Shown in pieces: positions 1 through 40,721 of a stretch of 40,721 nt of DNA. Each line of letters opens with the position of its first letter. The stretch's first letter is position 1. The DNA is taken from IMG/VR virus record IMGVR_UViG_3300047444_000148, positions 1-40,721 of that record. One strand, written 5' to 3'. The position numbers were made by a program, and so were the translations under genes. This DNA is from a virus. Under the pieces are notes generated by a model. It saw nothing but the letters and a program-made list of their open reading frames with translations. It was not told the DNA's origin and made no database searches.

Positions 1-125
1 TGCACTGAAGAACAAGCAGCGCATCGGATAGCCCGGCAACGTGAGTTGGGAATGTCTAGCCCGAACTGCAATCGGGCCGACCGGATGACCTGGCGAAATC
101 GGAGCCAGCGACGCGACAGAGCCGA
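1..125. repeat. Terminal direct repeat, left copy
   Basis: Bases 1-125 are identical to 40597-40721. The repeat starts with TGCACTGAAGAACAAGC and ends with CAGAGCCGA. It most simply marks the overlap of a circular assembly: the promoter at 40561-40589 reads straight into it, and it lies far from the terminase genes. A true packaging repeat is possible but less likely. Confidence 0.95.
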
Positions 126-182
126 AGGTTTTACTAGAGCGCCACGGGTTGACGCTCCACTAAGACCACACAGGGGATAGAA
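1..182 (+). promoter_or_regulatory. Structured untranslated leader of the early-right operon
   Basis: No start codon with a ribosome site is seen before 183, although the promoter at 40561-40589 should begin transcription near 40596, equivalent to the base just before 1. Four small stem-loops can be drawn: CAAC-GTGA-GTTG (37-48, GNRA-like loop), GCCCGA/TCGGGC (59-77), CTGGC/GCCAG (90-108) and GAGCG/CGCTC (137-157). None is followed by a T-run, so they do not look like terminators. A put-like antitermination RNA or another cis-acting leader is possible, but no known RNA family was recognised. Confidence 0.5.
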
Positions 183-392
183 ATGATCGACGCAAATAAG
201 AAGTGGCACGGCGGTGAAAAGGTGGTCATCAAACACATCAGCGAGATCGGCGCCAAGGCGCTTTACGAAGGGTTGACCGGGACTGTGGAGCTCGAATACG
301 ACACGCTGGTTTATGTGCTGGTGCGAGCCAAGGGACAGCGCAAGGATCGCAGCATCTGCGTACATCGCGACTCACTGACTGTGAAGCACTAA
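183..392 (+). CDS. Hypothetical protein, first gene of early-right operon
   Basis: A 69-residue protein that opens the rightward early operon. The ATG at 183 is preceded by AGGGGATAGAA, a good ribosome site. It has no membrane segment and no motif I recognise; the alternation of hydrophobic and charged residues (VELEYDTLVYVLVRA) suggests a small beta-rich fold. It ends 10 bases before the next start, and its first position after the leader means it is made early. Function unknown. Confidence 0.7.
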   Translation: MIDANKKWHGGEKVVIKHISEIGAKALYEGLTGTVELEYDTLVYVLVRAKGQRKDRSICVHRDSLTVKH

Positions 393-402
393 GGAGACGG
401 AC

Positions 403-543
403 ATGAGCGACCTAGCACTCGATTTGATCGAACTGAAGCGCCTCTCTGCTGGCGGCATGGGCGCCTTGACCGAAAAACTGTTGCACGAAGTAGCAGCTCG
501 AATCATCGCATCCGGTATGCGAAACGAACTGGAGGGATGCTGA
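403..543 (+). CDS. Small hypothetical protein (46 aa)
   Basis: The ATG at 403 follows AAGGAGACGGAC, a strong ribosome site, and the frame runs to TGA at 541-543. The peptide looks helical and amphipathic, starting MSDLALDLIELKRLSAGG and ending GMRNELEGC. The next gene starts one base after its stop, so the two are probably translationally coupled. No family recognised. Confidence 0.65.
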   Translation: MSDLALDLIELKRLSAGGMGALTEKLLHEVAARIIASGMRNELEGC

Positions 544-544
544 A

Positions 545-613
545 ATGGAACTCGCAATCATATTCGCGGTACTCGGGTTTGGTGATTGGTTTATTTTCGG
601 GTGGACGCGATGA
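545..613 (+). CDS. Tiny membrane peptide (22 aa)
   Basis: The frame opens at 545, just after the TGA at 541-543, with GGAGG about 10 bases upstream. Nearly the whole peptide (MELAIIFAVLGFGDWFIFGW, then TR) could form one membrane span. Its stop overlaps the next start (ATGA at 610-613). Size makes it tentative; the unbroken chain of overlaps and the hydrophobic profile support it. Confidence 0.45.
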   Translation: MELAIIFAVLGFGDWFIFGWTR

Positions 614-768
614 AATACGGATGCACTGTGATCAACGCTACTCGGCTCGGCGAGTACGTCTTCGAGAAAGAGCTTGCCGAATACGACGATGAAGCGATTG
701 AAGACGACGGCGATAGAAGCGACGAGCAATTCGACCGGATGGACAGACAAACCGAACTGAGGGGATGA
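610..768 (+). CDS. Acidic hypothetical protein (52 aa)
   Basis: The ATG at 610 overlaps the stop of the membrane peptide and follows GGTGGACGC. The protein is strongly acidic in its second half (residues about 25-45 are rich in Asp and Glu), as in small phage inhibitors that bind host proteins, but no family is recognised. A longer reading from a non-ATG codon at 586 is less likely because it has no ribosome site. Confidence 0.6.
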   Translation: MKYGCTVINATRLGEYVFEKELAEYDDEAIEDDGDRSDEQFDRMDRQTELRG

Positions 769-770
769 GA

Positions 771-1076
771 ATGGCAACGACCAAAATCGAAGGCTTCATT
801 CTGGCGCAAGAGAACTGGAGCAAGAACGGGTACATCTACACATGGTCACCTGTGGAACTGAAGGACCACGGGTACATGACCGTCATGCCGAAAGTTCTTG
901 AATTCGAGTTGCCAGACGATTTCAATCCTGTGGCGGCAATGATGGATGCCCTCATGTCAAAGAGGAAAAAAATTCAAGCCGAGTTCACCGCCCGCATCGC
1001 CGAGATCAACGACCAAATCTCGAACCTGCAAGCGCTGACGTTCAATCCAACGGAGGTGGTATGCATGGATTCGTGA
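771..1076 (+). CDS. Hypothetical protein with C-terminal coiled coil
   Basis: About 101 residues from the ATG at 771, preceded by GAGGGGATGAGA. An in-frame ATG at 765 sits directly on the GAGGGG and is less likely. The N-terminal half looks globular (residues 1-50), and residues 55-90 are helical with heptad-like spacing (KRKKIQAEFTARIAEINDQI). The 3' end overlaps the next small gene at 1061. Function unknown. Confidence 0.65.
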   Translation: MATTKIEGFILAQENWSKNGYIYTWSPVELKDHGYMTVMPKVLEFELPDDFNPVAAMMDALMSKRKKIQAEFTARIAEINDQISNLQALTFNPTEVVCMDS

Positions 1077-1144
1077 TTGGCTGCATCAGCTACTTCGCCA
1101 TCGGATCGACACTGGCGATTGCGTTTATTCGGGGTGCGCGATGA
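1061..1144 (+). CDS. Tiny membrane peptide (27 aa)
   Basis: The ATG at 1061 follows CGGAGGTGGT, one of the best ribosome sites in this operon. The peptide is a single hydrophobic span (FVIGCISYFAIGSTLAIAF) with a basic end IRGAR. Its stop overlaps the next start (ATGA at 1141-1144). It sits in another frame at the 3' end of the coiled-coil gene. Confidence 0.55.
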   Translation: MHGFVIGCISYFAIGSTLAIAFIRGAR

Positions 1145-1284
1145 CACAAGAAGAATTCGACGATGTACTCAAAGCATATGGCGAAGAGCACAGGATCATC
1201 CCGCGAGCAGTCATGTACGCGATGCTGTCGGATGCTTACGGCGAATTGCTGCTCGCTAAAGACGAAAACAAGGAGAAGTCGTGA
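1141..1284 (+). CDS. Small hypothetical protein (47 aa)
   Basis: Starts at the ATG overlapping the stop of the membrane peptide and ends at TGA 1282-1284. The peptide is helical and acidic (MTQEEFDDVLKAYGEEHRI at the start), with an AMLSDAYGELLLAKDE segment. The overlap on both sides suggests coupled translation. No family recognised. Confidence 0.6.
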   Translation: MTQEEFDDVLKAYGEEHRIIPRAVMYAMLSDAYGELLLAKDENKEKS

Positions 1285-1406
1285 GAATCGTAACGGAGCA
1301 GGAATTGAATAAATGCGTAACGCTCAGCGATTTGGCGGTCGGCATTGCAGTCGGCGCACTGATGGGGCTTGTGTTCTACGGCGCGCTTCTCGTCGGGATC
1401 GGCTGA
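1281..1406 (+). CDS. Small membrane peptide, GTG start (41 aa)
   Basis: A GTG at 1281 overlaps the preceding stop (GTGA) and follows AAGGAGAAGTC. After about 16 soluble residues, one glycine-rich membrane span covers residues 17-41 (LAVGIAVGALMGLVFYGALL). It ends one base before the next ATG. Confidence 0.55.
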   Translation: MRIVTEQELNKCVTLSDLAVGIAVGALMGLVFYGALLVGIG

Positions 1407-1407
1407 C

Positions 1408-1533
1408 ATGTGGCAACTAGCGAAGATATGGGCCGCAACCATGCTTCTCGCGCTGCTCTACCTGATGGCAGGCGGAGTGATGGATAGCTTGGAGCAGCGT
1501 GCAGAACAGTGCCGCACCGTTCATTGCGCTTGA
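1408..1533 (+). CDS. Small membrane peptide (41 aa)
   Basis: The ATG at 1408 comes one base after the previous stop. A membrane span covers about residues 7-24 (IWAATMLLALLYLMAGGV), followed by a polar tail with two cysteines (CRTVHCA). It ends 52 bases before bet. No family recognised. Confidence 0.5.
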   Translation: MWQLAKIWAATMLLALLYLMAGGVMDSLEQRAEQCRTVHCA

Positions 1534-1551
1534 GCGCGTAGTACAACTAAC

Positions 1552-1570
1552 GCCCAACCTAGTCTTGGGC
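1552..1570 (+). other. Hairpin upstream of bet
   Basis: GCCCAA (1552-1557) pairs with TTGGGC (1565-1570) around a 7-base loop. It lies 15 bases upstream of the bet start and has no T-run. It could be an RNA-processing or translation-control element separating the small-gene block from the recombination genes. Confidence 0.4.
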
Positions 1571-1585
1571 ACATTGGAGAAATAA

Positions 1586-2374
1586 ATGAGTACAGCACTT
1601 GTAACACTTACATCGAAGTTGGCCGCACGTTTGGATATGGGTGACAGCTCGGGCTTGATGGAAACCCTGAAAGCGACCGCATTTAAGGGTCAAGTATCCG
1701 ACGCGCAGATGACCGCGCTGATGATCGTCGCGAATCAGTACGGTCTGAATCCGTGGACGAAGGAAATCTACGCCTTCCCGGACAAGAACAACGGCATTGT
1801 GCCGGTGGTCGGAGTCGACGGTTGGTCGCGGATCATCAACGAGAATGCTCAGTTTGATGGCATGGACTTCGAGCAAGATAACGAGTCCTGCACCTGCATC
1901 ATCTACCGGAAAGATCGCACGAGGCCGGTACGCATCACCGAATACATGTCCGAATGCAAGCGCGGTACAGGACCGTGGCAGTCACACCCGAAGCGGATGC
2001 TGCGCCACAAAGCAATGATCCAGTGCGCCCGTCTCGCCTTCGGATATGTCGGTATCTACGACCAAGACGAGGCAGAGCGCATCGTCGACATGGGCGCCGC
2101 GCAAGAGGTTAGGAAGAGCGCCACTGAGATTGCTCAGAAGGCCGCTGAAGACTCCCGACCGAAGCGAACCGAGTATCACGACGAGATCATCAAAAAGCTG
2201 GAGAAGGTCGCGAAGGATTTGGGCTTCGAGCCATTCAAGGAAGAGTGGAGCAAGTTGTCCGTCGAAGACCGCTCGGCGATCGGCTTGAACGAACGAAACC
2301 GGATCGGCGCAATCGCCAACTCGACGCCTGTCGAAACGACCGAACAACGCCAGCCAGGAGCCGACGATGAGTGA
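1586..2374 (+). CDS. bet: Phage recombination protein Bet (single-strand annealing)
   Basis: 262 residues, typical for λ Bet of the RecT/Redβ superfamily. The family core is clear: the VANQYGLNPWTKEIYAFPDK motif (about residues 49-68), PVVGVDGWSRIIN, then GPWQSHPKRMLRHKAMIQCARLAFG. Bet coats single-stranded DNA and anneals complementary strands in the cytoplasm, working with the exonuclease encoded next, whose start overlaps by 8 bases. The start at 1586 follows TTGGAGAAATAA. The C-terminal 80 residues are charged and presumably contact the exonuclease or host SSB, as known for the family. Confidence 0.95.
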   Translation: MSTALVTLTSKLAARLDMGDSSGLMETLKATAFKGQVSDAQMTALMIVANQYGLNPWTKEIYAFPDKNNGIVPVVGVDGWSRIINENAQFDGMDFEQDNESCTCIIYRKDRTRPVRITEYMSECKRGTGPWQSHPKRMLRHKAMIQCARLAFGYVGIYDQDEAERIVDMGAAQEVRKSATEIAQKAAEDSRPKRTEYHDEIIKKLEKVAKDLGFEPFKEEWSKLSVEDRSAIGLNERNRIGAIANSTPVETTEQRQPGADDE

Positions 2375-3047
2375 TGTGATCGAGCAGCGCAGCGATGCGT
2401 GGCGCGCCGAGCGCGCAGGGAAGCTGACCGCGTCGCGCTTCATCGACGCAATCGCGATGACCCGTCCGGAGCCGGGCGAGGTCTACAAGTCTGGCCCGCG
2501 CAAGGGCCAGCCGAAGCTTCCCGAGTCTTTGGCGCCGCGCGAGAAGTACAAGCGCGAGGTCGCTTTCGAGCGGATGGCCGGTATCCCGCGGCATGAGATC
2601 AGCGGACAGGCGCTGCGATACGGGACGGAGGTCGAGCAGTTTGCTCGTGAGGCGTACGAGCTGGCGACAGGAAACATCGCTGTCGAGGCGCAGTTCGTGT
2701 GCCACCCCGACTATCCGTTTATCGGTGCCTCGCCGGACTTCCTCGTCGACGACGACGGCGGCGGCGAAATGAAATGCCCGATGGATGAAGGCGTTCACAT
2801 CGGCACGTGGCTCGACGGCGTGCCGCCGGATCACCTTCCGCAGATTCAAGGCGGGATGCTCGTCACCGGCCGGCAGTGGTGGGACTTCGTCTCATACGAC
2901 CCGCGCCAGTGCGAAAAGCTCCGCCTGTTCGTCAAGCGCGTCCCGCGCGACAGCACCTACATCGACAAGATCCTCCTCCCCGGCCTGCTGCAGTTCAACG
3001 CAGAGGTCGATCAGATGATCGAAGAACTCAACCGCCGCGCAGCATGA
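2367..3047 (+). CDS. exo: YqaJ/λ Exo-type viral recombinase (5'-3' exonuclease)
   Basis: 226 residues, the usual size of λ exonuclease-type YqaJ nucleases. It digests the 5' strand of duplex ends to give 3' overhangs for Bet. Catalytic features are visible: RYGTEVE (84-90), GASPD with Asp124, GEMKC with Glu134 and Lys136, and the QIQGGML helix. The N-terminus has the typical RSDAWRAERAGKLTASRF substrate-binding start. It overlaps bet by 8 bases, and its stop overlaps the next small gene by ATGA, so Bet and Exo are probably made in balanced amounts. Confidence 0.93.
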   Translation: MSDVIEQRSDAWRAERAGKLTASRFIDAIAMTRPEPGEVYKSGPRKGQPKLPESLAPREKYKREVAFERMAGIPRHEISGQALRYGTEVEQFAREAYELATGNIAVEAQFVCHPDYPFIGASPDFLVDDDGGGEMKCPMDEGVHIGTWLDGVPPDHLPQIQGGMLVTGRQWWDFVSYDPRQCEKLRLFVKRVPRDSTYIDKILLPGLLQFNAEVDQMIEELNRRAA

Positions 3048-3118
3048 CCGGAAGCAACATCGTGCTTGCTGTAATCGCTGCGATGTATGTCTTGCATTTT
3101 TTAATCGAAAGGATATGA
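3044..3118 (+). CDS. Tiny membrane peptide (24 aa)
   Basis: The ATG overlaps the exonuclease stop (ATGA). The peptide is one hydrophobic span (IVLAVIAAMYVLHFLI) ending ERI. It stops 2 bases before the next start. It is like the other single-span peptides of this operon; tentative because of length. Confidence 0.45.
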   Translation: MTGSNIVLAVIAAMYVLHFLIERI

Positions 3119-3119
3119 G

Positions 3120-3326
3120 ATGAGCGAGAAGAACAACGGGGGCGCCGCCTTCCCTAATATCGAGTACATGGCTGAAGAGGGAATGTCATTGCGTGACTAC
3201 TTCGCGGGACAGGAGCTTGCGAAAACCATCGGCCCGGTGATGTGCGACGAGGCATCGTTTTATGACCGCCTCGCGGACCACTGCTACCGCATGGCCGATG
3301 CAATGATTCGCGCCCGTGACGCATGA
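3120..3326 (+). CDS. Conserved small phage protein
   Basis: 68 residues, resembling a common prophage family that contains the phrase GMSLRDYFAGQELAKTIG and ends in a helix with YRMADAMIRARDA. Such genes sit in early operons of many temperate phages, and I know of no established function. The start at 3120 has AAGGATATGAG upstream. Its 3' end overlaps a 20-codon reading frame at 3323. Confidence 0.75.
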   Translation: MSEKNNGGAAFPNIEYMAEEGMSLRDYFAGQELAKTIGPVMCDEASFYDRLADHCYRMADAMIRARDA

Positions 3327-3385
3327 CCCACCGCACAAAGACCGCCGCTCTCACGCACCTACGAGCGATAAACGATATGAGGTAA
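3323..3385 (+). CDS. Possible leader peptide (20 aa)
   Basis: An ATGA overlap with the preceding stop opens a 20-codon frame, MTHRTKTAALTHLRAINDMR, ending at TAA 3383-3385, three bases before the methyltransferase start. It may only carry ribosomes to the next start, whose own site (GAGGTAAGA) overlaps it. Low confidence as a functional product. Confidence 0.3.
   Translation: MTHRTKTAALTHLRAINDMR
3350..3362 (+). repeat. 13-bp direct repeat, left of methyltransferase gene
   Basis: CTCACGCACCTAC occurs here and again at 4036-4048, immediately after the methyltransferase stop. The pair flanks the gene and precedes the ribosome site of the next gene in each case, as expected of a recombination boundary or a reused linker. 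Confidence 0.6.
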
Positions 3386-3387
3386 GA

Positions 3388-4035
3388 ATGAACGGGATCG
3401 TAGTCGACTTGTTCGATAAAACGGGGAACATGGCTAGACCGTGGGCAGAGGCAGGATACGAGTGCGTCTGTTACGACATCGCGCACGAGCATCCTCGATT
3501 CGAGCGCGTGGGCGCCGGTTCGATCATGTTCGTCCCGTTCGATCTGATGCACCGCGCGCCGCTCGTCACCGGGAAGGTTGCGATTGTGTTTGCCTTTCCG
3601 CCCTGCACTCACCTGGCTGTATCTGGTGCGCGCTGGTTCAAGGGAAAGGGACTACGCGCCTTGGCTGAGTCGGTGCAGATGTTCGCCACTGCTGCGGAGT
3701 TTGCAGAGGCCAGCGACGCGCCGTACTTGATCGAGAACCCGGTCAGCACTATCTCGACATACTGGCGAAGGGCTGATTACACGTTCCACCCGTTCGAATA
3801 CTCGGCGTTCGACCTGAACGACAACTACACAAAGAAAACTTGTCTTTGGACTGGTGGAGGATTCGTGATGCCAGAGCCAGAGATAAATCTCTATCTCGGC
3901 AAGCCAGACAATCGGATACATGCGGCGCCGCCGTCAGACGAACGCGCCGATTTCCGAAGCGCTACGCCGATGGGCTTTGCTCGGGCAGTGTTCGAATCGA
4001 ATCGCTCTCTGGTCGAAACGCGACTGGCAGCTTAA
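3388..4035 (+). CDS. Cytosine-C5 DNA methyltransferase-like protein
   Basis: 215 residues from the ATG at 3388, preceded by GAGGTAAGA. Upstream in-frame codons back to 3316 lack a ribosome site. Motif I-like DLFDKTGNMARPWAEAGYE (7-25), the catalytic-loop PPC (71-73) in FAFPPCTHLAVSGARWF, and ENP (116-118) match the fold of C5 methyltransferases. It is much shorter than a full enzyme and has no obvious target-recognition region, as in many small phage Dcm-like proteins. It may protect phage DNA from host restriction; activity and target are unknown. Flanking direct repeats suggest it was acquired as a cassette. Confidence 0.7.
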   Translation: MNGIVVDLFDKTGNMARPWAEAGYECVCYDIAHEHPRFERVGAGSIMFVPFDLMHRAPLVTGKVAIVFAFPPCTHLAVSGARWFKGKGLRALAESVQMFATAAEFAEASDAPYLIENPVSTISTYWRRADYTFHPFEYSAFDLNDNYTKKTCLWTGGGFVMPEPEINLYLGKPDNRIHAAPPSDERADFRSATPMGFARAVFESNRSLVETRLAA

Positions 4036-4048
4036 CTCACGCACCTAC
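4036..4048 (+). repeat. 13-bp direct repeat, right of methyltransferase gene
   Basis: Second copy of CTCACGCACCTAC, directly after the TAA of the methyltransferase gene; the first copy is at 3350-3362. Confidence 0.6.
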
Positions 4049-4074
4049 AACGAACGCGCAAAAAAGGAACAGAA

Positions 4075-4701
4075 ATGAGAGATGACCAGAAACGCGCCCT
4101 TCTATCCGATGGCGGCAAGGGTGAGGCGGTGTATCAGTACAAGGTCCGAGATTTGAGCGGCTGGCATGACTGCGATGCAGGGGCATATGAGCGGATCACG
4201 ACAAACATGCCTGAGCATGTGGAAGCGCGCACGCTATTCACCGCCCCGCAAGCCATCGGCAAGGGTGAGGCGCAGAACGTGATGAACATTCCGCTGGACG
4301 CTGCCGCTACGGTGGCTGATTACGCCCCGCAAGCCGAGTGCGCACCGCGTGAGGCGCAGCCGGTCGATCTTCTCGTCTGCTCGGAAACGATCCGCACGGC
4401 GATTTTGCGAGGCAATGCACATGCCGCTGGCCTTGCTGCTGGTCTTGCGTCGCTAGCGAAAGAAAAGGGATTCCCGAACTACGCCGCCCCTACGCCTGAG
4501 CGTGCGGACGCCATGCGGTATCGATTCCTACGCGCTGGCGCATCGTTCACAGCCGAACAAAGCGCTACGCTCCGGTTTCAACGATTCGTAGGCGTGGAGC
4601 ACGACTTTCACTCAGATTGGGTTGGCGAGCGTTTCGACGCCAGTGTTGATGCAGCAATCGACGCCGCTATCCTCGCCGCCAACAAGGAGCCGCAACCGTG
4701 A
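4075..4701 (+). CDS. Ea22-like early phage protein, hypothetical
   Basis: 208 residues; AAGGAACAGAA precedes the ATG at 4075. The start (VYQYKVRDLSGWHDCDAGAYE) and the phrase ARTLFTAPQ are common in modular phage early proteins related to Ea22. The middle is alanine-rich and linker-like. The C-terminal DAAIDAAILA helix closes a small domain. The stop overlaps the next start (GTGA at 4698). Function unknown; such genes are usually dispensable for growth in the laboratory. Confidence 0.65.
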   Translation: MRDDQKRALLSDGGKGEAVYQYKVRDLSGWHDCDAGAYERITTNMPEHVEARTLFTAPQAIGKGEAQNVMNIPLDAAATVADYAPQAECAPREAQPVDLLVCSETIRTAILRGNAHAAGLAAGLASLAKEKGFPNYAAPTPERADAMRYRFLRAGASFTAEQSATLRFQRFVGVEHDFHSDWVGERFDASVDAAIDAAILAANKEPQP

Positions 4702-5285
4702 CCGATCATACAAAGCTGCGCGAACTGGCGGAAGCCGCGACGCCAGGAGAATGGTTTCCGGAAACGTACAGCGATGGTCATCGACAGGTATGCGGAAATC
4801 AGCGTGTCGTTGACGATGACGAAGAGACGTATGCGACGATAGCCGATGTGCACAATCGCGCGGATCATGAGTATTTGGTAGCCGCCAATCCATTGATGAT
4901 CATCGCCCTGCTCGACGAAATCGGCTGCCTTCGCAAGAGTCTCGCCGAAGCCCTGCTATCCGCCGAGCGAGCGCGAGAAGAACGGAACCGCGAGCATGTC
5001 CGCCTCAATGCTGAGTGGATGGCGAAGTGCGAGGAGTTGCGGAAGGAGCGCGACCACTACCAGATGGCGGCCGAAGCTGAGGCCAAGTTCGCAGACGAGT
5101 TTCGAGAGAAAGCAGAGGAGTTGGCGGACAAGATGCGCATGGACATTATGAATATCCCGTGCAAAGAACCGGAGCATTTCGAAGATGCAGCAGTTCGGAT
5201 GGCCTATCGCGTAGGCCACCGAGACGCAAGGCACGCTGCGTTCGATATTGTTGGCTCGGTCGTGGCGAAGAAGGAGGGAGCGTAG
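4698..5285 (+). CDS. Ead/Ea22-like protein
   Basis: 195 residues with a GTG start that overlaps the preceding stop. The N-terminal 80 residues carry the Ead/Ea22 signature: LRELAEAATPGEW, then a DDEETYATIADVHN stretch and DHEYLVAANPLMIIALLDEI. Residues 80-150 form a long coiled coil (ERAREERNREHVRLNAEW). The family is abundant in early regions of lambdoid phages and its role is not established. It ends immediately before xis. Confidence 0.75.
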   Translation: MTDHTKLRELAEAATPGEWFPETYSDGHRQVCGNQRVVDDDEETYATIADVHNRADHEYLVAANPLMIIALLDEIGCLRKSLAEALLSAERAREERNREHVRLNAEWMAKCEELRKERDHYQMAAEAEAKFADEFREKAEELADKMRMDIMNIPCKEPEHFEDAAVRMAYRVGHRDARHAAFDIVGSVVAKKEGA

Positions 5286-5483
5286 ATGAAGCTTCGACTC
5301 GACGAATGGTTGCGCCGGGAATTCGAGCCGGCGCCGGCCATCCGAACCGCGCGCCTGTGGATTCGTGACGGAAAAATATGGCCGGCGCCCGTGAAGGTCG
5401 GGCGAGCGTACTATGTCGATCAGAACGCCACGTTTCAGGACCGATCAACCCGGCCTTCACTGGCCCAGCGCATACAAAAATAA
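5286..5483 (+). CDS. xis: Excisionase (Xis), recombination directionality factor
   Basis: 65 residues, the usual excisionase size. It has a winged-helix/MerR-like start (LDEWLRREFEPAPAIRTARL) followed by WIRDGKIWPAPVKVGRAYYV, the wing pattern of phage Xis proteins. It should bind and bend attachment-site DNA so that Int excises the prophage. AGGAGGGAGCGTAG precedes the ATG. Its TAA overlaps the integrase ATG by one base (TAATG), giving the λ gene order xis-int. Confidence 0.85.
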   Translation: MKLRLDEWLRREFEPAPAIRTARLWIRDGKIWPAPVKVGRAYYVDQNATFQDRSTRPSLAQRIQK

Positions 5484-6592
5484 TGGCAGCCCGCCCACGG
5501 ATAAGACGCCGCGCCAACTGGCCGGCGAACCTGCATGAGCCGCGCCCCGGGTACTATACGTGGCTCGATCCGCGCGATAAGAAGACGCACATTCTTGGCC
5601 GCATTCCGCTCGCGCAGGCCATCCACGAGGCGCAAGAGGCGAACGTGATCGTGGAGAACGGGAAGCTGAATCGAACGCTTGCAGAGCGTCTATCAGCCCC
5701 GACGAACACGGTCGCCGACCTTATCAAACGTATGTCGACGGACGGCCAGAAGGCTTCGACGCTGAAAACGCGCGGGTATCTCGATGGAGCGATTGTCAAT
5801 GCAATCGGCACAGTCCCATGCAACGAACTGACGACAAAGCACGTCGCCGAGTTTATCGAGCCGCTTGTGGAGCAGGACAAAAAGCGCACGGCTCAGGCGA
5901 TTCGCAACCGCCTGATGTCAATTTGCCGGAAGGGAAAGCAACTCGGCTGGATGACAGAGAACCCGGTCACGGACACGGAACGGCCGAAGCCGAAGACGAA
6001 ACGGCGCCGGCTGAAGCTGGAAGAATTTCAGGCGATCTTCGAGAAGGCGCCGGAAGTGAACGACTGGTTGCAGAACGCGATGCTTCTGGCGCTCGTCTCA
6101 GGACAGGATCGGGCAACCATCGCGCGTTGGGAACGCTCGTTCTCGTCCGGAAGCGTCGTCCTTCTTCAGCGCTCGAAGACTTCGGTGAAGATCGAGATTC
6201 CAGTTGCGTTGCGACTCGACGCGATTGGTCTGTCGCTGGCTGATGTAATCGCGCGTTGCAAGTCGACCGGCGTCGTTAGCAAGTACCTGATCCACCATAT
6301 CAAGAATCAGGGGCGCGCCGTGCGTGGCTCGCATGTGAAGCTCGGCAGCATATCGATGGCGTTCGCCGCGGCGCGCGAGCTGGCGGGAATCACAGGCGAC
6401 GATCCGCCCACGTTTCACGAGATTCGCAGCCTGGCGAAGCGGCTTTACGACGAGCAGGGTGGCGTCGACACGAAAGCGTTGCTCGGCCACATGACCGACG
6501 CGATGGCGGAAATGTACGCCGACAGCCGGGGAATCGCGCCGATCAAAGTCACGATTGAGGAAAAAAATGGCGAGACCAAGAAGCAAGGGTAG
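5483..6592 (+). CDS. int: λ-type tyrosine integrase
   Basis: 369 residues from the ATG overlapping the xis stop, close to the 356 of λ Int. Residues 1-60 are the arm-binding domain (NWPANLHEPRPGYYTWLDP, ILGRIPLAQAIHEAQEAN). Residues about 75-165 form the core-binding domain and 175-369 the catalytic domain. Catalytic residues fall where expected: Arg210 (SGQDRATI), Lys232 (SKTSVKIEIPV), His312 and Arg315 (FHEIRSL), His336 (LLGHMT) and the nucleophile Tyr345 (MYADSRG). It integrates the phage genome at a host attB. The next gene overlaps its 3' end by 26 bases and encodes another copy of the arm-binding domain. Confidence 0.95.
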   Translation: MAARPRIRRRANWPANLHEPRPGYYTWLDPRDKKTHILGRIPLAQAIHEAQEANVIVENGKLNRTLAERLSAPTNTVADLIKRMSTDGQKASTLKTRGYLDGAIVNAIGTVPCNELTTKHVAEFIEPLVEQDKKRTAQAIRNRLMSICRKGKQLGWMTENPVTDTERPKPKTKRRRLKLEEFQAIFEKAPEVNDWLQNAMLLALVSGQDRATIARWERSFSSGSVVLLQRSKTSVKIEIPVALRLDAIGLSLADVIARCKSTGVVSKYLIHHIKNQGRAVRGSHVKLGSISMAFAAARELAGITGDDPPTFHEIRSLAKRLYDEQGGVDTKALLGHMTDAMAEMYADSRGIAPIKVTIEEKNGETKKQG

Positions 6593-7145
6593 AACGGGGC
6601 TTCCGGAGAATCTATATTCTCAGATCAGAAACGGAAATGAGCATTTCAGATACCGAAGTCTTATAACTGGACGTACTAAATCAATTGGAACTGACCGCGA
6701 ACGCGCCGTCCAATATGCCGAAGAAGCCAATCGTGAAGTTGAAGGTAGGCGTGGTCTTAGAACTCACGCTCAGCAATCTGTTAAGCATGGCTATATAGAC
6801 TATCGTGGTCTTTTGGAGCAGGACACCATTGCCATGAAGGCACTGATGTTCGATCACATTTGCGGCGTCTATTTCCTATTGGATCAGGAAACGATAGTCT
6901 ATGTCGGTCAATCGCTGAACGTCATGGCACGTTTGTCAGATCACAGAAGAGAAGGACAAAAGCAGTTCAATCGAATTTTCGTCGTCGAATGCAAGATCGG
7001 AGAATTGACGCATCTGGAGGCACTATACATCGACAAGTTCAAGCCGATCTATAACCTAGCACGGCCGGCCGTTAACCCCGAGTCAACGGCATGGGATGCA
7101 TCTCTTTCAGACCTGCTTCGAGGGGCAGTGTATGAGCAGAATTAA
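6567..7145 (+). CDS. Int-type arm-binding domain fused to GIY-YIG nuclease
   Basis: 192 residues from the ATG at 6567 (GAGG six bases upstream), in a different frame overlapping the last 26 bases of int. Residues 1-60 resemble the arm-type DNA-binding domain of λ-like integrases: RPRSKGRTGLPENLY, then HFRYRSLITGRTKSIGTD and AVQYAEEANREVE. Residues 98-165 are a GIY-YIG nuclease: GVY (100-102), YVG (112-114), Arg122, His126, Glu151 in the LEALYIDKFKP helix, and Asn163. All key residues are present, so cleavage activity is plausible. The coding style is more AT-rich than in int, suggesting separate acquisition. I infer a nuclease or recombination modulator directed to attachment-site arms. Confidence 0.85.
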   Translation: MARPRSKGRTGLPENLYSQIRNGNEHFRYRSLITGRTKSIGTDRERAVQYAEEANREVEGRRGLRTHAQQSVKHGYIDYRGLLEQDTIAMKALMFDHICGVYFLLDQETIVYVGQSLNVMARLSDHRREGQKQFNRIFVVECKIGELTHLEALYIDKFKPIYNLARPAVNPESTAWDASLSDLLRGAVYEQN

Positions 7146-7435
7146 CGACAAATATTCCACGCCTGTTCAACGCCCATCCGAAAAACGTTGCTGATAAAGG
7201 GATCTAGGTTAATCGGTACCACCTCGGAGATGTAGGCGCCTGAAGACGTTGATTTTCGCTTTATTTTCAAAGAATTATCTCCGTTTCAGCACGCAAAAAC
7301 ATGTGCCGAAATGAGCAATTACGTCCTAATGAAATCAAATACTTGCGCTTAGTTTTGAACAGATGAATATCGCGCTGTAGTAAAATCCGCGCGCTGACTG
7401 AATAAAAACTAAGCAAAAAATACCGAGAGGAGATT
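7146..7435. other. attP: Putative attP region (intergenic)
   Basis: This 290-base stretch has no convincing gene and is AT-rich compared with its surroundings. It follows the xis-int block, where λ-like phages carry attP. It contains a perfect IHF consensus match (AATCAAATACTTG, 7333-7345) and a one-mismatch site on the other strand (7242-7254), plus a 10-bp inverted repeat at 7347-7356 and 7405-7414 that could be arm-type sites. The core crossover site cannot be identified without a host junction. A weak promoter for the acyltransferase gene may also lie here (TTGAAC at 7355; no good -10). Confidence 0.5.
7347..7414. repeat. 10-bp inverted repeat in putative attP
   Basis: GCTTAGTTTT at 7347-7356 is the exact reverse complement of AAAACTAAGC at 7405-7414. 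The left arm touches the IHF-like site, and the right arm ends 21 bases before the acyltransferase start. It may be a pair of integrase arm sites or an operator. Confidence 0.55.
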
Positions 7436-8587
7436 ATGGGCCTACTTCGAATAATCCTGGCGCTGTCCGTCTTCGCGGCGCATGCCTACGACGCCTTTGG
7501 CGGTGGCGCGCGGCTGATGGACTGGCATTCCCCAGCGTCGAGAAATGGCATGCACCTGTACGTCTGGTCGGGGCATGCCGTCTTCGCGTTCTTCATCCTG
7601 TCCGGCTTCTACATGGCGATGGTGATCAACGAGAAGTATTCGAAGATGCCCGACGGAACGCGACGCTTCTATTTCAACCGCGCGCTGCGGCTGTATCCGG
7701 CGAACTGGGTGATCCTGGCCGGGTTCGCGCTGGTCTATGTCGCGAGCGGTACGCCGTCGTTTCTCACATTCACCCACGGCGAATCGTGGATGACGCCGAT
7801 CGCGTTCTTCTGCAACCTGTTCTTCTTCGGCGCGGAGATCCTTCCATTCAAGCATCCGCAGAACTGGCAGTATGTCATCGGCCCGATCTGGTCGCTGAGT
7901 CTCGAAGCCTACTTCTACATCCTGGCGCCGTTCATCGTCACGCGGTCGCTGAAGTCGATTGCGCTGCTGGCTGCCGCGAGCGCTGCGCTGCGCCTCACGC
8001 TCTACCATACCGGCGTCGGTCCCGAGCCGTGGCGATACTTCTTCTTCCCGTCCGATCTCGTCTTCTTCCTGATGGGCGTGATCGCGTACCGCCTGTTTGC
8101 CTGCGTGAAGGATGCCGCGTGGACGAAGCCGGCCGGGATCTTCGCGGCTGCAGTGATCTTCGGTCTGATCGCGTTCCCGCCATTCTGGAAATATGCTTCC
8201 AATCTCGACTGCTGGCAGAGTTGGGCGTTCTATTTAACCGTCGCCGCGGGCACGCCGTTCCTGTTCAGCCTGACGAAGAACAGCGCGATCGACAACTTCA
8301 TCGGCCAGCTTTCATACCCGGTTTATCTCGGGCACATCTTGGTCTTCTCGGCGATGCTGTGCTTCTACAATGGCCCGATGGACAAGGGATTGCTGTCGCT
8401 GATCCTGACATTCATCATGGCAGTCGGCATTTATCTAGCCGTGGACAAGCCGATCGATTCCATCAGGCACAACATCGCTAGGCGGCGGGCGCCGGCGCAG
8501 GAGCCGCAACCGGACCGTACTGCGCCAGTGCTGCCGACAGAGCCGTCTGGAACGCGATCAGGCCAATCTGGATTGCGGTCTTCGTAG
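7436..8587 (+). CDS. Acyltransferase-3 family membrane protein (O-acetyltransferase-like)
   Basis: 383 residues; GAGAGGAGATT precedes the ATG. It has about ten hydrophobic segments, the family-typical first-helix His16 (LSVFAAHAYDA), FFILSGFYMAM, the cytoplasmic YFNRALRLYPANW motif and GPIWSLSLEAYFYILAP. Members move acyl groups, usually acetyl, onto surface sugars at the inner membrane. In a temperate phage beside attP this is a typical lysogenic-conversion gene, likely altering the O-antigen and blocking superinfection. The last about 35 residues are Pro/Arg-rich and are read antisense through the end of the lipoprotein gene, so the native C-terminus was probably near 8480-8500. Confidence 0.88.
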   Translation: MGLLRIILALSVFAAHAYDAFGGGARLMDWHSPASRNGMHLYVWSGHAVFAFFILSGFYMAMVINEKYSKMPDGTRRFYFNRALRLYPANWVILAGFALVYVASGTPSFLTFTHGESWMTPIAFFCNLFFFGAEILPFKHPQNWQYVIGPIWSLSLEAYFYILAPFIVTRSLKSIALLAAASAALRLTLYHTGVGPEPWRYFFFPSDLVFFLMGVIAYRLFACVKDAAWTKPAGIFAAAVIFGLIAFPPFWKYASNLDCWQSWAFYLTVAAGTPFLFSLTKNSAIDNFIGQLSYPVYLGHILVFSAMLCFYNGPMDKGLLSLILTFIMAVGIYLAVDKPIDSIRHNIARRRAPAQEPQPDRTAPVLPTEPSGTRSGQSGLRSS

Positions 8588-8918
8588 CCGGGTCGACGGG
8601 AAGCAGCGCGACGCCCTGAATCGCCGCGGGGATGCTCGAATTGACGAGAGTCGCGACGCTGGCCGGGTCGATGGTTGCGGTGCCCGAGCAGACTGCGGCG
8701 TTGTCCTTCACGATCTCAGCGAAGAGAGCCTGTTTGGCCGCATCACCGGTCGTCAGCGCTTGCATCGAGAGCAATGTGGGCTGGACGACGCTACATGCCT
8801 TCGCGGCCTGTTGCTGAAGCATCTGGGCCTTCTGTGCCACGTCGGCCTGTTGGGTCGTGGTGCAGCCTGCAAAAGCGATAGACGCGGCAATTCCTGCCGC
8901 GAGCAGCATACGTTTCAT
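8478..8918 (-). CDS. Secreted lipoprotein at end of lysis cassette
   Basis: 146 residues with a clear lipoprotein signal: MKRMLLAAGIAASIAFAGC, lipobox FAGC with Cys19 as the lipidated residue. AAGGAAAGACC precedes the start. The mature protein is helical and alanine-rich (QQADVAQKAQMLQQQAAKAC), ending in APAPAPAA. Its place as last gene after the holin candidate suggests a role in outer-membrane disruption (o-spanin-like) or superinfection control, but it is longer than typical Rz1 and no inner-membrane spanin partner is obvious. Its last 110 bases overlap the acyltransferase gene tail-to-tail. Confidence 0.75.
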   Translation of the reverse strand: MKRMLLAAGIAASIAFAGCTTTQQADVAQKAQMLQQQAAKACSVVQPTLLSMQALTTGDAAKQALFAEIVKDNAAVCSGTATIDPASVATLVNSSIPAAIQGVALLPVDPATKTAIQIGLIAFQTALSAALAQYGPVAAPAPAPAA

Positions 8919-8928
8919 GGTCTTTCCT

Positions 8929-9141
8929 TCAGGGCTTGAGGGTAGGTACTTCGGGGGTGCTACGGGCGTTGATGAGGTTGACGACGTAGTGCGCCGCGGT
9001 CAGGACGATTGCGCCCATTGTTCCTGCCACTTCAGCGGGAGGCGCGGGAAGCTTGCATGCTTGGCATAACCAGACAATGCAGCCGCCGAGCATTGCGCCG
9101 GTAACAGCCGATGCGCCGGTTGAGACGGGTGAGCTATTCAT
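8929..9141 (-). CDS. Putative holin (two membrane spans)
   Basis: 70 residues with two hydrophobic segments at about 14-30 (TGAMLGGCIVWLCQACK) and 38-58 (EVAGTMGAIVLTAAHYVV), both ends polar, as in class II holins. The start follows GGAGGCCGTGCA and overlaps the lysozyme stop (ATGA). A holin would let the signal-less lysozyme reach the periplasm. The assignment rests on size, topology and position, not on a recognised family motif. Confidence 0.65.
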   Translation of the reverse strand: MNSSPVSTGASAVTGAMLGGCIVWLCQACKLPAPPAEVAGTMGAIVLTAAHYVVNLINARSTPEVPTLKP

Positions 9142-9611
9142 TGCACGGCCTCCGGTTGGGCGTGAGCTTCCCCCGATAGATCGGCTCCGAGGGTGAACAG
9201 CGCGCGCTCGGCATTGCGCCGGCGCAGCAGGCCGGCGACGTGCTGGCCGCCCGATACGTCCCAGCGTTCAAATTCACCGATCGCGCCTTCGATGTCGTTC
9301 TCGTTGAGCAGTCGGAGCATCGTCGAATGCTGAAACGCGGTGATGCCGACGTTAAACGTAAAATCAACGAGAGAATCGAATTCTTCCTGCGTCAGACCGA
9401 TCTTGACTAGCAGGTTGACCGCGTTCACCGCGGCGGCAACGTCGTCGAGAAGCCATTTGTCGGCCTCTTCCTGCGTGCAGACCATGCCCGGATGCACGGC
9501 CAGCGTATGACCCCAGCCGATCGTCATCACGCCCTTGACATCGGGGTATGCCACGAGACGACAGCTTTCGAATTGCTCGGTGAGAGCCATTCCCTGTTTC
9601 GAGTACTGCAT
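9138..9611 (-). CDS. Endolysin, T4-type lysozyme (GH24)
   Basis: 157 residues, typical for GH24 muramidases, which cut the MurNAc-GlcNAc bond of peptidoglycan. The catalytic triad has exact T4 lysozyme spacing: Glu15 (TEQFESCRL), Asp24 (AYPDVKG) and Thr30 (MTIGWGHT). Conserved EFDSLVDFTFNVG and GLLRRRNAERALF follow. There is no signal or SAR segment at the N-terminus, so a holin is required. The start follows GGAGG, and the stop overlaps the holin-candidate start. Confidence 0.93.
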   Translation of the reverse strand: MQYSKQGMALTEQFESCRLVAYPDVKGVMTIGWGHTLAVHPGMVCTQEEADKWLLDDVAAAVNAVNLLVKIGLTQEEFDSLVDFTFNVGITAFQHSTMLRLLNENDIEGAIGEFERWDVSGGQHVAGLLRRRNAERALFTLGADLSGEAHAQPEAVQ

Positions 9612-9977
9612 TCATTCCTCCCTTGCGGTGAGTGTTTTCAACCTGCGTTCTTCAATATCGCGAATCGCACGCAAATGCGTTCCATGCTCGATCGTCATTT
9701 CTCTCTGTGATTCGGCCATCGAAAGGAGCGCGTCGAGTTGTTTGCGCTGCATTTCCGCCATTTCGTCCTGTTTCCGAGATACCCCCTTCACCATCATTGA
9801 AGAGACGACGCCATAGATTGATGCTTCCATGGACAGAATCAGATTCGTCAGCCCGAGATCCGCGTCATATGCGCGCATGACGTGCGCGGTCAACGACATC
9901 GTGATGAACCCGCATAACACCGTCAGGAAGACTTTCGGCTCGCGGAATACCGCGTAGAGGCGCAGAAGGCTAGGCAT
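9612..9977 (-). CDS. Membrane protein with C-terminal coiled coil
   Basis: 121 residues. Two hydrophobic segments lie at about 15-33 (KVFLTVLCGFITMSLTAHV) and 42-64 (LTNLILSMEASIYGVVSSMM), followed by a charged coiled coil to the end (KQDEMAEMQRKQLDALLSM). It overlaps the previous stop by 8 bases and ends next to the lysozyme start. Together with the next two upstream proteins it forms a set of small membrane/coiled-coil proteins. Holin, lysis regulator or exclusion protein are all possible. Confidence 0.65.
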   Translation of the reverse strand: MPSLLRLYAVFREPKVFLTVLCGFITMSLTAHVMRAYDADLGLTNLILSMEASIYGVVSSMMVKGVSRKQDEMAEMQRKQLDALLSMAESQREMTIEHGTHLRAIRDIEERRLKTLTAREE

Positions 9978-10161
9978 GTGGGTGGAAGTACATGAGGATT
10001 TCGAAGACCGCTTCGAGCGCGACGAGCACGATCACGATCCATTCGAGCCGCCGGCTATGACTCTGATCGCGCGCGCCTTCGAGCATGTCGATGCGCTCGC
10101 CGTAGTGGTCGAGCCGCTCGTCGTGAAGCTCGAAGCGGCCCTCTATGGTTTCGTCATCCAT
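9970..10161 (-). CDS. Tail-anchored small membrane protein
   Basis: 63 residues from the ATG at 10161; a TTG three codons upstream is less likely. An acidic helical N-terminus (DDETIEGRFELHDERLDHYG) is followed by one C-terminal span, SRRLEWIVIVLVALEAVFEI, ending MYFHPHA. The RLEW-hydrophobic-E-x-VFE pattern resembles the C-terminal anchor of RMD1/DUF155 proteins, which is intriguing but may be convergent. The start overlaps the previous stop by 8 bases. Function unknown. Confidence 0.6.
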   Translation of the reverse strand: MDDETIEGRFELHDERLDHYGERIDMLEGARDQSHSRRLEWIVIVLVALEAVFEILMYFHPHA

Positions 10162-10456
10162 GATGCGCAAGGAACAGCGTGATCACCGCGATCAGCACCG
10201 AGCCGCCCGTCAGAAACAGGCCAATCTTTCCCGGTATCGAGTTGTGCGCATCGGTGAGTTGCTTGTTGAACTTCTCGTCGATGTTCCGGCTGAGGTGGAG
10301 AATATCGTCCTTCGTCGCGACGATCGCTATAGCTGTGCGCAACTCGGCCACCGTTTCATCCAGCTTCGCCAAGTGCTGATCATGCCTAGCAATATCTTCG
10401 TCATGCGCTCGAACCCGCTCGCGCAGTTCTACAATGGCAGCCATGTGTTGATCCAT
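10154..10456 (-). CDS. Coiled-coil protein with C-terminal membrane span
   Basis: 100 residues. Residues 1-70 form heptad-like helices (ELRERVRAHDEDIARHDQHL), and residues 76-97 form one span (IGLFLTGGSVLIAVITLFLA) with a very short tail. The layout resembles hemolysin XhlA-type proteins that assist holins, with the coil in the cytoplasm. It heads the lysis cassette just after the fibre gene. Confidence 0.65.
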   Translation of the reverse strand: MDQHMAAIVELRERVRAHDEDIARHDQHLAKLDETVAELRTAIAIVATKDDILHLSRNIDEKFNKQLTDAHNSIPGKIGLFLTGGSVLIAVITLFLAHHG

Positions 10457-10474
10457 GATTTCCCCGGTGATGGT

Positions 10475-11350
10475 CTATTTAGATTTCAGTGCGTCGACTT
10501 CCGCCGACAATTCCTTGATGGCTTCGACGAGCAGCCCGACGAGGTTCCCGTATGCGACCGACAGATAGCCGCCCGGACCTTCCTTGACCGCTTCAGGCGC
10601 CGCGCGCTGCACGTCCTGTGCAATCAGACCGATCTGCCGCACGTCGCCATCCTTGAGCCGGTACGTGATGCCGTTGAGCTTCTGGAGGCGCTTCAGAGCG
10701 TTGTCGATTGCCCTGATGTCGGTCTTGAGGCGCCTGTCCGAGTGCTGGGTGAGCGTCCCGGCAATGGTCATGTTCCCTTGGTCCGTCATCGTCGCGAACG
10801 TAGCGCCGAGCATCGTCTGATAGGCGAGCGTCCAGCCGGAGCCATCGCCGAAAGCGATTGGAGCCACAAAGGGGGAAACGATCTCGCTGAGTGTCAGGCC
10901 ATTACCGCCCGTGACGGTCAGGGACGCGCACGAGAAATTCGTGAAGCTCGGCAGCGATGAAAAGGCCGGATTCAGCAGACCGACGTCGACTTCTGACAAG
11001 CCGCTATCCAGAGCGCCCGAGTCCCATTTGACGGTGACGGTCGTGAGTGACGTGAACGCGGACGCGGAAATTGTTCCGTAGATCGTGCCCGCGCTCACCG
11101 TCGCGCGGACGCGGCGCCCGAGCGGGTAAATGACTCCCTGATTCCCAGCCATCGTGAACACGGTTGCGCTGACGTACGTCGGCGTGACGCCGTAGTTGAG
11201 CCATTCAGGACCGGCATACCATGTCGCGACATCGGCCATCATCTGGCGTGCACTGTCGTTGACCGTCGACGCGGGTTGCTGTTCAGCCCAGTTGATCGAA
11301 CCAGCCGACGCATTGTTGGCCGGCGTGGTGGACCACTGATACATTGCCAT
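10475..11350 (-). CDS. Tail fibre with S74-type intramolecular chaperone
   Basis: 291 residues; AGGTGAACCGAA precedes the ATG. The N-terminal part (NWAEQQPASTVNDSARQMMA) is typical of short phage fibres near their virion attachment. The middle is beta-rich and repetitive. Residues about 205-291 are the chaperone: QHSDRRLKTDIRAIDNALKR, then VRQIGLIAQDVQRAAPEAV, SVAYGNL and a final coiled coil. In the S74 family, Ser of SDRRLK is at the self-cleavage site and Lys is the partner; both are present. The chaperone trimerises the fibre and is then cut off. It likely binds a host receptor. Confidence 0.85.
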   Translation of the reverse strand: MAMYQWSTTPANNASAGSINWAEQQPASTVNDSARQMMADVATWYAGPEWLNYGVTPTYVSATVFTMAGNQGVIYPLGRRVRATVSAGTIYGTISASAFTSLTTVTVKWDSGALDSGLSEVDVGLLNPAFSSLPSFTNFSCASLTVTGGNGLTLSEIVSPFVAPIAFGDGSGWTLAYQTMLGATFATMTDQGNMTIAGTLTQHSDRRLKTDIRAIDNALKRLQKLNGITYRLKDGDVRQIGLIAQDVQRAAPEAVKEGPGGYLSVAYGNLVGLLVEAIKELSAEVDALKSK

Positions 11351-11368
11351 TTCGGTTCACCTATAATG

Positions 11369-11392
11369 AAAAACCCCGCGCGTGGCGGGGTT
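11369..11392 (-). terminator. Intrinsic terminator before the fibre gene
   Basis: On the minus strand an 8-bp stem AACCCCGC/GCGGGGTT with loop CACGC is followed by TTTTT (11373-11369). It lies between the 687-residue virion gene and the fibre/lysis genes and would reduce their expression unless transcription is antiterminated. Confidence 0.8.
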
Positions 11393-11402
11393 CGGGGGAT
11401 TT

Positions 11403-11531
11403 ATGAACAACATTGGAATGATCGCGATCGGACCTCTTTTGTCGATCGCGATCTATCACTTGCTGTCTGGCAGTGTTTCAGCGATACGCCGCTGGCGCGG
11501 AAGACGGCAGGCCAAGCGGCAATGGCGGTAA
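11403..11531 (+). CDS. Possible small membrane peptide, opposite to late operon
   Basis: A 42-codon frame with CGGGGGATTT before its ATG. One hydrophobic segment (IGMIAIGPLLSIAIYHLL) is followed by a strongly basic tail (IRRWRGRRQAKRQWR). It lies on the plus strand in a minus-strand region and overlaps the end of the 687-residue gene antisense. No promoter was identified. The layout resembles small membrane toxins or pinholins, but the frame could also be chance. Confidence 0.35.
   Translation: MNNIGMIAIGPLLSIAIYHLLSGSVSAIRRWRGRRQAKRQWR
11420..11453. repeat. Paired palindromes GATCGCGATC
   Basis: GATCGCGATCG at 11420-11430 and CGATCGCGATC at 11443-11453 form an 11-bp inverted repeat around a 12-base spacer. 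Each arm is itself palindromic. They may be operator sites or simply the coding for repeated Ile-Ala residues in the small peptide. Confidence 0.55.
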
Positions 11532-13541
11532 CGGAGACGGCGGGACAGGAGCCGGCGCGTTGCCAAGTGACCCGGCAAGCGCTCGCGTCACGAATGCCCG
11601 GTTCTGCGCGCCTTGGATCAGTGGCCCGATGTACGGAACCTTCTTCACGCCTGTTCCGAGCAAGCCAGTGATCGCCGATGCCGTGTTCGAGGTATTGACG
11701 GGCGCGGCGCTTGGGAAGCTGTTCATGTAGCCGCCGACGCGGCCGATCGTGTGAAGCTGCGCGATCTCGTCTGGCGTATAAAAGGCACCCAATTTCGTAT
11801 CGCCTAGGTTGCTCAGCACATTCGCGTAACGGTTCGGAGCGAATGAGGCATCGCCGCCTGAATTCTGCCCGAACGCACCTTGAGACAGCCTGCCGCCGAC
11901 CTGTGCGCGCATTTCCGCGAGAGTTGCTGGCGAGTGCTGCTTCAGGAGATTCGACAGCCCTAGGACGCTGTTCGTATCGCCATTCAGCACGAAGCGATTC
12001 ACGAAGGCATCGGGCGTTACGCTTCCGCTTGACGCCGCTTCGAGCGCCGGAACCTGATCCTGAAGGGCGAAACGCTGCGCCGCCAAGGCGCGAGCCGGCG
12101 CAAAGACGCCGCCCTTGTCGTCAGCAGACAGGATTGCGTTTTTCACGCTATTGCGCAGTTGACCAAGCGCCGCGTTCGTCGCCGGATCGTTACTCTGGTT
12201 CGAGTTGATGACCTTTAGAAGATTTTCGGCGTTCTCAATCGAAAACGTCTTTTGCTGCGTACCACCCATCAGACCAAGCTGATTGAAGTTGTTTCGAACG
12301 CCACTCGGAACCTTGTCGCCGAAGTCGTTCATAACCTGCGCATAGTCCTGCGCTACGCCCGTAAGCGGCACATCGAGATTCTTGCCACTTGACGCGCGCG
12401 CGGCGTTATATGCCGCAGTGACCTGCGATCCCATCTGATTGTCGATGGATTTGAGCGTGTTCTGAAGCTGTGTACCCGCTGCGTAGGCATCGGCCGGCTG
12501 ACCGGCGAGGCTGAACAGGTTCTGCTGAAGCTGCGTGTTCTGTCCATTGAAACGCTGCGTGAGCGGCGCTCCCACTTCCGGGACGCCCCGCAAGTTCATC
12601 TCTTGCGCGAACTGCATCGGGTCGCGAGTGATCTGACCGAGAGTGGGTTGCATTCCGAGATTGCGGAAGTCCTGCGCGCGTACCGCCGCTGCCGGGCTCG
12701 CGGTCGGGAATTGCTGGATCTGACTTGCGACTTGCTGCTTGAGCGGATCGATTTCAGTCGGCGAGAACAGCGATCCGCCTTGCGGGCCAAGATCAGAGAT
12801 CGTTCGATCAACGCCCGCGTCGGCGCGAGCAGCGGCTTGCGGGCCGCTAAGCGGAGGCGCGGTGAAATTTCCTACCTTGCCAGCAATGCCCCGAGCGGCG
12901 GAAGTCAGCGCCGAACCGGCACCTACGCCAAGCGTGCTACCCAAGACACCGGCGCCAAGCTGCCACCACGGATTCAACCCGAGTTCCGCTGCGCCTTGTG
13001 AACCCGCGCCAGCGCCAGCCCCGCCGAAAATCTGCATGCCGGGAGCGATCTTCATGCCGTTCCCGACAGCTGCCACGACGGGAGATGCAGACCCCGACAA
13101 GATGCCGCCTAATCCCATAGATGTAGGCGCCGCAGCCATTCCAGCGGTCGCCGCCTGGACGACGCGCTCGGTCGGGTTTTGAGGCTGCGCGAATCCAGCG
13201 GAGTTCATTCCTTGCTGGATCACGTTCGAAGGCATCTGAAGCTGCGGGATATTCGAGCCGGCCGCGGAATTGACGCCGCGAATCCCGAGATTGACGCCCG
13301 AGTTCAGCGCATTGCCAACCATCGCCGGAAGTGCAGTTACGCCAGTCACGCCCGCGCGAGCTGTCAGCCCGAGTTGGTGGCCGACATCTCCCCAAAATGA
13401 CGAGCTATCTGGCACTTTAGGCGGAACAACCTGAGCAGGAGTATTCGGCGTCGCATCCCATTGCGCCGCCAGAGACGGCGCGGATGCTGATGCGGGCGCA
13501 CTGGCCGCCTGAATGGCGTCGAAATCATCCGCGAGGCTCAT
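11478..13541 (-). CDS. Putative internal virion/DNA ejection protein
   Basis: 687 residues, start overlapping the previous stop (ATGA). The N-terminus is alanine/serine-rich (DFDAIQAASAPASASAPSLA). Residues about 60-220 are Gly/Ala-rich with membrane-active character (VTGVTALPAMVGNALNSGVN), and the rest is long helical Gln/Asn-rich sequence. This composition and its place after the transglycosylase-bearing protein match the high-mass ejection proteins of podoviruses, which leave the virion with the DNA and form a channel across the envelope. No enzyme motif is visible. Confidence 0.65.
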   Translation of the reverse strand: MSLADDFDAIQAASAPASASAPSLAAQWDATPNTPAQVVPPKVPDSSSFWGDVGHQLGLTARAGVTGVTALPAMVGNALNSGVNLGIRGVNSAAGSNIPQLQMPSNVIQQGMNSAGFAQPQNPTERVVQAATAGMAAAPTSMGLGGILSGSASPVVAAVGNGMKIAPGMQIFGGAGAGAGSQGAAELGLNPWWQLGAGVLGSTLGVGAGSALTSAARGIAGKVGNFTAPPLSGPQAAARADAGVDRTISDLGPQGGSLFSPTEIDPLKQQVASQIQQFPTASPAAAVRAQDFRNLGMQPTLGQITRDPMQFAQEMNLRGVPEVGAPLTQRFNGQNTQLQQNLFSLAGQPADAYAAGTQLQNTLKSIDNQMGSQVTAAYNAARASSGKNLDVPLTGVAQDYAQVMNDFGDKVPSGVRNNFNQLGLMGGTQQKTFSIENAENLLKVINSNQSNDPATNAALGQLRNSVKNAILSADDKGGVFAPARALAAQRFALQDQVPALEAASSGSVTPDAFVNRFVLNGDTNSVLGLSNLLKQHSPATLAEMRAQVGGRLSQGAFGQNSGGDASFAPNRYANVLSNLGDTKLGAFYTPDEIAQLHTIGRVGGYMNSFPSAAPVNTSNTASAITGLLGTGVKKVPYIGPLIQGAQNRAFVTRALAGSLGNAPAPVPPSPLPPLPLGLPSSAPAAYR

Positions 13542-15532
13542 TGAAACACCCCCAACGATTCAAGGTTGCGCATTTGCTTGCCGAACGAAGCCTGTTGCGC
13601 GGGGGTCATGCTGGCCTTGAACGCCTGCCTCTGCTGCGGGTTCATGTTCTGGAATTGCCAGATGCGCGGATCGGCGTTCTGGTCGAACGTCATTTCCTTC
13701 TGACTGTAGGCTTGCGGGTTGCGCGAGTTGAAGTCGCCTTGCAAGAGGCGCGCTTTCGCCTGCGTCATTTGGCTTGCGCCGACGAGGTTGTCTGCCGCCT
13801 CATTAATCGCGTCCTTATTCATGTGCGAATTCGGATAGGCGGATTGGAGGATAGAGCGCGCCGCATCCGTCCCAAGATCACCGGAGCCGAGGCGCGAGAC
13901 GATCTGGTTGCTGTATTTGTCAAGCAGGTTATTGGCAGTGACCGTATCCGTAGCCTTCTCGGAACCTGCCAGCGACAGCAGACCATTCACATAATTCAGT
14001 TTGTCCGACTGCTGACCGAGTGCCGCCTTTTGAGCAAGCGACCGGATGTTGTCCAGATATGAAACGGTTGTCTGAGCCTGCGAGTTCGCGCTATTTAGCG
14101 CCGTCCATTTCTTCGAGAGATCGCCTTGCAAATCCTCTTGGCCCCTGCTGTAGCCCGCCGGATTCTCCGGCGCCACCGCAGGAGCGCTGCCGCCCTGACC
14201 TGAAAAATTCTGCATCTGCGCGTGAACCTGCCCGACGTACGACTGAGTTTGGGGGGGAAGCATCTTCCACGGGCGCCCAGCAGAAATCCACTTGTCGGCG
14301 TTCTGCGGCCCCCAGTTGTACGCGACAGCCGCATCCGTGTCGTTGCCATAATGCTGCTGCATAGCATTCGCATAGTCGGCGCCGACGCGCTGCAATTCAT
14401 GAGGCGAGTTATTTGCTGCCGGCCGAACGCCGAAGCCCGGATTGGACGAACCCGCGCCGGTCGGCGTGACCTGCATGCTTCCGGCCGCGCCAGAAGCCGG
14501 ATTGACAGCAGCGGGACTGCCTTGGCTTTCGACCTGCCGAATCGCGTTCTGGAACGGCGTGAAGCCGGGCACGCCCGCGCCGGGAGACCCACCCGTCAAC
14601 TGATCCGAGAGAGCGCCCTGATTGACGAAGACCGGCTTGCCATTTGAATATCCGGTCGTGTTCGTGCCGTATGCCTTGCCGATTGCGCCAGCCGCCGCAT
14701 TGGCCTTCTCAACGTCGGTTGCCCCCGGCAAGCCGGTTACCCCGGTTATGCGACCGCCCTGAATATTGGGGATAGCATTATCCGGAATCTTCGGAGCCAT
14801 CGCCACGATATTGCCTTGATAGTCGTACATGGGCGCGCCGGCCCGTCCGGCCACCAATGGAATATTGGTGGCCTTCGTGACGCCCGCCAAATTCGCAGCC
14901 TGAAGTTGTGCTGGCGTCATCCCAGCTTGATAGCCCATCTTAGAGATGTCCGTCGGCATCTGCATCGCCAACGTCGGATCGTGCTCGACTGCCACGCGCA
15001 TGAGATCGCCGCCGCCCTGAATGCCGGCAACGTTCATCAGCATGCCCTGCTGGAACAGTTGCTGAGGCGAGCGCCCGTAGATGGTGCCGGCAGCGGAAGC
15101 GGGGCCGGCCGCCGGCGCTGCCTGCTGCGGCATCTGCGGCGCCATCCCGCCCATCCCGGCAGACAACCCGGACATCGGGCCGGCATTCGCCGCGCCCGTT
15201 ACCGGCGCGCCCTGCGCCATCGTCGGATTGGGCTGGCTCGGCTGTGCCGCAGGCGCACCGCCCATGCCCGTCGTATCGCCGCCCATCAACCCTTGCATCG
15301 CGCGCATCTTCAGCATCTGCTGCTGCATCTGAAACGCATTGCCGGCGCCCTGCTGCATGCCCTGCATACCCGCGCCCATCGCCTGACCCATCGATACAGG
15401 GATGCGCGACGGCCCCGAGGCCGACAGAAGCCCTTGCGACATGCCAAGCAACGCAGCCGTCTGCGGGTTGGCATACATGCCCATCAGGCCCATGCCACCG
15501 CTAGGATCGCCCGATCCGTCAAACAGTCCCAT
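13538..15532 (-). CDS. Virion protein with lytic transglycosylase domain
   Basis: 664 residues; CGGGAGCGCAT precedes the ATG. Residues 1-150 are Met/Gln/Gly-rich and disordered. Residues about 326-440 form an SLT-type domain: FQNAIRQVESQGSPAAVNP with catalytic Glu335, GSMQVTP, then a YANAMQQHYGNDTDAAVAYN helix and GPQNADKW. It should cut peptidoglycan locally so that DNA can cross the cell wall. The C-terminal 200 residues are helical. It sits between two ejection-type proteins, overlapping both. Confidence 0.82.
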   Translation of the reverse strand: MGLFDGSGDPSGGMGLMGMYANPQTAALLGMSQGLLSASGPSRIPVSMGQAMGAGMQGMQQGAGNAFQMQQQMLKMRAMQGLMGGDTTGMGGAPAAQPSQPNPTMAQGAPVTGAANAGPMSGLSAGMGGMAPQMPQQAAPAAGPASAAGTIYGRSPQQLFQQGMLMNVAGIQGGGDLMRVAVEHDPTLAMQMPTDISKMGYQAGMTPAQLQAANLAGVTKATNIPLVAGRAGAPMYDYQGNIVAMAPKIPDNAIPNIQGGRITGVTGLPGATDVEKANAAAGAIGKAYGTNTTGYSNGKPVFVNQGALSDQLTGGSPGAGVPGFTPFQNAIRQVESQGSPAAVNPASGAAGSMQVTPTGAGSSNPGFGVRPAANNSPHELQRVGADYANAMQQHYGNDTDAAVAYNWGPQNADKWISAGRPWKMLPPQTQSYVGQVHAQMQNFSGQGGSAPAVAPENPAGYSRGQEDLQGDLSKKWTALNSANSQAQTTVSYLDNIRSLAQKAALGQQSDKLNYVNGLLSLAGSEKATDTVTANNLLDKYSNQIVSRLGSGDLGTDAARSILQSAYPNSHMNKDAINEAADNLVGASQMTQAKARLLQGDFNSRNPQAYSQKEMTFDQNADPRIWQFQNMNPQQRQAFKASMTPAQQASFGKQMRNLESLGVFQ

Positions 15533-16523
15533 ATGCGCTCCCGAATCCGAACGGATTGGTCATTCCAGGTTGTCCCGCCTGATTGAAGCTCGCGTAGGTC
15601 ATCGACGGACCAAGCGGCATTTGCTGCTGCGGGCGCTGATTACCGAATCTCTGCGGCTGCGGCATCTGGCCCATCATCTGGGGCTGCTGATTGCTCCGCT
15701 GCATCATGTTTTGCCCTTGGTTCATCATCTGGCCCATGTTGGGCGAGGGCGATCCGTTCAACAGGCCGCCCATCGTTGCGTCGCCCACCGGCGCAGCGCC
15801 GGCCACGTTTCCAGAGATGCCGCCACCGAGCGCGCCGGCTGAAGTGCCACTCATGCCGCCACCGGGTAGCAGGCCGCTAAACATCCCCGTCGGCGCGGAC
15901 CCGAGCGCGGCGCCCATGTCGCCCGCAGCACCGAGGCCCGAGCCGCCCGCACCGACTGCGCCCGTCAGCCCCGCGTCGCCAAGCGCCGCAGGACCGCCCA
16001 AGAGGCCAGTCATTCCGCCCGCGCCGGCGCCCGAACTGAACAGTCCGGCCGTGCCGCTGCCGACCACTGGGGACGCCGCTGCGCCGCCCCATGCCGCGCC
16101 TGTGCCAAGGCCGGCACCGCCAAGCCCCGAACCTATGCCGGCACTCCCGGCGTCCGCCACGCCTGCACCCGCTGCACCCGCGCCTGCACCGCCAGCACTC
16201 CCCAATGCCGCCCCGATGCCGGGAGCAGCAAAGTTGCCTGCAATCATCGGCGCGATCTTGTCCGCGATACCGTTGAGGCCGCTGAACATGTTGAGCGCAC
16301 CGGTATTGCCCGGGTTGTTGCGATACATGTCCTGCCACGCGCCTTGCGTGAAGTTTCCGGTCGGGCTGAACAACGCACCGCCGGAGCCGTTATTGAACAG
16401 ACCGCCGATCAGCGGGTCGTAGCCGGGGACGCCCGCGGCCGCGCCCAATGCTTGAAGCGGATGCCCGGCGATTTCCCCCAGACTGTCTTTCGCGAAATCG
16501 AAGACGTTACCGAATAAGGACAT
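15519..16523 (-). CDS. Gly/Ala-rich virion protein
   Basis: 334 residues; GGAGGCGCTC precedes the ATG. A short ordered N-terminus (SLFGNVFDFAKDSLGEIAG) is followed by about 170 residues of Gly/Ala-rich repeats, then a Met/Gln/Pro-rich tail ending FGFGSAYGTV. The low-complexity, membrane-seeking composition resembles small ejection proteins of the P22 gp7/T7 gp14 type. It overlaps the next gene by 14 bases. The role is inferred from composition and position. Confidence 0.6.
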   Translation of the reverse strand: MSLFGNVFDFAKDSLGEIAGHPLQALGAAAGVPGYDPLIGGLFNNGSGGALFSPTGNFTQGAWQDMYRNNPGNTGALNMFSGLNGIADKIAPMIAGNFAAPGIGAALGSAGGAGAGAAGAGVADAGSAGIGSGLGGAGLGTGAAWGGAAASPVVGSGTAGLFSSGAGAGGMTGLLGGPAALGDAGLTGAVGAGGSGLGAAGDMGAALGSAPTGMFSGLLPGGGMSGTSAGALGGGISGNVAGAAPVGDATMGGLLNGSPSPNMGQMMNQGQNMMQRSNQQPQMMGQMPQPQRFGNQRPQQQMPLGPSMTYASFNQAGQPGMTNPFGFGSAYGTV

Positions 16524-17673
16524 GAGCGCCTCCGATCGCGTCGTAGTTCACCTTGTCGAAGCCGGTCGAATCCCGCTCGACTGCATGCGGCGCCACGCGG
16601 CGCACTTCGTCGGCCATGACGCCAAAGCGGCGCGTTTCCGGCGCATCCCACAGGTAGCGATAGCGATAGACCGGCAAACCGTTGTCGAGGCTTTCGTCGG
16701 TGAGTTCGATGTCCATCTTCAGGCGTCGATCGGAATAGGCACCCATGAGGCCACCGAGGGCCGCGCCCGCGCCGCTTCCATAGTTGGAACCGTTGCTGAT
16801 CATGCTGCCGAGCGCAGCACCGCCCATCGCCCCGCCCATCGCGCCCGCTGCCGGGTTCGTGTAGTACGGCGTCGTGGTGCTCGTGTTGCCGCCGTACTGA
16901 CCTTGGATCAGGTTCGAGAAGTTATTCAGCATCTGCCACGGCGCATTGATATACGACTGGTTCAGCGCCTGCTGATTGCCGCCCGTGTTGTAGAGGTTCG
17001 TCGCGGCCGAGTTGATCGAATTGACCACGTTCGGCGCGTTCGCCGAGCCAGCAAGCTGCTGCTGAGACGCCGTGTTGTAGTTGTTCGAAAGCCCCTGCGC
17101 GCCTTGCAGCATGTTGCCCATGTTCGTCTGGTACATGCTGTTCGCGAGCGTCGCATCGGTGTTGCCGAGCTGCGTCGCGAGGTTCTGCTGGTTCTGGCTG
17201 ACCGCGTTCTGATTGGCGCCCGAGCCGTACCGACCTGAAGCTTCCATTGCGCTCGTCGTCTGCGGTGCCGTCGCGGTCTGATAGGCGCGCGTGATCGAGT
17301 CGTTCGCGGCGTCCATCGCACCCGTCTGGTACGGGTTGTTCATCATCGAACCGTTGGCGAAATTCGAGAACGACGAATTGCCGGGGTTCGAGTTCAGGTA
17401 ATTGCCGTTCAGCAGGTTCTGCGTATAGCTGCCGGCCGAATTGTTGACGTTCGGCGCGAATCCGAACTGTGTCCCGTTCGCGATGTTCTGCGTATCCTGC
17501 ATCGACTGCTGCTGCATCGGCGTGAAGCCTGCAACGGAAGATGACGGGTTGCCTTGGAAGCCGGCGTACGTATTGTTCGCGTTGTTGAAAACGCTGCTCA
17601 GATACGACTGCTGCCCGGTCCAGGGAGTCGATACCGAATTGCTTGTGGTGCTGCCGCTGCCACCGGAACTCAT
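16507..17673 (-). CDS. Virion protein with C-terminal S74-like chaperone motif
   Basis: 388 residues; GGAGAAAGCATT precedes the ATG, which overlaps the previous stop. Residues 1-300 are Asn/Gln/Ser-rich (NGTQFGFAPNVNNSAGSYTQ and similar) with a short Gly/Ala stretch. Residues about 314-388 carry a chaperone-like end: YSDRRLKMDIELTDESLDNG, then LPVYRYRYLWD, GVMADEVRRVAPHAV and a KVNYDAIGG tail. It lies in the ejection-protein block rather than with fibres, so the chaperone may assist an internal or tail-tip protein. Confidence 0.65.
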   Translation of the reverse strand: MSSGGSGSTTSNSVSTPWTGQQSYLSSVFNNANNTYAGFQGNPSSSVAGFTPMQQQSMQDTQNIANGTQFGFAPNVNNSAGSYTQNLLNGNYLNSNPGNSSFSNFANGSMMNNPYQTGAMDAANDSITRAYQTATAPQTTSAMEASGRYGSGANQNAVSQNQQNLATQLGNTDATLANSMYQTNMGNMLQGAQGLSNNYNTASQQQLAGSANAPNVVNSINSAATNLYNTGGNQQALNQSYINAPWQMLNNFSNLIQGQYGGNTSTTTPYYTNPAAGAMGGAMGGAALGSMISNGSNYGSGAGAALGGLMGAYSDRRLKMDIELTDESLDNGLPVYRYRYLWDAPETRRFGVMADEVRRVAPHAVERDSTGFDKVNYDAIGGAHVLIR

Positions 17674-18074
17674 AATGCTTTCTCCAGATAGAGATGTGTC
17701 GTTTCAAATCCCCGGCCGCGCATCCGGCGCGACCATCCGGGACGTGCACAAAGCTCCATCGCGTGACATCCGTTCGCCTTGGCCCAGCGCTCGATCGTTT
17801 CCATCGCCTGTTCCTGCCACTCGGCGGCATTCGTGCCGGTGACGATGCGGATCGTGCAGACGCGCTGCTTCGGGTAGTTCGCGAGACGGGTGATTCCGAT
17901 AGCGAATGCCGTCGGCGTCTTCCAAATCCACAACTGGTCTTCACCCGTCAAAAGACCAGCCTTGATATCGTTGGCGTCGTACTTGCCGCGATTTCTCTTG
18001 CACGCCGCTTCAATCCACGGGCGCACCTCTCCCCACACCGCTTCGATTTCGGCGGGTTGAATTCCAAAGAGCAT
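17670..18074 (-). CDS. GNAT-like small phage protein
   Basis: 134 residues. The ordering looks like a GNAT fold: an N-terminal helix, strands around DQLWIWKTPTAFAIGITRLA and RVCTIRIVTG, then a long helix (EWQEQAMETIERWAKANGCH), the AMELCARPGW strand, and RGFETTHLYLEKAL at the end. It lacks a clear acetyl-CoA loop (Q/RxxGxG/A). Similar proteins occur beside ejection genes in many podoviruses; a structural or assembly role is as likely as acetyl transfer. Confidence 0.6.
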   Translation of the reverse strand: MLFGIQPAEIEAVWGEVRPWIEAACKRNRGKYDANDIKAGLLTGEDQLWIWKTPTAFAIGITRLANYPKQRVCTIRIVTGTNAAEWQEQAMETIERWAKANGCHAMELCARPGWSRRMRGRGFETTHLYLEKAL

Positions 18075-18077
18075 TGG

Positions 18078-18404
18078 TTAGCCGATCAGGAGAACGTTGA
18101 AGGTGCGGTCGACGCTCGCAGTACTGGCGTGCGTAAGCGTCGCGTCGCCGTTGGCTTGCGAGGAGACGTAGAGGCTGCCGAGAGCCGCCGCCGCGTCTGC
18201 CGTCAGCGGCTGGAATCCGAAATACGTATTGGCGCCGATGCGCTTGTCGGTGACGGTCGTCGTGGTCGAGCTCGCCGTGAGCGTCATCTGAAGGACCGCG
18301 TTCAGCTTGCCGGTCAGTTGCTGGTTGACCGCCTGCGCGATCTGCCGGCGATGCTCTTTCTCATCGGGCATCATCACCGGCACGGCCGGATAACCCTTGT
18401 TCAT
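18078..18404 (-). CDS. Small structural protein (108 aa)
   Basis: The start overlaps the previous stop (ATGA). An N-terminal helical part (PDEKEHRRQIAQAVNQQL) is followed by a Thr/Ala-rich beta-type region (MTLTASSTTTTVTDKRIG) in which SSLTTTTV-like strands resemble C-terminal beta domains of small tail or head-completion proteins. It lies between the gp10-like hub and the GNAT-like gene. No certain family. Confidence 0.6.
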   Translation of the reverse strand: MNKGYPAVPVMMPDEKEHRRQIAQAVNQQLTGKLNAVLQMTLTASSTTTTVTDKRIGANTYFGFQPLTADAAAALGSLYVSSQANGDATLTHASTASVDRTFNVLLIG

Positions 18405-19915
18405 CGCGACCCCGAGACATGAACCGCGTTGTCAGGGATCTCGACGCCCTGAAGGTGCGAGAAGTTGCCGCTCGTCTGGATGCGCGCGCGCAGGTAGCGC
18501 CCGTCAGCACGCACCGGACACTCGCCGTTGTCGTTCAGCGAACTCGCCGTGGTGAATGCCGGCGCATCGACAAGCCGATTGCGCACGCCGATCTGCACCG
18601 AAGGCGCCGCGCCGTCGATCATCGGCCGCGTGGTGCTCAGAAACGCCCGTTTTCCCGTGCTGCCGAATGGCTCAATCTCCACCGTGTCCGCCGTGGCGGG
18701 CGCCGGCGAGCCGGTGAAATAGGCCAGTTTGTGATCTGGCGTGAACGCGCCCATCAGGACTTGGCCGCCCGTCCACACTCGCGAATCGAGCGAGAACGGC
18801 AGCGAATCGAGCGTGTAGCCGGTGCTGTCCAGCGAGTCGAGCGAGTAGCCTTGCGTGATCGCGCGGAAGATGTATTCGGCGTTGACATCGGCCGAACCCC
18901 ACTTATTCAGCGCCCAGTTGTAGACGAGGATCGAATCGGGAATCCCGCCAGGCGCCGATGTCGACGGATACAGCCACATCACCAGTCGGTTGATCGGATC
19001 GACCGCACCAATCACGTTCTGCAGATAGGCCGTGTTCACCGTGTTCCAGAACGTCTTGTCGACGCGATCTACACCGATCGGCATCGAGGTCGAGCCATCG
19101 AACGCATAGAACCCGTCTTCACCGAGGTAATAGACCAGCGCGCCCAATTGCGTGATGCTCTTGGGTGCGGGCGTGCCGCGCGCGCCTTCAGCCGGGTAGA
19201 AGCCGAAGATCGTCGGCGAACCCTGAAACACCACCCGGAAGATGCCGCGCTCGAAGAAGATCGCGCCGTCAGACGTGCCGAGGTTGCCGACGCCACCCAT
19301 GATCCAGCCCTGATCGCCGGGGATGATCTGAGAACCCGCGAGCAGTTGCGCCTCGGTCGTGCTGCCGGCCGTCGGCCAATTGGTCGGATCGTCGAGAGCA
19401 CACCACTGCACGCGCTGCGGCTGCTGTCCGTTCGTGCCATCGAACGTATTGCCGACCATCACGAAATCCTTGATGGTCCAGATGTAGCGCGCCTGCGGTG
19501 CCGCCGCGGCGAGATCGGCAAACGCGGTGCTCGAATTGAGAACGAACGATTGCAGGTTCTGCCCCTGCGCGGCCGCGATGACGCGCTGCCCGTATTGCGT
19601 GAAGTTCCAGCGCTCGCCGGCCGGGACCGTGTAGCCGCCGCCCTTGCTGACGTTCGTGAAGGTCGTATTGCCCGGGATCAGTTCGTACAGCTTCGCCGCG
19701 TCACCCGCAAACGTGTAGTTGTCGCCGCCCGAGTCGATCGCAACCGTGGCGCCAAGGCACTGCGTGTCGAGTCCGTTGCCGCTGAACTTCGACAGCGTGC
19801 CGACCGGTCCCCACGATTCTTTCGTCTTCGGGAACAGGTTGACGAGGTTCGCGGAGGCGCCCTGCTGATTGTTGACCGGAAGGTCCGGCGCGAAATCGGC
19901 AATCGACAGGATCAT
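18401..19915 (-). CDS. P22 gp10-like tail hub / packaged-DNA stabilisation protein
   Basis: 504 residues, the size expected for P22 gp10. It opens with PDLPVNNQQGASANLVNLFP and continues as a beta-propeller-like protein: YTFAGDAAKLYEL, IWTIKDFVMVGNTFDG, RVQWCALDDPTNW and ALVYYLGEDGFYAFDG are typical phrases of this family in podoviruses. It should plug the portal after DNA packaging and hold the tail needle or fibres. It follows the adaptor gene with a 4-base overlap, the same order as P22 gp4-gp10. Confidence 0.82.
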   Translation of the reverse strand: MILSIADFAPDLPVNNQQGASANLVNLFPKTKESWGPVGTLSKFSGNGLDTQCLGATVAIDSGGDNYTFAGDAAKLYELIPGNTTFTNVSKGGGYTVPAGERWNFTQYGQRVIAAAQGQNLQSFVLNSSTAFADLAAAAPQARYIWTIKDFVMVGNTFDGTNGQQPQRVQWCALDDPTNWPTAGSTTEAQLLAGSQIIPGDQGWIMGGVGNLGTSDGAIFFERGIFRVVFQGSPTIFGFYPAEGARGTPAPKSITQLGALVYYLGEDGFYAFDGSTSMPIGVDRVDKTFWNTVNTAYLQNVIGAVDPINRLVMWLYPSTSAPGGIPDSILVYNWALNKWGSADVNAEYIFRAITQGYSLDSLDSTGYTLDSLPFSLDSRVWTGGQVLMGAFTPDHKLAYFTGSPAPATADTVEIEPFGSTGKRAFLSTTRPMIDGAAPSVQIGVRNRLVDAPAFTTASSLNDNGECPVRADGRYLRARIQTSGNFSHLQGVEIPDNAVHVSGSR

Positions 19916-20595
19916 GCCGCCACCATCGCCAGCGACGAGCCGGATAGTTCTTCGGCCTTGTCGCCAAGGATGAAGCTATTCAACTGCATCTGGTAGACGC
20001 CATCCCACATCGACAGCGATTCCTGGTCCTTGTTGAACCGGGATGCCGCGCGCGCACACGCCGCGAGCAGGATGGTCGGGATGATATTGGTCATCCACGT
20101 GGTCGTGTTCGATGCCGTCAACTGGCTCGACTTCTGCCAGTACGTGCCCGAGAGCGAATAGTTCGCATCCGGGTACGGGCCGAACACGAACGTCTGCCCG
20201 AGGCGCGCGTAATACTGAGGCACGCCCGATGCGGTCTGATCGGGATACTGCGTGTAGATGAATTCTGGCGTGACGCGCTGCAATTCGAACGTTTGGCCAT
20301 TCGACGAGATCAGCAGAATCTTGATGCCGAGGTAGCCAGTCGGCAGTGCCGCCGACCCGCCGTTGATCGTCTCGCTGATCGCCGCTTCGAATGCTTGAAC
20401 GCCCTTGCCCTGATTGTTCGTGAAGATGTCGCGATAGATGTCCGCTTCCGCGATCTGGATAAAATAGTCGATCCAGTTGCCGAGATCGGAGCGCGCGAAC
20501 CAGTCTTGAATGGCCTGCTTCAGCGAGAAGTAGTCGTACACGCCCGCGACGCCGGCCGGGGTGCCCGAGCCTACCGGTTGGATGAAGATCGTCAT
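19912..20595 (-). CDS. P22 gp4-like head-tail adaptor
   Basis: 227 residues from the ATG at 20595, with TAGGGG six bases upstream. The frame stays open to 20883, but that part overlaps the fibre gene and has no ribosome site. Family features: LKQAIQDWFARSDLGNWIDY near the N-terminus, AEADIYRDIF, then YPDQTASGVPQYYAR and a C-terminal helix with the TILLAACARAASRF pattern. It bridges the portal and the gp10-like hub and overlaps the hub gene by 4 bases. Confidence 0.82.
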   Translation of the reverse strand: MTIFIQPVGSGTPAGVAGVYDYFSLKQAIQDWFARSDLGNWIDYFIQIAEADIYRDIFTNNQGKGVQAFEAAISETINGGSAALPTGYLGIKILLISSNGQTFELQRVTPEFIYTQYPDQTASGVPQYYARLGQTFVFGPYPDANYSLSGTYWQKSSQLTASNTTTWMTNIIPTILLAACARAASRFNKDQESLSMWDGVYQMQLNSFILGDKAEELSGSSLAMVAA

Positions 20596-20603
20596 GGATG
20601 CCC

Positions 20604-22361
20604 CTATCGGATGCGGCGCGCGCGGATGAAACCGTTGATGGTCTGTGTGCTGCCACCGAAGCCCGAATTGGCGACGCAATAGACGTTGGAGGCTGTTGAG
20701 AGCAGCACGCGCGTGACTGGTGATGCGAGGGTTGGGCCGACACCTGCTGGCGTCGTCGGGTTGCTGATGACATACGCGCCCAATGCGCCCTGAGTCGCCG
20801 ATGTCGTGCTGACGCCGAGCGCCGCGCTCGTAACGGTCGTGCCGCCAGCAGGGACGAATGAAGCGACACACCCCACATCCCAATCGCCCGCGCTTAACGA
20901 CGTGATGCTCGTCGCGTTCATCGGCGTGGCGGTCGTCATGCTCGTGCCGCTCGTCGAGTTGGTGATGTACTCACCGACCGATCCCGCGTTCGCGTTGTTG
21001 TTGGTCGTGGTGCCAACGATGCCGTTAGTCTGAGACGGCGTGAGCGCACCCGTCACCAGCAAGGCGCCGCCGATCGACGCGCTATTCGTGACGCCGAGGC
21101 CCGTACCGGCCGCCGTGATCGAAACCGGGACGGATGCCCCTATCCCGGTCGACTTGACCGTAAAGGCAGTCGTGCTGTTCTGGACGAACTGCCATCCGTT
21201 CGTCGCGTTGTCAACGATCTCGTCGTTGCCGGGGTTCAGCGTGTTCGGGAACGTGCCGCTATTCGTGGCGTTGCCGTAGATGCCGACCCCCACCGGCAGA
21301 GCGATTCCGATGCCGCCGCCCGTCATGCCGCCAAGGTCAAGACCGATCGTCGCCGGACCTTTTCCCGAGAAGAATGCGTCGACCTGCTTCGAGCCGAGCG
21401 ATTGAACCCGCTGCCCGATCCACGTCTCACCGAGCGCGGCCGTGTTGACGGTGCGATCGAGGTTATAGACGCCACCGATACAGGCCGAATCGAACCCGCC
21501 ATCCACGCAGTCAAAGTCGCCGTTCGGCTCCATGAAGACGTGAGCCGCGCCGGCGGTGATCTGCCCGGAGATGATGTTCGCTGAGGGAGAAGCGAGGAAG
21601 TTGGTCGCGCCCGCCTGCGTCCCGCTCAGGAAGATGTTGCCGACCCATCCCGAAAAGTCACCTTGCCCCGCTTGCGTGCCGTAGAAGTAGTTCCCGCCCG
21701 CCATCGTGCGGCATTGCACGGAACCATTCAGTGAGCACTCGTAGCCGCTCGAATTGAACAGATACTCGGCCATGATCGCCGTTTCGGGGATCTCTGATTC
21801 ACCGCTGACCGGTTGCCCGAGCGTCGTCGACCCGGTGATGTAGTGCGCCGCGGCGAACGGCACATGCGACAGGTTGCCGTCGAATGCCGAGAGGATCGAA
21901 TTCCAGTTCCCTTGCGTCGGCGTGCTCGAAACGACGTCGTGAATCGGCGCCGAGAGATGGGCATCGGCCGACTTGACCTGGCCCGGGCCGCGCAGTGGCC
22001 CTGTGACGGCCGCGTTGGTCGCGAGCGTCGTCAGACAGGGATTGCCCGTGTACGGCAGGTAGCCCGGTCCGCCAAGCCCTTCGAGCGCCGTGATCGCGCT
22101 CGTGTCGTTCGTCGAGCCATTGCACGCCGCGCCCTGACTCTGCGGCGTTGGCTGGAACGACTGCCACTTCGACAGGGAAATGGCTGTGGTGCCGCCGGTC
22201 GCCGTGACAGTGCCAGCGCCAAGACTCGCCGCGCCCGTGCCGCCGCTACCAGAAGGCAGCGGAGTATCGAGCGTGATCGCGTGGAATCGGGGCGACGGAT
22301 AGGTTTGGGCGAGCGCCAGCAGCGGCACGAAGAGCGCCGCGATCAGGATTTTTTTTATCAT
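20604..22361 (-). CDS. Tail fibre/spike-like protein with signal-like N-terminus
   Basis: 585 residues. The first about 19 residues look exactly like a signal peptide (MIKKILIAALFVPLLALA followed by QTYPSPRF), unusual for a virion protein. The rest is beta-rich and repetitive, with GSGGTGAASLGAGTVTATGG near the start and LGVTNSASIGGALLVTGALT later, patterns of trimeric fibres. The C-terminal about 120 residues (TSITSLSAGDWDVGCVASFV) resemble a small lectin-like receptor-binding head. No chaperone motif is seen. Located between a small Ig-like protein and the adaptor. Confidence 0.7.
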   Translation of the reverse strand: MIKKILIAALFVPLLALAQTYPSPRFHAITLDTPLPSGSGGTGAASLGAGTVTATGGTTAISLSKWQSFQPTPQSQGAACNGSTNDTSAITALEGLGGPGYLPYTGNPCLTTLATNAAVTGPLRGPGQVKSADAHLSAPIHDVVSSTPTQGNWNSILSAFDGNLSHVPFAAAHYITGSTTLGQPVSGESEIPETAIMAEYLFNSSGYECSLNGSVQCRTMAGGNYFYGTQAGQGDFSGWVGNIFLSGTQAGATNFLASPSANIISGQITAGAAHVFMEPNGDFDCVDGGFDSACIGGVYNLDRTVNTAALGETWIGQRVQSLGSKQVDAFFSGKGPATIGLDLGGMTGGGIGIALPVGVGIYGNATNSGTFPNTLNPGNDEIVDNATNGWQFVQNSTTAFTVKSTGIGASVPVSITAAGTGLGVTNSASIGGALLVTGALTPSQTNGIVGTTTNNNANAGSVGEYITNSTSGTSMTTATPMNATSITSLSAGDWDVGCVASFVPAGGTTVTSAALGVSTTSATQGALGAYVISNPTTPAGVGPTLASPVTRVLLSTASNVYCVANSGFGGSTQTINGFIRARRIR

Positions 22362-22363
22362 GG

Positions 22364-22696
22364 TCAGGTAATCGAGACGACGCCGCCGTTGTCCCAGATG
22401 ACACCGGTCGACGCTGGCAAAGAAGTCGCAAGCGCCGTCAGGTCCGTCAACAGCACGTCGTTTAGCGTGGTCGTCTGGATGTTCAAGCCCGAGATGACGA
22501 GCTGGTAGTGACCATTGGCCGCGTAGAAGGAGAACGCGCCATTGACGTCGGTCGTGACCGGATTCGGCGCGGCAGTGATCCCGTTGTCGGAGAAGATCGA
22601 CGCGGGCGTGCCGCCTGGGAAGTTGTTGACCTGCACCAGCGCGCCAAGCACCGGCAGCCCGTTTGACCCCGCGATCGCGTTGACGTAGCGCTGCAT
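22364..22696 (-). CDS. Small Ig/carboxypeptidase-regulatory-like virion protein
   Basis: 110 residues from the ATG at 22696; a TTG two codons upstream is possible. The sequence GLPVLGALVQVNNFPGG, then TTDVNGAFSFYAANGHYQLV and an aromatic-rich strand is the pattern of carboxypeptidase-regulatory/Ig-like beta-sandwiches. These often decorate phage fibres and bind sugars weakly. It begins three bases after the previous stop and lies directly before the fibre gene, so it may be a fibre attachment or decoration protein. Confidence 0.65.
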   Translation of the reverse strand: MQRYVNAIAGSNGLPVLGALVQVNNFPGGTPASIFSDNGITAAPNPVTTDVNGAFSFYAANGHYQLVISGLNIQTTTLNDVLLTDLTALATSLPASTGVIWDNGGVVSIT

Positions 22697-22698
22697 GA

Positions 22699-23004
22699 TC
22701 AAATCTGCCCGTCGTAGGTGCGGAACGCGGCGTATTCCGGGCGCTTCAGGATCTCAAGGATTTGCTTCGCATCCTCGGGATTGAAGAAGTCGAGGCCGGT
22801 CTGCTGCCCGATCTGCATCAGGACGACCGTCGGGACGCGCATGACGTGGTGCATGTCGCCCTTGCGCGCGAGCCGCGACGACATGGCGCGCTGCTCGTGA
22901 TTGACCTTCAGAACCGCCTCGATGTCCTGCTCATACGAGACGATCATCTTTCCTTCTTCTTCGTGATACGCCGTGCGCATCCCGTCGGGGCTGTTCGTGC
23001 TCAT
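22699..23004 (-). CDS. Hypothetical protein, virion module
   Basis: 101 residues from the ATG at 23004, which overlaps the previous stop by one base (TGATG). The frame stays open to 23169, but that part lies inside the upstream gene. It is helical and charged (EEEGKMIVSYEQDIEAVLKV), ending in DAKQILEILKRPEYAAFRTY. Proteins with this kind of end recur in podovirus head-tail regions; an assembly-factor role is possible. Confidence 0.65.
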   Translation of the reverse strand: MSTNSPDGMRTAYHEEEGKMIVSYEQDIEAVLKVNHEQRAMSSRLARKGDMHHVMRVPTVVLMQIGQQTGLDFFNPEDAKQILEILKRPEYAAFRTYDGQI

Positions 23005-23306
23005 CAGTGCGTCATGGGAATGAGGTTGAGCGTGCCAGTCGACGACTGGTCCTGAATCGCCGCGATCTTTTCGCCCGGCGAGATCCGAATCAGAAACGGT
23101 GGATCGCTCGCCTTCACGAGCATGTCTGTACCCACGGCAACCGGAGCGGTCCCTACTGCGACATGGCAATTGCCGCCGATGGCAGACACGAGAACCGCCT
23201 GAACGGTCGAATCAAACGTCGTTGACGCGACCGACGCAGAGCCAATCGTGAGGTTCTGACCCGTGCCGGATACTGGCCGCCACGGTGAAATTGGTGCCCA
23301 TGTCAT
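23004..23306 (-). CDS. Small beta-rich protein, candidate capsid decoration
   Basis: 100 residues of alternating beta character (NLTIGSASVASTTFDSTVQA, then CHVAVGTAPVAVG, PPFLIRISPGEKIAAIQD). The size and composition fit a small cement or decoration protein, and such genes often lie near the capsid gene, but here the tailspike and a terminator intervene. It ends with a TGATG overlap to the next gene. The functional call is an inference. Confidence 0.6.
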   Translation of the reverse strand: MTWAPISPWRPVSGTGQNLTIGSASVASTTFDSTVQAVLVSAIGGNCHVAVGTAPVAVGTDMLVKASDPPFLIRISPGEKIAAIQDQSSTGTLNLIPMTH

Positions 23307-23321
23307 TTCGTGACCTCAAAT

Positions 23322-23346
23322 AAAAAGGGCGCCCCGAAGGACGCCC
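23322..23346 (-). terminator. Intrinsic terminator after tailspike gene
   Basis: On the minus strand, GGGCGTCC, the stable loop TTCG and GGGCGCCC form an 8-bp stem (one T-G pair), followed by TTTTT. It lies between the tailspike stop (23368) and the next start (23306), splitting the structural operon. Confidence 0.9.
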
Positions 23347-23367
23347 GAATCGCTGCTGGATGGTTGC

Positions 23368-25713
23368 TTAGCTGAACGTGCCGACGGCGACGTTCTGCAG
23401 GGTGATAGCCGACGCGCTGGTGACAGTCACTACGAACTCGCGCCATGTTGCCGTCGCGATAGTCATCGTGCCGGTGAGCGTCCAACCGGTCGCCGTCGTC
23501 ACCGTGATCGTCTGCCCCGTGTTCGTGTTCGTGATGCGCAGACGATAGGTGGTGCCAACCGCAGGACCATAGAGCGACTGCAACAGATTGGCAGCCGTCG
23601 GCAGGTTTGCGGTGATCGCGCCACCCTGCGCGCCGGTGATCGCCAGATCAACCGAGGCTTCGCCGCCCGAAATCTGTGCGGCGTTGAGGTTTAGTGTCGC
23701 CGCGCTGGCAACGGTGTTGAACGCTGCGGTCTGCGGAGCATCCAGCAGACACGTCCACGAACCCGGATTCGCCTCGATGAAGGTTGCCGACGAGTTCGGC
23801 GGCATGGCGACGCCCGTCGCGCCCGCAATGCCATTGATCGTGTCGGCCGTGCCGGACGAAACGTTGTAGCTGTAGACCTGAACCGGATTGGCCGTGTTGT
23901 TGATCAGGAACACCTTGTCGGTGCCCGAGCCGATCTGCGGCAGTGCTACGCCGTCGCCGAAGTTGGTGCCCGCCGTAGCGGCCGTGGAAGTGTTGACGGT
24001 CGTTACGTCCGCCGTGATCTGCGTTGCACCCGCTTGCGTGCGCGTGGTGCCCGCCGTAATTACGCTGCCTGCCATGACTGCTCCTTTGAATGTGACGACG
24101 GGGAACCCCACCGCCAGGGTTGTTTTGCCCCAGGGGGCGTTCTGTTGGCCGATCTGGATGTTCAGTCCGAGAGCCGGGCCGCTGACATTCGCGCCGCTAT
24201 GGAACAGACGCAGCGTTCCGTCACCTGCATCGACAATGAATGAATCGAAGTTCTGAGTGCTTTCCCACGAATACGCACCGGGCTGCCCAGCGCCAATTCG
24301 CCATGCCCATGTCACGCCGCCGTCGAGCGAAATGCCCTGCCCGATCCAGCGCGCAACAGCCGGATTGCCGGATTGAGTCTGCGGCACATAATCGAACGAG
24401 ATGAGGTACTGCTTGCCTTCCTGCCCAGGCGGGACATAGATAGAAGGCTCGCCAGCAGAGTCATTGCGGAACAGGCCCACGGGCGGAAGTGCAGCCGGAA
24501 TGACCGCACTTTGATCGACCCACGTCACGCCAAGGTCGCTCGACGCGAGCAACCCGAAGCGTCTGATGGAGTCGAGGCCGACGCCGCAGCACCACATCTC
24601 AATGACGTTGCTGCCCTGCCGGACGCGCAACATCGGATCGAATACACCTTGCGCCCGCCATGCACTGTTCGCCGCCGGAACGGTATTGCTGCATATCAAG
24701 CCGACTCTAGTCCACGTATGCAAGTCGGGGCTTGTCGCCCACCGTATATCCGTGCCGTTATCAGACACGTAGGCTTGGTAATACGTGCTGCCGATCAGAA
24801 TGGCGCCGCCGTTGAACGAATAGAAGCCATCCGTTCCATTCGCGAGCATCACCGGATTCGAAACGTCTGCGGTCCACGGCCCATCGATGGTCGTCGATGT
24901 CCACAGCCCGAGGTTCAGAATGTTCGAATTGGCCGCGTTCCCGTTCGTCGAATGCGCGGCAGCGGTGTAACCCGACACAAGCATCGCCCAGCGAGAATTT
25001 AGGCTGTCGTAGAACGGTTCCGGATTGGCGATGTCCGTTGCGTCCCAAGTGCCCGCTGAACCCTTGGGAATAACCGGAGCGCCGCCATTCGCCGAGATCG
25101 GCGTAAAGGCCGGCCAGTTGTAATTCAGCCCGAGCAAGGTCTGGACTTCTATAGGCCCCCAAGTGGCGTTTCCGCCTGATGGCCCGTTGACGCCCATGTA
25201 GATTCCGCACTTGGTCGCCGTCTGATAGAGCGTGGACACAAGCGATGAAACCTGCACACCGTTAACAAAGACTGTGATGTTCTGGCCCACGCAGTCGATG
25301 CGGACAGCGGTGACGGCGTTGTTAATCACCGTCGCATCGGCTATGTACATCTGATCGAACTGCGAGCCGCTCTGCTTGTTGTAGAGCGTGACGCGGTTAT
25401 ACCGAGGGTCTACCTGAATTCCCCAGTGATTGTTCGCGTCCACATAACGGAACAGAAGGACGGCGATAACGCACAGGTTGTTATCCGGCGAATACGACGA
25501 CATGGCGCATGAGACGGTGAAGTCTGATACGCCAGCGTCGAAAGTATTGGCGTTCGCATTAACCTGAATCGCCGCCTGCGCCTTCCCACTACCATTCAGC
25601 GTGAAGGCGCCGGCCGCGTTCGTGCTCCATGCTTTGTTGCCGATATTCGTCGGGCGGGATTCAACGAACGTTCCACTGGTCCCAAAGAAGTCGTCTTCCG
25701 CAAAAACGGTCAT
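23368..25713 (-). CDS. Tailspike: LamG-like domain plus five-bladed propeller, possible depolymerase
   Basis: 781 residues. Residues about 1-190 look like a concanavalin/LamG lectin fold (DFTVSCAMSSYSPDNN, then ITVFVNGVQVSSL). Residues about 205-510 read like a GH43/GH32-type five-bladed propeller: IANPEPFYDSLNSRWAM, GLWTSTTIDGPWTAD, WRAQGVFDPMLRV, AGEPSIYVPPG and SLDGGVTWAWR. Candidate acidic residues are Glu in NPEPF, Asp in VFDPM and Glu in GEPS. The C-terminal about 250 residues are a beta-rich trunk (TAATAGTNFGDGVALPQIGS). It may cleave or bind capsule or O-antigen sugars. Its site between capsid and adaptor genes and its own terminator suggest a cassette. Confidence 0.75.
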   Translation of the reverse strand: MTVFAEDDFFGTSGTFVESRPTNIGNKAWSTNAAGAFTLNGSGKAQAAIQVNANANTFDAGVSDFTVSCAMSSYSPDNNLCVIAVLLFRYVDANNHWGIQVDPRYNRVTLYNKQSGSQFDQMYIADATVINNAVTAVRIDCVGQNITVFVNGVQVSSLVSTLYQTATKCGIYMGVNGPSGGNATWGPIEVQTLLGLNYNWPAFTPISANGGAPVIPKGSAGTWDATDIANPEPFYDSLNSRWAMLVSGYTAAAHSTNGNAANSNILNLGLWTSTTIDGPWTADVSNPVMLANGTDGFYSFNGGAILIGSTYYQAYVSDNGTDIRWATSPDLHTWTRVGLICSNTVPAANSAWRAQGVFDPMLRVRQGSNVIEMWCCGVGLDSIRRFGLLASSDLGVTWVDQSAVIPAALPPVGLFRNDSAGEPSIYVPPGQEGKQYLISFDYVPQTQSGNPAVARWIGQGISLDGGVTWAWRIGAGQPGAYSWESTQNFDSFIVDAGDGTLRLFHSGANVSGPALGLNIQIGQQNAPWGKTTLAVGFPVVTFKGAVMAGSVITAGTTRTQAGATQITADVTTVNTSTAATAGTNFGDGVALPQIGSGTDKVFLINNTANPVQVYSYNVSSGTADTINGIAGATGVAMPPNSSATFIEANPGSWTCLLDAPQTAAFNTVASAATLNLNAAQISGGEASVDLAITGAQGGAITANLPTAANLLQSLYGPAVGTTYRLRITNTNTGQTITVTTATGWTLTGTMTIATATWREFVVTVTSASAITLQNVAVGTFS

Positions 25714-25746
25714 TACTGCCCCTTATGCGCTATCGCCAGACAGCGA

Positions 25747-26727
25747 TCAGCCGTTCGTGTCGAAAATCGCGCCTTGGGCGTGCTCGTTGCCCAGTTCCAG
25801 CGTGTATTCGACGAGCAGTTCCTTCTTGTCCGAGTCACCCGTCTTTGCGAGCGGGATCGTCTGGAACGGGCGCAGGTACGCGACGCGCACGTAGTTCGGG
25901 TTGATGCCGAACACGTCGCCCGAGTGCGCCAAGAAGATGTCCGGGATGATCTTCACGTCGCCGAAGTCCGACTGGTAGATATCGACGGCGGTCTTCAGCG
26001 TCTTGTCTTCCACTTCGATGAAGCGCGTTCCCGGACCGGCGAAGGCCGAGATGTTCTGCTTGTTCGTCGGCGAGACCAGCATGTACTCGGGGCAGTCGCC
26101 GGACGACGAGAACACCTTCTGGATCATCGACTTGACCATTGCTTCGGTGATGGCCACGGTCGTGCCGTTGTAGGTGCGCGTGTTCGTGCCGTCGGTCCAG
26201 CCGTTCGAAGCCAGCGCCGGGTTCGCGCCCGACGGCGAGCCGCCCGTCTGGAACACGACGTTGGTCGTCAGGAAGGCCGGCAAGCCAGCGGAATTGCGCG
26301 CGACCGACGACGAACCGGCGCTCTTCGCCTGGTTGTAGGTCAGAATGCCTTCCATGTCGCGCTTCATTTCCTTCGACTTCTTGAGCAACTGGTAGCCCAT
26401 CTTGTTCGAGCCACCGGCAGCGACGACAGCCTGCGACGTGCCCGAGATCTGGACGACCTTCGTCGAGATCTGCGTGTTGTTGCCGATACGAGCCGTCGGC
26501 GTGAGCGTCTGAGCGGTCGGATCATCGCCTTCGATGGCCGCATTGCTCAGGTTCTGCGCGTCGAGCTTGTCGGTGTTCCACTCGTGATTCGTCTGCTTCG
26601 CTTCCGTCTTCTTGCACATGTTCAGGAAGGGCGTTTTAAACGGATCAACGTTGTAGATTGCGTTGATCAGGTCTTCGCGGATGTTCTTCTGCGTGTAGAC
26701 CTGGAAGGTATTTGCAGGTACGGACAT
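25747..26727 (-). CDS. Major capsid protein (SU10-type, DUF5309)
   Basis: 326 residues; GGAGTTAAAA precedes the ATG. It starts with an N-terminal arm (QVYTQKNIREDLINAIYNVD) and the FKTPFLNM phrase typical of SU10/DUF5309 major capsid proteins of the HK97 fold. Further markers are HEWNTDKLDA, the long helix around KKSKEMKRDMEGI, and a C-terminal PNYVRVAYLRPFQTIPLAKT followed by EYTLELGNEHAQG. It forms the icosahedral shell and follows the scaffold gene directly. Confidence 0.92.
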   Translation of the reverse strand: MSVPANTFQVYTQKNIREDLINAIYNVDPFKTPFLNMCKKTEAKQTNHEWNTDKLDAQNLSNAAIEGDDPTAQTLTPTARIGNNTQISTKVVQISGTSQAVVAAGGSNKMGYQLLKKSKEMKRDMEGILTYNQAKSAGSSSVARNSAGLPAFLTTNVVFQTGGSPSGANPALASNGWTDGTNTRTYNGTTVAITEAMVKSMIQKVFSSSGDCPEYMLVSPTNKQNISAFAGPGTRFIEVEDKTLKTAVDIYQSDFGDVKIIPDIFLAHSGDVFGINPNYVRVAYLRPFQTIPLAKTGDSDKKELLVEYTLELGNEHAQGAIFDTNG

Positions 26728-26745
26728 TTTTAACTCCGGTATGGT

Positions 26746-27810
26746 TTAACCAAGCAAATCGAAGACAGCCGCTTGTGCGTCCATGTCTCTCGGGTTGCGG
26801 TTGAATCGTTCAAGAGCGGCCTGACGGCGCGTCTCGTTGGGGTTCGAATCCACCCGTGATCCCGGTTTCGCCACCACGGGCGCTTGCCGGACCTGCTTCA
26901 GTGCTTGGGGCTTCGATGCTTGGAGCGCCTGATAACGCGCCGCGTCGTGCAGAATTCGCATGTAGCGGTGGTCGTAGATCTGGTTCAACTCGGCATCCTG
27001 GAAGCCCAGACTGCGGGCGTACTGCGACATTGCATTTCGGTCTTGCGTGAAAACTTCGGTGTTGCGCCATTCGGGAATGACGCTGACGAGCTTCTCGCGC
27101 TCGCTGGCAATGGCTTGCTGCAATCCCTGCTGGTGCCGCTCGGCTTCCTGATGGGCTTGCTGCTGCACTGCCGACAGATAGTTCTGGATCTGGCCTTGGC
27201 GCTGCTGGAACTCGGTGTTCAGCGCGGCGAACTCAGCCGGGTTCTGCGCGCGGAGAGCGTTCCAATCGATCGTCTGGTATTCGTGCGTCAGCATCTGCAT
27301 CGCGAGATTGCCGAGCGCGCTGTTCTGCTGGATTTGCTGCTGGAAAAGCGTGCGCGCGGCCGTGCGCTCTTGATCGAACTGCGTGCGCTGGTTCGAAAGG
27401 TCGATCGACTTGTTGTTGACGTGACCTTCGAGCTGGTACGACTTGAGCACGTCCTGCAGCGGAACCTGCGTTTCAACGCCGTCGATCTTGGTCGTGACGT
27501 GCAAGTTCATGACCGATTCGGGATCGACCTTCATCGAGGTTAGAAGCTCGTCGAGGCTTTTGTATGCCGGCGCTTCTTCCTGCGCCGCTTCCTTGGCTTC
27601 GGGTGCTTCGGTGTTCTCTTGGGCTTGGCGTTGCTCGCCGTCGTCTACAGCGCGGTTCTCGTCCGTGGACGACGCATGATCCTGTCCGCCTTCCTCGCGC
27701 GGAGGAATGCCCTTCGGATCGAATGCGCCCGAATCCCACAAGCCTTGGAACTGGTCTTCACCGCTCGACTCAACGCCCATGGATTGGGTGGTTGCAACGA
27801 CATCGCTCAT
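26746..27810 (-). CDS. Capsid scaffolding protein
   Basis: 354 residues, acidic and Gln/Glu-rich. Residues 40-80 are disordered (Glu/Ala/Gln). A domain with LDELLTSMKVDPESVMNLHV and KIDGVETQVPLQDVLKSYQ (about 85-125) is typical of podovirus scaffolds. Long helices with heptads follow (QQRQGQIQNYLSAVQQQAHQ), and the C-terminus is basic, RRQAALERFNRNPRDMDAQ, as expected for the capsid-binding end. It lies just upstream of the capsid gene and downstream of a terminator. Confidence 0.85.
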   Translation of the reverse strand: MSDVVATTQSMGVESSGEDQFQGLWDSGAFDPKGIPPREEGGQDHASSTDENRAVDDGEQRQAQENTEAPEAKEAAQEEAPAYKSLDELLTSMKVDPESVMNLHVTTKIDGVETQVPLQDVLKSYQLEGHVNNKSIDLSNQRTQFDQERTAARTLFQQQIQQNSALGNLAMQMLTHEYQTIDWNALRAQNPAEFAALNTEFQQRQGQIQNYLSAVQQQAHQEAERHQQGLQQAIASEREKLVSVIPEWRNTEVFTQDRNAMSQYARSLGFQDAELNQIYDHRYMRILHDAARYQALQASKPQALKQVRQAPVVAKPGSRVDSNPNETRRQAALERFNRNPRDMDAQAAVFDLLG

Positions 27811-27825
27811 TTGCTGGCCTCAATG

Positions 27826-27848
27826 AAAAAGGCCACCCGAAGGTGGCC
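27826..27848 (-). terminator. Intrinsic terminator upstream of scaffold gene
   Basis: On the minus strand GGCCACC, loop TTCG and GGTGGCC form a perfect 7-bp stem followed by TTTTTC. It lies between the 93-residue gene and the scaffold start at 27810. Confidence 0.9.
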
Positions 27849-27868
27849 TGTGTGGAAAGTGGTGTTGG

Positions 27869-28150
27869 TTATCCGAAAATCTTGAACCGCTTCTTCGCTT
27901 CTTCCTGCTGCGTCACCTGAAACTGTGCGATCTCGCCCGTCTGCTTGATCTGCTCGAAATACGATTCGAGCGTGTTCCACAGTTGCAGGACCGTGATCAG
28001 CCGCGTATGCATGATCTGGTCGGAGAGCGGGACCGCTTCCATCTGGCGCTGAATTCCTTCGAGCACGGCTTTCTTTGCCTCGACGAAGATCGGCGCATCG
28101 AGAACCTGTGCGGCATGACCGCCACGGACGATTTCTTCGTCATTGCCCAC
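27869..28150 (-). CDS. Hypothetical head-module protein (93 aa)
   Basis: Overlaps the 3' end of the portal gene by 11 bases. It is all-helical by sequence (PIFVEAKKAVLEGIQRQMEA, HTRLITVLQLWNTLESYFEQ, then a Gln/Glu-rich end). Small helical proteins between portal and scaffold are common in this phage type; the role is unknown. The TTCG terminator follows its stop by about 20 bases. Confidence 0.7.
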   Translation of the reverse strand: MGNDEEIVRGGHAAQVLDAPIFVEAKKAVLEGIQRQMEAVPLSDQIMHTRLITVLQLWNTLESYFEQIKQTGEIAQFQVTQQEEAKKRFKIFG

Positions 28151-30356
28151 GCTGCACCTCGCTCACGTCGTGATTGACCATCTGGCCGGCGTCGGCCGCC
28201 GCGTTCTGCTTCAACTGCGACGCGACGATCTGGCCGATGATCTTCACGACCGTCTGCCATTCCTGCGACTGGATCTGTGCGACCTGAATGTCGCGGTCTG
28301 CGCCGCCCTGCTGCGCCGCGTGCATCAGTTCGGCCTGCGCCTTCAGTTGCGCCGAGCGCTCGCCAGCCTGCGCCTGGATCAGATCGCCCAGGAGGCGGTT
28401 GTTCTCCGTCGCCTGCTTGCTCTGAGTTTGCATCTGCACCGTCTGCGCGCGCTGCCCTTCCGACTGGGCCTTGATCTGCGCGACCTGAACGTGCGGATCG
28501 GGCGGCGCATGCTGCTTCTGCTGCATCGCCTGCTGGTATTCCTGCGAGTCCGGGTCCATCGCGAATTCAGACGGGTTCTCGAAGCCGAGCAGGTGCGACA
28601 CCTTGCGGAACGTGTTGTAGGCTTGCTTCGGGCCAACCAGACCGAACACGGCCAGTTCCTTCTGCGCCTGACCCAGCAGCATCACGTTCGCGCGCGCTTC
28701 CTCGCGGTTGCCCGAGCCGAGGCCGACGTTGATCACCAGTTCGGACCGCTCGCGCCACTCAGCCGGATTCGTCGACAGCCATTGCTTGTTGGTCAGCATG
28801 ACCGTCATCTCTTCGTCCTGATGCCGGCGCAAGAGATTGTGGATCTTCTGGAACACGTCTTTGACGCCCTCAGCGAGCAGCCGCGCGACCAGTTCGACCT
28901 TGGCTGCCGCCGCCGACATCGAAGCCAACTGGCCGCCCTTGGTGACGTCCTGCAACGCATCTGCGTCGACGCCCATCGTGTCCTTGCCGATGCCTGTTCG
29001 CATCTCGCGCTGCAAGTCGCAGTACTCCATCGCCGGCAGGATCTGCGCCATCAGGTTCGACGGCTGCACAAACGGCATGATGTTGTCACCGATCGGCCCG
29101 TCGACGCGGATAATCCCGCCCGGACGCGACACAAGCAAGTCCTGCACGTTCACGTTGCGCCAGTTCACCGCGGTGCGCTGGTTGTTCGAAATGTAGATGT
29201 TGTCGAGCGCCTGGCGAAACAGCGTCGTCTTGCTGACCTGCAGATCGTTCAACAGGTCGTAGTAGCTGATGCCCACGTGCCTATGCGGCATGCGGATCGG
29301 CGAGCAGTACGAGAACGAGCCTTCCTCGATCTCCTCGTTTTCGAGGATCTTGTCGCCGCCCACCACCACGCGCCGAAACTCGGCGATGCCGTCGCCGTCG
29401 AAGTCGACGCGGATGTAGTTCGTCCGCACGTCGATCATCTGGCTGGCCGGATCGCTCGGATTCTCTTCCGAAAGTTGGTCGGTGACTTCGTTCCGCGCCA
29501 GCGAGATCAGGTCGAGCCATTCCGGCCGCGCCACGGTGATGGCGTCGATCATGTCCTTGTCGAAGCCCAGTTCCTTCGCCTCGGTGCGCGACATCGTGCG
29601 CATGTGCTGCGTGAATGGAGATTCGTCCAGACCGTGCCGAGCCTGCGGAGACACGCGCATTTCCTCGGGCGGAACACACTCGACCTTGACGCATCCTTTC
29701 TTCGACGTGCGCCGGATCTTGATGTCGAACGATGTCGACTGCTGGGGCGGCCCGCCCATCGGGTTCGTGATGATGTCGATCGTCTCTTTCTGCTCGAGAA
29801 CCTCGATCTCATCCTTCGTCTGAAGCAGCATAGCTACTTCGTTCTCGTTCAGGCCGGTGTACGACTCGACGCTCGTCTTGGTCTTCTTCACCCAATACGA
29901 GTTGACGTAGCCGTTGCGCAGCAGCAGCGCGTCCTTGAACATGTCGTGCAGGATGAAGAAGCCGGGGTTCTGCTTCATGAACACCCAGTTGACGACTTCC
30001 GTTTCCTGCTCGGCCTGTTCCTCGTCGCCCGGCGCTTCCGGATCGAACTGCACCGGCTTGCCCGAGCCGACGAACATGCGCATCAGCGTCGGCATGATCC
30101 ACTCGACCGTATCGCGCAACTCAGGCAGCACGATCTGCGAGCGATCCTCGACCTCGTTGCCCATCGGGCGGCCGAAATAGGCGTTCAGCGCGTTGTAGCG
30201 GTCGATCTCAAGCGTGGTCATCGTCTGACCGGCCGGCTTGATGTTGCCGCCGACAGACGGGCCGGCAGCGACGGACGAGCCGAGGGACGAGCGTTCGTAC
30301 TGCCCGATCAGCCCGAGCAATTCGTCGTCCGACATGCCCTTCTTCGTCTCAGCCAT
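28140..30356 (-). CDS. Portal protein
   Basis: 738 residues from the ATG at 30356 (AAGGACGCAA upstream); the frame is open to 30416, but that part lies inside the small gene ahead. Portal features: EVEDRSQIVLPELRDTVEWI near the start, VNWVFMKQNPGFFILHDMFK, VPPEEMRVSPQARHG, then the stem/wing phrase RQALDNIYISNNQRTAVNWR and the long C-terminal Gln-rich barrel helices. It forms the dodecameric DNA gate that the terminase docks on and to which the gp4-like adaptor attaches. Confidence 0.9.
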   Translation of the reverse strand: MAETKKGMSDDELLGLIGQYERSSLGSSVAAGPSVGGNIKPAGQTMTTLEIDRYNALNAYFGRPMGNEVEDRSQIVLPELRDTVEWIMPTLMRMFVGSGKPVQFDPEAPGDEEQAEQETEVVNWVFMKQNPGFFILHDMFKDALLLRNGYVNSYWVKKTKTSVESYTGLNENEVAMLLQTKDEIEVLEQKETIDIITNPMGGPPQQSTSFDIKIRRTSKKGCVKVECVPPEEMRVSPQARHGLDESPFTQHMRTMSRTEAKELGFDKDMIDAITVARPEWLDLISLARNEVTDQLSEENPSDPASQMIDVRTNYIRVDFDGDGIAEFRRVVVGGDKILENEEIEEGSFSYCSPIRMPHRHVGISYYDLLNDLQVSKTTLFRQALDNIYISNNQRTAVNWRNVNVQDLLVSRPGGIIRVDGPIGDNIMPFVQPSNLMAQILPAMEYCDLQREMRTGIGKDTMGVDADALQDVTKGGQLASMSAAAAKVELVARLLAEGVKDVFQKIHNLLRRHQDEEMTVMLTNKQWLSTNPAEWRERSELVINVGLGSGNREEARANVMLLGQAQKELAVFGLVGPKQAYNTFRKVSHLLGFENPSEFAMDPDSQEYQQAMQQKQHAPPDPHVQVAQIKAQSEGQRAQTVQMQTQSKQATENNRLLGDLIQAQAGERSAQLKAQAELMHAAQQGGADRDIQVAQIQSQEWQTVVKIIGQIVASQLKQNAAADAGQMVNHDVSEVQRGQ

Positions 30357-30528
30357 TTGCGTCCTTGGGTTTCGGGCCGGGTTTGCGGGCCTCAATGCGT
30401 TCGATGCGGAGTTCAAGCTGTGCGATGTACGCGAGCAGTTCGACGCGCGTCATGCCGCCGAGACCTTGCTCAAGCGTATTGATGCGATGTTCGAGAACCG
30501 CGACTTTCGCGTTCAGCGCAATGCTCAT
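30349..30528 (-). CDS. Small leucine-zipper-like protein between terminase and portal
   Basis: A 59-codon frame from the ATG at 30528 to TGA 30349-30351, overlapping the portal start by 8 bases; a GAGG lies about 11 bases upstream. It has regularly spaced leucines (VAVLEHRINTLEQGLGGM, then LLAYIAQLELRIERIEARK) and a basic KPGPKPKDANG tail. It is probably a coiled-coil dimer or trimer; perhaps a terminase-portal or head-completion factor, by position only. Confidence 0.65.
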   Translation of the reverse strand: MSIALNAKVAVLEHRINTLEQGLGGMTRVELLAYIAQLELRIERIEARKPGPKPKDANG

Positions 30529-30593
30529 TTCGTTTTTCGCCTCATTTTGGGCAGTTCATTTCTTCCAGACCCGCGGGCGTCGCGCGGAATCTG

Positions 30594-31907
30594 CTACGCG
30601 ATCGACAATTTCGGGTAATTGATGGGCTTCATCTCGACCGGTTCCTGCCACGCGATGCACATCAGGCCGAAGCCGTCTGCGCTGTGGCTTGACCAGTCGT
30701 GATCAGGACCGAGGCCGATGCCGCGCTCAAGGTCACGCTTCTCGTGATACCAACCGAGCGCCGAGCGTCCTGCCTCAGTCGTCACGTCGTTGAACCGGAT
30801 CTGCGGGAACAGCACGCGCGCGCGCTCGATACGAGCCATCGCAGCGCCCTTGCCCTGATTCGGCACGACCGTGACGCTGTAGCCAGCCTTCCTCAGCGCC
30901 GACTCATACGACACGTCGTACACCTTGTCCTGCGTCGAGCCGTCGTGCGGCAGCCATATCTGCGCCCTGGACGGCTCGTAACCCTGCGACCGTGCCCAGG
31001 CAAGGTGAGCGTCGACGGGCTGCCCTACGGCCTCGTAGTGGTTCACAACGCGCACTTCGCGCCCGATGAACTGCGCCGCCCAAATGGCGAACGCGTCAGC
31101 CTTGGCGCCTGTCCCGCCGATGTCGCAGAACAGCCGAATCGTCATCAGCGGATCAGCCGGGAAGAATCCGATGCGTCCTTCTTCCTTCGCCTTCTGAAGA
31201 TGCTTGGCGAAGTACGCGCCCTCAAGCGCTGTGACGAAGCCGCCTTCCCAGATGTGGTCGTACTGCTCAGGCCGCTCTTCGAGATCGCGCTGCCTGTCGC
31301 GCTCAAGCTTGGCCGGGAACTTCGGATTGTCGCGCCAGTTCAGCACAACAATCTTGATGCGCGGATCGTTGCTGTTGACCGTGAAACGCTTCTCGACCGG
31401 CGCCGTCTTGCGCTTCGGGTTCCATGTGATCCACAACTCTGCGTTCCAGCCCTCGCCTTCCTCACGCAGCGTCGGAATCAGCGTCGTCCAGGCTTCGTCT
31501 GTGACCGGCTCGGCCTCGTCCACCCAGCAGACCAGAATCCGGCCTTTCGACTTGATGCTGGCGATGTTCCGATCCAAGCCCGCGAACACGAACGAGATTC
31601 GCCCGTCGCGGCTCCTGATGTACCGATCGCCGATCTCGTAATACGACTTCAGGAACGGCTCGTCCTCGATCGCGCGCTTGCATTCCTCAAGCGACGAGTC
31701 TTCGAGCGAGTTCATGTACTGCCGACCGCACAGCAGAATGCCGCTGATGCCGGACATACCGAAGATGTAGCCCTTCACGGCCACCATCTTGGCGAAACTG
31801 CGCGTCTTGGCCGAGCCGCGACCACCCTTGGCGCCGCGCACGTCGGCCTCGCCCTCGAAGACTGGAATTAGCTTCTCGGGGAGCGCGATATGCGCCGTTG
31901 CGCTCAC
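30594..31907 (-). CDS. terL: Terminase large subunit (PBSX type)
   Basis: 437 residues, starting at a GTG that overlaps the small-subunit stop (GTGA). The ATPase domain has Walker A GGRGSAKT (28-35) and Walker B ILVCWVDEAE with Asp130 and Glu131. The nuclease domain has Asp in FCDIGGTGAKADAFAIW, HDGSTQDKVYDVS and Asp in SSHSADGFGLM near the C-terminus. It translocates DNA into proheads and cuts the concatemer. The type gives no certain statement on cos or headful packaging. Confidence 0.94.
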   Translation of the reverse strand: MSATAHIALPEKLIPVFEGEADVRGAKGGRGSAKTRSFAKMVAVKGYIFGMSGISGILLCGRQYMNSLEDSSLEECKRAIEDEPFLKSYYEIGDRYIRSRDGRISFVFAGLDRNIASIKSKGRILVCWVDEAEPVTDEAWTTLIPTLREEGEGWNAELWITWNPKRKTAPVEKRFTVNSNDPRIKIVVLNWRDNPKFPAKLERDRQRDLEERPEQYDHIWEGGFVTALEGAYFAKHLQKAKEEGRIGFFPADPLMTIRLFCDIGGTGAKADAFAIWAAQFIGREVRVVNHYEAVGQPVDAHLAWARSQGYEPSRAQIWLPHDGSTQDKVYDVSYESALRKAGYSVTVVPNQGKGAAMARIERARVLFPQIRFNDVTTEAGRSALGWYHEKRDLERGIGLGPDHDWSSHSADGFGLMCIAWQEPVEMKPINYPKLSIA

Positions 31908-32245
31908 TGTTCGCCCTTCAGCGCGACCAGCGTTACCTGAGTGACTGTCTCGATCGGGCCACCGTTCGGGCCGCTTGCCTCGACCGGCTGCACCGGCTTG
32001 CCGTATCCGCGCTCAATGATCGCCATCGCTGCGGAGAGCTTGTTCCGCTCGTTCTCGCCTTCCATCATGATGGACTCGATCACCGCGAGCGCTGCGGGCG
32101 TTCTGCCCTTACAGGCTGCGATCAGATCAAGCTCTTCTGCGGTGCGCTTCGGCCGGCCGCCCGGATTGCCTGATACGCCCTTTTTGAACGCAGTTTTCGG
32201 TGCGGCTCGCTTTGGCTTGTCTGTTACCTTTCTGTTTTGAGGCAT
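31904..32245 (-). CDS. terS: Putative terminase small subunit / DUF5681-like
   Basis: 113 residues; AAGGACGCGG lies 5' of the ATG at a longish distance. The basic N-terminal motif FKKGVSGNPGGRPKRTAEEL is the hallmark of DUF5681-type proteins, commonly encoded just before the large terminase and taken as small subunits or DNA-recognition factors. A helix (AALAVIESIMMEGENERNKL) and a GYGKPVQPVE tail follow. The stop overlaps the TerL start. Confidence 0.75.
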   Translation of the reverse strand: MPQNRKVTDKPKRAAPKTAFKKGVSGNPGGRPKRTAEELDLIAACKGRTPAALAVIESIMMEGENERNKLSAAMAIIERGYGKPVQPVEASGPNGGPIETVTQVTLVALKGEQ

Positions 32246-32279
32246 ATCGAGCCGCGTCCTTTCGGGTAGCGCTCCAGTT

Positions 32280-32375
32280 TCAACAGGTGCTTAATTTCGT
32301 TCTGAGGTATCCCATCGCGACGATCAGCCCGCACAGAACGAGCGCGGCTATCAGTCGGATGAGGGCTTTCCACAT
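32280..32375 (-). CDS. Tiny membrane peptide (31 aa)
   Basis: Opens one base after the previous gene's TGA (TGAAATG). One membrane span (LIRLIAALVLCGLIVAMGYL) with a basic start and end. No good ribosome site, so it depends on coupling if real. Confidence 0.4.
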   Translation of the reverse strand: MWKALIRLIAALVLCGLIVAMGYLRTKLSTC

Positions 32376-32376
32376 T

Positions 32377-32562
32377 TCAATCGCTGCCCATCTTTTCCCA
32401 AGCGTCGTGACTTGCCGGGTGCCGTGCGTCGCTCGTGCGCTTGTTCGTTGCGGTGCGCTCGCCGCGCTCGGGCATCTTCTTCCCAGTGGGTGCTTTGGCG
32501 GCAGGCATAGCCTCGGCCTTCGGTGCGGCCATCATGGGCTTGCGGGTGCTGAACTTGGCCAT
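32377..32562 (-). CDS. Basic Ala/Pro/Lys-rich small protein
   Basis: 61 residues, MAKFSTRKPMMAAPKAEAMP at the start, rich in Lys, Ala and Pro to about residue 30, then KKMPERGERTATNKR and a DAWEKMGSD end. Low-complexity basic proteins of this kind occur at the start of many podovirus late operons. A DNA-binding role in packaging is possible. It starts 17 bases after the Cys/His peptide. Confidence 0.6.
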   Translation of the reverse strand: MAKFSTRKPMMAAPKAEAMPAAKAPTGKKMPERGERTATNKRTSDARHPASHDAWEKMGSD

Positions 32563-32578
32563 TGCGGTTCCAGTAGGG

Positions 32579-32656
32579 TTAGAAGTGCTTCTCGTGCGGA
32601 TTGCAGCAGGTCGTCCCGAGCGGGATCAGCCTTGAGCACCAGAAACAGCGATACAT
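32579..32656 (-). CDS. Tiny Cys/His-rich peptide, possible zinc ribbon (25 aa)
   Basis: The ATG at 32656 follows GGAG with a 6-base gap, and the frame ends at TAA. The sequence begins MYRCFWCSRLIPLGTTCC, followed by NPHEKHF. The C-x2-C, CC and H-x3-H residues could bind one zinc. It is the first frame after the terminator and so the first product of an antiterminated late transcript. Confidence 0.45.
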   Translation of the reverse strand: MYRCFWCSRLIPLGTTCCNPHEKHF

Positions 32657-32670
32657 TTCTGGCTCCAAAT

Positions 32671-32693
32671 AAAAACGCCCGCGCGTGGCGGGC
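32671..32693 (-). terminator. Intrinsic terminator just after late promoter (tR'-like)
   Basis: On the minus strand GCCCGC, loop CACGC and GCGGGC precede GTTTTTATTT. It lies about 50 nt downstream of the late promoter's -10 and upstream of the whole late operon. A second hairpin, CCCTGCG/CGCAGGG (32697-32719), sits directly ahead of it in the same leader RNA. Confidence 0.88.
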
Positions 32694-32696
32694 AAA

Positions 32697-32719
32697 CCCT
32701 GCGGAGGAGAATCGCAGGG
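32697..32719 (-). other. Leader hairpin before the late terminator
   Basis: CCCTGCG (32697-32703) pairs with CGCAGGG (32713-32719) around a 9-base loop. With the terminator hairpin it makes two tandem structures in the short leader, which could serve as pause or antitermination elements. Confidence 0.5.
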
Positions 32720-32747
32720 GGAGGAGGCAAAAACTCAATCTAGCAAA

Positions 32748-32776
32748 ATTGTACGTTTTAAGAGGGTATGTGTGAA
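32748..32776 (-). promoter_or_regulatory. Late promoter (pR'-like), leftward
   Basis: On the minus strand, -35 TTCACA (32776-32771) and -10 TACAAT (32753-32748), each five of six to the σ70 consensus, are separated by exactly 17 bases. The start point should be near 32741. The -35 lies in one arm of the GTGTGAAC inverted repeat. The short distance to the terminator is the arrangement of Q-controlled late promoters. Confidence 0.75.
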
Positions 32777-32807
32777 CTAGCGAGACGTGAACGTTAGATG
32801 TTCACAC
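32770..32807. repeat. Inverted repeat at the late promoter
   Basis: GTGTGAAC (32770-32777) and GTTCACAC (32800-32807) are exact reverse complements; a third GTGAAC lies at 32787-32792. The left arm contains the late -35. It is a candidate binding site for the antiterminator or another late regulator. Confidence 0.6.
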
Positions 32808-32996
32808 TGACTCTTTGATATCCCATAGGTAGTTCGACATATCTTGAACGCTGTCAAGTTCGCTTTCTAGCGCGCCTTTGAGTTCTGCTGCGGATTCGGA
32901 AAACTCGCTACCGAGAGTCGCCTTCTCGATTTCCGACCTCAGCAGCATCGAATATCGAATCAGCTTCCCAGCAATCTCACGCGTGTTGTAGCTCAT
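32802..32996 (-). CDS. Hypothetical helical protein (64 aa)
   Basis: Starts at the ATG at 32996, with GAGGAAGAAA immediately upstream; an upstream in-frame ATG lacks this site. It starts MSYNTREIAGKLIRYSMLLR and looks entirely helical and acidic. It overlaps the upstream helix-turn-helix gene by 20 bases, and its stop lies in the inverted repeat at the late promoter. It may act with the regulator; function unknown. Confidence 0.65.
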   Translation of the reverse strand: MSYNTREIAGKLIRYSMLLRSEIEKATLGSEFSESAAELKGALESELDSVQDMSNYLWDIKESV

Positions 32997-33384
32997 TTTC
33001 TTCCTCACGCTCTGCCACAGGTTGGCCTTCCATCATAGCCCGATATGCGCGGTGCGCCTCAGCGCGGAACGTGCGGAGCAGCCGATAGAAGTATGAGGTC
33101 GAGAATCCCATCTCGTGCGCGATCGCCTTGATGTTCTTGGCGCGGTGCAGGTAGAAGAGATAGAAGATGAACTTCGACTGGCTTTCCTTCTGAGCGAGAA
33201 CTGACAAGTTGAAGTAGCTCAGGTTCGCGCTCAGCAGCGCGTCAGGCACTTCGCCGCCTCCAGATGGTCCGCGCATACGTGCGAGGATGTTGGCAGGCAC
33301 AGGAGGCGCGAATAGGCGCCGGGAACGATGCCATTCGGCCCAGCGGAGGCAGAACAGGTGCAATTCTTGGTTTTCTTCGGTCAT
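32977..33384 (-). CDS. Putative Q-like late antiterminator (helix-turn-helix)
   Basis: 135 residues. The N-terminal part (LFCLRWAEWHRSRRLFAPPV) and C-terminal part (FYLFYLHRAKNIKAIAHEMG, then FSTSYFYRLLRTFRAEAHRA) are laid out like φ21-type Q or ArpU/RinA-type late regulators: a conserved aromatic start and a sigma-region-4-like helix-turn-helix at about 80-115. It is the last regulator of the early-left operon and lies immediately before a late promoter followed by a terminator, where λ carries Q. The activity is inferred from fold and position. Confidence 0.6.
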   Translation of the reverse strand: MTEENQELHLFCLRWAEWHRSRRLFAPPVPANILARMRGPSGGGEVPDALLSANLSYFNLSVLAQKESQSKFIFYLFYLHRAKNIKAIAHEMGFSTSYFYRLLRTFRAEAHRAYRAMMEGQPVAEREEENELQHA

Positions 33385-33659
33385 TTTCTACCCCCGTAAA
33401 GTCGTTCGATCGTCGCCGCTAGGCAATCTAGTTCGCTTACTTTCACCACTTCCCACATGCGGCGCTGGCCGTGGATTCCGTTGAAGCTTCCCTGATGACA
33501 GTCTTTGCAGAGAGGAATCACGCAGAATCCTGGGCTTTTCCTTCCTGGCGTGCGGCCGGCGAGGATGTGATGCGCATCGCTCGGGCCATGCGTGCCGCAT
33601 ACTGCGCAGTCGAGTTCCTTCACGCGCGCAATGTGAAGTCGTTCGGCTGCGGCGGTCAT
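33381..33659 (-). CDS. HNH/Ref-like small nuclease
   Basis: 92 residues from the ATG at 33659, which overlaps the ninB stop (ATGA) and follows GGGAGCGAGGG. Motifs: CAVCG, then DAHHILAGRTPG with the paired His of a ββα-metal site, and IPLCKDCHQG with a second Cys pair, together typical of Ref/HNH nucleases in lambdoid nin regions. The RecA-dependent Ref nuclease of P1 is a distant comparison. It may cut recombination intermediates or displacement loops. Confidence 0.75.
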   Translation of the reverse strand: MTAAAERLHIARVKELDCAVCGTHGPSDAHHILAGRTPGRKSPGFCVIPLCKDCHQGSFNGIHGQRRMWEVVKVSELDCLAATIERLYGGRK

Positions 33660-34057
33660 CCCTCGCTCCCGGAAAACCTCACCTCGTTGTCCGCTGCCCA
33701 TGCCGTCACATATTCAATCAGGCTGTTCAGCCGCTTCACGCCCATCTGCGCCGACGATTCCCGAATATTCACGAACTCGCCTTCCAAGCCTGGGACGATA
33801 TCGGCGCCCAGCCCAGTCGCCACGGCGTGACCAGAGATAAAGATCACCTTCCATTCTGCGGGGGTACGCCTCTTGCCGTGAAAACCTATTTGCCTAGCGA
33901 TGTCGGTGAACATGGCGTGAAGCTTGGCGTTTTGATCCAGCGTGCGCGTCTTGGGCTTCACTTCCACCACATAACCGGCCGGCGCTCGCGTAACCGCTCT
34001 GACAGCCATCTGACGAGCGGTATCGTGCACGAGCGAGAAGAACTGGCGGTCGCTCAT
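33656..34057 (-). CDS. ninB: NinB-like recombination protein
   Basis: 133 residues from the ATG at 34057, preceded by AGGAGCCGAC; the open frame to 34213 has no ribosome site. Family phrases: KPKTRTLDQNAKLHAMFTDI, GKRRTPAEWKVIFISG, VPGLEGEFVNIRESSAQMGV, then LNSLIEYVTAWAADNEVRF. λ NinB (Orf) binds single-stranded DNA and SSB and can replace RecFOR functions, working with the Red proteins. It is coupled to the HNH gene by ATGA. Confidence 0.9.
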   Translation of the reverse strand: MSDRQFFSLVHDTARQMAVRAVTRAPAGYVVEVKPKTRTLDQNAKLHAMFTDIARQIGFHGKRRTPAEWKVIFISGHAVATGLGADIVPGLEGEFVNIRESSAQMGVKRLNSLIEYVTAWAADNEVRFSGSEG

Positions 34058-34266
34058 GTCGGCTCCTGCATCGCCATCCGAGTAGGCCATTTCGCCTGAA
34101 GGAAACGCTGGCCTTCTTCCTTCCCGTATCCGTAGGCGGTTCGAAGCCTGTCCTTTTCCTCGTATGGCAGTCCATTCCAGTTCATGAAATTGAGGAAGTG
34201 CTCGAACAGGCAATCTGTCGTGTGCGAATATTTCCCCGGTTCAGCGCAGCCAGCGCAATCAGTCAT
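34054..34266 (-). CDS. Small Cys-containing protein, nin-like region
   Basis: 70 residues; AGGAGAAGGCGGA precedes the ATG. N-terminal MTDCAGCAEPGKYSHTTDCL has C-x2-C and a later Cys/His that could bind a metal. The C-terminal half is helical (PYEEKDRLRTAYGYGKEEGQ). Start and stop both overlap neighbours by 4 bases. No known family. Confidence 0.7.
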   Translation of the reverse strand: MTDCAGCAEPGKYSHTTDCLFEHFLNFMNWNGLPYEEKDRLRTAYGYGKEEGQRFLQAKWPTRMAMQEPT

Positions 34267-34439
34267 TCCGCCTTCTCCTCAAGCACGCGAATCTCAACTG
34301 CCGGCCCGTGCGCCTCAAGCAGCGCGACCTGCGCCGCCAGCCATGTCTGCCAGTGCTTTTCCTTCACCGACGCCAGAAGGCAGCCGCCGGCTTCACGATA
34401 AAACTTCTCGAATTGCTCTCTTCCATTTAACGCGCTCAT
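34263..34439 (-). CDS. Small hypothetical protein (58 aa)
   Basis: Starts at the ATG at 34439, which follows GAGGAGCAGAA; the larger open frame to 34679 lacks such a site. The sequence MSALNGREQFEKFYREAGG, then WQTWLAAQVALLEAHG and EIRVLEEKAE, resembles short early phage proteins with an xWxxWLAAQ helix. ATGA overlaps on both sides. Confidence 0.65.
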   Translation of the reverse strand: MSALNGREQFEKFYREAGGCLLASVKEKHWQTWLAAQVALLEAHGPAVEIRVLEEKAE

Positions 34440-34648
34440 TTCTGCTCCTCTGTAAGACCACGCCAACGGTCCATTTCGTAGATGATCGGCGCACGAAGCA
34501 TGTCGCGGTCGCTCAGCCGAAAGTCGCCAAGTTTCCAGTAGTAGCGGCGGTTCTTTTCGTCCGCTCCGTTCTGGTAAATAATCTCCACGTCGTACCAACC
34601 CTCTCGGATTGGCGGTGTAGCGCATGGAATCCATTCGGTAAGGTTCAT
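34436..34648 (-). CDS. DUF551-like small protein
   Basis: 70 residues; CGGAGCAGAA precedes the ATG. It begins NLTEWIPCATPPIREGWYDV, like the W-x-P-x-x-x-x-P-P beginning of DUF551-type phage proteins, and continues as beta strands (RRYYWKLGDF). Such proteins are common in early operons and have no known function. Coupled on both sides. Confidence 0.7.
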   Translation of the reverse strand: MNLTEWIPCATPPIREGWYDVEIIYQNGADEKNRRYYWKLGDFRLSDRDMLRAPIIYEMDRWRGLTEEQK

Positions 34649-34731
34649 TTCTGCTCCGGTGCGGGCTTGGTCCAGTCACGGCGTTTCACGCCCATGACGG
34701 CGAAGTACGGATCGAAAGTGTCGGGAATCAT
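34645..34731 (-). CDS. Tiny protein (28 aa)
   Basis: The ATG at 34731 overlaps the upstream stop (ATGA) and follows GAGGCAGC; the TGA overlaps the next start in the same way. The sequence starts MIPDTFDPYFAVMGVKRRDW and ends TKPAPEQK. The perfect chain of overlaps supports it despite its size. Confidence 0.5.
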   Translation of the reverse strand: MIPDTFDPYFAVMGVKRRDWTKPAPEQK

Positions 34732-35333
34732 GCTGCCTCCTCGAAATCGCGCAAAGACATGGACTGCTGGTACACGCGGCTTTCGTAGCGCCCTTTGATT
34801 GGTTTTGGCGGTTCCGCATCCAGAATCTGCGCCATCGCGACGGCAAAAACGTTGCTAACCAATTTCCCTTCCTTCATCCGTTGCTTGATCCAGCGGCGAC
34901 GGTTGTATTCCTTACTCGTCTTGGCTGCGGGGCGCACGGCATCAGGTTTGTTGCCCCATGCGTAGACAGCCAAATAGGGGCCCGCCGTCCGGGTTCGGAT
35001 CCATTCCGCGACGTGAATCTCTGCACGGTTACGCGATGCCTTCAGGAGTTCGCCTGCATGCTTGACATGGCATGAGTACTTGGCTACCACGTCGAGAGAC
35101 GACATGGACGCGCCGGATTTCATCTCGCGATGCACGAGCGAAAGGATCGTCGAACGAGCATGCTCGTCTATCTTTCTGTTTCCAGAGATGCCGAGCGCCT
35201 GGGCGTGAAGCACAATCGCCCGCTCACCGCGATTCGGCAGGCGATGAAATCCTTCCTTGACCGGGCGCGAGCTCGCCCAAATTTCACGAAGGATCGCGTT
35301 TTCTTCTTCGCTCCAAAGCTTATGCTTGCTCAT
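34728..35333 (-). CDS. Putative DNA-binding protein with Myb/SANT-like start
   Basis: 201 residues from the ATG at 35333 (AGGAGCGCAGC upstream); the open frame to 35432 lies within the previous gene. Residues 4-50 (LWSEEENAILREIWASS, then RLPNRGERAIVLHAQALGI) resemble a Myb/SANT helix bundle. The middle is helical, and the C-terminal third is basic (YNRRRWIKQRMKEGK). Possibly a regulator or a DNA-processing factor of the nin region. Confidence 0.65.
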   Translation of the reverse strand: MSKHKLWSEEENAILREIWASSRPVKEGFHRLPNRGERAIVLHAQALGISGNRKIDEHARSTILSLVHREMKSGASMSSLDVVAKYSCHVKHAGELLKASRNRAEIHVAEWIRTRTAGPYLAVYAWGNKPDAVRPAAKTSKEYNRRRWIKQRMKEGKLVSNVFAVAMAQILDAEPPKPIKGRYESRVYQQSMSLRDFEEAA

Positions 35334-35842
35334 GCTGCGCTCCTGAATTCGTACCGTGCCGTTTTCTTCATCGGCGCCACGCCGACCACCTGGCCATCCC
35401 GCATCCGCTTCTCGATCTGATCCGACGCCCAAACGTATTTTCGCTTGCTCACCGTCTCCACCAGTTCCTCGAAGACGTGAATCCCGCCATTGACGGCCGT
35501 CAGCTCGTCGCCGGTACTTACCCTGCGACCCATCGCGAAGAACCGCTCCTGCACCGAAATAAGCGCGTTGCTGGCGTCATATACGGCTTGCAGACCGATG
35601 TGCTTATTTTTGGCTTGCTCGCACAACACGAGGCACACGTTGCAGGCGGTCACGAGCGCGCCCCAGTCGTCTTGTGTCGCTTCGCCCTTGGAGAGCGCCA
35701 GCGCGGCCATGTGCGTCGTCAGCAGTACTTTGTCCTTCAGTTCGCCCTTCAGCGGTTCGTCGCCTTCGAATAGCGTCGTGACCGTATCCTTAACTCCGGT
35801 TTTCGGCACATACTTACGTCTCGGTTTCCGATTTCCTGCCAT
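35330..35842 (-). CDS. Hypothetical protein (170 aa)
   Basis: GGGGGAGGGAGAA precedes the ATG. A basic start (MAGNRKPRRKYVPKTGVKDT) is followed by helices with conserved-looking cysteines (DWGALVTACNVCLVLCEQA) and a QAVYDASNALISVQERFFAM helix. The end VWASDQIEKRMRDGQVVGVA is basic. I recognise the general type from early regions of betaproteobacterial temperate phages but know of no function. Confidence 0.65.
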   Translation of the reverse strand: MAGNRKPRRKYVPKTGVKDTVTTLFEGDEPLKGELKDKVLLTTHMAALALSKGEATQDDWGALVTACNVCLVLCEQAKNKHIGLQAVYDASNALISVQERFFAMGRRVSTGDELTAVNGGIHVFEELVETVSKRKYVWASDQIEKRMRDGQVVGVAPMKKTARYEFRSAA

Positions 35843-35857
35843 TTCTCCCTCCCCCGT

Positions 35858-36086
35858 TTAGTCTTCAAGCCCTGCCAGATAATCGATTGAGCATTCCAAC
35901 ACTTGAGCCATTTCCACCACGATCAAGAATTTCGGCATCGTGCCGCGGTTCTCGACTGCAGTGATCGTGGAAACGTGAACTCCAACCTGAGCCGCGAAAA
36001 TCGCGCAACGCGAACCCGCGTCGGACCCTTTCGGCTTTGAGCCGCTTTCCAAACTCGCCGAATCCAGGCTTGCGTGCGAATGCCAT
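35858..36086 (-). pseudogene. XRE-family regulator split by a +1 frame change
   Basis: From the ATG at 36086 (AAGGATCAGTC upstream), the frame gives a normal XRE start, FGEFGKRLKAERVRRGFALR followed by DF, then loses the fold. The second half is intact in another frame: AAQVGVHVSTITAVENRG, then FLIVVEMAQVLECSIDYLAG. Removing one T from the TTTT run (complement of 35997-36000) joins them into one 75-residue helix-turn-helix protein. This may be a mutation, a sequencing error in a homopolymer, or +1 ribosomal slippage on TTT-C. Confidence 0.75.
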
Positions 36087-36095
36087 GACTGATCC

Positions 36096-36416
36096 TTATG
36101 ACATGTCCGTAATGCGATGAATCCAGTTCTTAGTCTTGGGGCACCATTTCCAGCCTATGACCCAAACTCCCCATCCGATCTTTCGAACCAGCGGCAGATT
36201 CGGTGATTCCGTGATCTTCGCTACCCGCGCTGCTACGTTCGTCCAACTCGTCGCCTGAACCGCCAACACTTCGCCATCTTTGAAACAGAGCTGGTCTATA
36301 AACCCGAGCAAGTCTTTTCGAATGTTGGCGCCCGGAATCCATCTCTCAGTCGTTTCGACCAGCCAGCCTTGCTCCTTCAGCAGTTCGGCAGTTAAAGCGG
36401 AAGGACTACGTTTCAT
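36096..36416 (-). CDS. PD-(D/E)XK nuclease-like protein
   Basis: 106 residues; GGAGG lies six bases before the ATG at 36416, better placed than for the ATG at 36422. The core NIRKDLLGFIDQLCFKDGEV, then LAVQATSWTNVAARVAKI has the D-x-x-G-x-x-D and hydrophobic-x-Q pattern of a small phage family with a restriction-like fold, where VQ(A/V)TS replaces the usual E-x-K. The end GVWVIGWKWCPKTKNW is typical too. Possible resolvase-like function; unproved. Confidence 0.7.
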   Translation of the reverse strand: MKRSPSALTAELLKEQGWLVETTERWIPGANIRKDLLGFIDQLCFKDGEVLAVQATSWTNVAARVAKITESPNLPLVRKIGWGVWVIGWKWCPKTKNWIHRITDMS

Positions 36417-36555
36417 CCTCATCCTCCGGGTCGGGCTGCTCCTCCCATTTCTCGAAGGCCCGTCGATCTCGCTCGCGCTGATTTTCCAATGGCTTACCAG
36501 CTTCGAAGGCGCCCAATATTTCGGCCATGTAGTCCTGGACGGGAATCAAACTCAT
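36406..36555 (-). CDS. Small acidic protein (49 aa)
   Basis: The ATG at 36555 overlaps the primase-helicase stop (ATGA) and follows GCGGAGGCCGC. The peptide is helical and ends in a very acidic tail (EQPDPEDEDET). It overlaps the next gene by 11 bases. Function unknown. Confidence 0.65.
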   Translation of the reverse strand: MSLIPVQDYMAEILGAFEAGKPLENQRERDRRAFEKWEEQPDPEDEDET

Positions 36556-38330
36556 GCGGCCTCCGCTTTTGAGAAATGAAAAGCCGGACGCGGGTGCCAA
36601 TCTGCACTCTGCGTGAACGTCAGCGAATCCTTATGGAACCAGAGCTTTAGCGCGCCTTCATAACCCGTCGCGCGCTGTTTATGGCAGTACAGGCGCGCAT
36701 CTTCGGTATCTGGGCTAGGCTCACGCTCGATTTCCTTCTTCTTGTTCCGCCACACCGTGAAGACGTTATCGGCAAGGTCGGAAATTGCCCCGGTCCCCTT
36801 GATGTCGAGCTTGCCGGGTGCCTTCTCTTCCGATTCGCCTTTCCGTGCGTGTGCGATCAGGTGGACGTGCACGTTGAAATCGTTCTTGAAGTCGCACAGA
36901 GCGTCGACGAACTGTTTCTGTCCCTTGTAATCGTCTTCTGCGATGCCGCATTTCATCAACGAGTCGACAACGAAATGCGTAACGCGGTAACGCTTGGCGG
37001 CATAACGGAACGCCTCCATAAGCTTCTCTTGGCTGACGCTCCCCACATGGTCATAAAGCCACAGCGAGCCCGTCATCCACTCCGTAGCAGCCTTGACGAA
37101 CGGAATCGGAGCTTTAAGCGTGGCGCAAGCCTGCGCGGTCAGTCTAAAGAGCAGCATCTTCGGCTTGATTTCGCCCGAGAAAATGCAAATCCGCTCGCCG
37201 TTATTCATCAGGTTCACGAGAACGTTCCCTAGCAGGTCGCTCTTTCCGTGCCCGTTTATCCCGGTCCAGATCGACAATTCAGCCGGGCGCAGACGCACCC
37301 GATCCTGCCAAGTCGGCCACGGCATCGGCGAGCCAGTCATTCCGAGCGGCTGGCCGCTGAACATCTCTATCACGTCATCCAGGTACGCTTCGGGCGTCTT
37401 CAGGTCGGACGGCTCGATTCGCTTTGCCGCTGCAATCGCTTGGATGATCTCGTCACGGTCGACGCCGGCCTGTAATGCCTCGTTTGCATCCTTCAGGCGG
37501 AAATCGACGATTCGGCAGCGCTCAATACCGAGGCGCGCGGCAACCTCACGCACACCCTTCTGCCCTGCCTCGTCGGCATCGAACCACAAGAAAATCTCTT
37601 GGAAGCGTTCCAGACGCTCGAAGTCCTGGTCGATCCACTGGTGATTGCCAGCGCCCTGATTAATCGACAGCGCGTCGAATCCCCACTGGTACAGGCTCAT
37701 CGCATCGATCTCGCCTTCGACGATCAGAACCGCCTTCACGTCGTCCGTGATCAGGTCCCAACCGAACAAGCACGGCTCTGCGTTCGCAGCCTGCCACGTC
37801 TTTTTCTTGCCGTTCTCGTCACGCTTCAGCGCGAGGTGCTTGACGTTCACTAGTTCGTCGTCACGCAGGAACGGGAACACAATCGCGTCGTCTTCCTTCG
37901 AAGCGCCAACCTTGAACGCCTGGATCGTCTCCAGCGTCAGCTTTCGATCTTCGGTCAGGTAGGAAAGCACCCGACCTACGGGTTTCGTGACGGGCGGCTT
38001 AGACGGCTTCGCATAGACGCGCTTCGGGCCGGCAAAAGCCGGTTCGGAGATGCCGAGGTAGTTGCGGCACGCTTCGAACGCGTCACGCTTCGTAGACCCG
38101 TTCACCGCTGCCCAAAGGTCGATCAGATCGCCACCTTCACCAGTCGCGAAATCCTTCCAGACGCCAGCCTTGTTCCCGTTGATTCGTACCTTGAGCGAAT
38201 CTCCTGCTTCGCCCTGCACGCTGCCAACGCACCACTCTGCCCCTGCGCGCTTTCCGTTCGGAAGCAACATGCCGGCAATAGCTTCAGCCTCTTGTGCGAG
38301 TCGATACGATGTTTCTGTCCAGTTGCTCAT
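36552..38330 (-). CDS. Toprim primase-helicase (DnaB-like)
   Basis: 592 residues. An N-terminal domain (about 1-95) has the GVWKDFATGEGGDLIDLW phrase of phage primases but no Cys4 zinc finger. Toprim: VEGEIDA (204-210) and DADEAG (251-256). RecA-like helicase: GINGHGKS Walker A (357-364), VVDSLMKCG Walker B-type strand and HLIAHARKG. The layout is that of T7 gp4/Twinkle. It should unwind DNA and prime lagging-strand synthesis, recruited by the organizer encoded just upstream. Its stop overlaps the next start. Confidence 0.9.
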   Translation of the reverse strand: MSNWTETSYRLAQEAEAIAGMLLPNGKRAGAEWCVGSVQGEAGDSLKVRINGNKAGVWKDFATGEGGDLIDLWAAVNGSTKRDAFEACRNYLGISEPAFAGPKRVYAKPSKPPVTKPVGRVLSYLTEDRKLTLETIQAFKVGASKEDDAIVFPFLRDDELVNVKHLALKRDENGKKKTWQAANAEPCLFGWDLITDDVKAVLIVEGEIDAMSLYQWGFDALSINQGAGNHQWIDQDFERLERFQEIFLWFDADEAGQKGVREVAARLGIERCRIVDFRLKDANEALQAGVDRDEIIQAIAAAKRIEPSDLKTPEAYLDDVIEMFSGQPLGMTGSPMPWPTWQDRVRLRPAELSIWTGINGHGKSDLLGNVLVNLMNNGERICIFSGEIKPKMLLFRLTAQACATLKAPIPFVKAATEWMTGSLWLYDHVGSVSQEKLMEAFRYAAKRYRVTHFVVDSLMKCGIAEDDYKGQKQFVDALCDFKNDFNVHVHLIAHARKGESEEKAPGKLDIKGTGAISDLADNVFTVWRNKKKEIEREPSPDTEDARLYCHKQRATGYEGALKLWFHKDSLTFTQSADWHPRPAFHFSKAEAA

Positions 38331-38332
38331 GA

Positions 38333-39049
38333 TCAGTTGTCGAACCGAATTCCGTTTTCGTCACGATCGCGTGCATATTCGCGATGCCCGTTCATCTGCC
38401 CTGCGTACTGCGCGAACTTTCTTGCTCCGAACAGCGTTTCCGGTCTCAGGAATTCGGCCATCTTCGGATCGTTCCCCCAGGCCCTTACCTTTCCGTCGAT
38501 TACTGCCTTGATCTCGTCGACCGTGGCGCCTTCCCTGATTCGTGCCATCACAAGCTCTGTGTTCGCCTTCACATTCCTGAAAGATCGCCCTGACTTCTCA
38601 TTCAGGTAATCGATGATTTCGGATGCAGGGTCCGGCTTGCCGGGCAATGTCTTTTCTGTCTCTGTCTCTGTCTCTGTCTCTGTCTCTTGTGCGGAAGCGC
38701 TACGCTTTGCTAGCGGCTTGCTAGCATCAGCTTGAGACTTGCTTGCATCAGACGCAAAGTCTTGATCCGTAAGCACTTCTAAAAAGCCGACTTCAATAAG
38801 AGGACCGAAATCAGGAGGGCCGCTCAGATATGCAACTCGCTGGATATAGCGAGGGTTATCCGGAATCTGATTGTCCGTAGCAGCTGCTAGCAACATGCAA
38901 GCAATTGCTAGCACCCTGCTAGCATCGTCTACAGAAACCCACGTTTCGCTAGCAAGAAGGTCGCGATGGAGTTTGATCCAAGGAGGATTTCTGTCCTTGT
39001 AGTGCTGGAAGCGCTCCCAGTTCTTGATGCGGTAGTACGTACCCATCAT
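38333..39049 (-). CDS. Replisome organizer / replication initiator
   Basis: 238 residues; GAAGGGGGA precedes two adjacent ATGs (39049 and 39046, the second better spaced). The N-terminal domain (YYRIKNWERFQHYKDRNPPW, then LHRDLLASETW) is a winged-helix type found in phage initiators. A linker with five Glu-Thr repeats follows. Residues about 145-220 match the conserved C-terminal domain of phage replication proteins (IIDYLNEKSGRSFR, then KTVIDGKV-like and FLRPETLFGARKF). It contains iteron-like repeats and precedes the helicase gene, like λ O before P. Confidence 0.85.
   Translation of the reverse strand: MMGTYYRIKNWERFQHYKDRNPPWIKLHRDLLASETWVSVDDASRVLAIACMLLAAATDNQIPDNPRYIQRVAYLSGPPDFGPLIEVGFLEVLTDQDFASDASKSQADASKPLAKRSASAQETETETETETEKTLPGKPDPASEIIDYLNEKSGRSFRNVKANTELVMARIREGATVDEIKAVIDGKVRAWGNDPKMAEFLRPETLFGARKFAQYAGQMNGHREYARDRDENGIRFDN
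38656..38685. repeat. Hexanucleotide repeat CTGTCT x5
   Basis: Five perfect copies of CTGTCT encode five Glu-Thr pairs in the linker of the organizer. Copy changes keep the frame, so the linker length may vary between relatives. Confidence 0.9.
38709..38953. other. ori: Iteron-like GCTAGC repeats, putative replication origin
   Basis: Six copies of the palindrome GCTAGC, most as TGCTAGCA, at 38709, 38720, 38886, 38907, 38918 and 38948, with a degenerate GCTTGC at 38741. Spacings of 11, 21, 11 and 30 bases are close to whole helical turns. They lie inside the replisome organizer gene, as λ iterons lie inside O. Confidence 0.6.
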
Positions 39050-39153
39050 TCCCCCTTCAGGTCAAACAGACTGAATGCCTTTACGACCGTGGTTGAGGAA
39101 ATCCACCCCAGGCAGTACGCGCGCATCACGACTCGCTTCAAAACACTTTTCAT
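39046..39153 (-). CDS. Small protein preceding the replication genes (35 aa)
   Basis: The ATG at 39153 follows TTGGGGTAGCC, and the TGA overlaps the organizer's start. It begins MKSVLKRVVMRAYCLGWISS and ends FSLFDLKGE, a pattern I associate with short phage proteins placed between regulator and replication genes. The basic, amphipathic helix is plausible for a real product. Confidence 0.6.
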   Translation of the reverse strand: MKSVLKRVVMRAYCLGWISSTTVVKAFSLFDLKGE

Positions 39154-39202
39154 GGCTACCCCAAGCTTTTTCTATGTGACGATCCGACTTTAGAGGGGTC
39201 CT

Positions 39203-39466
39203 TCAATCGCCCTCTTCAGGACCCATTCCAGCGACCATGAACATGCGGGTTTTATATAACCTAGCTACATGTTCACGCCCATACACCCGAATCATCATCA
39301 ATTCACGAATGAACTCGGAGGTTCCCATGCCTGCTTCGTAAGCCAGTCGGTCAAGTTCGTCTTTGGTCTCTTCGTCGACCCGAACCTTGACTTCAGCCGT
39401 CAATTTCCCGAGCGTGGTGGTGCGCCGTCCTAGTGCCATGCCTTCCCCTATTTGGTTGTCGTCCAT
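39203..39466 (-). CDS. Ribbon-helix-helix DNA-binding protein
   Basis: 87 residues from the ATG at 39466 (GAGGTCAC upstream); an in-frame ATG at 39439 gives 78 residues. LTAEVKVRVDEETKDELDRL is the RHH strand and first helix, and YEAGMGTSEFIRELMMIRVY the second helix, with the GMGTSEFIR turn. It is placed where λ has cII, so it may tune early transcription or act as an auxiliary repressor. Its ribosome site is in a predicted stem (39471-39534). Confidence 0.78.
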   Translation of the reverse strand: MDDNQIGEGMALGRRTTTLGKLTAEVKVRVDEETKDELDRLAYEAGMGTSEFIRELMMIRVYGREHVARLYKTRMFMVAGMGPEEGD

Positions 39467-39470
39467 GTGA

Positions 39471-39534
39471 CCTCGTAGTACTAAGGGCCGCTGTACGGCT
39501 CTGGCTATTGCTGTTGCGTGTGGGTGCTACGAGG
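39471..39534 (-). promoter_or_regulatory. Inverted repeat that could hide the RHH ribosome site
   Basis: CCTCGTAG (39471-39478) and CTACGAGG (39527-39534) are exact reverse complements. In the leftward RNA the 3' arm includes the GAGG just before the RHH start at 39466. A smaller stem GCCG/CGGC (39487-39499 region) lies inside. The structure could block translation or act as an attenuator after the cro-like gene. Confidence 0.5.
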
Positions 39535-39541
39535 CTGCGGG

Positions 39542-39742
39542 TTATGCCGCTGCTTGTTCTGTTGCGTGTTCTTCCAGGTCGGCGAAAAGCTCGGGCCTGA
39601 CGAGTCGGAGCCATTGCAGACGCAGTTTCGGGATGCCCTTCTTGCGCCATCCGGAGATCGACGCGGGTTCGATCTCGAAGTAATTAGCGGCCGCAGTCGT
39701 GCCGCCCATGCGGTCAATCACGGTGTTGGCTAAGGAAATCAT
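39542..39742 (-). CDS. cro: Cro-like repressor
   Basis: 66 residues; GAGGCACCCC precedes the ATG. The sequence MISLANTVIDRMGGTTAAAN, then YFEIEPASISGWRKKGIPKL is a Cro/YdaS-type helix-turn-helix: helix 2 at about TTAAANYF and the recognition helix at about PASISGWRKKG. It should bind the operators between itself and the CI-like gene and switch off lysogenic transcription. It is the first gene of the leftward early operon. Confidence 0.85.
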   Translation of the reverse strand: MISLANTVIDRMGGTTAAANYFEIEPASISGWRKKGIPKLRLQWLRLVRPELFADLEEHATEQAAA

Positions 39743-39770
39743 GGGGTGCCTCGCTGTTTAACTAGCCCCT

Positions 39771-39799
39771 ATGTTAGCCAAACCTAATCCAGAAAGCAA
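39771..39799 (-). promoter_or_regulatory. Promoter of the cro-like early-left operon
   Basis: On the minus strand, -35 TTGCTT (39799-39794) and -10 TAACAT (39776-39771) are separated by 17 bases. An operator, TTAGGTTTGGCTAA, fills the spacer and touches the -10. The sequence GGATTAGG occurs at the same place in the spacer of the rightward promoter at 40561. Confidence 0.7.
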
Positions 39800-39881
39800 G
39801 TCATACCTAACTATAAAGTTGCCCACGCCTAATTATTCGGACGCGAGCATACCTAAGATGCCACCTGATAGGCTTGCCTAA
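39774..39881. promoter_or_regulatory. Operator array between cro-like and CI-like genes
   Basis: Five CCTAA half-sites at 39783, 39806, 39828, 39852 and 39877, spaced 22-25 bases (about two helical turns). The outer two are nearly complete copies of TTAGG-N4-CCTAA: TTAGCCAAACCTAA (39774-39787) in the cro promoter and ATAGGCTTGCCTAA (39868-39881) ending on the CI start codon. The three inner ones are mainly half-sites. A clear CI promoter was not found; TAAGAT at 39854 may be its -10. Confidence 0.7.
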
Positions 39882-40348
39882 TGAACTGGAACCGAAGAAT
39901 TACTGAAGCCAGAGAAGCCCGCTCGATGTCCAAGGCGGAGTTGGCGCGCGCCTGTAATGTGTCGGCGCCGACCGTGACCGACTGGGAAAGCGGGAAAATA
40001 AAAAACCTCGACGCGGCCAATATGCTGACGATCTGCGAGGTTTTGGGAGTCGAACCCCGGTGGCTAGTGTGGGGATTTGAGAGCGGCAAATCGCCGAACA
40101 GAGGGGACTTCGTGCCTATTACCGGCGAAGCAAAAAAGCTAATTCAGTGCGTCATGCGTCTGGACAAGGGGGGGCCAAAAGTACGACAAACGTTTGCTTA
40201 CACTCTCGGCATCCTTGAAATTGTCGAAAGATTGGGATTGGTACATGATGCCGATGTGGTGGCCGAGCTTGCAGAACAGGAGCAGCTCTTGGCACTCCAC
40301 GCCGAGCCATCTAGGGTTTTAAAACATGCCCCCCGCAAGCACAAATGA
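39881..40348 (+). CDS. CI-like prophage repressor without peptidase domain
   Basis: 155 residues. Residues 4-62 are an XRE helix-turn-helix (RRITEAREARSMSKAELARA, then NVSAPTVTDWESGKIKNLD, ICEVLGVEPRWLVWG). The C-terminal part is helical (EAKKLIQCVMRLDKG, ILEIVERLGLVHDADVVAEL) and is not an S24/LexA-type self-cleaving domain. The ribosome site is weak (AGG eight bases upstream), and an operator overlaps the start, so autoregulation is likely. It probably represses both the leftward (39771-39799) and rightward (40561-40589) promoters. Confidence 0.82.
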   Translation: MNWNRRITEAREARSMSKAELARACNVSAPTVTDWESGKIKNLDAANMLTICEVLGVEPRWLVWGFESGKSPNRGDFVPITGEAKKLIQCVMRLDKGGPKVRQTFAYTLGILEIVERLGLVHDADVVAELAEQEQLLALHAEPSRVLKHAPRKHK

Positions 40349-40499
40349 AAAAACCATCGTCAGCATGGACCTTTACCGGCAGCGTCGAACTGTCGAATCC
40401 AAGCAGAAGGAGTCAACCGATCCGGCCGAAGAAGCGTTAAACGAAATCGCCCGATACCTTCTGATGGCCGTCAAGGTCATCACGTCCAGGCGTCACTAA
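40326..40499 (+). CDS. Small protein downstream of the repressor (57 aa)
   Basis: The ATG at 40326 lies inside the end of the repressor gene (23-base overlap), and the frame ends at TAA 40497-40499, just before the terminator. It starts MPPASTNEKTIVSMDLYRQR, with a helical end EIARYLLMAVKVITSRRH. An ATG at 40365 is an alternative. Probably co-transcribed with the repressor; function unknown. Confidence 0.55.
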   Translation: MPPASTNEKTIVSMDLYRQRRTVESKQKESTDPAEEALNEIARYLLMAVKVITSRRH

Positions 40500-40505
40500 T
40501 TCCCC

Positions 40506-40529
40506 AACCCGCTTCGGCGGGTTTTTTTT
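40506..40529 (+). terminator. Terminator of the repressor operon
   Basis: AACCCGC, loop TTCG, GCGGGTT, then a run of eight T. It closes the repressor operon and shields the following operator/promoter from read-through. Confidence 0.93.
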
Positions 40530-40539
40530 GCCCTACGGC

Positions 40540-40553
40540 TTAGGCATGCCGAA
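40540..40553. promoter_or_regulatory. Upstream operator of the early-right promoter
   Basis: TTAGGCATGCCGAA matches TTAGG-N4-CCTAA with one mismatch. Its centre is 33 bases (about three turns) from the perfect operator at 40573-40586, so repressor dimers could cooperate. Confidence 0.65.
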
Positions 40554-40560
40554 ATATCTG

Positions 40561-40589
40561 TTGACATGTGGATTAGGCGCGCCTAAGAT
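40561..40589 (+). promoter_or_regulatory. Early-right promoter with internal operator
   Basis: -35 TTGACA (40561-40566, perfect) and -10 TAAGAT (40584-40589) with a 17-base spacer. The perfect palindrome TTAGGCGCGCCTAA (40573-40586) overlaps the spacer and -10. Transcription should start near 40596 and, on the circular map, run through the leader into the gene at 183. Confidence 0.85.
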
Positions 40590-40596
40590 ACATCCA

Positions 40597-40721
40597 TGCA
40601 CTGAAGAACAAGCAGCGCATCGGATAGCCCGGCAACGTGAGTTGGGAATGTCTAGCCCGAACTGCAATCGGGCCGACCGGATGACCTGGCGAAATCGGAG
40701 CCAGCGACGCGACAGAGCCGA
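40597..40721. repeat. Terminal direct repeat, right copy
   Basis: Identical to bases 1-125; see the left copy. It begins directly after the promoter region, at about the expected transcription start. Confidence 0.95.

Follow-up and report, generated by a model that had tools for sequence, protein, structure and literature searches.

A lambda-Int-type arm domain fused to a GIY-YIG nuclease between a phage integrase gene and its presumed attachment region: a candidate att-directed homing-type nuclease

A phage gene placed between a lambda-type integrase gene (int) and the presumed attachment region encodes a protein, here called Arm-GIY, in which sequence profiles and a predicted fold place a lambda-Int-type arm domain in front of a GIY-YIG nuclease. 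The protein is best explained as a free-standing, att-directed nuclease of the homing type, a reading that is held with slightly more belief than doubt. The DNA comes from the IMG/VR record IMGVR_UViG_3300047444_000148, positions 1-40,721, and 'the window' denotes this whole stretch of 40,721 nt. The window is most likely a whole phage genome of 40,596 bp, circular or permuted, since it has an exact direct terminal repeat of 125 bp (window 1-125 and 40597-40721). An 80,256-bp record (G001, the contig of L002, L150 and L151) is identical to the window across the first 14,142 bases that were compared; at about 40.6 kb it passes, at a repeat of 125-135 bp, into a second related phage with another integrase, and it is probably an assembly chimera and possibly a pair of tandem phages.

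The gene order over about 5.3-8.6 kb is excisionase, lambda-type int, the Arm-GIY gene, 290 bp of AT-rich non-coding DNA and an acyltransferase moron (Table 1). The Arm-GIY ORF is intact and separate, and runs from an ATG at 6567 to a stop that ends at 7145 (192 aa); the program-made ORF begins at TTG 6555, and homologues align from the ATG. It overlaps int by 26 bp, which suggests that it may be translated together with int, and its GC content of 0.46-0.48 is low beside the 0.57-0.65 of int and the next gene. In the integrase itself R210, K232, H312, R315, H336 and Y345 are invariant in a four-row alignment, and Pfam gave no PF00589 match up to E=1. No tRNAs were found by ARAGORN in the window or in 11 loci. 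The preliminary description had seen no intron here, and Rfam agrees: at E up to 1 it has no match within 6400-7600, on which grounds an intron, or any other known RNA, was rejected for the locus. Arm-GIY is thus a nuclease with a separate DNA-binding module outside any intron or intein, that is, free-standing.

Table 1. Features in and around the Arm-GIY locus, with positions in the window
Feature	Position	Strand	Basis
Excisionase gene	5286..5483	+	PF07825 (Pfam) E=2.4e-15; PHROG 629 excisionase E=2.9e-15
Lambda-type tyrosine integrase gene with its own arm domain	5483..6592	+	PF09003 E=1.2e-7; PF22022 E=2e-9; PHROG 7244 E=7.8e-40
Arm-GIY gene (arm-binding domain + GIY-YIG nuclease)	6567..7145	+	ORF, Pfam, alignment, predicted fold
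Arm-binding domain, residues 1-60	6567..6746	+	PF09003; model beta-beta-beta-alpha; VIA match to 1kjk
GIY-YIG nuclease core, residues 99-164	6861..7058	+	PF01541; VIA matches to UvrC 1ycz and I-TevI 1ln0; invariant catalytic residues
Putative degenerate P' arm region	7146..7184	+	first TTTTGAAC site absent; 7154-7167 common to gene-less L352
Candidate attP core	7185..7201	+	alignment with gene-less att regions of relatives
IHF-like site, exact WATCAANNNNTTR	7333..7345	+	only exact match in the window
Presumed distal P-arm arm-type site TTTTGAACAG	7353..7362	+	recurs with the IHF-like site in carriers and gene-less int phages
Acyltransferase moron, bounding the att region	7436..8587	+	PF01757 E=9.1e-21; PHROG 3333 O-acetyltransferase E=2.2e-34

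Residues 1-60, which had been compared to the arm-type DNA-binding domain of lambda Int, do match PF09003 (E=1.5e-10, 41.4 bits against a cut-off of 22) as well as the lambda Int arm domain in the PDB (1kjk), both by phmmer (E=7e-4) and by a family profile (E=1.5e-12). The nuclease part matches PF01541 over residues 99-159 at E=5.5e-4 and 20.6 bits, slightly below the curated cut-off of 22.6, and the family profile finds UvrC 1ycz in the PDB at E=3.7e-5. The GIY-YIG residues expected in the preliminary description are all there: G100, Y102, Y112, G114, R122, H126, E151 and N163 are invariant in a six-row alignment, and these include the catalytic Tyr, Arg, Glu and Asn (Y102, Y112, R122, E151, N163; 6/6 rows). 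No Phage_integrase match (the catalytic recombinase domain) was obtained in the 192 residues up to E=1, the C-terminal part being GIY-YIG. PADLOC returned weak matches to the nuclease half, the best being PDC-S14 (1.4e-8) and UzuA (1.6e-5).

The predicted structure points the same way. An AlphaFold2 model (7-row alignment, mean pLDDT 70, pTM 0.56) has strands at 16-21, 24-30 and 37-41 and a helix at 44-72, that is, a three-stranded sheet and a helix, followed by a beta-beta-alpha-beta-alpha GIY-YIG core. Foldseek gave 1kjk, 2wcc and the UvrC GIY-YIG domain a probability of 1.00 each, with no row at E<=0.001. VIA-align 2, in which Z below 8 may reflect a common arrangement, matched the arm part to 1kjk (Z 7.0, 1.6 A, 49 residues) and 1z1b (Z 7.5, 2.4 A, 54 residues), and the nuclease part to UvrC 1ycz (Z 8.6, 1.9 A, 72 residues) and to the I-TevI catalytic domain 1ln0 (Z 7.5, 2.1 A, 71 residues). 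The fold assignments are firm because the sequence profiles match the same entries (1kjk at 1.5e-12, 1ycz at 3.7e-5). A different N-terminal fold, which had been named as the outcome that would speak against the domain assignment, did not appear in the model. Arm-GIY therefore resembles the lambda Int arm-binding domain (1kjk, 2wcc) in sequence and fold over about residues 1-60, and differs from Int in that it continues into a nuclease and not into recombinase domains.

The arm domain had also been likened to that of the integrase encoded immediately upstream. This stands as far as family membership goes, both matching PF09003; the two are not close copies, as BLASTP gives E=5.2 for the segment, and on this value together with the AT-rich composition of the gene a recent copy of the neighbouring Int's arm domain was rejected. 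The HEPRPGYY loop of the neighbouring Int is missing from the arm domain of Arm-GIY, which also carries an insertion of two residues; nuclease and Int may thus read different sites. BLASTP of the arm domains against their own Int gave no significant match (window E 0.25; L093 0.051; L159 0.96, with an Int frame that lacked its N-terminus). Arm-domain type is associated with integrase type over 13 lineages (Fisher p=0.021), but four of these (L276, L284, L291, L363) came from integrase-started scans; the test is biased, and pairwise domain-integrase matches are therefore relied on instead. On an arm-domain tree of 63 columns three changes are needed (bootstrap 2-3), and a single origin of the arm domains is possible from the sequences.

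The domain pair recurs. A database search for it near integrases had been proposed as a check, and IMG/VR scans with family alignments and the integrase as queries found arm plus GIY in seven viral lineages, the window included. The identities are 55% for L092/L093, 56% for L159, 38% for L011, 40% for L097 and 37% for L012/L013, and L363 is a further carrier; PF09003 scored above its cut-off in all four other carriers that were run through Pfam (L011, L097, L092, L012). Five lineages (the window, L161=L093, L159, L163=L012 and L363) have the gene overlapping the end of a lambda-type int, with the presumed attP on its other side. The start codon of the L159 gene is probably TTG. The int of this locus has an in-frame TAG about 95 codons in (L159:4200-4560), owing to sequence error or decay. 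In the other two (L011=L162, L097=L170) the gene points away from a tyrosine integrase of another kind that lies about 0.2 kb off, and the nuclease has a HEPRPGYY-type lambda arm beside this non-lambda integrase. Upstream of int in L160/L161 and L163/L164, the early genes are separated by many recurring stretches of about 24-50 bp, mostly more than 90% identical, which could be recombination points; ASNERADA-like peptides are common to several of these genes.

Nearness to an integrase goes with the N-terminus. The nuclease-based scans yielded 137 distinct GIY domains once duplicate contigs were dropped. An integrase lay within 1.5 kb of all six arm-type GIY genes and of three of the four with the N-terminus of a second integrase family (the fourth is at a contig edge), against at least 16 of the 127 with other N-termini, a lower bound since the integrase profiles were built from the two families studied. 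Three of the nine scanned among these 16 carry AlpA, HTH_17 or DUF4224 above the curated cut-off, namely L129:4662-5276 (AlpA, E=2.5e-14), L216:6764-7225 (HTH_17, 6.8e-7) and L141:4764-5237 (DUF4224, 4.4e-8), and these are perhaps the same idea with excisionase-like modules.

The region 5286-7435 had no DNA relatives by blastn among 50,697 phage records, and the protein matches in phage and plasmid records span one half of Arm-GIY each, never both. For example, GIY-YIG proteins of plasmids are 39-41% identical in the nuclease half over residues 63-171, but the match begins at residue 63 and the arm domain is not shared. On the mobilizable plasmids concerned these related genes are flanked by trbI and a KfrB-domain gene (L003:3830-4360, L004:2830-3399); the annotation of the two regions names no tyrosine integrase, and a 'recombinase family protein' is 1.2-1.8 kb away. 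No arm plus GIY protein was found in 299 genomes of one bacterial family at E<=1e-12, the two matches being integrase arms. In the Burkholderiales-order genome G044 a GIY-YIG gene (L157:9964-10938) has a weakly arm-like N-terminus (profile E=0.0028); it was the one hit in 399 genomes at E<=1e-10 and was left out as a lineage, with no PF09003 match up to E=0.1.

The target presumed for such a protein is the attachment region. In many gene-less relatives the int stop is directly followed by repeats of 11-bp period, such as GTTTTGAACGA ATTTTGAACAG, then by a core-like stretch, and then by the exact form of what we take to be the IHF consensus with one more TTTTGAACAG. The 11-bp-period repeats are probably arm-type sites, judging from their sequence and place. 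At least two TTTTGAAC-like sites within one mismatch occur in 16 of 29 distinct gene-less regions, a count whose filter missed some gene-less loci and placed L159 and L161 slightly off, and the IHF-plus-arm pattern was matched in 11 of 41 lambda-type int loci; the statement that all lambda-type integrases have the repeats is too strong given these figures. Lambda-type integrases of this kind were found in 25 of the 299 bacterial genomes (E<=1e-60), and in most of 27 bacterial int loci repeats stand at the int stop, as judged by eye. The repeat sequence differs by integrase (TTTTGAAC; TTTTGGAC or TTTTGGAT; others) alongside the arm loop, HEPRPGYY or QNSxGYY, again by eye.

In the window, the chance of an exact IHF consensus within 7146-7435 is 0.018 by shuffling. 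Periodicity 3' of the gene is 0.47 at lag 11 against 0.17-0.31 at lags 8-10, 12 and 13; the same 11-bp period was found in three of five carriers (window, L161, L363) and not in L159 or L163, L107 having been dropped for its contig edge. A downstream motif of about 29 bp was once taken as the attP core; it is now read as IHF plus an arm-type site because the int-proximal repeats and the core lie elsewhere. Within three mismatches it was absent from all 399 Burkholderiales-order genomes. A shorter exact motif pattern occurs in 11 viral contigs, of which three are carriers and six are gene-less phages with lambda-type integrases; the other two (L238, L241) had no integrase or nuclease match.

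Close relatives that lack the gene show what an empty site looks like. In L352, L353 and L354 the int DNA is 87-88% identical to that of the window, the nuclease gene is absent and GTTTTGAAC stands directly 3' of the int stop. Two further repeats lie beyond it in L353, while L352 and L354 have a degenerate sequence in common with the window from 7154 (ATTCCACGCCTGTT in L352, with one change in L354). Where these relatives have the first site, the window has the nuclease gene, after which the sequence in common with L352 sets in again at 7154. Gene-less relatives of the same kind exist for L161 (L366-L368), so that unoccupied alleles at the same place are found in close relatives of both carriers. 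Overall, the gene is present in four of 31 lambda-type int loci with at least 700 nt after int, two of the four being near-copies, and absent from 27; the 10 of 41 loci with less than 700 nt were dropped.

Loss of the first site would suit a carrier of such a nuclease. As the window is without the first arm-type site of its nearest relatives, a carrier may resist its own enzyme. The exact TTTTGAAC first site occurs in 16 of 33 gene-less and in none of four occupied regions, which is not significant (Fisher p=0.12; left out were seven short loci, 17 whose best ORF had no HEPR loop, and duplicates, and the four carrier loci were entered separately); in an earlier, less complete locus set it was found in 12 of 29 gene-less regions (p=0.27). 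The degenerate second and third sites of the window are common to the gene-less L352 and L354, and hence their degeneration was not caused by the nuclease. Repeats and sites are also retained in carriers: three 11-bp repeats in L161, a one-mismatch site across the stop codon of L363, TTTTGAACAG at 7353 in the window, and TTTTGAACAG again in L162 and L170, about 20 bp past their own stop. Since carriers retain TTTTGAACAG, self-avoidance would need a spacing or cleavage rule that is unproven.

Evidence of mobility comes from one pair of carriers. Between L163 and L164 the nuclease gene has 0/579 substitutions, and the identical tract of 718 bp reaches 94 bp into int and 45 bp into the att region; the flanks differ at 31/1141 positions in int (2.7%) and at 23/261 in the downstream att region (8.8%). 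The chance of zero change is 1.3e-10 at the pooled flank rate and about 1e-7 at the int rate, both of which are crude, and the pattern resembles that of a recent gene conversion. Only in this pair is the tract limited to the gene; a second set (L291/L302/L337), which belongs to the second integrase family, is mosaic, and its tract runs into int. There L302 and L337 have 0/510 changes in the nuclease and 47/1027 in int, the near-identical stretch extending into int, and L291 against L337 shows the reverse pattern (nuclease 5/510, int 1/994). As regards selection, dN is 0.185 and dS 2.3 (near saturation) between L162 and L170, with no dS obtained from three other pairs; dN being far below dS, the protein is constrained.

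A parallel fusion has occurred in the second integrase family. A GIY gene lies before int in eight of 40 second-family int loci with at least 900 nt there (the 40 of 80 with less were dropped). Two of the eight carry the lambda-type arm (L272=L011, L275=L097), and in six (L276, L284, L291, L302, L310, L337) the N-terminus is homologous to the N-terminal domain of the second-family integrase itself; L302/L337 and L291 are near-copies, and L310 is the contig of L089. Three genes of this type found by the nuclease-based scans matched their own neighbour integrase at E=4e-11, 1.6e-13 and 6e-4, and hhalign of the second-family nuclease N-termini with the integrase N-termini gave 99.5% (E=6e-23), with no link to the lambda arm (0.3% and 0.1%). 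The model of L291 has three strands and a helix ahead of the GIY core (mean pLDDT 71). No integrase arm rows appeared in the VIA list for the second-family nuclease model, which is uninformative either way, and a PDB profile search with this nuclease family gave zero matches up to E=1.

The att regions of the second family have features of their own. The stretch between int and the next gene in L162, L170 and some relatives is presumably a tRNA 3' end (ARAGORN finds no tRNA), and we take it for the attP core of the second-family phages. TGTGTAGA-like repeats, 11 bp apart, are seen 5' of the start codons in L291, L276 and L284. L162 and L170 have the IHF plus TTTTGAACAG element directly 3' of the nuclease stop despite their other integrase; it is nearly identical between the two, in aligned DNA of 75% identity.

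These observations could be best accommodated by homing. The N-terminal arm domain would bind arm-type repeats at the int/attP junction of related phages, the GIY-YIG domain would cut at that junction, and repair from the carrier genome would copy the gene in between int and attP, a step for which the empty sites and the one identical tract speak. Insertion of the gene would split the junction, and related phages without it would be put at a disadvantage. Counted against this reading are the non-significant test of first-site loss, the TTTTGAACAG sites that carriers retain, the differing loop in the window's arm domain, the arm domains of the window, L093 and L159 that do not match their own Int significantly, and the mismatch of arm and integrase type in L162 and L170. 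Arm-GIY resembles the free-standing GIY-YIG homing endonucleases of T4-like phages and I-TevI in catalytic fold and residues, in its separate DNA-binding module, in its insertion beside a presumed target and in having empty alleles. The DNA-binding parts of those enzymes are of other kinds, and we know of no free-standing homing endonuclease of the T4-like or I-TevI type with an integrase arm domain. The preliminary description is supported on three points, namely that the two domains are fused, that the N-terminal part has the arm fold and that the gene lies between int and the att region; of the roles that it had offered, a selfish element and a nuclease against att sites are those favoured, on sequence grounds, by the empty sites, the identical tract and the parallel integrase-domain fusion.

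Alternatively, the nuclease may be a weapon and not a homing enzyme, destroying the attP or prophage ends of competitors with the same arm-type sites and spreading by ordinary phage recombination. This is unlikely, though it has a precedent. Odn (Gp88) of phage ICP1 is an origin-directed nuclease of the GIY-YIG superfamily that cuts the origin DNA of its target, and its N-terminal domain is 42% identical to the RepA_N domain of that target (PMC8263062). Homologues of Odn with swapped RepA_N domains are reported (PMC10448857); the words temperate, prophage, lysogen and lambda are all absent from the main text of that paper. On the homing reading as well, Odn is the nearest precedent for Arm-GIY, as both are nucleases whose N-terminal domain has its homologue in the DNA-binding domain of a protein that the target element itself encodes. 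They differ in that Odn has RepA_N whereas Arm-GIY borrows the integrase arm domain, its presumed target being the att region; in that the Pfam nuclease match of Arm-GIY is PF01541 and not T5orf172; and in that cutting is shown for Odn and presumed for Arm-GIY. Furthermore, the Arm-GIY gene is not set apart from the target copy: it shares bases with the int of its own phage and abuts that phage's presumed attP. L162 and L170, which carry the HEPRPGYY-type nuclease arm with a different integrase at that place, would fit a weapon; a gene at its presumed target beside its own int, with empty alleles and a short identical tract, is typical of homing.

A third explanation is an accessory att factor, in which the arm domain competes with or assists Int, or represses int, and the nuclease nicks or is little used. 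The overlap with int, the place between int and attP and the AlpA, HTH_17 or DUF4224 domains in three of the nine scanned integrase-adjacent GIY genes agree with such a role, but 27 of 31 lambda-type int loci, close relatives included, do without the gene and the catalytic residues are invariant, which leaves it quite improbable. A chance domain shuffle without function, which the rarity of the gene and the lack of an arm plus GIY protein in the 299 genomes would suit, can hardly be credited in view of seven lineages, the conserved catalytic residues, the second parallel fusion and a dN well below dS in the one measurable pair.

The homing-type reading of Arm-GIY may extend to a general class of att-directed GIY-YIG nucleases that repeatedly take the N-terminal domain of the adjacent integrase family, or excisionase-like modules, border on attP, cleave the corresponding regions in related phages and so drive the exchange of integrase/attP modules among temperate phages; the existence of this class falls a little short of probable. 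A literature search over titles and abstract starts, with subscription journals and preprints mostly outside its scope, did not find a fusion of integrase arm and GIY-YIG described. If the reading is true, attachment sites would be a battleground as replication origins are, contested by a nuclease steered by the integrase's own DNA grip, and this would help to explain the exchange of integrase/attP modules. It would also make targeting by domain-swapped nucleases directly testable, and supply small nucleases whose specificity is predictable and can be swapped.
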